Source: Datnioides undecimradiatus (taxonomy: Eukaryota; Chordata; Actinopteri; Lobotiformes; Datnioididae). From it: DNA of 64,000 nucleotides. Shown one piece after another: positions 1 through 64,000 of the stretch (position 1 is the stretch's first letter; every line of letters starts with the position of its first letter). The translations under genes were made by a program, and so were the position numbers. The stretch lies in NCBI GenBank assembly GCA_008933995.1, contig WARS01000016.1:8015848-8079847 (forward strand). Direction: 5' to 3'. Under the pieces are notes generated by a model. The model was not told the origin of the DNA. It made no database searches and saw nothing but the letters and a program-made list of their open reading frames with translations.

Positions 1-1734
1 AGAAGTACAGTGTAGGCAAAAACAAACACTGGAATTAAAAAACAATATGGCTGCTAGCAAGGTTTCCAGGATTTGTCCCTGGCTAGTAAATCAATCTTTC
101 ATTTTAAATCACAGACAACGGAAAAAGCTCATTTTTACCTGTAGGTCTCTGTTTATGTGCTTATTTGTACATTCATTATTTTCTTAATGAACCTCTAAAA
201 CAATTACAATGTGTAGACTTTATATGTTTGTGAGTATTTAGACATTTGCACAGCACATCGAGCTCAAAAGAAGGTTATTTTTCCCCAAGAGTCTTCACGC
301 TAAACCTCTGTGAAAGCTGTTTATGCAGGGGTCTACTTCATGTGAATTGCAGTTGCAACAGCTGAGTGGGACTTAATTTCAGCCCAAGAGATAAATGATG
401 GTCTTGACGAGTCATGTAAAGTGGTGATGGAGGTTGTACAGGGAGGCAAGTGCTACAAGATCCCCCAGGCATAAGGCTATTTCTTAAAAGGGTTTATTAA
501 TTACAATTATATACATATATTCCACTTTCTTTCAATAAGGTGGAAAAATTGTTTAACTGACCCTGAAGCACAATTCACAACAAGGACAACAATAAAGCTA
601 AGTCCTGCCCTGGTATTTTCAACCCAACCACACACAACCCAACAACAAAATGTGTTTGATTTGAAATGAGCGCATTTATCCCTGACTGAAAAGAAATATG
701 CTAGTTTCTGTGAAAAACCAAATTGTAACTGAGCTCTGAAGTCACACTGTGCATAAACTCAAGGAAGCCTTGACAAATGTAAACTGTCCTTTATAAAACC
801 TGAGGAGTTGTTGCAGTGAGTTACTGGTCTCCACAATCTTGTTTATCACAGTTTTCAGGGATGCCTGCAATGTCTGCTCCTGTTTATGTGATGGAGTCTG
901 ATGGCTATGCGGCCAGCTACTGATAAAAATGACAACTAGAGAAAGCCTTTCCTTGAAATGTGACATAATCATGACAGTTAAGTTTGCATTTTGGCAGCTT
1001 AACACTGCTTTAACACCAAGCATTTCACACTTGCTCTGCCCACCTCCACGTATATCCATTATTTTAGAGCACTTGCCTGCCTGCTGAAGTTTTTTTCTGT
1101 ATTTTCTTGGCACCATCTTCTTCCTTCTGTTTTTGCTCTCCATCTAAAACATGATGGGTAGACTACTACTGGTCTGAGCCAGGATAACCAAGGTAACGGG
1201 GGACGAGCCACTCATTTTTTACTCCTGTACTATGGACTTGATTGCACCATTAACAGAAAGCATGTGTGTGTATGTGGAGACAGAGAGCATAAGACTCTGC
1301 CTGCTCAGGCTGCAGAAAGCACAATATTGTTTGTTAGCCCACGGTAATCAGGCTGAATTGTTACTAGCCCACTGGGATTTCTTTCAATCCTCCAGATTAC
1401 AACTACACTGCTGACAGCAGGTATGAAAGCAACAGACGCACAGCCAAGAAGTATTACTTGGAGCCAGATTTCTTTTCACAGCAAAATATATTTGTTGGTG
1501 TTGGTCTTTTATATTTTGACTATTTATTCCATTGCCATTTATATGTGCATCATATTCTAAAATCATTAGGAGGACACTAATATAGCTGAGGACAGTTCTA
1601 AAGCAAGGTCAGTGTACTGAGATCACCCTCACAGTGTCAGTGCAACATGTGTGTCAACCTTACTGAGCGACCTCATCGCCTCCATTACAATCTTGTCACC
1701 GGGTCCATGCTACAGTGCACCATCACGACTGGTG

Positions 1735-2030
1735 CAGAAACAATTCATTGATTTACACATTTGTCAATTGACAGAAAAATAATTGCCATTCTAATATTAA
1801 TTAGTCATTGATTTAAGAAACGTCAAATCCTCCGCTGGTTGCAACTCCTCAAATGTGACACTTTGCCAGTTTGATCCATTTTATATCATTAGGAATTTAA
1901 TATCTTTGGGGTTTGCAGTGGTGGTTGGACAAAACAATAATTTCGAAGATGTCAATTTTGGCTCAAATAAATTGTGAATTTTTTTATTGAGATTCTGAGT
2001 AACAACATTTATAATCATCCAGTCAGAAAT
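1735..2030. mobile_element. Degenerate teleost dispersed repeat (MITE-like)
   Basis: The segment resembles, from memory, a very common short teleost repeat whose copies contain phrases such as 'attgacagaaaaataat', 'tcctcaaatgtga', 'aatatctttggg' and 'ttggacaaaacaa', all visible here in the usual order. The copy is diverged and its termini are not sharp, so the ends are approximate. It has no coding capacity. The family name was not checked. Confidence 0.6.
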
Positions 2031-3097
2031 AAAACCTGTTAACAAAACAAACACACAAACACGGCAGGTAGAACACTGCAACGCACACTTACATAGTCCA
2101 AAAAAAATAAACGCAAGTACAAATACCAAGAGAAAGAGCAGTCCAACCCAGAGGGGTCCACTGAGTCTGAGCCATACCCTGATAAATCCCTAATATTGTC
2201 AGAAGGGTTGTATTGTGATTTTTTGTTTGTTTGTTTGTTTATTGGCTGTCCACTGTAGCTGCTACAACACAGTGATAAATCATATCAAGTCTTCAATCCT
2301 TGAACATTTGTAATACATGTGTGGACACCAACCAATTTCCTTATTTTAATCATAAACAGTCTGTATTGAGGTCTGTCTGGTCATTTTAATTGCGTCTCAG
2401 TGTTCCTGTCATTCCCATATATTGTCTTCTATGAGAGGTTTTACTTATGTGGTGGCACTTTATAGACTATCCAGGTAATAAAAACAATCTTAGTTTGAGT
2501 CCTAATGAAGACTGCAAGAAAATGAAGGAATGATTTAAATACAGACCTGGGGACAGCAGACGGAAATCATCAGTGTCCTCTCTGACCTTTTCCCCAAATA
2601 TTTCCTCTGGGCAGGTGCAAATAAATGACAACGACAACTACAGCACCCGTCAGAACTTCAGAAAAAACAATGTTTTTTCAATGCTTTGCTCACTCACTGA
2701 GCTTCTGTACCTGCCAGCCAGTGGGCTTTGCCCTTAATTGAAACCAGGCAGGAGGTCTTTTTTTATTTACAGGACAGGCGTGCAGGAACAGTTGTCGGGG
2801 GCTAGTTAGTTACAGGCTACACACACTCGTATTCACACCTGGGAGCTGCCAAGAATGACCACAATCTTGTACTTTTGGCCGCTGAGCAGTTCAATTAGAG
2901 CAGTCGGGGGTTAAGTACCTCGTTTAATGGCACATCAACAGTGGCGATTGAAGGCTGGAAAAATACAATTTATTTATTTTTAATGTCATTATGTACTCAG
3001 CAGGCGTTCAAGCAAATGACCTTCATGTTGCAACCTCTCTCCTCTAACCTTCAAGCTCAGTCTTTCTCTTACCCTCCAATCTTGTTTCTTGTCTTTT

Positions 3098-3150
3098 CCC
3101 TCTCTCTCTCTCTCTCTCTCTGTCTCTCACACAGACACACACACACACTG
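3098..3150. repeat. TC/CA microsatellite
   Basis: A TC dinucleotide run is followed by a CA run. It lies in the grin2a intron and has no visible function. Confidence 0.9.
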
Positions 3151-4134
3151 CATTCCCCATCAACTACGACTTCAAAAGGCTGTATTGCTGCAGTTATTGG
3201 TTCCTGTGTTTTGGTTGCTGTGCCCTGAGAGATTTAAAAGCTAAAGAACCAGTTGTGTTTTTATCAAAGCTTCTTCAGTCTGTCTGTCAGTCAGCAAGGT
3301 CTACAGAGTCAGTACCAGGGAGAGAATTCAGCTAAGAAAGAGTTGTACATCCCTAACTTTGCACTGAGCATCACACCAAAATAAAATAAAGAAAAAAGTC
3401 AATCTTAAAGGATTCTCTTTTTCATTTAAAAGCGACGAATCAATTTTTCTGGCATCCCACTGAGCACTAGAAGTAATACAGCTACATACAGCCCAGCATT
3501 ACTTTTTTTTTTTTTTTTTGCTTCGCACAGCCCAGTTTCACACCAAGCAGAAAGCACAGCACATTACATACATTCATTAAATAAACAATACTTGATAATA
3601 TGATATGATATGATAAAAGTGATACAGGTTATATTCAAACTATACTGACCTTATGAATACTGCACCTTTAAATGGAACCTTTCAAAAGCTGATTAGCATT
3701 AAGTTACTTATACCAGCCATTAATCCAACATTCTGGCTATAATATCCTCAAATAGCGGACAGTTAATATATGACGTATATGAGAAGGAACCCATCTATAT
3801 ATGTGTATGGGGTGTAAAGTGTGTGTATAGTGTGTGGTTTTTGGAGTCATTTTTCATACTGTAGCCTAGTGGATTATGTTGAAATGAGCTGCATTTCAGG
3901 TGGAGTGACTTTCTAAATACCAAGTCCGTCTGACCTAATTGCTAATGTGCCAGGACATCTGAAGAAAAGTGTAGGTTGAAAGGCATTATCCATTATCCTC
4001 ACATTTAAAGGGAGCTGAGAAAAGGTATTACAGCTCCCTAATCTCCAAAACACAGTGTGTCCAAAAAAGCAGGAGTATCTCTTGTGTGCGTCTGTGTGTG
4101 TTTGAACTTGTTTGTCTGTGTCAGGGTCACTTAC

Positions 4135-4293
4135 CTTGTCAGCCATAATCATAGAGGAGCCTCCGTGGACTCCAAGAACAGGAAGTTGCGTCTGAACAGA
4201 GAGGAAGTCAAGGATCTGGGCAATGGCCTCCTGGTCAGTGCCATCGGCAAACACAATGCCATGGAGACGAGTGCGTGACAGAAGCTCACACAC
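4135..4293 (-). CDS. grin2a: grin2a second coding exon
   Basis: The acceptor is CCAAG|GTG at 4294/4293 and the donor is AAG|GTAAGT at 4135/4134. It codes 53 residues, beginning [12 protein letters not shown] and ending SSMIMADK, which is the most diagnostic GluN2A/2B stretch in the window. It is phase 0 on both sides. Confidence 0.9.
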
Positions 4294-4599
4294 CTTGGGA
4301 CAGAGTAAAACAAATTCAGACAAACAAATTCAGTCAAACAAAACTTTGTGACTGGTGAAGGGATCAACATTTCTCACCTGTGTAATCACAGACTTTGGGT
4401 CAGTCTGGTTGATTCTTAGTATTACCACAGAGATATCTAGGGCATCATCAGGGCGCCGAGGTGGACGGAGTTCCTGGTCAGAAACATGGCGCGTCTGGCC
4501 CATGACCACACCCACACTGAGCCCTGGAGGCTTCTGGGATGCCGCAGGCACCATCATATGGGAGAGTAGGAGCAACATCCAGCCCACTACACCCATCAT
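4135..4599 (-). CDS. grin2a: NMDA receptor GluN2 subunit (GluN2A type), N-terminal part, two exons
   Basis: The gene encodes a glutamate-binding GluN2 subunit of the NMDA receptor, a tetrameric Ca2+-permeable postsynaptic channel built with GluN1. The coding joins are 4599..4378 and 4293..4135 (222 + 159 bases, 127 codons, both phase 0). The ATG lies just inside an exon whose acceptor is at 4604-4603, so the leader is spliced. A hydrophobic signal peptide (about residues 1-21, ending PAAS) is followed by the amino-terminal domain, with an N-glycosylation sequon NQT at 64-66. The stretch [17 protein letters not shown] and the ending SSMIMADK match mammalian GluN2A/2B, whereas GluN2C/2D carry VFED.. 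and ..VLTPK there. The early HVSDQELR resembles GluN2A (DVTERELR) more than GluN2B. The ligand-binding domain, pore and C-tail lie outside the window. The family call is near certain. The 2A paralogue is inferred from a few diagnostic residues recalled from memory. Confidence 0.85.
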
Positions 4600-4602
4600 A
4601 CC
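4378..4602 (-). CDS. grin2a: grin2a first coding exon (5'UTR 4602-4600, CDS 4599-4378)
   Basis: The acceptor on the minus strand is a T-rich tract ending TTTTTAG, and three untranslated bases then precede tandem ATGs (MMG). The exon codes 74 residues: the signal peptide and the first strand/helix part of the amino-terminal domain through '..TDPKSVITQ'. The donor is CAG|GTGAGA at 4378/4377. Phase is 0. Confidence 0.88.
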
Positions 4603-7600
4603 CTAAAAACACACAAACACCACAAGTAAACACAAAGCTTGCAGATCAAATTTCTAAATCGGAAGCCACAAAGGGCCATACTTTAAACAGCAGGGGCCAC
4701 AATTATATGAAAGCTCTGTGGAGTATTAGACATTTCGTTTCCTGCCTTCTGGTGACTTTTTATGCATGTTAATAACCAAAAACCTACCTAACAGGCAATC
4801 AGGATGGAATTGAAAACAACTAAACACAAAGTTCAGGTGCTGGACAATGAAGTTATTTATTGGTGGATGTCAAAGTTCCTTAAGCAAGAAACTGAAAGGC
4901 CAATTGCTCCTCGTGGTCAGACCAGCATGTAGCTCGCTGCCTGCTGTGTGAGTGGAACAATAAGAGGCAAACTGTGAAGCATTTTAGATGAAAGCTGTAC
5001 AAATGCAGACATTCACATTTTATCATTTTGTCAGTTGGTTGTATATTCTTGTAACAGCTAAGGAAAAAAAAACTTTAGATACTGCTTAAATTTTAGTAAA
5101 CCTGAATAAGCAATCTTCAGGGGTTCTGTAAAGTAACTGATACTTTAAAATACCACAGTAGTTGAATTTTCATCCAAATGCATTGCAAATTTTACTCAAG
5201 TTCCTGGAAAATTGGCAAAAGAAAAACAGAAGTTCAGGCTTGTCTCCATGCACTTATTAACAGTGAGTTCATCAAGATATTATACCACTACAAAATTATA
5301 GTAGTTATAGTATAGTATGCATTATATAGTTAAAAGAGAACTGGCTGAACCTCACGCAGTGAAAAACATAGAAGAAAACATGATGTAGTATAAGATCTGT
5401 TTTAACAAATATGAGTCCCTGGTGTGTCTAGAAACCACGCCCTTCTTTTTTGTTTTCTCCACCCTTCACAAAATGTATACTCCAAAATGCCAGTCAAATG
5501 TGACCTCAAGTCTGACGTTGCAAAAATGCTTTGGCACCACCTGCAGCGAAATGACCATCCTGCCCACTGGCACAGAATCAATCTACCTCACAGTCATTGG
5601 TACCCTGCCACTAATGATCACTATGGTAACACACACACACAAAACAGAAAAGACAAAAAAAAAAAAAAATCTGGAAAATAAACAACAAAAACAAAGATCA
5701 GAGTAAAATTATCTACAATGACAGAAACCATCTTTGGGCCAAATGTATTTGATGTGCACTTTGGTTCTTTTAGTATGCCCCATGTTGGGCCTGCTAATGA
5801 GATGAGGACAGAGTTAAGGACCAATACTGTAGCTAGATATTTGATCGCCCCCTACATCAATACATAAATTCAACATTTCTTGCATGGATATTTCATATCA
5901 TAGCAACCAAAGTGGCTCAGCTGAAAAAATGCTGAACCACCTGGGCATTCTCAAAAGAGCACCTCACATTTTCAGGCGGGAAAAAAATGCCTTGATGGAC
6001 ATATGCCCTTCATGTCTGACAACATGATGGAAGAGACACTGACGGAGATATAGCTTTATGTTAAAGAGTATGATCCCTGTGTTATCTAGAAATAGCCGCA
6101 GTAGCAAGGAACTACAACTTCTCTCCATTTTAATTGTGTTGTGAGTACATTTTGAACCATCAGGATATATCAGAGTCTTCTGTATTCTGATCATGCCTTC
6201 AAAAACGCAGTGAGTGCTATAAAACGACCCACTGGGTTTCTCCAAGACTGGCTTGGATTTATCTTTGTTAAAAAAAAAACAGTGGGACTAAGATATGTAA
6301 CTTGAATCAAATTATTAGTTCAAGCCTCAAGTGCAAAAGCAGGGATAATGATATGATCATAATAGGCACAAACTGGAGCTGGGAGTTTACTGTCCTCTTT
6401 CTGTCTTCCGCTATTCCAAAATCACTTAATTCAGTTTCAAAGTGGGCGACCATTAGGAGACCGGGGTTAAACCTAACTTTATTTTTGCTAAACCGCTAAT
6501 CGGGCTTCATGAGATGCCCTAAATCTCTCTTCCACTGTCTGCCTTTATTTGAACATAATCTATGCCTGTAGGCAATGTTCAAAGTAAAGTGCCAGCTATT
6601 AATGGATAAAATATCCCTGAAATAAATGTAATCTGATTTTACCCCAGTCAGGGTTTGAGGGGAAACATTCCAAATCGCTAAAGGCACACAAGTGTCTGAA
6701 TCAATCAATAACATTCACTGAGATGAAAAATAACATTTGTTTCTGTATCCTAACCAAGTTCCAGGCTAATACAGAGGAGTTTAAGCTCCTGTTCCCGGTT
6801 CAGCTTAGACTGTGTTACCTTTTCCTGTAATGTGAGCAGATCTAAGAGAAGCAGATGAGTAGAGGAAATGCAGTGTGAAATGCCTTGGGCTGAATGAGAG
6901 CTAATGAAACCATGATGCGAATGCTACGTTGCATCTCAGCCAATTTTTTACACCACCACAGTCCAGCAGAGCTGAAAAACACCCCAGGAGGAAACATCAC
7001 ATCCACAAAATTAACCTACTGTCTCTATATCTCTTCATTCTCCTTGCTCCTAGTTTTTTGCATCCATGTCTAATAATCACCTTTATCTATTATTTTTCTT
7101 CTGTACTGTAATTCATTTTTTCATACTCTTTTTCTCTAATTCTGCCAATCTGTCTTTCCGGCTGGGTTAGTGTGTGTGTATCTGATCCATGTCATCTCAC
7201 ACCCGGTCTAATCAGGCCAGTTAGTCAAGTCAGTACTTTCCCAGCTTGCTCTCTCTGCCCTGGTGCCCACAGACTAGCCTGCAGCTCCAGCAGCACTTAG
7301 CATACGCCGCTAAATCACACACAGCTACACTCCTGTCCTAGGGAATTAGTGTCAGCTCCAACCAATGGGACAAGATTATACTAACTTTCCCTGGAGTTAG
7401 CATCAGAGCTAACATAACTAGGTGCCCAGGTCTGCTGTGCCACAGCTTCCAAAATGGTCAACGTAGTTGGAAAATGTTGGGTCACTGAGTATTCCCGCTG
7501 TCTTACAGGATCTGCAGTTGTGTTAAAATCATATCTGCTGACTCCTGTGATTAGCTTCCAAAAAAGATGTCACAAGGGGGGTAACTGTTTCCCACTGTGT

Positions 7601-10600
7601 TAGCATTTATGCTAATATTTCCACAAAACTAAAAAATGCAAGATCTTAATAATGTAACAGTGTTCAGTGGCATGATTCCCTAGCATTCTGACAACAAGAA
7701 AAGGGAGTTCACTCCATAAAAATGTCTTTTAAAGGTAAGAGAGTATTCAGTGGCAGATTTACTGCAATAAAAAAGACTGAAGAGAGCTTTTGTTTGAACA
7801 TGTTTCCTAAATTGTACAAATTTGCCTCTAAGCAGCAAATTAGTCTAGTCCAAAAATGTTTTTATTTTTTGCAGCTAAAGTTAATTCTAGATTTGTGAAA
7901 ATGATGTCTCTGTCAAAGCTTGAAACAACACACCCGGTGCTCAAACGGGAGCTGGCACTCAGAGGCCCTCAAGCTGCTTCAGTGACAATGAATCAGAGGA
8001 CGTCTTTGTGCACAGTGTAACACAACCCAGAGTGATTTTCCTCGGATATAAGCACATTTTTTGGTTCAACAATGTTAGCCCTAACTCCAATTAAATAAAG
8101 CTCACGTGGGTGTAATTGCTTAAATCTATCAGTCCACAATTTCATTCTTTCTTTCATCGTCAGTGAAGCAGCTCCACAGCGTCTCTAGATGACAACACAA
8201 ATTAGGCTTGCAGTTATGTGGACCTTGTTTCCCCCAAAATATCTTAAAGCGATATTACATTCAAAGTATGGCTACTGCACAGCAGACACTCAAACTTTGC
8301 AGGCTTGAACTTTGTCTGCAGAGGTTTGTAGTTTTCTCTTTTCTCAACACTCACTGTGAACAAAATGAATTGAATTGGTGTCAAAAATGACCAGTTGTCA
8401 GTAGGAAAAATGTCCTTGAGTAAAGTATCATTTCAAGGCTAAAACTGAAACATTCATACAAAACCTCTTAAGTTCGTCAGGTAAAAAGTTAATCTTATTT
8501 GTGACAATGTGACAAACACCACTGACCAGTCTGGCACTACTGTGTCAGGTAATTTTTTATCACATATTCAATTTTATCTCAGTTGGGTGTTTTTAATGAT
8601 GCAATGTTATTTTCCCTTTTCCCTTTTATTTTTTCACAAAGCAAATTCTTGCTATGATCTGCTATTTACCATTTGTGATCACTAATGATGAAGCATACAA
8701 TTAGATCTAAGTATGCACAAGAAAAAAATAAAATCAACAAAACGATATTTGTCAGCGGTTGAGCTGAGCGGATCATCTAAAGTAAAAATGTGCTTTCACA
8801 GTTCCTCTCATCATTATAAGTTCACCTTGTGGTGCCCTTACCTCATCATTGATGTCATGTTAGTACATGAAAAACAAGTTGTCATAACCTGAAAACGATG
8901 TAGAACATGCTATGTAACAACAAAACAAGGCATCACTCCTAATTCCAGTTGTTTTATAACATCTGCTTAAGGACCTTTAGCAAGAGAAAAAAATCAAACC
9001 ACACATAAACACTACACCTACAAAGTTATGCCTTTGCATGATTTGAGATAACAGTTGGCTGTAAGAGCTCTAGAGTCTCATGGTTTAATAATAAGTACAT
9101 CAAATCATTATTGCTTTTGTCAGCTAAGGTAGCATATGATAGCTATGATAGATGTCTTGCCACCCCATTTTCTACTGTCGGTTTGAATTTGGTTTGTTAA
9201 TCCTCATAATATCCAGTTTCAAACCCTGAGTGTCAGGGCCAGATTTATGTACATATTTGCACTTGCAATCTGCATGAAATTAGCGCCTGATTTACTCAAG
9301 CAGTAGCTAATTATCAGTAACTGGGACTGTCTTTTAGGTGCATTCTGCACATAAACAAGATCTCCAAAGATGCAGTTCAGTGGTGAAATGGGGATGCTAT
9401 TGGGTAATAAATCATGAAAGAAATCAAGCCCAGAAAAAGAAATCAAATGCAGTCACGCTGAAATTATGATTCCCATTAAATGAAACTTTAACTTTTCAAA
9501 GCATTCACGAAGTCCTCAATTAAACCCTAACTGAGACAACAATCTGGGCATCTATTACTGTTTAGTATTGTCTAGGTTTTATAAAACCAATGCAGGAAAA
9601 TATATGTCATAACATTCAATTGGCATAATGCATTAATGTTAAATCAAAGCCACAACATTGTGGGGTTTTTTTATTATTACTGCACTACCTTTCTGTCTAA
9701 GAAGCTGTCACTCTAATTTCTAAATAATTCACTCCAACTCCCCTACACATGTTTCTGCTGTCATGGTGATTTCTGCAGAATGCAGTATTATTCATTTTTG
9801 TCTCCTCCACCACAACCTTCTCTTTAATATGCCATTTCAAATCTGTACCTGTGTGATAGAGGAAAAGAATTTTCCTTGTAAAACTGACCCTTGAATATTG
9901 GGAGACTTAATAAATGTACCAGAATGTGCAGTCAACCGTATTTATCAAATCTCCCCCTGTGCACTGTGTGCAATTCTCCTTTAAATGCTAAATGCATTTG
10001 CATGAAGAAGAGAGGCACACTTCAATGATTGCACGCAAGCTATGTCACAGATGACAGGCAAACTGCGCTTCCAGGCCGATGCACCTGTTTGATAAATAAC
10101 ATGCACATCTACTGAATTTTCTGTTATCTACTGCTGTCATTTTTGCATTTGCTAAGGAATGTAACTTGACAACATTGGCAAAGTTAGAACTGTTGTCCTG
10201 AGTAGCTAGCAGCCAGTGCATAATGCGTATATGATCCTCGTACAAATTCGTGATCAGCAAGAGAATTATTCTAATGTATAAGAGAGAAATGTTAAATTGT
10301 ATTTTTTTCCGTTGATGACATGTGATAAATGATTATTTGAATCCTTATTATAGATACATCATCAGATACAGTTGTAGATGAGTTGTAGCAGAGCCAGAGT
10401 TTAGGGTAGAGAGCACATTAAGAAAAGCAATAAAAGAAAGTTGAGGAGGCAAAGTGTTCCCCACTTATACTGTGGACATCATGTTTCTTTTTAGAGGACA
10501 GCAGTTCAGTGTTTCAGTGTTTGTGGCCACCCACCATTATTGTTTCTTAGTTTTATTTGGCTGCAGTAGTACTTTGAGAAGTTGGCTAAGCTTGTCACAT

Positions 10601-12182
10601 TACTGGGCAGTCTGTGCTACGTTGTGTCTCAGTTGGGTAAAAAAAAATTAAACACATGAACAACACATTACAGATGGTGCTGTGACGTCTTCAAGGACAT
10701 ATTGGGAAATGTTTTAAAAGGTGTGGAAACTTTGGGAAAACATTTTGCCAGCCACTTTTAGTATCATGTAGTTTTTTACTTTTCAAATTGGAGGTAGCTT
10801 GACTGGCATCTCCATCAGCAAGTGTCTTGAATCATTTCAGCAGTTCAATAACAACTTCCCTACTAACAGAAGATACAGCATTGTGTGACTTTTAGTACAT
10901 TGTTTATAATCGTAGTAAATGGTATGGAATTAGGGCACATTGTAAGTGTAACCTGTGACACGCATATACACTGTGGTGAGACCAGACTAGTGATGTGGGA
11001 CTGATAAGAGAAGAGCTGCAGAGAGGCAGTAATGTCTTAGGCATGCAATAACTGTGGCTGTCTGCAGTAAGCATGTCAGGGGGGATTCCATCCCTCAAAT
11101 TGCACCAAAATGCATCCCCGTTGGTAACCTGCCAGAGGTTGTTTAGTTGATATGTTAGTCTAGACCGCTTTACTCAGAGATCCTTTATCTGACTGAGGTT
11201 TGTACAAGTTAGAATCTATGGTGGCGACCACAGCTCTGGAATATCAGAAGTCCAACTGTGCTGTGTATTGATAAAACCATGGAGCTGTCCATTGTGCTTA
11301 CATACTTGTGATCGTGCCTTTTTCTCTTGGTCTCACCCTTCTGTCAGTTTCATTATGGATCTACAATGATAATACAGCTAGAGGTAATTTGTGAGTCTGC
11401 AATGTTTACACCAAATACTGCTTGCACTGTTTGTTTATGTGTAAGGGTTTATGATATGTATATAAACCTTGGAACATTGTTTGTGAAATGTGAGGTTTAG
11501 AGAAGGAAGTTTGGAGACAAGGTTGACAAGTCCAGCAGACAAGTAAACACCAAGGGAAGGCACAGACACACACACGTGGGCACACGCACATTCACACACT
11601 CGCTCCACATTACATCTTTGTTTAATGGGTTTAAATAATGTCTGATACTGACAGCTTAACATTCATCCAACTGTCATTTAGCATTTAATCACTTTTAACT
11701 GATGAAAATTATATTAAAAAAGTCACTAGAAATATTGCACTTGCAGCTGACATATTCATATTCTACGGTACTGAGCAGTTGTGGCTCTGAAGCTGGAATT
11801 ATCAGCATCAGTTATAATTATCTTGTGACAATATGTATTAAGTGATTATTACGTTTTTTTTCTTTGTGCAAGTACTATCCTTTTTTCTGCCATGATATTG
11901 GCACACTGGTTTAACACTCCACTGTGAGTGTAGCTATCTATGACCTCAGTGTATTTACTATTTGTGAATTTTAAGTCAACATTTTTCTAATGACTACAGC
12001 TTTTATGTATTAGTGCATAAGAGCACATGTATAAGAGATTACAAAATCACAGTTCTGCATGTTTTACCACACCTTAAATTTTCATTATACAATATATTCT
12101 TTCCCATTGAAAAGCACTTGGCATGATGATACAGTTATGAGGTGGTTAGTAACTTATCTTTCAAGAAGAGACCAGTAATACT

Positions 12183-12330
12183 ATTGGAGTGTTAGTGCCA
12201 CAAGTCAGTGTCCTGGGCTTCCTACTCTTTACAGTATTCTTCATATAAGAATCGACCATTTCAGGTTATGTGTTCCTATATGCAGAAGATAGCCTGGAGT
12301 TTATGAAAACAGAATAAGGATATGGATGTT
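12183..12330 (+). mobile_element. Degenerate non-LTR retrotransposon (LINE) reverse-transcriptase fragment
   Basis: Plus-strand translation from about 12186 gives VPQVSVLGFLLFTVFF, then a stop, then YVFLYAEDS. This mirrors the LINE reverse-transcriptase block PQGSVLGPLLF followed by the catalytic YADD motif, here mutated to YAED. It is interrupted by stops, so it is a dead fossil. Ends are approximate and the clade is unresolved. Confidence 0.5.
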
Positions 12331-15300
12331 GGATAATAGAATGAAATCTGTTTGGATCAAAGATTAGGTTCTTTCACTTGGATTAAGGAGGACATTCAGT
12401 AGTTTGCCTGTTGAGTAACAATTACTGCAATCTTGACAATAGTGGTAGCACCTACTAGGTTATTTAGTGATTCAAGAAGGTCTGGTTTGTCCGAAATGAT
12501 AGCTGTTTTCTACCAGCTGGAGACACAAATTACTAATTATAGATCCTGCACAGCAGTAAGGCTGGGCAAGGCATTTTGAGAAGGAAGAAGAAAGAGCAGG
12601 AGGAAGACCAGTGAGCAGGGATTGGCTGGATTATTTGTGGTGGACAGTCTCAAGATGCAGTGTAACAAATTCTGTGTCAATTGGGCAAAAACTGTGGGAG
12701 TAGATAGGTGTAATTAGTTTTATAGTTGATGGTCTTCGTGATAACTGCCAACTTATAATTTAGATTGTTGCTGTGTCATCAGGACTATGAAGTCATGTCT
12801 ATGTTATATCTATGTGTACAGATTTCTTTATTTCATGCATGGGAAGGCAGATTTCCTCAAAAGAAGAAAGTGAAATGCAGACAGGCACCAGAGCTTTTGC
12901 AGTTATTTTAAGAGCCTAGGCAAGGACTACAAAGTCTGCCCTAATGCAATTTGGATAACATGTTTTTGTTTTCCGTTTTACTCACTGATACTAAATCTTC
13001 AACTATGACATGCAACTGTGTGTGTTTTATGTGATTTCTTTCACACGTGTCTATGGTAATGTGGTTACGTGCTCAAATAATTATTGATTATTTGCTCATA
13101 TGATTCAAACTGTCAAACTGTTTTCTAATAGAATGTTTCTCTCAACATCAGACGGGTCAAGAGATACATAATGAGAGCTGGTGTACTGTATCATCAAAAG
13201 GCAAAGAGAAAGACTGTCAACACAACAAACCAAACCGAAAATATTTTATATTGAGTCATGTGACTCTTAATATTTTGCAAGGTCATACTAGAACAAGGTA
13301 CAAACAGGACACAAACAGAAACGAATACAACATAATAATTATTATTCATAACCCTTTTACCTCTACTGCAACTTCAATCATAAAATAAAAAATGTGTCTT
13401 AATTTGATGCTTTTTCAGTGCACACCCTCTGAATAATCTTATTACAGATGCACTTTCACATAATATACCTAAATATGCTTTTTCTGACCTGGGAGAACCA
13501 GGGTTTATATTTCCTGCGATTGCTCTGCATTTACTAAAGCACAGTGTGTATCATTATCCACCCACCCAGACACTGAATTGCAAAACACAAATGTTTGTTG
13601 TCTTGATTCGACAGCAGAAAATGGTGGAAAGGTCTTGTTTGAAATATCACATTTTTATTTGTTTAACATTGATGTAAGTTCCGAGTGCCTTCCTGCTTGT
13701 CCTCGATAAAACCGCCTGCTTGCTAGACATAGTCTTTTAACAGCCCAACAGCCTTTTTCCACATCAAAATTTCAGCAATGCAGAAAAATGTGTGTACGTA
13801 CATGTGTTGGGGGACACACTTTTGGCTAATTCTGTCTTTTTTTTTGCATGCTTGGGGTACGTGTGGAACCAGGGGAACTGAAAATGTCCGCAAGAGTTCT
13901 GTCATTCATATTTCATCAGTAATAAATATGAATAAACAAGGACAATGCCAAACACCAGAAAGGACACACTCCTTTATTCATTGGGGGACTGCACTGTGTG
14001 CGTGTTTGTAACTGCACTTGTGTGTCGGTCCCTGTCTATATTTGACTTTTGTGGGTATTTGTGCGGCAGGATGTGAACCAGAAGAAAGACGCAACCCCTG
14101 TGGAGGAGACTAAAAGGCAAAAGGTGTGGGTGGGGCAGGAAATGGGCATAAAGTGCTTGAAAATAAAGTTATTATGAAGCCATGCCAAGGTGGGGAAGCG
14201 TTTAGGCTTTTAGGCAGGACAGTACTGACGCCAGAGAGATGGACAAGGGCAGTATTGTCATACAGTTTAATGGCTCCATTGTATTTTCCATTAAAACTGC
14301 AATTCACGGTAAAGTTTACTGTAGTTAGGATGTGAAGAAGGATTAACAATGAAGCCTAAGGTATGGATGTTTGCAGGACTAATATAGCTAAAAGAATGAT
14401 TATAATGACCACATCTGATTACAAAATACCTACCAAACTTTCATAGTAAACTGAATGTCAACCAGGAACAAAAACATAGCACAGAATGGTAAACTGGGAC
14501 TAGGCCATCCTTATGAATATACGATGTGATTTTTCTTGCTTTTAATTATTGAAAGGACTTGAAACATTAAAATGACACAGGATGGTTGTAGACAATCATT
14601 GGTAAGGCCTGTTAGACAATCTGATGTAATGATGGAATAAATTTGCCTTTTAATTTTTAACCAAAAACTGAATTTGTACTCATTTTAATGCCTGACAAGT
14701 GCACTATGCTCTTGAGCAATCTATTATTAATGAAAGTGGAGACATTTATTAATCTACCAAATTTCTTCTATTGCTGTTAATAACTTAAGGAAATAAATGT
14801 ACTGATATGACATTCAGGCCCAACATATGCAGAATGACAAGCAGCTGAAGGTAACTGAAGGTGAATTACATTATGGACATTTGGGGTGGTCTGATTCTGA
14901 TACAAGGTCATGTATGGAAAATGGCTTGTTCACACACAGTAGCTGTATTTAAAATAAATTTAAAATACTGTAATTTTATATTATAATATTGACACGACAA
15001 ATTTCAGTAATACTGCCAAAATTGATAAAATATTAGAATAATCTAGTAAATAAAACAGGACTAATACGTCAACAAATTGATGTAAAAATCCAATATTGCC
15101 ATTAAAAAGTTAACAACTTGAGACATTAAAGAAATAGATATTACAGCATAAACGTTGTGGCAACATCTGAGTAGACAATAGATACAGTCATATTATCTAG
15201 AAGTACATACATTTACATCAGTCACTCTTATCTCATAGAGAAAGGTATAAGAGAAAAAATCAGAATAATCCAGAGAGCAGCTATCCCTACACTTTCAGTT

Positions 15301-16431
15301 AAGATTAAGCACTAGATTTCTGCATCTAATACATTGTGAAACTGACATGACAACATATTATTTCTGTCTCACCACCTTTCTCTTGCAGTGACATTACGCA
15401 TCTTCCCATAACGACCCAGGCATATTTCAGTACAGTCATTACAGAACATTCATGTAATAGAGATCCACACTGTACCATGTGTTTTGATGGCTTTGAGAGA
15501 CAGCAGTTTCACAGATTCACTGTCTGCAATAGTCTGCTACAAAATAATTTAGGTTGGTGGTCAAGGCATACATTTGGCAACATCTCCTCAAAAGCCTCCA
15601 ACATGGGATCTGTCCTTGATCATACATCTCTGGGCACCAGTGTCTGGTCAACATATGTTTTTTGATGTGTCTGCTCATTGCTGTTAAAAACTGCACTTGG
15701 CAGGAGGAGACAGAGGCTTCAAATGTTCCCACATCACCAGATGCCCCGTCTGGCTGAGACAGCACCTGTCGCCAGCGTGGAAGGGAGCATTATACCTGGA
15801 GTAATATATTTTCGATGATTTGCGGATGCTTTGGGGATATTTTTGGCCCCTGCATCCTGCTGCCTGGCAGAGTTCTCAACAAGATCATGTAGAAAAACTG
15901 AATGTAAACTGACTACACGCTGACACACTAAATCATGGAGTGATCGAGGTCCTATTCATGTGGAAATCAAGTATCATTTTATTTGATGATTTCTTGAAAA
16001 CTTGACAACATTTATGGCAGGATACAGCTTAGCTACTTGCTACTGCTGTCAATTTGTTTTTAATATACCAAATAAGCAGAACGCAGAATCAAGTGCACCG
16101 TGTAATTTGTTATTTTCATGTTTGTCATACCTCACAATAACTTATTATAATGTTATATTTTATGGGCATTTATTTGTATGCAAATGCTGTGTTCTATATT
16201 AGGAAACCAGCTACACATATTGCAAGTTTCTTCTTTTTGTTTACATATTCATCAAATCAATGTGTGTGTGTCTCCAACATAAGCAGCATATCCTCGAAGA
16301 ACCGGTGCACTGGGGTGTAAGTATAAAAATCTACTTAAGTACCACTGTGCGCCACTTAAATCAAGGCCTGGGCTTTATAAAAAATGCAGTTAGTATCTCA
16401 CAGATGTGCTGGCGGATCTACAATTTTATAA

Positions 16432-16680
16432 TTAAAGTAATAATCATTTTTATATAGCCCTTCTCAAATAACAGCACACTGTGCTTCACAAACAGAAAAA
16501 TAACGCACAAATAAAATCAACAGCAGAATCAATAAAAGCAGAGTCGGTGCTCCAGGAAGCCTCCTAGGTGCTGTGTTTGTACAAATTGGAGACAAGAGAG
16601 AGACCTTTGACTGAGGCAAAAACACCGAGTTATAGTAATTTAAGTGAGAAGAGATAAAAGCATGAGCGACTTTTACCAAA
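16432..16680 (-). mobile_element. 3' end of a degenerate L2/CR1-like LINE
   Basis: On the minus strand the frame VAHAFISSHLNYYNSVF resembles the C-terminal reverse-transcriptase motif of L2-like LINEs (typically HAFVSSRLDYCNSLL). It is followed by a tail containing GTGAAGCAC, GGGCTATATAAAAATGATTATTA, which resembles the 3' tail of this LINE group. The copy is truncated at its 5' end and mutated. The reverse-transcriptase fragment and tail in the right order make the call reasonably firm. Confidence 0.65.
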
Positions 16681-19600
16681 TCAATAATGAATAAAATATC
16701 TTAATTTTTATAACTTTCCTATCTTGGAAGGAGCAATATTAAACAACTATTAATCAACTCTTCCCAAATAGGGGAATTTACATTTTATCATTTTCTGGTG
16801 TATCTTGCTGTAGCTTGCTAGCCACAGTGTTTACTAGAATGATTACATACAGTGTCAACAAGCAGGCAAAAACAGAGTAGACCTCAAGGGGGTCAAATTA
16901 AACTTTTTGAGGTTTCCCTTTTGCTTTAGTGTGTTCTAAAACTTTTTTTGTGTAGGTAAATGGTCTGAAATGTTAAAAAACACCCAAAGTCCAAACCAAA
17001 TGAAGTTGATACCTTGCAGAAAATCCTGCTTCAGAACTGGCTAAGTGTCTTGCTTGAGTCTAGTCTTTTCTTTAATTACTTGTCTGCATCATTATTTACA
17101 GCACCACCATGAGCTAGGTGATCAGTGACCATCTACCTCACTGCAATCAGACTAATTTTATACAGAAGCACTGCTCATACATCCTAAGCTGTATGTGTGT
17201 GTGTGCGCGCACGGCGTATGTAGATTTACTTGATATGCCTGCCCTTAAAGTAAAGATATAGATGCATGTGAAAGACAAAAAGTCAAATTGCAGGAATTAA
17301 TTGGCTTAGAAATGTTGTGTAACATCGATTAGCACATAACAGCTAGCTTGCTCCGACCATAAAACCGTAATTTTAGCTGCCTGCTGGGCAGTGAGAAGAG
17401 CGCTAATGCTGATTAGATTCCTTCTTGAATGTATGCAGTGGTGAAGTTTGCGGCTTACTGTGATGGTGATATTCATGGTAGGAGTGGGTTACCTTTATTC
17501 CATGATGGATAAAACACTGGTGTAGGTACCAGATATGCTTAGCCTCCCAGATATGCATGAGGTCCTGGATTTTTTACTGAGACAATGCACAAGCTAGACG
17601 ATGTATTTTCAATTAAAAAAAATTAAGTTTAAGTTTAAACTTATTTTATAAAGCTAACCATAAATTTCAGTGACTGCTATCACTTGTACACTTTAATATT
17701 GTAAATGGCAAGAAAAAAGAAAATAACTGTGAAAATCAACCATCTCATTTCCAAAATGACATTAAAAATGATTGAAAATGCAGAGAACACATCTAGGACC
17801 TCAAGCAGATCTGGCAAGTCGAGGATATCTGGTACAACTATACCAATAAGTAAAAAAGCAATGAGTAAAGCAATTTTAAGAGGCCCTTGACATCTGTATC
17901 TAAATGTCGTGCATAATCTCAATGCACTGAGAACACATAGGACTGGTACTGAACTCCTACAGTCTGTAATGTGCATGCTATATGAGACTGATGGGCAAGA
18001 GGACAGCTGCAGAGGCTTTTTCAGCATTCATAAGAACAAATGTTGGAACATTGTATTAAGTTTTTTTCTGACATCACAGAACGAAACTGGACCAGTCTGG
18101 CTTAGCCCAGTTTGGTAATGTCTCGGTATACCACTCGAAAAATAAAGGAGCATTCCTGGATATAGCTCAAAAACAAACAAAAAAATCTTTGACTGCCGCA
18201 AAAAGCTGGTTTAATGGTGTTGAATTAAGCTCAATGCGTTACAAAAAACTGTAATTGAAAACAGACACACAGGGTAGGGGTTTGACTCTAACTTACTCCA
18301 CTGAAATGTTTGGCAGCGCCAAATGTGTGTTCACTAACAAAACAATTGTTTTTGGCTTGTAACTCTTGAATACATGCACAAGCTTTCGCTCTTCATATTT
18401 CAGTTTGAAAATACAGTCCCTCAGTTGTTTGAGTCACTGCTTATATCAACACTGGTTTAGAAAGTTGAACAAGACATTAAAAAATGTAATTCACTAAATA
18501 TGAATGTGAAGAAAACTGGATGGGTAAAATAATAAGGCTAATTAGATTCTTTAACATCATTCGCGCAGTCAGTATTGCTTTTCCTTTCTGTAATGTAGCA
18601 GCTAGCTTATCAAGAGAATTACAATAACTATTATTTTCATACCCTCATTTGGACACAGAATGATGGTGTTACAGTAGAATATAATCATGAAGCTTCATGG
18701 TAAGGTTGTTCAAAGAAATCCTTACTGTGCATTATCTCATGTTGTATGATAATATCTGGTTCATTCTAAAGATGTATGAATCATATCAGTAACACATTGA
18801 GCTTTTTGTGCCTTCACATATGTAGCACATGAATTGAGAGACAACATCAGTGAGGCCTCACTTATTCGCTCACAGTGATCTCTGTTGGAGACAAAGTAGT
18901 GAAATAGAATTGATACGTTTATGTGAATGATCTGTTCTTCGTAGCCACAGAAAACTGAATCAAATTGGATTTTAAATGCTAAAGAATGCCTTAGCCGGGC
19001 AGTGTTATCTCAGTCTGAACCAAAATCTAGTGTCTGTAAAAGCATAAAATTGGAATATGGGTTTTGGGTGTTAAGTTGGCCGAAATGACAGGGCCAGGCT
19101 GGCCGCACTTACGCACCTCCTAAGCCTCTTTTTGAGCTTGGAAAAACCCTCAGAGTGACAAAGTGTAAAAGGCATCATTTAAGGTAACAACTAAGCCTCC
19201 TAGGAAGCTGGAAATGCTCTCACTCTCAAAGCCACATGTTGTGTTTAATTCTAATCAAGCTAATTCAAAAGCACACTATTCAAATAGACACAGTGGGGGG
19301 CTACAATCCAAAATGAAACATCCACCATCTTGAAAGCCTTAAGCTTTCAACTGAAAGATGAATGCTGACATCAAAGGACAGCACATCTGTGTGCATCTTT
19401 TTTTTTTTAACAATGACCATGACTGTCAATACTGGGGAAGCACTATCTACTTTTAAAAGGAAACAGACATGTAAAGAAGCACTCATCAATATTTTGGTTT
19501 TAATAACTGATTAAATAACCAATATTACAGGTGTTGCTTGTTGTGATGAAACCACAGAGAATTATCAAAAGATTCTGCAGCTGCTCCCAGCTCTATGGGG

Positions 19601-22068
19601 TGTTTAAGATCTGTTTTGGTGGAGTCGCTCCACCCTCATCAACAATTTCTCACAATATGTTGCTGTTTTGAGAGCGAAAACCTGAAACTTACATTCATTT
19701 AGTAGCTAGAAGGCACACCGCACACTTAATTCTAATATGGTTTCATGTCCGCTGAACTTATAAGCAACTATTTGACGTGATTCCCAAAACAACTTCATAT
19801 GCAGATAATAGTCGTGCTTGCCACTTGTTATGCTGCCTTCAAAGACCAAAACATTCAATTAATGCAGCTTTAAGAGAACCAAGCCTCACAACAGACTTGG
19901 TTCTCGGGTCAATACGGGAAACTGCCCTTATTTCACTTTCTTGCAGATGTTATTGTTCTATTTTTCTCAAAACTAGATTGCTTTTACTTTTTCCTGTTAC
20001 ATTTTGGTTATTCATAAGAACTGACTATCTGTCAGTGCAGTTTGATGAAAGTCATTAATCACCTAACATCCTTTTAATTATTATCTCACCAACTGTTCAG
20101 CAAATAATCTTATTAATATCATCCTGCTAGGCCAACAGTGATTTGATTTGGGATGTGCAGCTGTTTTGACAGCTTAAAATAGGAACATAAAATGCTTTTA
20201 ATTCATAGTCAAGATGTATAGGTGGCAATTTCTTGGTTAAAGCTCTAATATGCTTGTCATGCTTCTAAATCCACCCTGAAACCACCTCTCAACTAGGATC
20301 AAGATTATCCTGATTTTCAGCATCAAAACAGTCTGCCTTTGAGTCATGAAAAACACAGATACAAGTTTTAAGATTGATAAAAAGTAGGATTTCATTTCCA
20401 AAACTAAATCCTCGCCTGAGCAAAGACAATTACTATTTTTTGGGTCTTGAAAAAAAAAAACTATTTTCAGATTTATTTCAATCCGATTACAGTCTCAAAA
20501 ACTGGGCTGGAACTGGATAAGACTTATCAGAAATCTTGAGCAGACGGAATCATAGAAAAACCGTTTAAGACACACTGATGCAGGTGAGTATTAGCTGTAA
20601 ACATTTAGGCATAAGCCCCTTGAATGTCAAATGTCTAACCAAGGCAGTGTTAATATTAGCTGCAATGCGGAAGCTGAAGGACTTTAGGGCTGCAATCACT
20701 GTTTTGTTTTTTTTTTCTTGACTGCGACTATGAGACCAGTGTCTTCTGATTTTTTATGCAGTTTAATAGGTGGGAGAGCCACAATACAATCATCTGTGTA
20801 TTCATCTGGAAATGTTTAGCTGTAAGTGTAAAGAAAGAAGATATCCAATGATCAAATTATGTTGAACACTGAATACTTGTTTCTAAAATATAAAATGGTC
20901 AAAATTATGGATCCAGAGCATCATTAGAAAAGATCAACTACTGCTATCATCATTCTAAAAATATCAGTTCAAAAACCTGTATTAGTCAAACCCTACTTAA
21001 TAACACTATGGCTCACTAACTCATTAAATGAGACCACCAACTGTGTTTTGATTAAATGATTAAACAGTGCACGTTCTTAAGAGGCTTTTGGGTTATTAAC
21101 TTGTGTCTGAGACTGCACTATCACACAACAATATACAGAAGATCAGCAGGGGTCAAATGACTCATTATCATATGTCACTCAGTCCTTTTCAATGTTGGTA
21201 ATTGCTAGGAAGAGGATAAAGAAAACGCTTATTTTCATCCTCTCAACCCTCATGTGCAAGGCATTTGACCTGTATGTACGAAGGCAGCAACTGTGGGGGC
21301 AGGGTATCCCTTTATACATTCTTCTAACATTGGACAAGAAAAAAGGGTTTGATTTGTTAGCCGCTAAGAGTCAAATGTAACTCAGTTCTGTTGGTGGATG
21401 TTGTTAGGACAAGATTATCTGATGCAATGCAGCAGTTGCACAGTAACAGGTTTAACAGACATTTTAAAAAGTAAAAGGCCAAGCTGGCCTTTGTGGCAGC
21501 ACATGGTTTTGGTGTTAATAGTCTGGATAGAGAAAACCACACCAACATATGAACCTTGTTTTCAAACATGCAGTTTGTCAACTTCTGTGGATAGTGAGCT
21601 CCAACCAAAAATACTGTGTAGATAAGGGGATTATTTGCTGTAGCTCTTATCTCAGGATATGTCAATACCTCCTTCAGGACAAATTCAGCTACAATGCAGG
21701 GCAGGAAGGTGCATATTCCACCCACAGGTTTGTTGGCTTTTTTCTGTTTATAATTATTCTTCACAAGCTCTAGGTTACAATCTTATGTGTATGTGTGCCT
21801 TCCAAATATCCTCTATATGTTCATGGAAAAAGGGGCAGGAAATAAAGGAGAGGGTATGAATATTCTTACTTGGTTTTATTAGTATTTGTGACCCAGAAGC
21901 AACTTATTCGCAACCCACATCTAGTACCATAAAGTAACCTGAAAGATCTCAGAGCAATATTCCTATGGTTCAGTGATTATGGATTATCATCATACAGCCA
22001 ATTTAAAGTGGAAGCTATTATGCTGACAAGCTATTCTTTGAAACTGTGTCTCAGTAAATGCATAATAA

Positions 22069-22121
22069 TAATTGCAATACTTTCAGTAAAACAAATGGTT
22101 TTACTGAAAGTATTGCAATTA
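22069..22121. repeat. Perfect 24-bp inverted repeat with 5-base loop
   Basis: Arms 22069-22092 and 22098-22121 are exact reverse complements around the loop AAATG. Transcribed from either strand this gives a 24-bp perfect stem. It lies inside the inferred 5'UTR intron of grin2a. No flanking target duplication or longer element was recognised. Confidence 0.9.
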
Positions 22122-23659
22122 AGTGGTAAAAATTCAATGCATCTTTCATGAAAAGAAGGAGAATTCTGCATGAGTGCTCTCTGAACCTTTCCCCACTTGC
22201 AGGCATATGTAGATTTTGGGCTAATTTTGTACTCAAGCTCTAAAAATGTCTCGAGCACTACTAAAAACCAAAACACTGAGGCCAGGATTACACACACAGA
22301 AGAGTCTGATTGCTAACCTCGTTCAGTCTTTTTAAACATAAACTTGAATGCAGCAGAAAGACACCTTTTGGATCTTTATTACAGGCATAGGTACAAGAAC
22401 TTAATGCGTGTGTGAATATCACCAGTTCCACTTTGGTGCCATCAAAATAATCTCAAGGGGGCCATCTTGTTAAAGGCAGCACAATAACATGTTGAGAACA
22501 GCGCATTTAATGTGAGGGATTAAATAGCTTTAACTGCAAAGAAACAGAACAACAGTCTCACTTCTGACTATACTGACAAGCTGCTTTGAGACAATGAATT
22601 CTGAACTACAGTACCTGCTCTGCCAACAGTGGAGATGGTTCAGTGAACAGCTCAGTGAGATGCATCTCGACACATAATTTCAACACTATGTCATGCTGGA
22701 ACCAAAATGGGACTCTGAATATGGTATGCATCACATCACTGAGAATTTTTCATTTTTATGGTTTTGCTGTTTGGCTTTGTTTCAGCAGTTGCTTAATAGC
22801 AGACTGTGAGAAATGAAAATACAATGCCCAGCTGAGCAGGAAACACTCTCTGGAGCGATAACAACAAAAAGAAGGTGAACAGAAAAGTAGACCTACTATA
22901 AAATACTGTTAAGGTTTTAAAGGTGCGGTGACATCACACCCAGAATTCATTGCAGCTTTGCACAAGATATTTATATTAATGAAGATAGCAACAGCTCTCG
23001 ACAGTCACTGCTCCCCACTCTATTGCGTTTATGCCCTACAGAGTTGATCTCCTTTTGTGTCATCCCACTATTCAAGAAAATAGGCTACTGCTGAGCACAT
23101 CCTCACTCTCTCTCCCCAGTTCTCTACAACATCACCATGAGTCTGGTATCGCAGGAAAGATAATTTGCCCTAAATGATCAGGACAAATTTACACACATGC
23201 ACATAAAATTTGTGGCACTGGTTTGCCTGGAATGATTAGTCCGATGGAGAATTATGGGAATTAGAGGCTTATGATCTGTCATGTCACACTCTTATGCTAT
23301 ATGTCAGACTCTTATAGATACCCCCCATGTAACATCTGTGTGTGTATGTGTGTGTGTGTGTGTGTCTCTGTGTGTTTGTGCATGTGTGCGATGGCTTCCA
23401 TGTCCCTGAGAGGAGGAGAAGACACTTCGTGTGTCAGACTTGGCACGGGAAGCGGGAGGAAAACGGAAGAAAATGTGTTTCTACAACGTGACTGCATTCA
23501 AAGCCTGAAAACTGTAATTTGAGATATGAATTCATTACACGGCCTCTCATCAGTAGCCGCGGATAATGTAGTGCAACAGCGCCGCTTAGCGTCGCACAGA
23601 GCCCTGCCTGAGCCGCACTGACAGCGTTTCTGCCCCTGATCGCTGTTACCAGCAGCGGT

Positions 23660-23670
23660 CCTTACCTTCG
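23660..23670 (-). other. grin2a: Candidate 5' splice site of a grin2a leader exon
   Basis: The minus-strand sequence reads CGAAG|GTAAG, a near-consensus donor, with the last exon base at 23666. It is the donor in the CpG block closest to the coding exons. Confidence 0.45.
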
Positions 23671-24311
23671 GTGTCACAAAGCGTGGCTGCTGCAGGTTTG
23701 CGGTCGCGGAGGTTTTGCGCCTTCTTCTTCTGAGTCCGTGCGATGAATGTTGAGTTTTACTGCCGTGGTGTGAGGGCCCGTGCAGGCAGCCACCATGACC
23801 TGTCCGTTTACTGGCATTGTGGTTCCTTCTCACGGCGTCAGTGAAACCAGTGGAAAAGTGTTCAAACTTGATCTGGAAAACAGGAAAATACAAAATGCCA
23901 CTGTCTCTTGCATTGCTCCCCCGAAAAGCGCAGACTTGTTGAATTTGATTCTGTTTTGTGCGAGGACGCGCGCCTACAGACTGCTGCTTATATCCAGTAT
24001 ATGAGCTACAGACATTATTATCAAATGTCATTATATTTCTTGTAATTTATAAGAATTTAACAGTTTCCATTTTATCTAATACCACCTCATTGCTGGTGCC
24101 CCTGTGTGTTTGTGTTCGTCGCGCGCGTGTGTATTACGTTAGCTGTATGTTTGTGTATGCCGAAGCCCAAGTGCGCGCGCGCTTGTGTGTATCTTTCTCT
24201 TTTGGGGATGCTGAGACACAGGCTTATTGGTTGAAAAGCTTGCGTGACGAAAACACAAGTTAAATTCAAGAAAGATGGTGTGCGGCGAGAAAGGCAAAAT
24301 AGTACTGGTTT

Positions 24312-24339
24312 GCTCTCTCTCTCTCGCTCTCTCTCTGTA

Positions 24340-24414
<75 letters not shown>
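24312..24414. repeat. Compound (TC)n-(TG)n-(GA)n microsatellite
   Basis: A CT tract at about 24312-24336, a TG tract at about 24345-24380 and a GA tract at about 24380-24414 lie in series. The CT and GA tracts are reverse complements of each other, so the unit is an inverted repeat with a TG/CA loop. It sits inside the CpG-rich block. Confidence 0.95.
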
Positions 24415-24419
<5 letters not shown>

Positions 24420-24737
24420 CGTTAAAAACAGCCTGTGGCTCCTTAGCGAATATTCCCCTCACGCGCCCCTCTTCGGTGCCGGGCTCGTCTATGTAGGGCA
24501 TGCAGCAGGTTGTGTGTCGAGGACTCGGCTCGGACGAACGAAGGAGCGAAGAGAGGCACACAAACCAGCCACCCCACCACCCCGCCTCTGCTCCACTTTA
24601 AGAGGGAGAGAGTGAGTGTGCGGCAGATATTAAACCACTGAACCCCGACAACTGCTGCTCAATTTCCGCGTCAACACCAAAAAGGAGAGAGTTAGTTCTA
24701 AGCTAAGCCCGAAAAAATCAACATACTAATTAAGATA

Positions 24738-24750
24738 ACTCACCCCATTC
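24738..24750 (-). other. grin2a: Candidate 5' splice site of an alternative grin2a leader exon
   Basis: The minus-strand sequence reads AATGGG|GTGAGT, a strong donor, with the last exon base at 24744. It lies downstream of GC-rich leader-like sequence at 24.75-25.5 kb. It could define an alternative or a second untranslated exon. Confidence 0.4.
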
Positions 24751-25170
24751 CCGTGACACATCTCTCCAGGCGGCCAGGTGGAGATGACATTGCAGCCTGT
24801 TACTCCATTCGGGTGCCCTCGGCAGGAGTGGGAATCACATACGACTCTCCTCCGTCAGATTAATCCATCAATTTCTCCTCCATCCAGTCCCCCCCAAAAA
24901 CACACCACCACACGGATAAATCCACCTGTCTGCCTCTGAAGACCACCCCCTCCACCACCACCTCTCCTCCGGTAGATAGGTAGTATTCCTCTCGGGTAAG
25001 ATGTCAAACACCGTCCATTCAACGGCGGAGACGGGCTGAGGAAAGAGGTAGGAAAAAAACAGCCGTTGATGTGCGGGGAACAGTTAGACTCTAGAATCCA
25101 AAATAATCGTTGGTTTGGAATCTCCAGCGGCAGCCCCGCGCGTTCCGCAGTGAGGGCTCGTGGACAGGTC

Positions 25171-25217
25171 CGCGCGCCTCCTCCTCCTCCTCCTCCTCTC
25201 CTGTCCTCCTCCTCCTC
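25171..25217. repeat. CTC trinucleotide repeat
   Basis: An imperfect CTC/GAG trinucleotide run lies in the CpG-rich block. It creates spurious Leu-rich and Arg-rich frames on the two strands. Confidence 0.85.
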
Positions 25218-27256
25218 GCACCGCTCGCGGATTCTTGGAGACTGAAGGGGGGATTCCGTCACAAATAACATCAAACACACACACACACACACATATATTC
25301 ACACACGCACTCTCTCCCTCTCTTTTCTCACTCACCCTCTCCCTCCGCTTCTCCCTCACGCGCTCTCCGAACGAGCACCGCACTCCAAAAACACCCTAAA
25401 CAATTCAGAACAAGTTGAAACGGGTCGAGTTATTTTTGTAGCTTTCTACGCCGCGCGACAGAGGTGATGCTCCGGCAGCCGACAGAGCGCCCAGGCGGAG
25501 AGAAATAAGGAAATATTCTCCGGCAGTCTCTTTACCCCGCAGCCCGCCCGCCCACGCTTCGCTGGCTGAAGGTACTTACACATCAGCCTAGTTAATTAAA
25601 CATATGGGCAACGGGCCTGAATGAGAGAAAGATGGTGTGGTGGAGGGGAGAGGTGGGTAGTGGTGGGGGTGACTTGGGTGACTTCATCTTCCCATTATAA
25701 AATATCAAAAAGGTATACATATGTGGCGAGTTTGAGGGCGCGCGCTAGGGAAATTTCGCCACGTCTACCCCTCCAAAAAGCGACTCCAACTTCACAGCTG
25801 GTTAAAACTGATATGTCTCTTCCTTGTCTCTCTCGGGCTTTTGTGTCTCTTTGCCTGTCGATTTTCCTGGTGTGTCCTCTCCGAAAAATGAAGACGCAAG
25901 AGAGTTATGGCGCACAATATCAGTCGTCGCTTGTGGCATCACCTGGTGCCACCTCGCCAAACGAAATCGCGTGCGCGCGTTTGTGCAAGCATCTCAGTCT
26001 CATTTTTTTGTGCGTGTGATACGGTGTCTGCGTGTGTGTGCGTGTGTGTGTGTGTGCTGTGACGACTGTCTCGGCGTCAAACAAGTCGCCGTGTCGCGCC
26101 TCCGCTCCTGAGAGCATCCACTGCGCACAGATAAAACATTTCAATATCCGCTGAACTGTTGTAACCCAATCAAGTGGTCCCCGTGCAGACAATTCCTTTC
26201 CCCAAAATTAAAATACCGAGCCCTTCAAAATTAATGCACCGAAACGATTGTGGCTGAATGAGATGATGTGTCATGTTCCCTCGTCAGCGCCAGAGTTTGT
26301 TAAAAGCTACGGGTGAGATAAGGGAAAATAGAGCCAACGATAGTGAATTACACAGTCTCAATTAAACATAATTAGCAGATCAAAACTGCAGCACAGGGGG
26401 TCCTCGGGGAGCGCCGAAAAAACTCCCCCCTCTCCCTCCATCCCTCTCTCTGCATCTCCCTCTGAGTGTTGCCTTGGAGTCCCATTGCAGACAGATGGTG
26501 TAGATACAGCATGGGGTCATGTTAACAGGCCAGGGATCTACTAGGACTGGCTGTCATAAGCTGAGTTACACAAAAACGGCGCAGCTTAAGCAAACCAGAG
26601 GGCTTATTATTAAGGAACACTTCACTACCCTCCTCTTCCTCCTCCACCTCCTCCTCCTCTATCCCTAGAATAAAAATCTCCACCTGTTGAGGTCCTCTAT
26701 CCTCCTCCGTCAGAGCCCGAGCCTCCGAGGCTTGGAATAAAAGAAACAGACGATTGCATAACGTGGACATAAAAGAGAGGGAGACAGACCACAGGAAGAG
26801 TGCATGATGGTCTTCTTTTCTTTTGAAGAAAAATTCCTGGGGTTCCAAATATAATAGTTCTGCATTTCTTTTATACCAACCCACTCAACACTATCTTCTC
26901 CCGCAATTTACCCATTAAGAGCATCCTGTTGGGACAGGCCGGACCAGGACAACCCCTTGGGATCCGCAGAGGATGCTGTGCAATGCCATTAACAGTGGCT
27001 TTCATTTTTAGTCTGTTAACCAGAAATTAACAACAATAGAGTATGGCTAAGCTTGTCTTATTCTATATTTAAACATTAAGCTGTTGCCAAGGAAATAAAA
27101 TCATAAGTTCTTCCAGGCCACCATAAATAAGCTTTTAAAAGCTGTCCTTTTCTTTAAGTATAATCTCATTCAGGGGTATGCATGCCTGCAGACCTCTTTA
27201 AAGTAATTTCTGGGACATGACCTTTTGCAACATTCAGCATGCGCATGGACTTTAGG

Positions 27257-27260
<4 letters not shown>

Positions 27261-27288
<28 letters not shown>

Positions 27289-27290
27289 TC
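27261..27290. repeat. TC microsatellite
   Basis: A nearly pure TC dinucleotide run. Confidence 0.9.
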
Positions 27291-27900
27291 TTTAATATGC
27301 ATTCATCTGGTGCACAGCAGCACAACACTTGGACAGTATAGTGAGTCAGCTCTGCCCTGTCTGTAGACAGTTGTAGGTATTTATGCAGTAGGGGCGGAGA
27401 CCACAGCGTTGGAATTGTCTGAAAATGCTTCCCAGTTATTATAATTGATTTATAACTACTGGGCTCAGTTGTTATGCATCTTTCATGGGCAGAGCACACG
27501 TTGAACATAAGTTACCTGCAGTTGTCGAGCTAAAGAGATGGGGCCGGACACACTCACACATGCAGCTCAGTGAGACAGCTTCCTTTACCTCTTCATTTCT
27601 GCTGTCTGATTACATTTGACAAGGCTTATGCTAAATACCCATACCAGTGTGTGATTCTAAAATATTTGAAAAACAAGGGAGACCCATTATCACAGGGTAG
27701 TGCGTCAACAGTGTGCTAACTATTTTGTTATTACTCTGTATAATTATTGAAGACAAAAGCTCATTCCACTAATGTTGTTTGGCTAATAGTCAAAGCCCAG
27801 TACTCCAATATTCCTGGAATGAATCAGAGGAAAGGAAAAAAAAGTCCAATTAAGGCAGCTCCAACCATGAAACCAGCAGGCAGGCTCACAAACAAACTGA

Positions 27901-27941
27901 TAAACAAATAAATAAATAAATGAATAAATAGATAAATAAAT
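27901..27941. repeat. AAAT tetranucleotide repeat
   Basis: Imperfect AAAT units with single-base interruptions. Confidence 0.85.
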
Positions 27942-29879
27942 TACAGTGAAGAGAAAACGATTACACAAGGCCTCTGACAAAAATGATGTGGGCAATTTTT
28001 GTATCCATGGTAACTGACTTTTTCAGAGTGTCACCACTTTTGTTTTGGCAGAGGCGCAACCCAGATACATATGGTTTATGTTCTGCAAATGATGCTGGAC
28101 TACACAAGTCCCCATTCATAAACAACTGGCCATGCTAACTGTTCCATGATGCTGGCCACTCATTCACAAACTGATGTACACCGGCCCCACTGATCACACC
28201 TACCGAGCACATGCATCTCTCCCTCCACCAGCTCATTGCTGATGCAACTAATAGGGAGATCTTTTAAAGCATACACAGCTAATTAGCCGCATAGCTAACT
28301 GACCATAAAAGCCTATAACTGTCAACTTTGCCTAGAAATCTTTTTAGTAAAAAATGCATTGTTTCCATGACAACAAGACCTAATGGCACACTTTGGGATG
28401 TATTTCTACTATCACTTTGTATGTATTTTTAAGAATATAATGGTGGATTTTATGCTTTTTAATTTGAGGGAGTAACATTAAGTCCTTAATCCTGATTACC
28501 TGCTCACACTCACATGGTTGGCTACCTTTCAGTAGTTCCTTTAAAAACACCTACTGCCCAGTTTTTAAAAAAAAAATGCATTGGCATCTTCATACCAGTA
28601 CTGCTTATCTGACAATCATCAAGGCTTTGATTGACAGGTAAACACAATAGAAATCCTCAAAAAGTATGATTCATTGTAATGTTCCTATGTATTTGGAAGT
28701 AAGCTGGTTGGTAAAGAATGTAGGTGGGCTGTGTTCAGCCCAATGACTGTACGATGAGCCTACAAGACAAATCTCTGTCTTTTATACAATGATCTTGACT
28801 CTTGATTTTTTTTTTTCTCAGACTGAGGCGCTGTCATAGCAAAGACATTGCACTGTAGCTACAGTACATGGCTTTATATAGACTCAGGAAATGAATCACT
28901 CAGTCAATAAATGGCAACAAAATAAACAGGAATGTATTCAAGGTTTTCTATCTGGAACAGAACGGTGTGATAGCTGGCATTTATTGAGTTATAGATACTC
29001 TCTCTCTCTCTCTCTAGTCTGTCTTTTTACTTTGTCTCCCTCTCTCACTTGCACTCTCCACCCTCTCTTGCTCTCTCGCCCACAGAGAGTGGGTGACCTG
29101 GAATGAGCTCTCCTACAGACGGCACTGCTTTCTGCAGCCAGACAGGGGCAGTATGTAGTGCTTGTATCTCAGGCGAGCTTTAGGCTTCTCTCAAGGGTCT
29201 ACCTTGGCCGTATCATTACGCTATTCAAATTTATGGGCACCTTTGAAAACCACTCATCTCAAAAAGTGATAGGTGATTACTTTCTGTCACAGTGCTGATC
29301 ACAGTGAAAAGTTCATGAGTGCAGCAGCCAAATCAATTAGCTGGGAGTGATGCACTGCTGTGTCTTTTTCACTTGGCCACACCAGCAATTATCTTTAGCT
29401 TGAAAAGGTCAGTCAATAATTTAATAATTAATTCCAAGTAAGGATTTAGAAAGTTTTGAAGCTTTAGTGAGAACTCTCTATAAAAATCATCCATCCTCAT
29501 TTTCACAACAAAGACCAGAGCCATTTTTGGCTGAAATAGGTGAACTAAATATGCATAAATATGAAAATCTCTGCCCTGCTTTGATAAAAGTAAGTATACT
29601 TTAAGTTAATCAGCACAGGCAAGTTTAGGTATTGGCATATTTTATATACTGAATAAATCTATGGCCCACTAAAATTTATTTAACAGGACCTACCAAATTT
29701 ATCCAGCCTCCATGCAAAATGTTCATCAATGCAAAGTTCATCATCAGCTTGAGGTGGTTATCATAAAATTAATGAGAAAAGTATGAATGCAAAGATTGTT
29801 GCAGCTCGGGACACTCATTTTACAGAAAAAATTAAAAATTTTGTGAAATACACTTGTTCCCTTTTTTATGCTACTTCCG

Positions 29880-30135
29880 TCAGTCAGTTAGCTTAGCGCA
29901 AATACTTGAAATGAGAGGAAACAGCTAGCCAAAAGTTCAAAGTCAACATGTTGAAATGTTGAAAGGTTGTGACCACTCCACAGACACCAGCGTTTAGATT
30001 CAACAAGGCAAATGGTTTCCCTTGTTTACAATCTTTGCTAAGCTAAGCTAATCAGCTGCTAGCTGAAGTTCATATTTACTGTACCAACATAAGAAGGGTG
30101 GTATCAGTCTTCTCATCTAACGCTTTGTGCAAAAG
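29880..30135. mobile_element. Degenerate teleost MITE-like dispersed repeat
   Basis: Phrases I recognise from a very common percomorph repeat occur in order: 'gttagcttagc', 'gaaacagctagcc', 'gctaagctaagctaatc', 'agctgctagctg', 'catatttactgta' and 'tggtatcagtcttctcatct'. The copy is diverged and internally shortened, and it codes for nothing. Ends are approximate. Confidence 0.65.
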
Positions 30136-32170
30136 CACAGAAGCATAGTTTGCAAATGGTCAAGCCATTGACAGGTTTCATTAAGCGACGAGTCAAATTG
30201 GGCATCTAAGCATGCACAACATTCATGACAGTGATTTGGAGGTTGCAGACTTTCACCTCCTGCTGTAGCATGGCGTCTGCTTTGTACCCAAATGCATTTC
30301 AAAGCAGAGACCGCACTGACTCCTCACTATGACCCACCTCAAGTAACAACCTGGAACACACGCACACAAAATGCAGAAATGATGTCATTCAGTTGATCTG
30401 GGAATGTACACATTTAGACTGTGTTGGTTAATTTGCGCTTAAAGCACCAGGGCACACTCTGGTCCCCAACTTGACAGCTCAGACACTCACAGTGCAACAG
30501 GAAATCTCATTTGTTAATTCAGAGTGTTAAAGTCTTGGGGTGCTCAGAATGTACGAGGGATACTTATGGCACTGTGGCTAGTGAGTGAGTGCAATAGAGC
30601 ATTTATAAAACAAATCAAACAAATTGCCCCAGACCACAGAACAATTTAAAATAGCTCATCTTCAGGCTGTAACTTTTTTTGGCCTTTTGATTATCATCAT
30701 AGCCAGAGGATGCATTAAATATCTCTGTGAGATTGATACATTGCACATTTTGAGATGAACTGAGAACTCTTGATAAAGACCCCTAAATAAGAGATTTTGG
30801 TAAAGTGTTGGTTTGGCAGTCTGTTAGCTCACAGGATCAACACCAGTGGGATGTTAACCTGAGAATATTTACCAATGAACTATGCCACTTCAACGATGTA
30901 TTTTTAGGTCTACGTTAAGCTGCTGAAAGCCATAAGCACACTTGTTTCCCTTGTTTTCCATTAACAGGAAAAACTGAAAAAAGAAGTTCATATAATGGTT
31001 TCCATCAGCAGACTCATTTAAAAATTTAGTGTTGTTGATTAAACATAGATTAGATTGACATGAACTTTATCTGGGGATAATGCCCCATTATGGGGATGAA
31101 TCCAATAATCAGACAATAGCAAAAAGTCCCAGCTTGGCCATCAGCCAACTGCTGATCAAGTCTTTATCCTGGTGGCAGTGGGGAAAGCTGTGGTTGGATG
31201 CTGGCATCAGCATATTATTACTGATACAGAACACAATGATCACTTACTGGCTCCCATGTAGGTAAGAAAAGGTTGTCTGATTATTTGCTTGGACGATGAG
31301 AACCAGAGGGGTGAGCCTCTTGTATTTTTAAAATCTTAGTGGGAGCGATTAGTAAAACAATAAAGACGAAATGACGGAAATGAGTGGTCTACATGACTGA
31401 ATTTGGAGATCGGGATAAGGAAAGTTTGAAAAACGATCTGTTGTGTTTACAGCATGATGCTGTACAGTTATTTAACATATTATTACGTGCTATATTCACA
31501 TTAACTGTTATGCATTTATTAGTGAATGTATATACGCTAAACCCATTATAGAAATAATTGCCAAAAAAGTAATTTTATCATTAAAAGTTATGATAAAAAC
31601 TGTTACATGGCAGAATTGATGATGAATTTATTTTGTGTTTTTGAAATTTTTAAATTGCAAGTCGGGTGTCAGTCACTTCCTAAAATGACAAAAGCTCTGG
31701 TTAGCAAAGTCGTGCTGATGTTCCTTGTGACAAACAAAACAGACCATTGTCACACTGAAGTAGTAATGCATTGAGTCAGCTTGGTCATGATATTTATAAA
31801 ATACAGATATAATTTGTTTTGATTCATTATTATTCATAACATTTTAAAACCATAAAGTTCTTGACTGATATTTGTTATTTTATTCATTCATTTGTACATT
31901 TTACTCTTTTATTAAATTAAATTATTAATCTTTCTTTCTTTCTTTTGACTTGCTCAATGGGCCTCCAGCGTGTGTTGGTATGCATCTTTTTCAGTATGTT
32001 TTAGCCTCTTTTAGTCTCTGTGTGGTCATTTTGGAATCTCATGCAGTCTGGTTTTTGGGACATTTTTCTCCTGAATGGGAAACTTGCCCATCTGCTGCAT
32101 TTCCTAAAGAACCATCCAGGGAGAGAGCTGAGTGGCTACACTATGTAGTTTTACACACAGACAGCATAAG

Positions 32171-32172
<2 letters not shown>

Positions 32173-32206
<34 letters not shown>

Positions 32207-32218
32207 GCACACACACAA
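32173..32218. repeat. CA microsatellite
   Basis: A CA dinucleotide run with a short CG interruption. Confidence 0.95.
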
Positions 32219-34725
32219 GGTGTTGTTTAAGGTGTTGCTGTGGCATTTTCTTGGCACATATGGTCTGGTCAATGTGATCAGTGAAGGCCACATTAACATG
32301 GTTGCAGTGGGACTATTTGTCTCTCATGGATAGCAGCGTGTTCCCACCTGCTGCGTAATCTTCTGTGACACTTTGTACCCCAATGCCCACAAGCCAATAT
32401 TATCCTCGTTACACCAGACCCATGAGATTAGCACAAACAGGCTGTTGTAGACTGTCACACTTTTAGTGTCTTTATGGCTCCAATATCTTGAACAAAAATG
32501 TCACTGTGGACATTTCACTGGGTTATGATTGATAACAGTGGAAAATAAAAAACTTAATTATGTGCCATTGCTCTTTACTGAAAGTAGACTTTCTACATGT
32601 CTGTGTGAAATAGTGGAGCATTTGTGTTAAACAGATACGTGTATACAGAGGTAAAAACAGATGTGAAATGAAAAAAGTAATAAATTATGACATAATTTGA
32701 TTAATTTAAGGCCGATTTGAGTAAAACAGTTGTGAAATGATGACAGCAAAGCCACATTTTATCATTTTTGCTGTCTTATATTCATCATTCTTCATTTACA
32801 ACACAAAATTGCCATTTAACATTTAAGGAGAGTGGCCTCAAGGACAGGAACAATAAAAAATAATTGGAAAAAATGGTCGAAGGTAACAAAAATTGCATTC
32901 TGTAAATGATAAACGTCAGCTGGGTTTTATGAATAATGAATGCCAGTTGCCAGTAGCATAGTGCAAAACTGTTTCAAATAAATTGTCAATCAAGTTTGTC
33001 AAATCAATTGAGAATTCATCCATCTCTTTTTAAATTTACATACATTCCATCATTTTAATGATTAATTTGTAGCTGTTTTCATCACCTCTGTTTTTCATTT
33101 TTGCTACTTCCACCCTTCATAAATTGACACTCAGTAGTCTACTTAACAGAAACCAACAAACTGAGATTTTTACTTGGCTCAATGCTGCAAGTGTGCAAGT
33201 TATGCTGCACTCATGTGTCCCTCAAATTTTCTGCCCCATTTTCCATTTCCCCATATGTTGGTGTATTCATAACCTTTTAAATCACAACATGCAAAAAACC
33301 TGATCTAAAAAGAAAATATATTGCATTTTATGCTCAAAATACTGTTCCATCCAAATTACCTGTCTTGTTATCAGGGTTAATGCTAATTAATCATTTTTTC
33401 TAACTAAACTAGTTCTAGGTTAGGTAAGGCTACAACTTACACTTGAGCAAAAAAGTTAGATGCAGTGAGTTAAAATAAAAAGTTTCTTGCCATCAGCTAA
33501 ACATTTACTTTCATCCAGCATGTGTTTGCATATGTGTCATTAAAGCTGACAAGTTGTGTGCCAAAAAATTCAGGTTGTTTTAGAGGGTGCTCTCACATCC
33601 AAATTCCCAGCCGGAAACACATTTTTCCAGTTATTACAACATCACATTAATGCAGTGTTTATTATCATAGCTTTTCAGCTGCAGAGTCATACAGCTGATA
33701 GCAGAAAGTAGTGTTTGTGCAATGGATACTACTTTTGTTGTTCCATGGTTAAATTTATGGGAACTCTATATAGTGGTTACGTGTATTTACTGAAATTCAG
33801 ACACTCCAACAGAAAGACGGAAACAAAAGTAGAGCACTACACAGTAAACCTGCAGTGATTTCAGACGCACCCTTGATGTCTTTTTTTGTTAGGATGAGGA
33901 CAGCAGTTGATGAATGGTTAGGACAACTGGTCCTCATTAAATCTCCAGCAGTGCCACATATGCAAATGTGTAAAAGTGTTTATTGGGAATTTTATACTTT
34001 TGTTTCAATTCCTCAAGTATGCAGAGCTGGTGGTTGCTGTATAGATCAATAATCTAAGTAAGTGCCCTTTCAGCACATTTAATAAAGACTTGGAAGTGCT
34101 AGGATTAAAATGGGCATTCCCCCAGATTCGAAAGAAATGAGACAGTTGTGTTATTCCTGAAAACCTTTGCACTTAAAAAACAACCTCAACTGTATTCATT
34201 TCAAAGATATTTGGAGTATATTTGCAGTGGAAGTATATATATATAATGGCGTGCTGGAAGTGGAGGTGGATGTTGAATCTTTATCAGGGGTTTTTAATCT
34301 GAAAGTGCCACATCATGTCACTGAACTCCTACATGCACAGCTGGTGCAATCCCCTGCTTAACATGCTGATATACACAAACAGAATATACAGTAATTAAGT
34401 AATTAGCTGGGCTGAATTCACATGTGAACAGCAGAACATAAGCAGAGATGTGTGTATGTGAGTGAGCGAACAAGTGAATGTGTCATGAACTCACTCCAGC
34501 TGTGTCTTGACTTTATCTTTGACTTTCTCCAGCTGCTCCCGGCAATACCTAATCATTTACTCGTCCCTCAGAGGGGTGCTGCGCCAGAGACAGAGTAAAG
34601 AAAATGTAAACAGCTTTTGCAAAATGCTTATGTGAATCAATTATGTACCAAAGTCAGTGTTATACGTGTGGTGTGATGTTTGTGTGTGTGTATGTGTGTG
34701 TATCTGCTAAAGAAATACATGTAAG

Positions 34726-34854
34726 TTTCTTCCCCTCACTATCCTGATTGTGATTGTTGTTGCCTGCATATTTCTGCCACCGGCAACAACACTCAGAGGC
34801 GTGGGTGGACTGACCATCATGAGTGGCCGGCAGGGTCCTGAAGGCCAGCAGTGA
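34726..34854 (+). other. Exon-like frame encoding a possible membrane segment (not called as a gene)
   Basis: After a possible acceptor (GTAAG at 34721-34725) an open frame of 42 codons runs to TGA at 34852-34854. It begins with a hydrophobic run (LTILIVIVVACIFL) and ends in a Gly-rich polar tail with coding-like codon choice. A further exon-like piece with a donor at 34594/34595 lies upstream, but its reading phase does not join this frame. No family was recognised, so this may be chance. Confidence 0.2.
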
Positions 34855-35450
34855 GCTGAGAGAGACCCATGCCATCCCCATAGGGCGAGAGAGAGAGGGA
34901 GTGTGGGATGTAGGGGGTTATTAAGTGCATCACTGGTCTATGTTTCCCCTATTCCAACTATTGTTTAGTTGCTGCAAATAGAAAAGAATATATGGTTGAT
35001 GAATATGAAAGCAGTAAAAATCAGACCTAAAAATCACACAACAGATTTACTGTAAATGTGGCACATCAGGTGTTCGTTGTGCTATCCTACAAAAGTATCA
35101 ATATGAGTCTGTGAATGTCATGACAACAACTTCATCTTTGCAATGGTCTTCACAAGCTGATATTATGTCTGCTTAGTAGGAAAGAAGAATTAGTATAATC
35201 ACGTGTTACTAACATAACAATGAGCCAAAAGGCACAATACCAGGATGCTGAAAGGAAAGCAGCTAAATTCATTTTATTATTTATGCTTGTCCTACTATGA
35301 CATGTCAGTTTGTTTGCCTCTGCTGTTATCACACAATTTGAGAAAATATCAGTTTCTTGGACAAACACCACATTCACGGAGCCAGAGCTGTTCAGTTTTC
35401 TACCAAACCTAACCAAATTTTGTGTGAAACTGCAGAATTAAGTAATCTTT

Positions 35451-35640
35451 GACCCCAGGGGGTTTTTGGAGTGTTGGCTGCGTGCTTCGTCCCTTTGTTT
35501 TGTTTACCACAGCTAACTGCCTACCTGTTTCTGAGCGATATCCCGCCTTTTAACTGGTGAAATCTTACCACTCCTACCTACTCATTCTGCTTCTGGGCCT
35601 CCAGAGTTGTTACAGCGATGCTCAAATTTTAAGGTTCTAG
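35451..35640 (+). mobile_element. LTR-like repeat remnant, copy 1
   Basis: This segment and 35889-36080 are diverged direct copies. Both read, in order, 'tttttgga', 'ttggctgc', 'actgcctacctgtt', 'cctgccttttga'-like, 'actcctacctact', 'gcttctgggt/c' and 'gttacagcgat'. The style (CCTGCCT-rich, ending near a TGTTACA) resembles the 3' part of LTRs of teleost Gypsy-type elements. No internal coding region is present. Confidence 0.5.
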
Positions 35641-35888
35641 TGTTTATCAAAATATCTCGACTAATGTAATTTAGTCTAAGGATGTACTGCATGCTGACTT
35701 TGATCCATCCTCTGCTGTTATCTTAGACAATGCCGTTCCTTTTTAACTCTATCCACTATTTATCCTCAGTGTGTCTTAGACTTTTGCAGTCATCTCCACT
35801 CTATGCTATATACTCAACCTGCCTAGTGATTCTTCGTCATTTTGCAGCCTTATTTCCAGCATCTAACGCCTGCCTGTGTTAGTGACTT

Positions 35889-36080
35889 TGAACCCAGCTA
35901 GTTTTTGGACTTTTGGCTGCCTGCCTGATCCCTTCTGGTCTTGTTTGCCTCCGCTGACTGCCTACCTGTTGCTGACCTAAATCCTGCCTTTTGACTATTA
36001 AAACCTGCTTTTGTACGACTACTCCTACCTACTGCTTCTGGGTCTCACTCCTGAACTGTTACAGCGATAACCTAAATTTT
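35889..36080 (+). mobile_element. LTR-like repeat remnant, copy 2
   Basis: This is the second diverged direct copy of the 35451-35640 segment. It includes ATTAAAA, which could be the polyadenylation signal of an LTR. About 250 bp of unrelated-looking sequence separates the two copies. It may be one rearranged solo LTR or two insertions. Confidence 0.5.
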
Positions 36081-38796
36081 GAGTCTCCAAAATTCCAAAA
36101 AATAGGAGCAGAGAGCATGGAAACTCCGCCAACATTGTACTGATTTCCAACTACCGCTGCATATCTGAGTCCAATATATGTTGACAGCAGGCTAAGCAAG
36201 GTAGCTCAGGCATCTCTCTCCCAGACCGTGTCCAGTTCCTCCTGGGGATTGATTTTCAATCTTCATTTAACCTTTAGCTGCCGTAGACTGCCAATAGACA
36301 ACAATATCTTTTGGTTAATGCATTATTTAATTCAATATTACATACATGCCACCATATAACAAATTCTGATGAGGGGTCCACTGCCATTTGAAGTGTTTTT
36401 CCAACCAGAACTGTTTGGCTATGTGTGGATTGCAGCTTCTGCACAGTGAAGCAGGAGCTTATGAAGAGCACTGGAGGATAGTATTATATCCTTCCTGTTT
36501 TACTATGGGCTGTTAAGGTTAAATACAAAATAATCCAAACTCACCAAAATGTTAAATTTCACATTCAAATTAAAATCACCTGTTAAGGCCAAGGAAGCTT
36601 TCTTTTTTTAAAAAAAACAAAACAAAAAAAACAGATTAAACCAGTATCTTTGTAGACCGTACATAAATACTAGTTAAATAGTTTCAATGATTCCACATTG
36701 AGTGGCAGGGTGCGGAGCTACTGCTGCTCTGTTGAAGTCAGCCCCTCTGAATATAAATCTGTACGACTTGCCTGCTCACAGTTCATCGGTATGCAGAGAG
36801 CGAGAAAACAATTGGATAAATTGCAACTGTACATCTTCCACTTAGTATGCATAATATGAATAAATGTCCGAAATTGCAGCACAATTAGTCAAACAACCAA
36901 GTCTGCCAAGTCTGAGGCCACAGGTGTCCCCTCTGCCGCGTGTCTCTGCTTTGTATGCAAATATCAGCTATGGGTGGACTGCCCAATCTTCTCTGTTTAA
37001 AAAGATCTTAAATTGTAATTTGGCTTATGAGATGCATCAGCTTTCATATAAATTCCATTTCTGTGTTTTTGAGTGCCAAGACAGGTGTTATCTCCAATCC
37101 ACAGCACCATCCCAACATGAAAGCATGATCTCAGAACCAAGTGGTTCCTGATGATCAAATAATCACCTGCTGAGCAGAAAACAACATGATAATTTCATCT
37201 CTGTAGCCCCTTTGCGCTCATATACTCGAGAGTGGAATAGATCTAAAGCAACACTAAGCGAAATCCTCTGTCTGTTGTGTTTTCAAAACACCCAGGAGGA
37301 AGAGAAATCTTTAAGCTGTATCATTATGTTTAACAGCCATTTAAAGAAACATTCTCACATCCTGGCAGGATGGTCTGATGAATGTTTTGAATGTGGATAA
37401 ATACCACACAATTTCTTATAAATGAAAACACATTTCTGAAACTGGAGAGAAGACAAATACAGCCGATTAGTATTACTTACATTTTTAGATGTTGGTATTC
37501 ATTCACCATAATCACTCAATCAGTCAAATATCACTTGGTAAAGACAGGCTGCTTTTATTAGAAAACAAAGCTTAAACGTCAGAACAGAAATATAACATTG
37601 ATGTTGCTGTAAAGCGACTAGACAGCCCCTGCATCTACTGTACTTTCAGTCTACTCTTCTCGCCTCTCAAGGTTCCTCAATGTCAGTACAAAATGACTCA
37701 TAATTTCATTTATTCACCAGAGCCTACACAATGTTGATGAGCTACTGGTGTGAACTAAAAGCCCTATAGAGTGTGCATGGATTTTTCTTTAATATGGTTT
37801 GTATCCACTGATGATTGTCATGCAAAAAAGATTCAGAGCTGCAAGGCTCATTGTGGTTACATGGTATGCTTTGTACTGGTAATATCTTTTCTCCATGTAA
37901 TTATATAGTCACTAAACCATTTGGCTCACATTTGTAATCTCTGATTTAAATGGATACAGGTGAATCATATCAACATTTGTCACATGACTAAATTAAGGAA
38001 AGCTTTTTTTTAATGCAACTGTTGTCATACTCAAACACAGTGTAACCATTTAAATGCCTTCATACTTGTTTGTATTGCATATGATATTTACCACTAGTTT
38101 TACATGTCCTGTATAAGACAGTTTAATACAGAGCTTTCTAAAGTGGGAGCAAATGTTGATTATGCCATCTCTTTCTAAAATATAGATTAATGTCCTGCGT
38201 GTCCTTTACAGCACTTTGAGGCTTTGTGTGACTTTACCAAATTCTTACATTCCTGTCCTGAAAGGCTCCTGTAATACATCAATCATGTAAATCCATAAAT
38301 AAAATCTGCTGCTATACATTGCTCTCCACAAATGCAGCTTCTTATCCTCTTTGAGACTATTTGTCATTGTCACACACAGAAACAAACAAACATGGGAACA
38401 CACAGACTTCCTATATCCATCCTAGAGTGGGTGTGGGAATGGTGGCTTCAGATTTTTCAAGTTGGGTCCATGCTTGTGCTATTGCTGAACTGGTTGGTTA
38501 GCATATTGCAGACTCTGGAAAAAAGACAGATGCACAGAAGTGCCATTTTTGTGAGAAACAGGAACAAATTCACTGTAGTTTGGAGTGCGACAGCAGTCAT
38601 GTGTGTCTCTGAACAGGCAGGGGTTCAACATGTGACTCAAGGACACTTCAGCAGCAGCAGGGATTATTTGAAACTGATGGACACACAGCAGGACCCTCTC
38701 TACTCTAGCAGCCTCGCTCCTCTGCTATCGGCCTATCCAGGTGGAGCCTCTACTAAGTGGATGTATGTATCCTGCTGCTTTTCTGTCTTTTCTACT

Positions 38797-38797
38797 C

Positions 38798-38846
<49 letters not shown>
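38797..38846. repeat. CTAT tetranucleotide microsatellite
   Basis: About twelve uninterrupted CTAT units. It inflates a plus-strand open frame (38332-38874) into a Leu/Ser/Ile/Tyr-repeat tail. Confidence 0.95.
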
Positions 38847-38899
38847 TTGTAGTTTCTCTCTTGTGTTCTCTTAAACACATAAAGTAACACATACACAGG

Positions 38900-39100
38900 T
38901 TTCTCTGTCCCAGTGGGAGCTTTCTACAGTCACCCTCTGACCCACTGCAGAGAGCGTGTGTCTCGGAGCAGCTGCTCCAGCTCCAGACTCAGCTGACTCC
39001 TTCAGGAGAAAAACTGATGTTGGTGATCCGCTCACTGATCTGTTGCCTGCTGTCCGACCAGCAGAGCCTGTTAGTGGGAAAGCTCACAACTGCATCCATT
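38900..39100 (+). other. Orphan exon-like open frame (unassigned)
   Basis: After a possible acceptor (ACACAG, ending at 38898) one plus-strand frame reads SEQLLQLQTQLTPSGEKLM followed by a Leu/Ser-rich helix-like stretch. Its codon choice (CTG, CAG, ATC, GTG) looks more like teleost coding sequence than the AT-rich surroundings. I do not recognise the protein and no clear donor follows. It could be a fossil exon, an exon of an unrecognised gene, or chance. Confidence 0.2.
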
Positions 39101-40309
39101 TTGAAATCAGAAGCAGTAAACCAGCTCATCTTTTTCTTTTTTCACCTCATTAGTGTTTGCATCTTTGTTTTCCATCTATTCATTTTATGGCTAGACTACT
39201 TTAACTGTTTATTCTAGTTATCTATTTAATAAATATGTGATATTACTCTTATGGTTTGACTTTCCTCAAATAACAGTGCAGGTCTAGCTTGACATTTTTT
39301 TTATTTTTTTTTTGCAACATTATTTCTGCAGAAACATCACCACCTTCCTGAAAAAAGGTTTCACTGTGTCAAAAAGGTAGCTTGTGCCTGCAGGATGAAG
39401 CCATTACTTTCCTTGAATGATTCACAGAGCCCAGAGCTAGACAGGGGCCCTGGAACATGCCAAGCATTATAGATATTTACTGTTTCAGGGCCCTAAGCGA
39501 GCTGTTGTGAGGAGGCAACAATTTCTTGCGGCAACTCCTGCTTGCAACACTGCCTTCACAAAAATAATTCAGGTAAGGCTTGCTTCCAGAAGAATAATAA
39601 AATACCTCCTTCCTTGCTGCCCTGTAAAACCACAAGAGAACCACATAGAAACAGAGAGTGGGACCCTCTGCTATCACTCATCCAACCAAGTGATTCTCAA
39701 ACATATTGATTTGTCACCTGCCAATTCAAAACCCTGCTATCCATCTAGACAGGTTAAATGTATTCCAGTAGGAACCAGTTCACCTGATTGATTGTTTAAA
39801 TTAAATATCTTTAGAGAGTAAAGGTTAAATGAAAATAATAGGAAAATAACCTAAATGATAGGAAAGTGAATACATTAAAAATAAGTTTATGAGGATAAAT
39901 GTTATTTTTGCTTTTCTGTTTTTCTAGAAGGCATAACTCCCAGACTACAAACTACTAATTCTCTCATTTATCATAGAATCTAGTCTAAAGTTTCAGATTA
40001 TTTGAAAACACAAGTGGCTGCATTTTCAAACTGTTAAAGTTGCCATGTAATTGATTACACTGCTGTTTAGTGGACAAACGACGAAAGATTGATAGGAGCT
40101 GGAGAGCTGCCTGCACTGACCCAGACGCTGGCGGCCAGCTGGGGATTGGCAACAGTAAATGAAGTGTGTTAAACCAAAACACTGCAAATATGCCTATCGG
40201 TTGAAATCTATGTAAGTCACTGTTTACGAGACAACACTAAAATTAGCTCCAACGTGCCCATAGGCTTGTTTTTCAAAAAAAAAAAAAAAAAGAAGACGAA
40301 GAAGGTCTT

Positions 40310-41084
40310 GCATCGTGGCTCTCCACAGTTGGTTCAATATCAAAGCCAAAACCTGTTTTGATACGCGCGGCCAGCCGGTCATGTTGAGGAGGGGGGGACG
40401 GCAAGGTCGTCTGGGTTATGGAGTGAATCCAGTGGAGATGCTGCAGTTTGCGTCGCTCCGCTGTTTGTTTGCTGTCAGACGGGTCCATCTGGCGGGCAGC
40501 GGAAGGATTGCTCACGTGGAGACGTCAAGTGTGCGTTTTCTTGTTGGAGCTCTCACCTTCATCTGTTATGCTCCATTTACCCCTTGAGCCATCTCATGAC
40601 ACACTTTCCCGTTGTGTTCAGCTCGGCTGAGAGGACATGTTATATATCCCGAGCCATTAGAGTCACAACACTCCTTAATTTGCGTTAAGGTAACCCACCT
40701 TGTTTATTTACCACTACCACTACTAGTATCACCGTGCATGGCCGACACTGCCCACCCGCGGTGCTCATCACTTCTCTCCGGAGTGTGTGGAACTCAAGCC
40801 CCCGGGCCGGTCACCGAAGAATAGCGCTCGTTAAATATTCATCCCCCGTTCCCGGTGGCACACTTCTCCTCTCTACTGACCGACCCCTGCTGCTCTGAGC
40901 CCTGCCAGAGGAGCAGCAGATGTGAGGGGCTGTGTGAGTGGTTATCATTAAGAACATTTAAAACGAGATTTGTTGTGATTTGGGCTATTTTGTTTTTCTG
41001 TTTGACCTACACGAGGATGGAGAAACGTGACTACGGAACTCCAGTGACGTGAGCCGCTTCGCCGTTGGGTGTGCTGTAGTAAAG
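40310..41084 (+). promoter_or_regulatory. myo15a: CpG-richer block with strong donor: candidate myo15a promoter and first untranslated exon
   Basis: GC and CpG content rise relative to both flanks. A strong plus-strand donor (AAAG|GTAGGT) ends a possible exon at 41084, with a CRE-like TGACGTGA at 41045-41052 just upstream. A second, weaker donor (TTAAG|GTAACC) lies near 40690. The coding exon at 44186 needs an upstream spliced leader, so this block is a plausible source. This is inference from position and composition only. Confidence 0.4.
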
Positions 41085-41392
41085 GTAGGTTTCCAAGCGC
41101 ACCCAAACCTCCATCCCCTTTTAGCCCTCGCATACACTGTGCAGGCTATCTGTTTGCCTGACCCCTTGGTTAATCTGCTTCTCTCACTTACAGCTCCGGA
41201 GTTACACTTCCTGATGCATCTCTTACAACTACTTATAGACTATATTAAAAGATAAAAACAATGCCAAATGGTAAAGTAATTGCTCTGTGTGTCTTCCAAG
41301 CTTTCTACTTGCTGCAGGTCACATACATGATCCTCCAATCTCCAAACTGTGCTGCAGGTGTAATGCTGGTCCACTAGATAGCAGCAGATTAC

Positions 41393-41442
<50 letters not shown>

Positions 41443-43873
41443 GTCACAAAGATGGTCTACTACTCCCCAACTCCCTCCTTCCCCAGGACCTCAATGCTTT
41501 TGATGAGTCTCATCAAGTCCACCTCTGTCATAAGTCTGCTTTTCTCTCCCGGGCATGCATCCCAGTTCCTCTGTTTTGTCTCGAGTCTACAAATTCTATC
41601 AAAAGATGGAGGACCACCTGCCAGCAGCGATTGCTTTGGGAAGAGGGAGACTGGCTGCAACTCAGAGCTTTTCACGTTTGATAGGGTCTTTTCATTCTGC
41701 TTCAAAGGCAGATGTACGGTTAGAGACAAACCGTGGGAAATCTAGGAAAAATACCCTTTCATCATGCTTTCCGTCTTTTTAACGCACATGTGCCCCCACT
41801 CAAAGACATAACTCTGTGCATGCACACACGCACACACACACACACACTACATGTGATCTTTGCTGGTTGGTAATGATCAGATAGACTTACACACCAAGAC
41901 CAAAAGATCAGGATCTGGCAACCCAACACCTATACCCTGTAACAGGACAGATCTGGCAATCCGACCCCTTCCCTCTAGAAGAGGAATAATTTGGTTGATG
42001 GCACTAATAATCACAGCCCTGTTACTGATCCTTCACTGGCTGTGTGTGTCATTCTTGTTATTGATACCTTGAGCAAAGACGTCACATATCTAACAAGTGG
42101 GTGTTTCTCCTGCCTCTGCTCCTTCTCCTGATGTTATATATGTGGAAGTAGGTTGGTGGCTGCCTGCATTACTCATACTGTTGCTCTTCAAATATTATAA
42201 TTAAAAAGTAAATATTTCTAAGACCCATCAATTGCCTTAGTGCATCCACACACCTGATAGGACATGTGTCTGTGGTAAATGAGGAGTAGATTTTAGGTCA
42301 GATAGTATAAAGGTTTGTCTATGTGACTTCTCCCATTCATAAGCATAACACAGTATTAGTACAGAAATTAGAGAGAGTTAATCATTGTGTATTTGTGGAT
42401 TTGAAGACATCTTAGTGCCAGTCAGGCTTATCTTCTGCACCCTAGGTCTGTCCCTCTCTCTCTTTCTCTGTTCCTCTATGTCTCTCTCTGTCTCTCTATC
42501 GACCTTTTGTATTATTTATGCCCCGCCCCCTCAGCCACCCGGAGCTCTCAGGTTTCACCTGTAGAGCCAGATGACAAATTAAGACTCCTTCTACGACCCG
42601 CTACAAGGAACTCCTCAAATGCACGCAAACACATACACATATACGCACATACAATGCACACACATACACACAAACAGGCAACCCATCTGCCCTTCTCTCT
42701 TTCTCCCTCACATACACTCACACACTTACACGCACACACTTTCTGACATACACACAGTAGCTGTCACACACTCTGAGGAGGGCAATGTGAGCAGAGTGCC
42801 GTGTTGAGTGAGGGAATGTGTTGTAGTGAGCAACAGAGACCGGAGTAGGTCAAAGGAAGAAGCTGAGTGTGACCTAAAGACTTTGTCCAGGAGTTTTTTT
42901 TTTCTTTGCCATTTCTATTTTTTTAACTGCTGAAGAAGAGACCTGCTGCAACAGGATGCAACACATCTGAAGGCTGCCAAGATACTGGCGACCACCTCAC
43001 TTTCCTCTGTACTGTTTGTCATTGAATTTGGAGGTGACTATGATGAAGTGCTGTCTTGATGAATGTGTGTGATGGCACTGCCATTGTCTTTTACGCCAAT
43101 AATGCAAGAGAAAGGCTGCACAGTAGAGAGGGTAGAGCTTGAACTGGAGCAACAGCTGCATGCTTTGTTTGTGTGTTTTTAATGTTTGTAATCATTTTTT
43201 ACAAAAAGCAAATGCTGCAGGGATCACACTGTGTGGAAATTAGTAAAACCAACAATGTTTTTGTAAGAGTTTGCAGTGAGGTTAAGTCTGATAATACAGC
43301 TGATGTTATTCATACAAAATCAAAATTAGATTTGAAGGTGTTTTGAGCTCTGAACCCTTTGACCTTAAGGTCAGTAGAGCTGGACCCTGTTGAGGAAATA
43401 TTTTGCAGTTTCTTGATAAGGGCTGTATAACTCAATATTGGGTCAAAGCTCTCACAAATTAGAGGTTTCTTGGTTGAAACAAAATAAATAGGTAAGAAAC
43501 ACAAATAATAAGACAGAGCTTAGAGAGATTGCAGTTGAGAAACACTAGATCAAGATCTACAGTAGGGTTTTGTCAGGTGTTTGAGATGTAGGACTGAGAA
43601 ATTATTTGGTAGTTAGATGAGTAGGTTTTCCAGACATCATAGAAATATACAAAAGCAGTTTGGGGTGGTAAGTAATTAGCACTGCCTTAATCTTTGTAAA
43701 CACATTTTAACACAGTTCACAAATGGGGCTGTGATATGTAGATACTACTTTACTAAACTTCTTTGTTTAATTGTATGTGTGCTAGTCTTTGCGCTAGTGT
43801 GTGTATATACATGTGTTTACAACTGTGTAGGATGTTAAAGATCACTGTCATTTAGTTATTATGTCTGTTATAG
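41085..43873 (+). other. myo15a: Inferred myo15a leader intron
   Basis: No coding exon was seen. It contains a TG microsatellite (41395-41439), a CA run near 41826-41846 and TC- and CA-rich stretches at 42.45-42.75 kb. The open frames here overlap simple repeats and are not credible. Confidence 0.45.
41395..41439. repeat. TG microsatellite
   Basis: A pure TG dinucleotide run of about 22 units. Confidence 0.95.
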
Positions 43874-44011
43874 GAGTCTTCATGGGGGCCAGATTTGGGC
43901 AGTGCAGAACTGCATTGGCCAGGTGGACCTGTCCTCACACAGATACTGAACCTGCATATAGTGCTGGGACAAATTCAACTCGACATATCTGAACCAAGGA
44001 ATCCTTTAAAA
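43874..44011 (+). other. myo15a: Candidate 5'UTR exon of myo15a
   Basis: The interval is bounded by an acceptor (TTATAG, ending at 43873) and a good donor (AAAA|GTAAGA at 44011/44012), and it lies one short intron before the coding exon. It contains an upstream ATG at 43882 opening a 36-codon frame that stops inside the exon. It has no coding continuity with myo15a, so it would be leader sequence. No expression evidence is available. Confidence 0.4.
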
Positions 44012-44127
44012 GTAAGACTCCAAATCATATTTTCATAACATTTCACATCTTTCCAGTCTTTCTGTTGAAGATAAAATACAGTACTGCCTTTCATACATGG
44101 TTCATGTAATATGTGTGTGTTTTAAAG

Positions 44128-44185
44128 GGTTTACAGCATTGCATCCTGGAGAAAGGGCATGGTGTGCTCCTAGCCACTTGTCAAA
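44128..44185 (+). other. myo15a: 5' leader segment of the first myo15a coding exon
   Basis: A possible acceptor TTTAAAG ends at 44127 (an alternative, TTACAG, ends at 44136), followed by untranslated bases to the ATG at 44186. A short upstream ATG at 44159 is closed by a TAG after four codons. The main ATG has A at -3, a favourable context. Confidence 0.5.
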
Positions 44186-46765
44186 ATGCCCGGCAAGAAG
44201 GACCCCAAGAAGGACACAAAGAAAGGTGGAAAACCTGAACCAGAGAAAAAGAAAGAGGAAGAAAAGAAAGGAAAGGATGACAAAAAGGGAGGAAAAGATG
44301 ATAAGAAACCCAGCAAAGATGATAAGAAAAGTGGAAAGGATGATAAGAAGGGAGGGAAGGATGATAAGAAGGGGGGGAAGAAGGGAAAGGAGGAGCCACC
44401 CAAGGGGAAAGATGATGGAAAGAAGGGAAAAGACAAAGGAAAAGGTAAGAAAGTGGAGTCTGAGGAGGAAGAGGAGGAGCTCCTGAGTGATGAAGAAGAG
44501 GATGAAGAGTTAAGTGAAGAGGAGGATGATGATGAAGAAGAAGACTCAGAGGATGACAGGAGAGGGAAAGGGCAAGGAGGCAAGGGAGCTAAAGGAAAGA
44601 AGGGGGGGAAGTCTAGACGCGGGGAACACTCAGAAGAAGATGAAGACGAGGATGAAGATGAAGAAGAGGAGGATGATGACTACGAAGAGGATTATGGAAA
44701 ATCCAAAAAGAAATCTAAAGATGATCGCCATCATAAAGGAGGGAAATCTGATGCAGATGCAAAAAAGAAGAAAGGCAAAAAGAAAGAGGAAGTTCCTCAG
44801 CTTCCAGTAAAAGAAATCCCAAAGAAAGGTCTGAAGAACATGTCCAGGATGTTCATGAAGTTTTCTGGTTTCAAGAGGCGCAGGAACAGCAGGAAGAAGC
44901 TGAAAAGTACATCACGGTTATTCCTGGGACTGGGGAAAAGAAAGACTCGCCTTGCTAAGAAGAAACGCCGCAAGTCCATGCTGAAGAACACCTCTCGATT
45001 CATGATGAGGTTTAAGGCCAGTAAGAAGAGGAAAAAGGAGAAAGAGGCCAAAGAGAAGGCAGAGTCAAATGGCGGGAAGAAACCAACCTATATGCTGCTT
45101 CGTCTGGGAGGAGGTAAAGAATCAAATGAAAAGAAGGGGGGCTTTTTCAAAGGCTTATTTGGAAAAAGAAATGGTGATGGACCTGCTGATGATTTCAAGA
45201 ACAGAAGTATGTTGCTGGGTAAGGTTGCAGCAGCAACTAACTGGCTTACCAAACGCTTCCTATCTACTAAAATGCGAGGAAATGCAGGACACCATGGCTG
45301 GGGCAGACATAGAGCTCATAGCCGACAAGCCAGCTCCAGAGGTTATCTTCGTAGTTACCATAACAATGGTTATGAGCATGAGGAGGACGCATATGGATAC
45401 AACCAACAACATTCAATTCGACAGAAAGGTTATGGAGACTATGATGATGGTTATGGTGGTTATGGAGATGAAGCAACTGCAGCATATGTAGGCCAGAGTC
45501 AGTTTGGTTACTATGATAATGGAGAGGGTGGAACAGACTATCAAGACCTGGGTTACTATGAAGAAGAAGGACTCTATGATCCAAATGCAGAATATTATGA
45601 AGGTGGTCTTTATGATGATGGCATGGGGGATTACTATGACCCTTATTCCTCTGCGCAAGGCTACCACAACAACCAGGAAACTGATTACTTGGCTTACCAG
45701 CAACAACAAGCAATGGCAATGTACAGTGATGATGGTCTGGATTACTATGGACTCATGGGTGAGGACCATATGTATGGAAGAGAGGTAGATGGCTTCCTAG
45801 ACCCTCAGACTCAGGGTTATTACGATGAAAATACTCGAGGAGTTTACTACGGTGATGGACAAGGAGGTTACTATGATAACAGACAGACAGGTTATTATGA
45901 GAACCCTTATGCAGCAACTATGGGAATGCAAGGGGGGTTTTCACCAGACTATCAGCTTAGTTATAGTGATGCTGGCATGCCCTACCAAGATTACAGCTCC
46001 CAGCAGGCCATTGGAGTTCCACCAGGAGGCCAGCAGGTCTTTGGCTTTGGAGGACAAGGGATGGATCAAGTACAGGGCCTGTATGGGAACCAGTATGCAG
46101 ACCAGTTGGATCAATATGGGGATGATACTGGGGGAGTTCAGGTAGGGGAAATGACCTTTAGAGTTCCCAGACCTCAGGTGCGCTTATTTGGGAAGGAGCG
46201 TCTAGATGTTCCCCTTCCCCCTCCACCTACTTTGCCACCTGATCCAGAATTTGAAGATATGTCAGAAATCCAGTACGAAGACCAGATCCCTCTGGCCCCA
46301 GGTCAACTTGGTGATATGATGTCACTACAGCAGCAAATGGGAATGTCACCACAACAACAAATAATGACACCATCTCAAGATCAAATGATGATGCCACCGC
46401 AGATTATGTCACCACAGCAACAAATGATGTTAGAGCACCAGATGATGTTACAACCAGAACAGAATATGTCTGCCCATATGATGCCATCACAGATTGTGTC
46501 ACCACAGCAACAAATGATGCTACCACAGCAACAGATAATGCCCCAGCAAATGATGTCACCACAGCCGCAGATGATGCCCCAGCAAATCATGTCACCACAG
46601 CCGCAGTTGATGCCCCAGCAAATCATGTCACCACAGCCGCAGATGATGCCCCAGCAAATGTTGTCACCACAGCAGCAGATGATGTCACAACAAATGATAT
46701 CACCACAAGAGCAGATGATGTTACCACAGCAACATATGGTGTCTCCACAAATGATTTCACCACAG
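44186..46765 (+). CDS. myo15a: myo15a coding exon 1 (residues 1-860)
   Basis: The regions in order are: a Lys-rich head with 7-residue KDDKKGG-type repeats and Glu/Asp runs (1-210); three basic SR motifs MSRMF, TSRLF and TSRFM (216-280); NWLTKRFL (352-359); a Gly/Tyr/Asp/Glu-rich segment (about 395-650); [20 protein letters not shown] (658-677), close to the human counterpart; and a Met/Gln/Pro repeat (about 710-860). The donor is CACAG|GTACTT. A 404-bp intron without features follows. Confidence 0.92.
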
Positions 46766-49700
46766 GTACTTATAGCTCTGTTGTGTTATTGATTTTATAT
46801 AACCATCCTTCCAGAGGGTAACAAAAAGGCGACGTTGGTGCCTTTTAACCAGTTCATATTGTATGGTGAAGTAAATATTTCCAAATTTGCATTCCAGCGT
46901 GCACACCTCCAGTGCCTGACAAAAAAGAATTAGGTAGATTGTTAAAAATCTTCACAATGACAACAGTAAAATGTGTTCTCAACTATGCAATCCAAAAGAA
47001 CATTTATTTGTAAAGCACATGTGCCAATTTACAAAACTTATTTTCCACAAATTGTATTATTGTACTCTCAAATTATTTTCAGCTACCCTGTTTTTATCTA
47101 ACACATTGCTCTGTTAGGTTTTTTTCTTTTTTAATTTATTCACTGCATATTTTTGTTTTATTCTTGCAGCAGCAAATAATGGCAGACCCAGTGCTGATGT
47201 CACAGCAACAGGTTTATGGACAAGTGTCAATTCCTACTCCAACTGCCATGATTATTAAACAAGCAAGTATGTCCCCTCTTCCAGTCCGGCGCATGCAGCC
47301 CTCTCCAACCCCATCCCGCCGCTCTGTCATCATGTCCTCCCCACAGATGCAACGTCATCCATCTGCCATGCCTTCCCCAGTACCTTCTCCTATGCTTCCA
47401 CAGAGACAAAGCCCATTCCCACAACCATCAATGAGGAGTGGGTTCATTAATCCTCAAAGATCACCCTCTGTTATGTCAAGACGAATCTCACCTTCTTCCT
47501 CCCCCATGGCCTCCCCCCTTGCCCGTCGTAGAATGCAACCCCCAAGATCACCATCTCCCCTGGCTCGAGGACCCTCACCTCCTCATTCTCCCCGTGCCTC
47601 CATGATCCGGAGAAGCCCACCACCCTCACCAAGAGTGTCAGTGAGACAATATTCTCCACCTTCATCACCCCGTGGTTCCATGAGGAGGCGTAGTCCATCA
47701 CCATCTGCCATTCGAGCCCGAAGCCCATTTGGCGAAAGAAATATACGTGGGCCGCCTTCCCCTCCTCTCTCCCCTGGTCATGCATCCCCCCCCCTCTCTC
47801 CACAGCTCAGTAGAAGACTATCTCCCTCTCCCTCCCCATCTCGTCGCAGTTTATCCCCTGTAGGTCCCCAGCCTACCCCATCATCTCCTACCCTCTCTCG
47901 CCGCTCAACTCGGCTTCTAAGGGATCCCACACCATTGGCCCGACCTCGGATGGGGGGAAATGTTCCCTTAGGTACTGTCAGACCTTCGCCTATGGGTCTC
48001 AGAGGGCGTCCAGTGCCCCCACCCACCCAGAATGTGCGTCCATTCCGTGCCTCCTCCATACGAAGCAATCGGTCCTCTGTTCTTACAGTGGATTCCCTCC
48101 ACTCCTCCCCTTTCCACTCCCCTCACATGGTCCATCGTGCTCCTCTGGGAAGGAGAGAATCTGGCCGATTTCCTCCTCGCCCTGTGGCTCGAGGACGTCC
48201 CCTAATGGCACAGCAGTCTATAAGACGGATGCCTCCTGCTTCCCCACAGCCCTCCCTTAAATACATGTCACATCCTGCATCCCCACGCTTTTCACCTCGA
48301 CTGTCTCGTCAGTCCTCCCCACTCCTGCCCCATCGAGTGTCCCAGTCACCCACTTATGCACCAGAAACCTATGTATCTGTCCCCTATGCTGATCCTTATA
48401 TTGAGCAGTCACATCAGTTTGGTGCCCCATCTTCTCCTATGTTATCTGGTGCTTTGCAGAACCAGGCAATTCGACAGGCCTCTTTCACGTCCCACCTTGG
48501 ACCAGAGCAAGCCCAGGTGGTAGGCATGGGTGAAATGGCTACTGACTATGTAGAACCTTATGCTCCCTCATCCCCTTCACTTTCTGGTGCAATGCGAAAC
48601 CAGGCCATTCGGGATGCATCCTATGTTTCCTCATTGCAGAGACCAATGTCACCTTACGAGCAACATGTGGCCCCTTCATCTCCCATGCTATCTGGGGCTC
48701 TGCAGAATCAAGCCATACGAGATGCGTCTTACCATTCTCCGTTACAAAGGCCAGTGTCCCCTTATGAAACACCAATAACTCCTTCATCCCCAGTGCTGTC
48801 TGGAGCTCTTCAAAACCAGGCAGTGAGAGAAGCTTCATATGCATCCCCTTTTCAAAGGCCTCAGTCCCCATATGCCAGATCTGTACCTTCTTCTCCAATG
48901 CTCTCTGGAGCCATGAGACATGGCCAGGCACTAAGAGGTATAGCTTCCTATCAGACTCCACAGCTCCATTCACCATACGGACCAACTGTTGTTACTCCAT
49001 ATGATTATATCTCCGAGCCCGGCCCGGCACCACTCCTTCATGATGCTCTACAGAATCGGTCTGGTTTGCAGAATGTCTCATCTTTAAGATCTCCTATGAT
49101 GCAACGTCATAACCCTTATGCACCAGCTGGACCTCAGCTCCACAGTGCTCTTCAACAGAACCCAAACCTCCGCCAAGCATCTTATCAAACACCAATGCAA
49201 CTCAGACGGTCCCCCTATGGACCCCAACCTCCCTCTTCACCAATGTTAGGAAGTGCCCTACAAAACCAACAGCTGATGCAGGCATCGTATCGGCTGCCAG
49301 ATGGAACTTTAGTTTCACCATATGCAGATTCCCGTTCCTCCCCGTTGCTTGGCCATGCCTTGCAAAACCAACAAGTTCGTGAAGCTTCATACACCTTGCC
49401 TGATGGATCAGTTATCAGGGTTGGTAAAAAAAAATTAAAATTTCAACTATACAACCAGACATGTATATTTGTCTATGTATGTATCAAAAACAATTGTTTT
49501 AATTGTTTTAATACATTATTACAGTTATATTCTCCCATGTCACTTACCACCCTCTCAGGATCCACGTGTGCCCCAGAAGCCCATGTCTCCAAACCTTTCC
49601 AGAGCTCTTCAGAACCAGAATGTCAAGACTGCTTCATATACTCTCCCTGATGGTACCATCGTAGACCCTAGACAGCAAGTAACCCATGACTCATGATCCT

Positions 49701-52231
49701 TTACTTGAATTCAATTTACCTCTCATTGCTGTAATGGATTCCTTTTTTCTCTATCTCTACCAATATGCAATGTATTAGTTAAGGTTAATGAATATTTTTC
49801 TTGGTCTGCTGTTTCTGCTCAATTTAGCAACCCATGTCCCCAAACCTGGCCAAGGCCCTAAATAACCCAGCTCTGCGTGAAGCTTCATATTCTCTCCCTG
49901 ATGGTACAATTGTGATTGACCCCAAGAAAGAGAAGTCTCCAAACCTTGCAGCAGCACTTCGGAACCCTTACCTGAAAAGTGCATCATACACATTGCCTGA
50001 TGGTACTATCATCATTGATCCACGGAAACCTGTATCTCCAAATCTCTCCAGTGCCCTTCAAAACTCTGCTCTGTTGAATACTTCCTTCACACTACCAGAA
50101 GGGATTCATGACCCTAATACACCCATTTCACCAAATCTGGCTAAGGTGAGCTACTGATTCAGAGGTTTTTCTTTTTTAAAAAAAATTGTATTCACCTGTA
50201 ACTTTGTGTGTTCTGTCACAGAGCAGAACAGAGGACAGATAAAAGGATTTGAAATAATTTCTACAAATTGATGTCTGATGTCTTTTGTTTTGCTAATAAT
50301 AACTTATTGTTGTTATCTAGTAATAACGTACTAGAAATCAAAATACTATGCTGCTTTTGTGCTACTTAGGCCCTCAGTAACCCAGCCTTGAAAGGAGCTT
50401 CATACACCCTTCCAGATGGAACAATTATAGTGGACCCAAGGAAACCAAAGACCCCAAACCTTGCTGCTGCCCTGCAGAATCCCTATCTAAAGGGTGTGTC
50501 CTACACCTTGCCTGATGGAACTATTATCATTGACCCACGGAAACCAGTTACCCCTGACCTGTCTAAAGTATGTAAATTTATCTTAAATTAACTTTGCTTC
50601 AGTACCTGTTTATTTTATTTTTTGCACTTACACATGCACTGTTTGGAAATCAAACAATTTTACCTATAATTACATTCATTTGCACAAATTAGCAAACTGT
50701 GATTATAGCCATGAATAACTGCTTGGTTTCTTGCTCTGCAGGCGCTTACAAATACAAACCTACGTAATGCATCATACCAGCTCCCTGATGGTTCCCTGAT
50801 TATTCCTGGTCAGAAGCCCTCCACCCCCAACCTTGCAGCCGCTCTGAGGCAAAACCAGGCAATGCGGACCACAGGTCTCTATCATCTTCCACAGAACTCA
50901 GTACTGTCTGGTGCACCAAAACCCACCCCACCCAACCTAGCCTCCGCACTGCAGAAAGAGGAACTCCATGGTGTCCGTTACAGGTAGGGAACTACACTAT
51001 AAATGGAAACTAGGACAAAGAATGACCTAATAGGCTTGTCCAGGTGTTGCACAGAATTACCTGTTTTGAAATCAAGCTGCGAGACTGGCATTAACTTTTT
51101 AACAATGGAGAATTACACATTAACCCTAATTGACTAAAAAGCTCTAGGAACTATGGAGCTAGAGAAAATAAATTCTTTTGCATTCCTTTTGGCTGTCTCA
51201 CTGCACCTGACAAACCGTGAAGATTTGGGCAGATAACCAATGATGGACTGAAAATCAAGGGCAATGTTTGAAACACAATTTTCCCAACCAAAATACAACA
51301 ACATAAAGATGCCCTGTTATTCTTTACTGTTGTAGCCATGCAGAGGCGGAAACAAAGACTTAAAACTTTAGATCATTAATCTGCTAAATGCTTAATGGCT
51401 ATTCATCTTTGCTGTACAACATAACCACAGAATTGAATAAAAGCATTTTCATATTGTCAAATGTTGTGAAACTATTTGTTACATGCCCTTAATTGAATGG
51501 AGTCATTCCTTGCCCCACAGGCTGCCGGATAGCTCTCTTCTCACACGTCGGTTTCATAATCCAAGCCTGACTGATGCCATCCATAACCAGCAGCTTCGCT
51601 ATGCCTCATACAGAGTGCCAACAGGCCTGCAGGGTGAGGATAATCGCTACGCTGTGGTTCCTCCCTATGGGCCACGGTCAGGACACTGGGCCAGGAATGT
51701 CCAAGGAGGAGGGGAAGGGGGGGATGATGTTTGGGCAGCTGAGAGGGTTTTACCACACGGGACAGTCCAGAATCTGTCAAAGTGGTCCATGTACAGAGAA
51801 GACGGGGTTTTAGAAAGATATTCACCAGCACCTTGTGTTGTGGACGGACAGCCACAGGACACAGAATGGACTCCTGACAGAGACAGAGTACCTGGTCAAA
51901 GCTGGTATGACAAGGTAGTTTAATTTATGAATTCATGAGTTTGTTCAGATATGTTTGTAAGGTGCCACATTTACCCTTTAGCATGATTAGGTAATTCACT
52001 TTTAAGTTTTTGATGATTTTTGAACAGTTGATGGATATTAAGTAAACTATTCAAGCAAAAACTGTGGAGCATAAAACATAGGAGCTGGATGGAGTTTTTA
52101 AACAAGAATGTTTTAATTTCTGCATATTTTATATCAGCTCTACATCAAGTAATGACAATATCCCTCAAGCTCTGACAAGATTGCGTGACATTGTTAGACT
52201 AATTACATATCATTGTGTGCATGTGTGGTGT

Positions 52232-52288
<57 letters not shown>

Positions 52289-55200
52289 CCCAGATCTATT
52301 CTATCCTAAGCATGCCCACAACAGGCCACAGGCTGAAACGCTGGGCAGAGGGAATGGAGGACATGACACAGCTGCCGTAAGCAGAATCCAGTATTAACAA
52401 ACAGCCTCAAAGCTCATTCACTCACGCCACACATTTAACAGTTTGTTGCTCCAGTGTAGACTGGCGCCGCTCATTTCAATGCATATCCTTTCAGTTTCTC
52501 TAAGCATCAATTAAGGGTGTGTGTGTGTATGTGCTTCCCAGTGTGCCTGCCTGTAGGCTTTAAAAGTCCTACAGAGAAAGAAAATCCTAGCGTTAAGTAT
52601 GTTAAGTATATAATGTCTTATTAAAATTTAATGCCTAAGTAGATCTCTGTCAAATGATCAGATCATTCTCTGACAAGCTCCAAAGAAAAATTCTCTGATC
52701 TTTGATTTTGACATCACAGAATTTCACTAGTTTTAAAAGAGAAAGATCTTGAATGTCATTGCGAGGTAATTAATATTGGATGTCAAAGTGACTGTGGCAA
52801 TCCTGCTGCAGTGTGACGTGTGTGTAATTTCCTCCATGTTTAATTTCAGTGAGCTGAATGAGACCACAGTTCTAATGAACCTGAAGAAGCGTTATGACCA
52901 GGAGCTCATATATGTATGCTATATTTTTAATATGCAAATTTGACAGCTAATATTATCAAATGTCATGGACGCTGCCAATATATTTACTCATTCACTCCCC
53001 TTCTTGTTCTTTCTCTGGCTGCTTCTCTTCCATACAGACCTACATAGGCAGCATCCTTGTGTCTGTGAATCCCTACAAGTTGCTCAACATCTATGGCACA
53101 GACATGGTGCTTCAGTATGGGGGCCATGGCCTGAGTGACAATCCTCCGTAAGACCTGAGTGTGTGTGTTTCCATGTGTGCTGAGCTGTGTACCATGAAGT
53201 CAGAATAATGGGTTAGTGAGATTCGTTGAGCCCATAGTCAGGGTTTTTGTTGTCATATAGCCAGCTAGCTTGTTAGATCGCTATGGTAACTGATCCTAAT
53301 CACCTAACCTAATCCATAGCTTTTCCTAATGATATTCTCTATGGCCAATACAGATTCACAGCTGTTGTTATGTATGCAAAACTGTTGAACTGTATATATT
53401 GATGAACAAAGCCATGATATTACCAAAGCACAAACTGTTGAGTTGGGTTGCCACAGGAATCTACATTTGTTCAGATGGTGATGCAGAAAATGCAGACTCA
53501 GAATCAGATGTTCTCACGCTTGGTCCTGATTTGCTGCCAAGTCTGTTGGAAATAAAACACAGTTACACTGTTAGAAATAAAACACAGGTGGGAGAATTGA
53601 TTAGTCTTTGGTGTAGGAATCACAGAAAATATTAGATCAATAAAAATAATTTTCCTTTGGCCAAAAGCCATTTTGATGGATCCTTCATAAAGGGGCAGTG
53701 TCAGACTTCATCCATTATGTTTAAATCGCTAAAGTCTCAGAGCTCTAATGTGCAGCTGTCACAATAGAAATAAACATCAGGCACTAAGAGCATTGAGTGG
53801 TAAAATAAGTATATTAAGAAATTACGCAACTAACAATTTGGTGCTGACAGTCTATTTGCAGCTGTCATCTTTATTTTTTTAGATTCTTTCAACTCCCCAT
53901 AATACCAACCAGTCACTCTTGAGTGAAATAAACACAGTCCAGTCGCTCTAATTTGTGTAGAAAAAGAGTCAAACTCTACACTTCAAACATACCGTTTTAT
54001 GAGAACAAGAAAGAAGAAAACCTTTTACAAATAAAGTTGATAATGGCCGTTGTGATAACCAGTAACTCTTCCTTAATACCTCAAGGTGTTGCAGAAAACC
54101 TGGTTAAGTACAGCTTTTGGTGCTCAAGAAGAGGGTTATGTTTTCAGGCTATTTCCATCACCTGCGGATGTGTTCTTGAGCAAAGAAATTAAAAATCTGC
54201 ACATTCCTACAAATTCTGATTGGAAGCAAAGCCACTGGCCAAAGATTAAGTGATTCATTATTTATTCAGGGAGAGTAACATTGCAAAATAACCTTAATAC
54301 TTTCTGTATAGATATGTATTTTAAAACATAACCATGTCTAAATTTCAAAAAGTAAAAAATATTTTTGTCTTATTCAAATAACAAATTCAGATAACTGTGC
54401 TTTCTGGATTGATGTGTAAGCTTTCTGGTGTTGAACAGAGGACCAAAAAACTATCTAACCTCTAACTGTAACCTTTGAGTAAGTGTAGTCCTGGGTGTTA
54501 CTGCACTCTTTTAATATAACTGTCTACAAGTTTTGTAAGCTGTGCTCTGAGATACAGTTTGGTGGTAAATAGAGGTATAAATGCCAGCACTCTCAGGTGT
54601 TGGTAAGAGGCTCCTATTACACTGCTGTTGGTTGGTTGCCAAGGGAGAGTTTGGTTATGGATTTCACTACAACTTTACAACCACATACACACGCGCACAC
54701 ACACTCACACATACACGCACAACCACTGGGCATAAAAGTGTACTTTTTAAATAAAAAATGTTTTGCTGTGTTGCAGTCATCTTTTTGCCATTGCTAATAT
54801 CTCGTATACCACCATGATGGATGCCAAAAAGGACCAGTGTATTGTGATCAGGTAAATGCTGTCATTGCTGCTGGCATTTTTCACTTTCAGTAAGGCCTTG
54901 AATTTGCTGTTCATCGTGCACTTCAACAAACCCTGAGAGCAAATCTGAAGGTTTTAATTTTTTTCATTTAGAAAAAGATGTGGCATAAAAATCCTAAAGT
55001 TAACTATTGACTGGTTTGTTATTGCAGTGGAGAGAGTGGGTCAGGAAAGACTGAAGCTACTAAACTGATCCTGCGTTACCTGACAGCCATACATCACAAA
55101 TGCAACGTCACCCAACAGGTAGATAAACTGCACATCATGTGCACACATGCAAACAAATACGGTCCATACTGTGGTTTCTAATGCTAACTCTATGAACACT

Positions 55201-58200
55201 TTCCTTTCTTCTCCTCTCTCTTCTTGTCTACCATGTCCTATCAGATAGAGGTAAGGTGTTCCTTTCCTTGTTTTTTGCTCATATGTCACCATCCCTGTTA
55301 AAGGTAGCTATGGTAACGTATCTGTCTGTGGTGTGATTGGTCAGATCCTAGAGGCCACACCCCTGTTGGAGTCCTTTGGGAATGCCAAAACAGTGCGCAA
55401 TGACAACTCCTCACGCTTTGGCAAATACACGCAGATCTTCATGGAGGAGTGAGTAGTAACAACTTAGATCACTATAGCTAATAACTCAGTAAACAGTAGC
55501 AACAGGTCTCAGAGAATCCAGTCCAGAAAAATCTTTAACAAAGTTTTAAAGAATAAGTATTAAATCAAATCGACTTGTAAGAAAGTCTGACTGACCTTGA
55601 TCTCTGACCTGCCAAAGGAAACATATAAATATACATATAAATATACACTGTCACAAAAGAACAACGCAAGAGTGCAGCAGGCATCAGGCAGCAGCAAAAC
55701 CCTGACATTGTGTTTTCATGTATACAAGAAATGTGTAAGAATGCAGAAGCAATCTTAAACTAGCCTTAATCTCATGATACCAGGGACCAATTGATTGTTG
55801 CTATAGTTATGCATTACCATAGCTACCGTCATGGATCCACAAGTTTAGATTGGCAGTGTTTGTCTGGGATTAACACCAGCTCTTGTAATGATAACAAACA
55901 GCCTGTATACTATGTTAACTTTGCAAAGACTTCTGGTCACCCATGTGGATGGCTGCAGATGCGCACACACTCACATACACACACCTCACACATACATATG
56001 CATAGTGGGATAAGTGGCGAATATGCTTAACATGTCCCAGTAACATAGTTAGATGACCAGCTGATCCTTCGCGAGAACTGTGACAGAGAGGAGCCCAGGA
56101 CATTACACATGCATGACCTGTTACTTAACTCGGACTTTGTGTGTGTATGTGTGTACCTGTGTGTCATTTACAAGGGGTGTAATCAGCGGTGCCATAACGT
56201 CTCAGTACCTGCTGGAGAAGTCCCGCATTGTCTTTCAGGTGAAAAACAAGCTCACACACACAGACACACCAGGTCAGGTTGGACTCTTCTTACCACTGAG
56301 TCATGGTGAGAAAGAAGAGACTGTAGAGGCAGACAACATGACAGGTGTCAAACGTGTTGTACTCTCTCTTGACACAGCCAAGTCTCTTAATCAGTCATTC
56401 ATCCATCCATCCATTTGTTTATCCAACACATCGCCTTTCTACACAACTATTTGATTTTCCCACCACCATAGGTCTAAAATGTATAATAATGTATATGAAT
56501 ATGTGATATGTTTATGTGTGTCATGTGGCTCTGTATGTGTCTATGTGTGTGCATCTTTTTGCCCACAGGCCAAAACAGAGAGGAACTATCACATCTTCTA
56601 CGAGATGTTGGCAGGTCTTCCTCCTGACGAGAAGCGCTCACTCTACCTGCAGGAAGCTGAGACTTACTATTATCTGAATCAGGTGCTCAGAGAAACACGA
56701 AATACGCTCCCCCTCCACACCACACACACACACACACACACGGAGCACAGATAAGGAGTGGTCACTGTAATCAGTTTCACAGTCACATTAATAAATGAGA
56801 TGTCAATTTCTTGAAAATGTGATATTTATTCTACTTAGTGATTAATGGCACAGGCATAAAACTCATTGTGGTGCCTAAATATGGAGTAAGGGACCTTTGC
56901 TGCCTGGAGTCTTTATATCTGAGAGATTTAGTGTGATAAATGTAATTTTCTGTCACCAAATTTGATTGATAACTTGTTACTCTGGGTATCTTCTAGTAAG
57001 GCTTTCGTGCTCTTCAGTAGTGGTTGCAAACAATTTTTGTGCATGAACCAATACAACATCTAGTTGTGACTCTTCATCATTTATTGCATATGTCAGATTG
57101 CTCAGCAGTGTTTAATATATTAGTTTCTTTGTACCACTTCACAAGATATGAGCAACATGCAATGTGTGCTGAATGTCACCTGTGCGTCCTCCAGAGTGTC
57201 AAAGCAGCAACTCATCAGTTTGATATGGCAAGATGCGGCTATTGCCAATTCTAGCAGGTAGGGTGGGTGTGGAGTGACAATTGTGTAGGTGCAGCAAAAA
57301 ACAAACGGTGTTTTCAATGTGCTGTGCCATGATGGAGAACCATATCGCCACTGGGTCATTTGTTCCAAATTTCCTCTCTCAGAAGCCTCAAAACAGTGCA
57401 GCAGTGGTCTGTGGAGACGAATTAGTGGTGCCTTGAGAAAGCTACCAGCATCACCACCAGTGACGATCTGTCACATGAAGCATAGGTTTGACAAAGATTT
57501 TAATGTTTCCTGTCTGCTCAAGTTTGAGGTCCATGGTAACAATATAAAAATGCACTAGGGCGAAATCATAGACACATGCCTGCAAGTGGTCACATAATCG
57601 CTTTTAACTCCAGTTGTCCAGTCACTGGTGGTTGTGTAATGTAACCAAGTGTTCAAACTCACAACAGCAGGAACACGGGAAACTGTCTAAAAACATTTTG
57701 ATAGCTCATCATATGTCTGCATCACTGAATCAAGGTGAGAGGTTGAACCCCCAGAGGGGCAAAAACAAGACTTTCAGCGGCTGATAAGTTGCCCCTTAAT
57801 TAGAGTTGAGATTAAACAGACTGAGGGTAAGTATGTCCTTGTTGATAACAGTGTCTGTGTGTGTGATGTGTGTGTTCATGAGTGCAGGGAGGGGATTGTA
57901 ACATAGAGGGGAAGGATGATGGGGAGGACTTCAGGCGTCTACTGAGTGCCATGGACATCCTTTGTTTTACTTCGGAGGAGCAAAACGGCATCTACAGACT
58001 GTTGTCATCTGTCCTTCATCTGGGGAACGTTTACTTCCAGCCACACCAGGTCTCTCTGTCACACACACACACACGCACACACACAAAGGCACACACAAAA
58101 ATAGACTACAAAGATCCATTTAGTTTCACGGCTGAATGATAATGATGATGTTGATAGATGACGGTAATAATGAATGTCTTTGCCTCTGTATGCGTGGGCG

Positions 58201-61200
58201 TGTGTCCCTGCAGGCCGAGGGTCAGGAGGTTGCCTCGGTGGTGAGCACCCAGGAGATCAGAGTGGTATCTGAGCTGCTGCAAGTCTCACCTGACGGCCTG
58301 CAGAAGTCTGTCACCTTCAAAATGACAGTGAGCAGAGCACACTTAGCATAATCACATTCTTAAACACACACTAACGATATTGTTTGCTCCCATTAGGGGT
58401 CGCTGCTGTTGATTATCTACTTTCTATCTCACCACTAAACTGGGGCCCCAATGTTTTACAACTCCCTAACTGGTCTGACATGAAAATTAAATTAGCATGT
58501 GGTATATTTTCACAATTCCTAGACTTCTGACTGGCATTAGGAATACACTGGTTTGTGCATTGGCTGGGGAACACTGTAGGGTTCAGTGTGTTACCCAAGG
58601 ATGATTGACCTTGTGGACGAAGGTGATGGATATTGAAACCGCCAACTCTGTGATCAGTAGACAACTTTCCTCCTGGGGCACAGCTGCCCAATGCATATCA
58701 TAGATGATAGAAGGAGTTAAATTATATTAGTAACTGCTTAAAAATGTGCCTGACCAGAAGAGGTTGATTATTTGCCCTCAAGCATGGCTGTTTTTACAGA
58801 CTACCTGTCTATTTACTTGTTTACTCTTCTGTTTAACTTACAAGTTGGATTATCACAACATTTACATTAAAAATCAAATTACAGGGAGAGAGTTTCTCTG
58901 TCTGGGTTTCTGCTCATCTAAACGTCTTAGCACTAAACATTCAACCTCCACACTCATCAAGCCTGGGCAGACAAACAGACAGATGCAGATTCCTCTGAAG
59001 CCCCATTCTGACTGCTGTACAGGGTGTTGATTATATGTTTGTTTAAAGTTTTTTAATATTGAACATGCCGCATGTCCAACCACCACACCACATATGACAC
59101 TGCATATCCCTGTGTCCCTAGCAGTGCACCTGCCAAGGTAAGGTAGACTGGATTAACAGCCATTGAGATACATGAAGGAGAAACACACAGACACAGACAG
59201 AGTTTTGTTGCCTTATGAGTTAAATCATTTATCCTAATAATGTTAGATGTTGTTAGAAAACAGATGTGTTTGCCCCCTCAGGATACGGGGAGGGAGAAGA
59301 TCTTCACTCCACTCACAGTGGAGAGCGCTGTGGATGCCAGGTAAGTGAGGAAGAGTGTGACTGTAGTAGCTGTTAAATTTAGCATTACACACCTACTTTT
59401 GCTTGGAATAACCTGAAATAAAAGCCTATCTGACAGTTTTCTTTGAGACTTTTTAATGTCCTCATTTTATACTCCCTCTATTTAAAATCATGCCAGGAGA
59501 CTACTGAGAGTGAACAGTCTTTGATTTTCTCTTCCAATCTTTGGTAGAGGCATGTGAGGACAAAAGATGTCACGGCTGGGGGAGAGATTTTTCAGATGTC
59601 CTCTGTTTCCATAGGAACCGGGTTTTCTGTTACCATAGAAACCTTATTGTGTGTTTTTCATAGAGATGCCATTGCCAAGATCCTGTACTCGCTGCTGTTT
59701 AGTTGGCTGACAGAGCGCATCAACGGACGGGTCTACCCTCGCAACGAAGCCCTTTCTATCTCCATATTGGACATATATGGATTTGAGGTCAAGTTAAGAA
59801 TGATCTCGCATAAAAATGTTGCTGATGCATCTGAGCTGTCCTATGTTTAATCACTCCTTTGTTCCCCTATGCACCTCTCCTACCATACAGGAGCTACAGG
59901 TGAACAGTTTTGAACAGCTGTGCATCAACTACGCCAATGAAACTTTGCAGTTCTTCTTTAACAGGGTCATCTTCCAGGAGGAGCAGGTCAGGAAAACTTC
60001 AAGTTAATATTTTCATGTTTGAATTTTCGCAACGAGGATGGATTAATGTGTCAAAGGTTGTTGAGACATTGAGGTTAACACAGTGTATGCAAATATCTAA
60101 GAATTTGCGGTAAAAACCTGATTTCCCAGAAAGATTGCTCATGTGCGATACTACAGCTGAAAAGAAAACTGGAAATGACTGACAGCAAAGTTAAAGAGTT
60201 TCATGTGGAGAAACCTGATGAACTTCTGTGCTGGGTGTGTAGGAGGAGTACATGCGGGAGCAGATCCAGTGGCAGCAGCAGCCCTTCAGCAACAACCAAG
60301 CTTGTCTTGACCTCATTGCCGCTAAGCCTCATGGGATACTGCGCATACTGGACGACCAGTGTGGTTTCCCTCAGGTGCATCCACACCTGTGCAACCAAAA
60401 CTCTTTATTCCCAAAGTTATGACAAATCACTTACATGTAACACTGAACTGAAATTAAGAATGATTGATACAAACAGTGGTTAATTAAAGCAAAGGGTGCT
60501 AATAATTCATTACTTCATCAAAAACCTGCTCTGCACAGAGATCCCGTCTACTGAGAGACTTCTGTGGTACGCATGAGCCCTTAAAATGAAGTTAGATTAG
60601 GTTACAAGAAATGTTTGAAGTCTTACATTATTTAGGTGTATTGAGAAAATAAAAGCAACAGCCGACAATAACTCATGATTCAAACATTTCATATCTCAGC
60701 TCTGAAAAAAGAACCCATCTCATTTATTGGATTTCTCATAAACCGGGACATTGAAGTGTATTGCAGCCAGCTCCGATCAATACAGAACTATCCCACATGC
60801 TCATTTAACTGCCTACCTGCTGTTATCATTGTTCTCGGGGCTCCACATGTAGGAAGCGGAGTGAACTCATATTGAGATGGACGTGTTATGAAGTGTCCCT
60901 GATGCTCAAAGTGAAATATGAACACTGTGTTACACGAGCAACTGACTGAGGCACTCTGTACAACACATGCAGGCAACATGTGTTTGTGCTGTAGAGATTT
61001 TGTTTCCATGGCTCACCACCATTCTCTGATCATCGCTAGGCAACAGACCACACCTTCCTTCAGAAGTGCCACTATCACCATGGAAACAACCCGCTATATG
61101 CCAGGCCTAAGATGCCACAGCCTGAGTTCACCCTGAAACACTATGCTGGGAAGGTCACATACCAGGTGCATTTATTTGTTTGTTTTTTCTTTCTTTCTTT

Positions 61201-64000
61201 TTGTTTGAAGAGCTTGTGTAAAATATGCATTCTAATCTACTCTTTTAACGTCCATTAACTTTAGTTTTTCCATGACAAACACTTCCCTTACTATACCCAT
61301 CTGTACTGCAGTCAGCACTATGTTATTAAAGGTGCAACATGTTGTTGTCCTATTTCTCTTAAGGTTTGACATATATCCTCCCAAAGTATATTATTCTTTT
61401 CGCATGGCCAGAGGATGAGTAAATGTTTAGCTTTCGTGTGCCTGCACAGTCTCCAGCACTGCTCATTAACAGTAATTTGCTTTCATTAATATGGTGCTCT
61501 TAGAATCTCATCTCCCAAAACCAATCCTCCTCCTTTATTTCTACATTTCAATTTTGATTGATTCTTGCTGGATAGACCTTGTTTTAGTTCCTTTACACGA
61601 CGTCCCACTGAAATAAATCATTGTTGTTAAGATCAAATTCCCTCTTCAATTCATTAATTCTCTTTATCCTCTGATATTATATACGCTTTTATATTAATCA
61701 ACCTTGCATTCAAGTGCAAAGAGCTGTTATACTATTGATTTTTCCAATGATTTGTGATGCAGGTGCACAAATTCTTGGATAAGAACTTCGACATGGTCCG
61801 TCAGGATGTTTTAGACCTCTTCATCCAAAGCAAGAACAGAGTGAGATGTGCAATTATTGTTCTTTCCTGTGACTTTCTCCCTTGCTGATCCAACATTTAC
61901 AGTATTGCTCGTTCTCTATTCCCCAAGTAAGCGTACACAGTGATCTTCAATTACATCTAAATATCATGATTGTCACTCATCATCTTTATTGCAGTGGTGT
62001 GGCACATGACAATCATGTGTTTTGACTTTTGCTTTTAACTTTGCAAGTGGGAAATATACAAGTACCCATTATGTAATTATTGTTTTAAGGCAAGAACAAA
62101 TATTAAGTGACAGTAAGTTGAACTAGTGACAAATAATGTTGTAATGAAAATCAATGATGAATTCTCTACACATACCAGCTACAAATATTATCCACCTATT
62201 ATATGACAAGATACTCAGGACTGACTGTTCCAACTTTGGCTTACCTTTTTGTCTTCTGTGCGGTGCTGTGTGTGTGTATACAGATGGTATCCAGCCTCTT
62301 CTTAAAGTACTCAGAGTCTGTGTCACAGCAGCGGTCTAATGTGCAGCGCAGCAGCATGGCTCGTCGTTATCAGGCAAACACAGTCAGCGCAAAATTCCAG
62401 AGTAGCCTGCAGGAGCTGCTGGAGAAGATGGAAAGGTTTGAGTAAAACAATGCTTGTTTAACCTTTAAAACAACAGTGAAACCTCTGACACACCTTTATA
62501 ACACCAGTGGAAAACGGCCTAGTTGTGTTGTATATGTCACTGGATTGAATGAATTGTTACATCCATATTATTTGAATGTCCAAATAGAGAAGGTTGACGC
62601 AAAATAATGATGAGTCACACAGTAATTCACTGTGTGGGTGTGCAAAACTGACTGTGAGATCCTGGAATATATAGACTGTCTGTATGATGTGGGGACTGAG
62701 TGAAAGAGGAAGTGACACATACTGTTTTATGGCCTTGTGCCGAGATAGACAGCTCAGAGCTGTTTGTTTTATATTGGTTAGTACTGATCAGAGATCTGTT
62801 CTAACACCTTTTATGTCCCCAGCGTCAGTGTTTGTAGGAGCCATTTATTGCGGGGAGATGAATTTTATTTGCTTAATTTGAGCTCAGTCATATCTCTTCT
62901 AGATGAAAGCTAAGGCCTCTGGAGAAATCTCAGTCAGTAAAATGCCCTGCGCTATAGATTTTTACTACAAAACGAGTTTTCTTTAGCTTCATTTTAACAG
63001 TTGACTGCCTTGTGTCTTGTATGAAGCCTTCATTAGATCATACATTCATTCATCCATCCATTCATTCTCATCTATCTGTGACAGGTGTAATCCTTATTTT
63101 GTGCGATGCATCAAGCCAAACCATCTTAAGGTATATTTCAAAGTTGGATGATGTGTGCAGGTTTGCAGTGTTTTTTTGTTTTTTGTTTTTTTCTAATGAA
63201 TACGTATTCCTAGCTTGCGTGTATTAAATGCGTATGCGTCTATGTCTTTTGCAGGAGCCAGGGGTGTTTGACGTGGAGCTGGTCAACACTCAGCTGCATT
63301 ACTCTGGTATTATGGAGACCATCCATATCAGGAAGGAGGGTTATCCAATCAGATTTCACTTTCATACCTTCCTATCGAGGTTGGTTACCTTCTATCAAAG
63401 ATTACATTAAGCATATCTGAGGAGAAATGAAGACTCTCATTGAACCATCTATGCTAAAATATAGTTCCGTTGCTCTGTAGCTCCTCCTCTCGCCATTCAC
63501 CACATTCAGCTCGTGAAAAATGGCTCAAATTGTTGGCTTTTTCTGGCAAGAGTACAGTTCACACATACACATTTCTTCATGCTGAAATGGCCATCTGGCA
63601 CATGCCAGCTCTTGCAGTAGGAAACCAATTGATCTCACAGCACCTCTGACTGCTGTCTGCCAAAATGGTCATTCACAGTTAATTAGATTCACACTAAAAC
63701 TACTAAATACAAGCAAATACTCAGCTACCAAAACTGAGAATACTCAGAATAAACTAACCTTACCCAATTAGCTTCACACCAGGTCTATCAGACTCACAGC
63801 CAAAATAAAAAGACTTCACACAGAGTTAAAATGCATGTTGCAGCTTTGGACTTTTGGACTGCTTTGCGCTCACATTTACTTAAGAATTCATGTTGGATTT
63901 TCATCCTCAATTTGTGTGTGTGGCATGCACTATACATGCACACAGGTATAAAGCCCTGCTCTGCCTGAAGGATCTTCCACCTGCAGACGGAGAAAACTGT
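44186..64000 (+). CDS. myo15a: Unconventional myosin XV (myosin-XVa), 5' 28 coding exons, partial
   Basis: Myosin XVa is an actin motor that carries whirlin and EPS8 to stereocilia tips and is required for hair-bundle growth. Twenty-eight exons join in one frame (8,082 bases, 2,694 residues), every junction being GT..AG and phase-consistent. Residues 1 to about 2053 form an N-terminal extension; mammals have about 1,200. The motor starts at GMEDMTQL (2054) and carries the P-loop GESGSGKT (2146-2153), switch I NDNSSRFG (2196-2203), switch II DIYGFE (2419-2424) and an acidic TEDS-site residue, E2368. It is cut by the window edge before the converter, so IQ motifs, MyTH4, SH3 and FERM domains lie outside. 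MYO15A rather than MYO15B is supported by the extension's shared SR-L/F motifs, NWLTKRFL and [12 protein letters not shown], all recalled from human MYO15A. The start ATG follows an in-frame leader without other good starts. Whether this is teleost copy a or b cannot be told. Confidence 0.95.
44270..44374 (+). repeat. myo15a: 21-bp tandem repeat coding KDDKK units
   Basis: Five consecutive 21-bp units (GGAAAGGATGATAAGAAGGG-like) encode 7-residue Lys/Asp-rich repeats in the head of the myosin XV extension. Copy number is likely to vary by slippage. Confidence 0.85.
46532..46747 (+). repeat. myo15a: 36-bp tandem repeat coding a Met/Gln/Pro 12-mer
   Basis: Six 36-bp units encode variants of [12 protein letters not shown]. 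The central four are nearly identical at DNA level and the outer ones are more diverged, indicating recent unequal expansion. The array ends shortly before the exon 1 donor. Confidence 0.9.
47170..49419 (+). CDS. myo15a: myo15a coding exon 2 (residues 861-1610)
   Basis: The acceptor is TTCTTGCAG at 47161-47169. Residues about 880-1250 are Ser/Pro/Arg-rich (SPSP, RRSPSP and similar). From about 1279 the exon holds the first nine LPDG-type repeats, in an early variant with SPY spacers. The donor AGG|GTTGGT is weak and competes with GTAAAA four bases downstream, whose use would shift the frame. Phase 0 is required by exon 3. Confidence 0.9.
49559..49678 (+). CDS. myo15a: myo15a coding exon 3 (residues 1611-1650)
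   Basis: It has 40 codons and is phase 0 on both sides. It encodes one LPDG repeat, from [13 protein letters not shown] to TIVDPRQQ. The acceptor is CTCTCAG and the donor is CAA|GTAACC. The flanking introns are 139 and 149 bp. Confidence 0.85.
49828..50145 (+). CDS. myo15a: myo15a coding exon 4 (residues 1651-1756)
   Basis: It has 106 codons and is phase 0 on both sides. It encodes three full repeats plus the first residues of the next, ending SPNLAK. The acceptor is AATTTAG and the donor is AAG|GTGAGC. Confidence 0.88.
50370..50567 (+). CDS. myo15a: myo15a coding exon 5 (residues 1757-1822)
   Basis: It has 66 codons and is phase 0 on both sides. It begins [17 protein letters not shown] and ends TPDLSK, so its boundaries fall at the same point of the repeat unit as those of the neighbouring exons. 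The acceptor is CTTAG and the donor is AAA|GTATGT. Confidence 0.88.
50742..50983 (+). CDS. myo15a: myo15a coding exon 6 (residues 1823-1903)
   Basis: It contains two and a half diverged repeats ([17 protein letters not shown], then AALRQNQAM, then [14 protein letters not shown]). It ends inside an Arg codon (AG|G). The donor is CAG|GTAGGG. A 537-bp intron follows with nothing recognisable in it. Confidence 0.88.
51521..51914 (+). CDS. myo15a: myo15a coding exon 7 (residues 1903-2034)
   Basis: It begins [10 protein letters not shown] and includes the last repeat-like unit ([18 protein letters not shown]), followed by a unique Gly/Trp-containing segment leading to the motor. The acceptor is CCCCACAG and the donor is AAG|GTAGTT. 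The 379-bp intron downstream is dominated at its 3' end by a TG tract. Confidence 0.88.
52237..52284 (+). repeat. myo15a: (TG)24 tract abutting the exon 8 acceptor
   Basis: Twenty-four uninterrupted TG units end nine bases before exon 8, leaving CGTGCCCAG as the only spacer. There is no conventional pyrimidine tract between the repeat and the AG. Confidence 0.97.
52294..52376 (+). CDS. myo15a: myo15a coding exon 8 (residues 2035-2062), start of motor
   Basis: It encodes [20 protein letters not shown] and then MEDMTQLP, which aligns with human GVEDMTQLEDL at the motor boundary. It has 83 bp, phase 0 in and phase 2 out, so skipping it would shift the frame. The donor is CC|GTAAGC. A 473-bp intron follows. 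Confidence 0.9.
52850..52913 (+). CDS. myo15a: myo15a coding exon 9 (residues 2062-2083)
   Basis: It encodes [21 protein letters not shown], the myosin head N-terminal segment. The acceptor is ATTTCAG and the donor is TAT|GTATGC. Confidence 0.92.
53038..53147 (+). CDS. myo15a: myo15a coding exon 10 (residues 2084-2120)
   Basis: It encodes [14 protein letters not shown] and the following loop to DNPP, a hallmark myosin head strand. The donor is CC|GTAAGA. The 1,629-bp intron that follows is AT-rich and holds no exon I can recognise. Confidence 0.95.
54777..54851 (+). CDS. myo15a: myo15a coding exon 11 (residues 2120-2145)
   Basis: It encodes [20 protein letters not shown] and CIVIS, leading directly into the P-loop. 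The acceptor is GTTGCAG and the donor is AG|GTAAAT. Confidence 0.95.
55028..55118 (+). CDS. myo15a: myo15a coding exon 12 (residues 2145-2175), P-loop
   Basis: It encodes [19 protein letters not shown], the ATP phosphate-binding loop, and ends at NVTQQ. The acceptor is TTGCAG and the donor is CAG|GTAGAT. Confidence 0.97.
55245..55250 (+). CDS. myo15a: myo15a coding exon 13: 6-base microexon (residues 2176-2177, Ile-Glu)
   Basis: CCTATCAG|ATAGAG|GTAAGG is an acceptor, two codons and a strong donor. The two residues fill exactly the gap between exon 12 (..TQQ) and exon 14 (ILEATPLL..). Human myosin XVa reads [12 protein letters not shown] at this place. The introns on either side are 126 and 94 bp. 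Confidence 0.85.
55345..55448 (+). CDS. myo15a: myo15a coding exon 14 (residues 2178-2212), switch I
   Basis: It encodes [20 protein letters not shown] and [15 protein letters not shown]. Switch I NDNSSRFG contacts the nucleotide. The donor is GA|GTGAGT. A 726-bp intron without recognisable content follows. Confidence 0.96.
56175..56238 (+). CDS. myo15a: myo15a coding exon 15 (residues 2212-2233)
   Basis: It encodes [20 protein letters not shown] and Q. The acceptor TTACAAG is followed by G, which completes a Glu codon. The donor is CAG|GTGAAA, and a 330-bp intron follows. Confidence 0.94.
56569..56682 (+). CDS. myo15a: myo15a coding exon 16 (residues 2234-2271)
   Basis: It encodes [20 protein letters not shown] through ETYYYLNQ, the conserved myosin ERNYHIFY block. 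The donor is CAG|GTGCTC. The 1,205-bp intron that follows has no recognisable content. Confidence 0.95.
57888..58049 (+). CDS. myo15a: myo15a coding exon 17 (residues 2272-2325)
   Basis: It encodes [19 protein letters not shown] through [15 protein letters not shown], the upper 50-kDa region. The acceptor is GTGCAG and the donor is CAG|GTCTCT. Confidence 0.94.
58214..58327 (+). CDS. myo15a: myo15a coding exon 18 (residues 2326-2363)
   Basis: It encodes [18 protein letters not shown] through [10 protein letters not shown], collinear with human [13 protein letters not shown]. The donor is ACA|GTGAGC. The 954-bp intron that follows contains a tRNA-derived SINE remnant. Confidence 0.94.
58578..58695 (-). 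mobile_element. Degenerate tRNA-derived SINE remnant in myo15a intron 18
   Basis: On the minus strand the order is GCTGTGCCCCAGGAGG (decayed tRNA box A region, normally GGCTCAGGAGGTAGAG), a box-B-like GGCGGTTTCAATATCC (normally GGTTCGATCCC), then CCTTGGGTAACACACTGAACCC. This is the standard layout of a widespread teleost tRNA-like SINE. It is mutated and lacks a clear tail. Confidence 0.65.
59282..59340 (+). CDS. myo15a: myo15a coding exon 19 (residues 2364-2383)
   Basis: It encodes [21 protein letters not shown]2368 (of REK) lies 16 residues before the DAIAK motif, the TEDS position in the cardiomyopathy loop, where an acid makes the motor independent of head phosphorylation in other myosins. 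The donor is AG|GTAAGT. Confidence 0.94.
59664..59787 (+). CDS. myo15a: myo15a coding exon 20 (residues 2383-2424), switch II
   Basis: It encodes [20 protein letters not shown] through [14 protein letters not shown] is switch II. The acceptor is TTCATAG and the donor is GAG|GTCAAG. Confidence 0.96.
59891..59986 (+). CDS. myo15a: myo15a coding exon 21 (residues 2425-2456), relay helix
   Basis: It encodes [20 protein letters not shown] and [12 protein letters not shown], the relay helix. The donor is CAG|GTCAGG. Confidence 0.95.
60243..60374 (+). CDS. myo15a: myo15a coding exon 22 (residues 2457-2500)
   Basis: It encodes [19 protein letters not shown] through [12 protein letters not shown]. 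The acceptor GTGTAG lacks a strong pyrimidine tract. The donor is CAG|GTGCAT. The 665-bp intron that follows is empty as far as I can see. Confidence 0.94.
61040..61165 (+). CDS. myo15a: myo15a coding exon 23 (residues 2501-2542)
   Basis: It encodes [20 protein letters not shown] and then [19 protein letters not shown] to VTYQ, the typical HYAGKVTY strand. The donor is CAG|GTGCAT. The 597-bp intron that follows has no features. Confidence 0.95.
61763..61840 (+). CDS. myo15a: myo15a coding exon 24 (residues 2543-2568)
   Basis: It encodes [20 protein letters not shown] and IQSKNR. The acceptor is GATGCAG and the donor is AGA|GTGAGA. A 443-bp intron follows. Confidence 0.94.
62284..62435 (+). 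CDS. myo15a: myo15a coding exon 25 (residues 2569-2619), loop 2 region
   Basis: It encodes [20 protein letters not shown] through [19 protein letters not shown]; the variable Arg/Ser part corresponds to actin-binding loop 2. The donor AG|GTTTGA is weak. A 649-bp intron follows. Confidence 0.92.
63085..63130 (+). CDS. myo15a: myo15a coding exon 26 (residues 2619-2634)
   Basis: It encodes [15 protein letters not shown], the strongly conserved myosin FVRCIKPN motif. The acceptor is TGACAG and the donor is AAG|GTATAT. Confidence 0.95.
63255..63379 (+). CDS. myo15a: myo15a coding exon 27 (residues 2635-2676)
   Basis: It encodes [20 protein letters not shown] through [18 protein letters not shown]. 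The donor AG|GTTGGT is the same weak hexamer used after exon 2. A 566-bp intron follows. Confidence 0.94.
63946..64000 (+). CDS. myo15a: myo15a coding exon 28, cut by the window edge (residues 2676-2694)
   Basis: It encodes [18 protein letters not shown], collinear with human YCCLVALKHDLPANGDMC. The acceptor is GCACACAG at 63938-63945. The exon is still open at position 64000. Confidence 0.92.

Follow-up and report, generated by a model that had tools for sequence, protein, structure and literature searches.

In a class XV myosin gene (Myo15a) of Datnioides undecimradiatus, the N-terminal extension carries, directly upstream of the motor, 19 tandem copies of a short repeat unit that its pattern of divergence marks as old and under selection. 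We consider it rather probable, judging from the sequence, that this region is a multivalent array of short linear docking motifs placed beside the motor. A second class XV gene of the same genome, newly found here, carries the array as well.

Nineteen divergent units precede the Myo15a motor

The gene lies in the window (i.e., the whole 64,000-nt stretch that was analysed), and its exons are a model built from splice signals and reading frame (Table 1). By its motor sequence it is a class XV myosin, as the first-pass annotation had it: a query joined from several motor exons matched solved myosin-XV at 3.4e-65 and the next class, myosin-VIIa, at 1.3e-44. The extension spans ~2030 residues in the spliced model. 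Its first modelled exon also contains a 36-base tandem repeat (46511-46720), separate from the unit array.

Table 1. Modelled exons and repeat units of the window gene (window positions)
Feature	Position	Strand	Remarks
First modelled coding exon of extension	44186..46765	+	Lys-rich, acidic, Tyr-rich and Gln/Met-rich segments
Second extension exon	47170..49419	+	Units 1-8 and the greater part of 9, preceded by a Pro/Ser/Arg-rich segment
Extension exon	49559..49678	+	End of unit 9, greater part of 10; both ends phase 0
Extension exon	49828..50145	+	Units 11-13 and start of 14; phase 0
Extension exon	50370..50567	+	Remainder of 14, all of 15, first part of 16; phase 0
Extension exon	50742..50983	+	Rest of unit 16, unit 17, part of 18
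Extension exon	51521..51914	+	End of unit 18, unit 19, paralogue-conserved segment before motor (18 residues shown for it)
Class XV motor region, start	52293..63407	+	Exons towards window end; limits approximate, introns left out of model
Unit 1	48433..48570	+	Long tail, no SPY
Unit 2	48571..48678	+	SPY type
Unit 3	48679..48786	+	SPY type
Unit 4	48787..48891	+	SPY type
Unit 5	48892..49026	+	SPY type, insertions
Unit 6	49027..49128	+	NPY; lowest score among early units
Unit 7	49129..49236	+	SPY type, one-residue insertion
Unit 8	49237..49338	+	Hybrid, LPDG and SPY
Unit 9	49339..49585	+	LPDG; split by intron 49420-49558
Unit 10	49586..49836	+	LPDG; split by intron 49679-49827
Unit 11	49837..49935	+	LPDG
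Unit 12	49936..50034	+	LPDG
Unit 13	50035..50127	+	LPEG
Unit 14	50128..50450	+	LPDG; split by intron 50146-50369
Unit 15	50451..50549	+	LPDG; pS 0.67, pN 0.06 vs unit 12
Unit 16	50550..50822	+	LPDG; split by intron 50568-50741
Unit 17	50823..50927	+	LPQN instead of LPDG, insertions
Unit 18	50928..51557	+	LPDS; split by intron 50984-51520
Unit 19	51558..51650	+	VPTG

The first-pass annotation had placed about 19 copies at 48424..51630 (residues ~1279-1940); we found exactly 19, all in open frames, at 48433-51650, corresponding to residues 1282-1946 of the spliced model (665 residues). Its unit length of 30-36 residues suits 16 of the 18 spacings, which measure 31-36 residues, but the other two measure 45-46. 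The two sub-families that it described, an early one with SPY and without LPDG and a later one with LPDG, are real. Units 1-7 lack LPDG, and six of the seven have SPY or NPY, unit 1 having neither; the nine units 8-16 carry LP[DE]G, with unit 8 as a hybrid, and units 17-19 have decayed forms of LPDG. Within the proposed consensus, strict invariance is confined to P, L and A of P-x-L-x-x-A and does not extend to the whole ALQN. Just two units, 12 and 15, carry the 13-residue string of the later units exactly (unit 14 nearly so).

Profiles built from half of the array ruled out chance or a low-complexity artefact. A profile of units 1-9 recovered 8 of the 10 remaining units at 16.9 bits or above (units 17 and 18 scored 1.5 and 0.3), and a profile of units 10-19 recovered 7 of the 9 remaining at 14.4 bits or above (unit 5 scored 3.1 and unit 6 -3.6), while the best single stretch among 201 decoys (the reversed extension and 200 shuffled versions of it) reached 7.0 and 4.3 bits, respectively. 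Recent simple tandem expansion was likewise rejected: a DNA tandem-repeat finder reported no unit-length array at 48.4-51.6 kb, and synonymous sites are saturated.

Could the units build a folded solenoid or bead domain? The 31-33-residue spacing of units 11-16 would fit, as would the exon at 50370..50567, whose 198 bases (66 codons) equal the length of two 33-residue units; both of its boundaries fall at the same unit position, between K and A of L-[AS]-K-A-L. Yet spacing is not uniform within an array or from gene to gene, the unit core itself has one-residue insertions in places, and Pro makes up 12.8% of the array, all of which leaves such a fold very improbable.

A second class XV gene shares the array

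The second gene lies on contig C489. Its array comprises 14 units, all within a single 1970-codon open frame that lies just upstream of the motor exons; read by eye, a splice donor follows the array and an acceptor precedes the motor lead-in. The gene runs collinear with the window gene throughout. The window profile scored 13 of the 14 units at 15.2 bits or above and the remaining one at 5.9. Sub-family order is the same in both genes, the LPDG units following the non-LPDG ones, and spacing in C489 is 36-60 residues with one of 100, against 31-46 in the window. In searches of the 581-Mb genome, whose first-look candidates were all scored (14/14 and 17/17), these two loci alone gave matches below E 1.

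Over 1907 aligned codons the two genes are 68.7% identical (matches under 50% identity excluded) with a pS of 0.665; in collinearity and age they match a paralogue pair from the teleost duplication (myo15aa/myo15ab). No shared neighbour was detected (at 1e-4, no proteins matched beyond the gene itself in flanks of the window gene covering ~44 kb upstream and 28 kb downstream), which is also expected if neighbours were lost or lie further off. Because the paralogue carries the array, and because a survey traces teleost myo15ab, in the part cited here, to the genome duplication of teleosts (PMC8228858), the array probably predates that duplication.

The unit core is kept despite saturated synonymous sites

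Window units showed a mean pS of 0.75 and pN of 0.45, with pS exceeding pN in 170 of 171 unit pairs, and C489 units a mean pS of 0.74 and pN of 0.40, with the same excess in 89 of 91 pairs; the pairs in these counts are not independent. Despite the saturation, the core L..A[LM].N..[LIV][RK].A.[YF]..P is kept. Across both genes, nine key columns, picked for their conservation, are 74% identical, compared with 25% in the other 17 columns. By this divergence the array is old and under selection.

These data bear on a further alternative, namely that the region is a spacer, spring or condensate-forming chain under low constraint, for which the precise motif is of little consequence. The linkers between units are indeed Pro/Ser/Thr-rich and variable, and a published discussion of the mammalian extension treats it as predicted to be disordered and perhaps an entropic spring (PMC4592939, in the text cited here). 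A pure spacer, however, would need none of the core positions that both genes keep despite saturated synonymous sites, and we regard this alternative as quite unlikely. A structural repeat or spring is also less likely because unit spacing is not kept. Serine phosphorylation in [RK]xAS[YF] was rejected as a shared function, the Ser being replaced by Thr in 4/33 units and by Lys in 3/33.

The repeat matches no annotated family

The first-pass annotation had called the repeat undescribed and had named two results that would overturn this. One was absence of the repeats from related fish; the comparison made here was within the genome, where the C489 paralogue has the array. The other was a match to an annotated repeat family. 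None was matched: with window and C489 queries, no Pfam family scored above its cut-off for the repeat, and PDB profile searches gave no solved structure below E 0.01. The repeat is also undescribed in those portions of the open-access literature that our searches covered. Pfam matches that had low E-values but fell below cut-off were judged to be chance, namely DUF7196 (19.3 of 27 bits), DUF5704 (17.5 of 25), GxGYxYP_N_2nd (13.8 of 24.5) and T6SS_VasE (17.5 of 23.4). Three PDB profile searches returned 4 sequences at E 0.015-1.3, 8 at E 1.1-2.2 and 22 at E 0.011-2.5, and these matches were set aside as unproven; 13 of the 22 in the longest list are actin or Arp2, one family among the ~8-9 protein kinds there.

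A putative multivalent docking array

A short linear motif array, as the first-pass annotation suggested, fits the conserved short core and free linkers. Read from the sequence, each motif would span ~24 residues. It probably starts with a two-turn capped helix (S/T-P-x-L-x-x-A-L-x-N) and runs on as an extended, basic stretch (L-R/K-x-A-x-Y), to which the later units would add a tight LPDG hairpin. If each unit is a docking site, the many sites next to the motor could allow one long-isoform myosin to hold many copies of its ligand by avidity at the stereocilium tip.

As for the ligand, the earlier suggestion of whirlin or EPS8 found no support, the EPS8-SH3 ligand consensus, PxxDY, being absent from both arrays. 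It is common for arrays of short motifs to recruit a folded partner multivalently, and a non-actin tip protein, such as a member of the elongation complex or the transduction complex, is a possible ligand. Such docking would agree with mouse work, in which the extension-bearing isoform is described as trafficked preferentially to the tips of shorter rows (PMC11704364, in the part cited); however, none of the ligand motifs counted occurs once per unit, with PPxY absent from the 665 residues and class I and II SH3 ligands totalling 4 there. Our first choice of ligand, which we infer and hold tentatively, is actin itself, as monomers or filament sides. By binding actin, the array could let the long isoform tune the motor's actin nucleation, an activity reported for mammalian myosin 15 (PMC11754657, PMC9299544), for which the effect of the extension is named an important future question (PMC11754657; both sources in the parts cited).

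Comparison with actin modules and mammalian MYO15A

Arrays of WH2 modules (Spire, Cordon-bleu) resemble the array in that a short helix and a basic extended stretch recur in tandem in an actin-regulating protein. They differ in that the units here lack a Pfam match, have Asn for Gly and add a conserved Leu8, Tyr18 and LPDG. Known WH2 proteins carry few copies, fewer than the 19 here. Were the units WH2-like, each would bind one actin monomer, with its helix in the barbed-end cleft and L-R/K-x-A replacing LKKV, and the array would serve as a monomer store or, in the manner of Spire or Cordon-bleu, as a multi-monomer nucleator. The best ungapped register places L4, A7, N10, L13, R/K14 and A16 on the WH2 residues L, I, G, L, K and V, key positions that C489 units keep, and the nucleating activity of the mammalian motor is in keeping with this. 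Even so, the profile similarity was reached by 884 of 3000 column permutations (15 of the 19 window units used) and, by hhalign with all 33 units, by 52 of 150, the local alignment spanning 1 column. Pfam WH2 (PF02205), at E up to 10, matched 0/19 window units, 0/2 longer window fragments and 0/4 C489 queries (the array and three single units), while 7/7 known WH2 peptides matched as a positive control; HMMER filters discard weak matches. Measured against the WH2 helix L-L-x-x-I followed by Gly, the second L is present in 33/33 units, but the I position is Ala in 32/33, the glycine position is Asn in 30/33 and Gly in 1/33, and the first leucine position is hydrophobic in 14/33. Tandem WH2-like modules are thus unlikely.

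Nebulin and Xin repeats also consist of many short actin-related tandem units, and the nebulin repeat, at roughly 35 residues, is of similar length to the units here; this comparison was made by description and by general Pfam scans of window and C489 queries, which reported neither nebulin nor Xin. An array binding F-actin sides, nebulin- or calponin-like in action with one 33-40-residue unit per actin subunit, would suit the window spacing of mostly 31-36 residues, as well as LQ....K.AS, which calponin repeats share, in register, with many window units. The Gln of this string, however, is mostly lost in the paralogue (Leu in 6/14 and Gln in 3/14 C489 units), and spacing is inconstant. Pfam's calponin repeat (PF00402) matched no window or C489 query, although one query of three calponin repeats matched at 2.7e-46, and 1089 of 3000 permutations (61 of 150 by hhalign) reached the calponin profile score. 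The short F-actin-binding motif SFM, VxxLxxxFE (PMC13364712, in the part cited), occurs in neither array and neither extension, relaxed pattern included. Filament-side binding of this kind is accordingly quite unlikely.

A 10-residue string of units 12, 14 and 15 also resembles the subdomain-4 loop of actin and Arp2 (SY-LPDG--I; Arp2 SYTLPDGRII), but at an E of about 2, and unrelated proteins also have this hairpin, some of which score better. None of the WH2, calponin and actin-loop resemblances is significant. A bolder reading, which we offer as speculation with a small chance of being right, would combine a WH2-like helix with an LPDG hairpin that mimics this loop. To an actin monomer, each unit would then resemble an incoming subunit seen from its pointed end, and would hold that monomer by the barbed-end face; the 19 units beside a nucleating motor would be a new class of multivalent actin-binding module within a motor protein and a tip-bound monomer store, later lost in the mammalian line.

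The mammalian MYO15A long isoform belongs to the same gene family, and an approximate sequence of its human extension, about 1200 residues long, shows no unit of the motif: the 33-unit profile scored 1.1 bits at best, which 5 of 300 shuffles equalled or bettered. Against this approximate sequence the Lys-rich start aligned at E 1.1e-5 and the PRPQV-LFGK block at E 0.016, the Tyr-rich piece reaching E 0.18 only. Since this approximate human extension lacks the array, the array would not be required in every vertebrate Myo15a. Mouse hearing requires the myosin 15 long isoform (PMC4592939), whose 133-kDa extension, as published, has no predicted domains (PMC9299544; both in the parts cited). Being old, under selection and present in both genes, the array may help account for a stretch of the myosin that is otherwise featureless: a conserved, countable unit gives that part of a hearing-type motor a defined element, and makes its function directly testable in hair bundles and by fragment binding. 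If mammals are without the array, as the human comparison suggests, setting the two kinds of extension side by side shows which tasks of the extension are obligatory and which are not.

Nineteen repeat units in the myo15a extension

A search by core pattern placed 19 units in the N-terminal extension of the class XV myosin gene of the window (myo15a), at residues 1282-1946 (window 48433-51650). The first-pass annotation had described about 19 'ALQN..ASYxLPDG' units in two sub-families at 48424-51630, and its unit count, sub-families and coordinates (to within about 20 bases) are borne out. A profile of units 1-9 recovers 8 of the 10 later units at 16.9 bits or more, missing units 17 and 18, and a profile of units 10-19 recovers 7/9 earlier units at 14.4 bits or more, missing units 5 and 6; with 201 decoys, the top decoy stretch reached 7.0 and 4.3 bits, respectively.

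The extension coding exons were rebuilt from open frames and splice signals, and the seven joined exons yield a modelled extension of 2034 residues. The array is spread over six exons, one extension exon having the length of exactly two units, and the exon with the conserved motor lead-in begins ~640 bases past the array end. The downstream motor exons match a solved myosin-XV best (3.4e-65), followed by class VIIa (1.3e-44).

Extension coding exons of the window gene (window positions)
Feature	Positions	Basis
Extension exon 1	44186-46765	open frame + splice signals
Extension exon 2	47170-49419	open frame + splice signals
Extension exon 3	49559-49678	open frame + splice signals
Extension exon 4	49828-50145	open frame + splice signals
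Extension exon 5	50370-50567	open frame + splice signals
Extension exon 6	50742-50983	open frame + splice signals
Extension exon 7	51521-51914	open frame + splice signals

The extension has other features. Its Lys-rich start (~44840-45030) carries an L-K-x-[TM]-S-[RK]-[LMF]-[FM]-like motif three times, and similar pieces were seen by eye in the class XV paralogue described below and in the human sequence. A separate 36-base tandem repeat (46511-46720; 5.8 copies, 89% matches) codes for a stretch rich in Gln, Met and Pro that lies late in extension exon 1; by eye, no such stretch was seen in the paralogue's frame. Between array and motor, a 23-residue segment (51729-51797) is near-identical in the paralogue and, by eye, more conserved between the two genes than the sequence around it, and the LPHGTV within it resembles an altered unit hairpin.

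A second array in a class XV paralogue

When the 581-Mb genome was searched with units 10-16, one further place emerged outside the window gene, on contig C489 (minus strand, 6673762-6675216). This array of 14 units lies within a single open frame (1970 codons stop to stop, 6679392-6673483) directly upstream of class XV motor exons, and splice signals after it, read by eye, lead into the same motor lead-in as in the window gene. Searching with eight paralogue units returned just these two loci at E <1 (next best, 2.4). Against the window profile, 13/14 paralogue units score at least 15.2 bits and the other one 5.9; a fifteenth, strongly decayed unit may lie near residue 1450 (-2.9 bits).

The two genes are collinear along their length; in the motor and tail, 1907 aligned codons show 68.7% identity and a pS of 0.665 (matches below 50% identity left out). 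Under loose labelling, seven non-LPDG units precede twelve LPDG-like ones in the window gene; in the paralogue, ten LPDG-like units follow four others, one untyped and three of SPLQ type. Given this matching order, both sub-families and their arrangement probably predate the separation of the genes. A rockfish myosin survey lists myo15ab among genes from the teleost genome duplication (PMC8228858), and we infer that the two genes are that pair. Together with the make-up of the gene, the pair of paralogues suggests a teleost genome. No common neighbouring genes were seen in the flanks compared.

Elsewhere in the genome, a locus on contig C220 (232301-234334) encodes a myosin resembling conventional muscle heavy chains; a single open frame of 1935 codons, seemingly free of introns, holds its whole motor, and it may be a retrogene. 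Contigs C215 and C218 carry the same series of myosin matches at near-same positions with near-equal scores, pointing to either two assembled haplotypes or a block duplication.

Conservation and selection in the unit

Across all 33 units (positions numbered without insertion columns), L4, [LMI]8 and [LIVM]13 are invariant (33/33), and A7 (32/33), [YF]18 (31/33), N10 and P21 (30/33 each), and R/K14 and A16 (27/33 each) are largely kept. Between the genes, identity is 74% at nine key columns vs 25% at the other 17. Units are spaced by 31-46 residues in the window gene; in the paralogue the spacing is 36-60 with a single exception of 100, and the linkers abound in Pro, Ser and Thr. On a helix, L4, A7 and L8 would share one face, and the S/T-P before them and the Asn, often Asn-Pro, after them commonly cap helices; LPDG is typical of tight hairpin turns.

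Synonymous sites have reached saturation among the 171 pairs of window units (mean pS 0.75; pN 0.45), which are not independent of one another, and pS exceeds pN in 170. At the conserved columns, which were picked for conservation, pS is 0.75 and pN 0.17; between units 12 and 15, differences affect 67% of synonymous and 6% of replacement sites. The paralogue units behave likewise (pS 0.74, pN 0.40; pS > pN in 89/91 pairs). Saturated synonymous sites with lagging replacement sites indicate that the duplications are old and that selection has kept the amino acids.

A putative docking array and its likeness to known families

The conserved cores, free linkers, copy number and position beside a motor that brings cargo to stereocilium tips lead us to propose that the repeats would serve as a multivalent docking array. 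In published work (PMC4592939, PMC11754657, PMC9299544), the shorter transducing rows of mouse depend for their maintenance on the long isoform, the myosin 15 motor is a nucleator of actin, and what effect the extension has is posed as an open question. Since the motor already binds and nucleates actin, and both unit halves appear weakly to resemble things on actin's barbed-end face, actin is our tentative first guess for the ligand, with the remaining probability split among other tip proteins, self-association and an unknown partner. The EPS8 ligand PxxDY is absent from both arrays, as is the F-actin motif of PMC13364712.

No Pfam family reached its cut-off with the array, with its units or with the paralogue, and the array as a single sequence had no matches in the PDB. 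The human MYO15A extension is not known to carry the array. PDB profile searches gave weak matches (best E 0.011). In the best register, six key unit positions fall on those of WH2, a likeness that is not significant, being equalled by column permutations in 884/3000 and 52/150 cases; nor is that to calponin (1089/3000 and 61/150). The LPDG half of the unit resembles the subdomain-4 loop of actin and Arp2. With one profile (A3), eight matches were listed and five of them shown aligned; in those five, no single stretch scored higher than the Arp2 loop (10.5 bits, E ~2). With another (A4), actin or Arp2 made up 13 of the 22 listed sequences (E 0.22-1.7), outscored by unrelated proteins (best 0.011). 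We regard the WH2, calponin and actin/Arp2 loop likenesses as leads.
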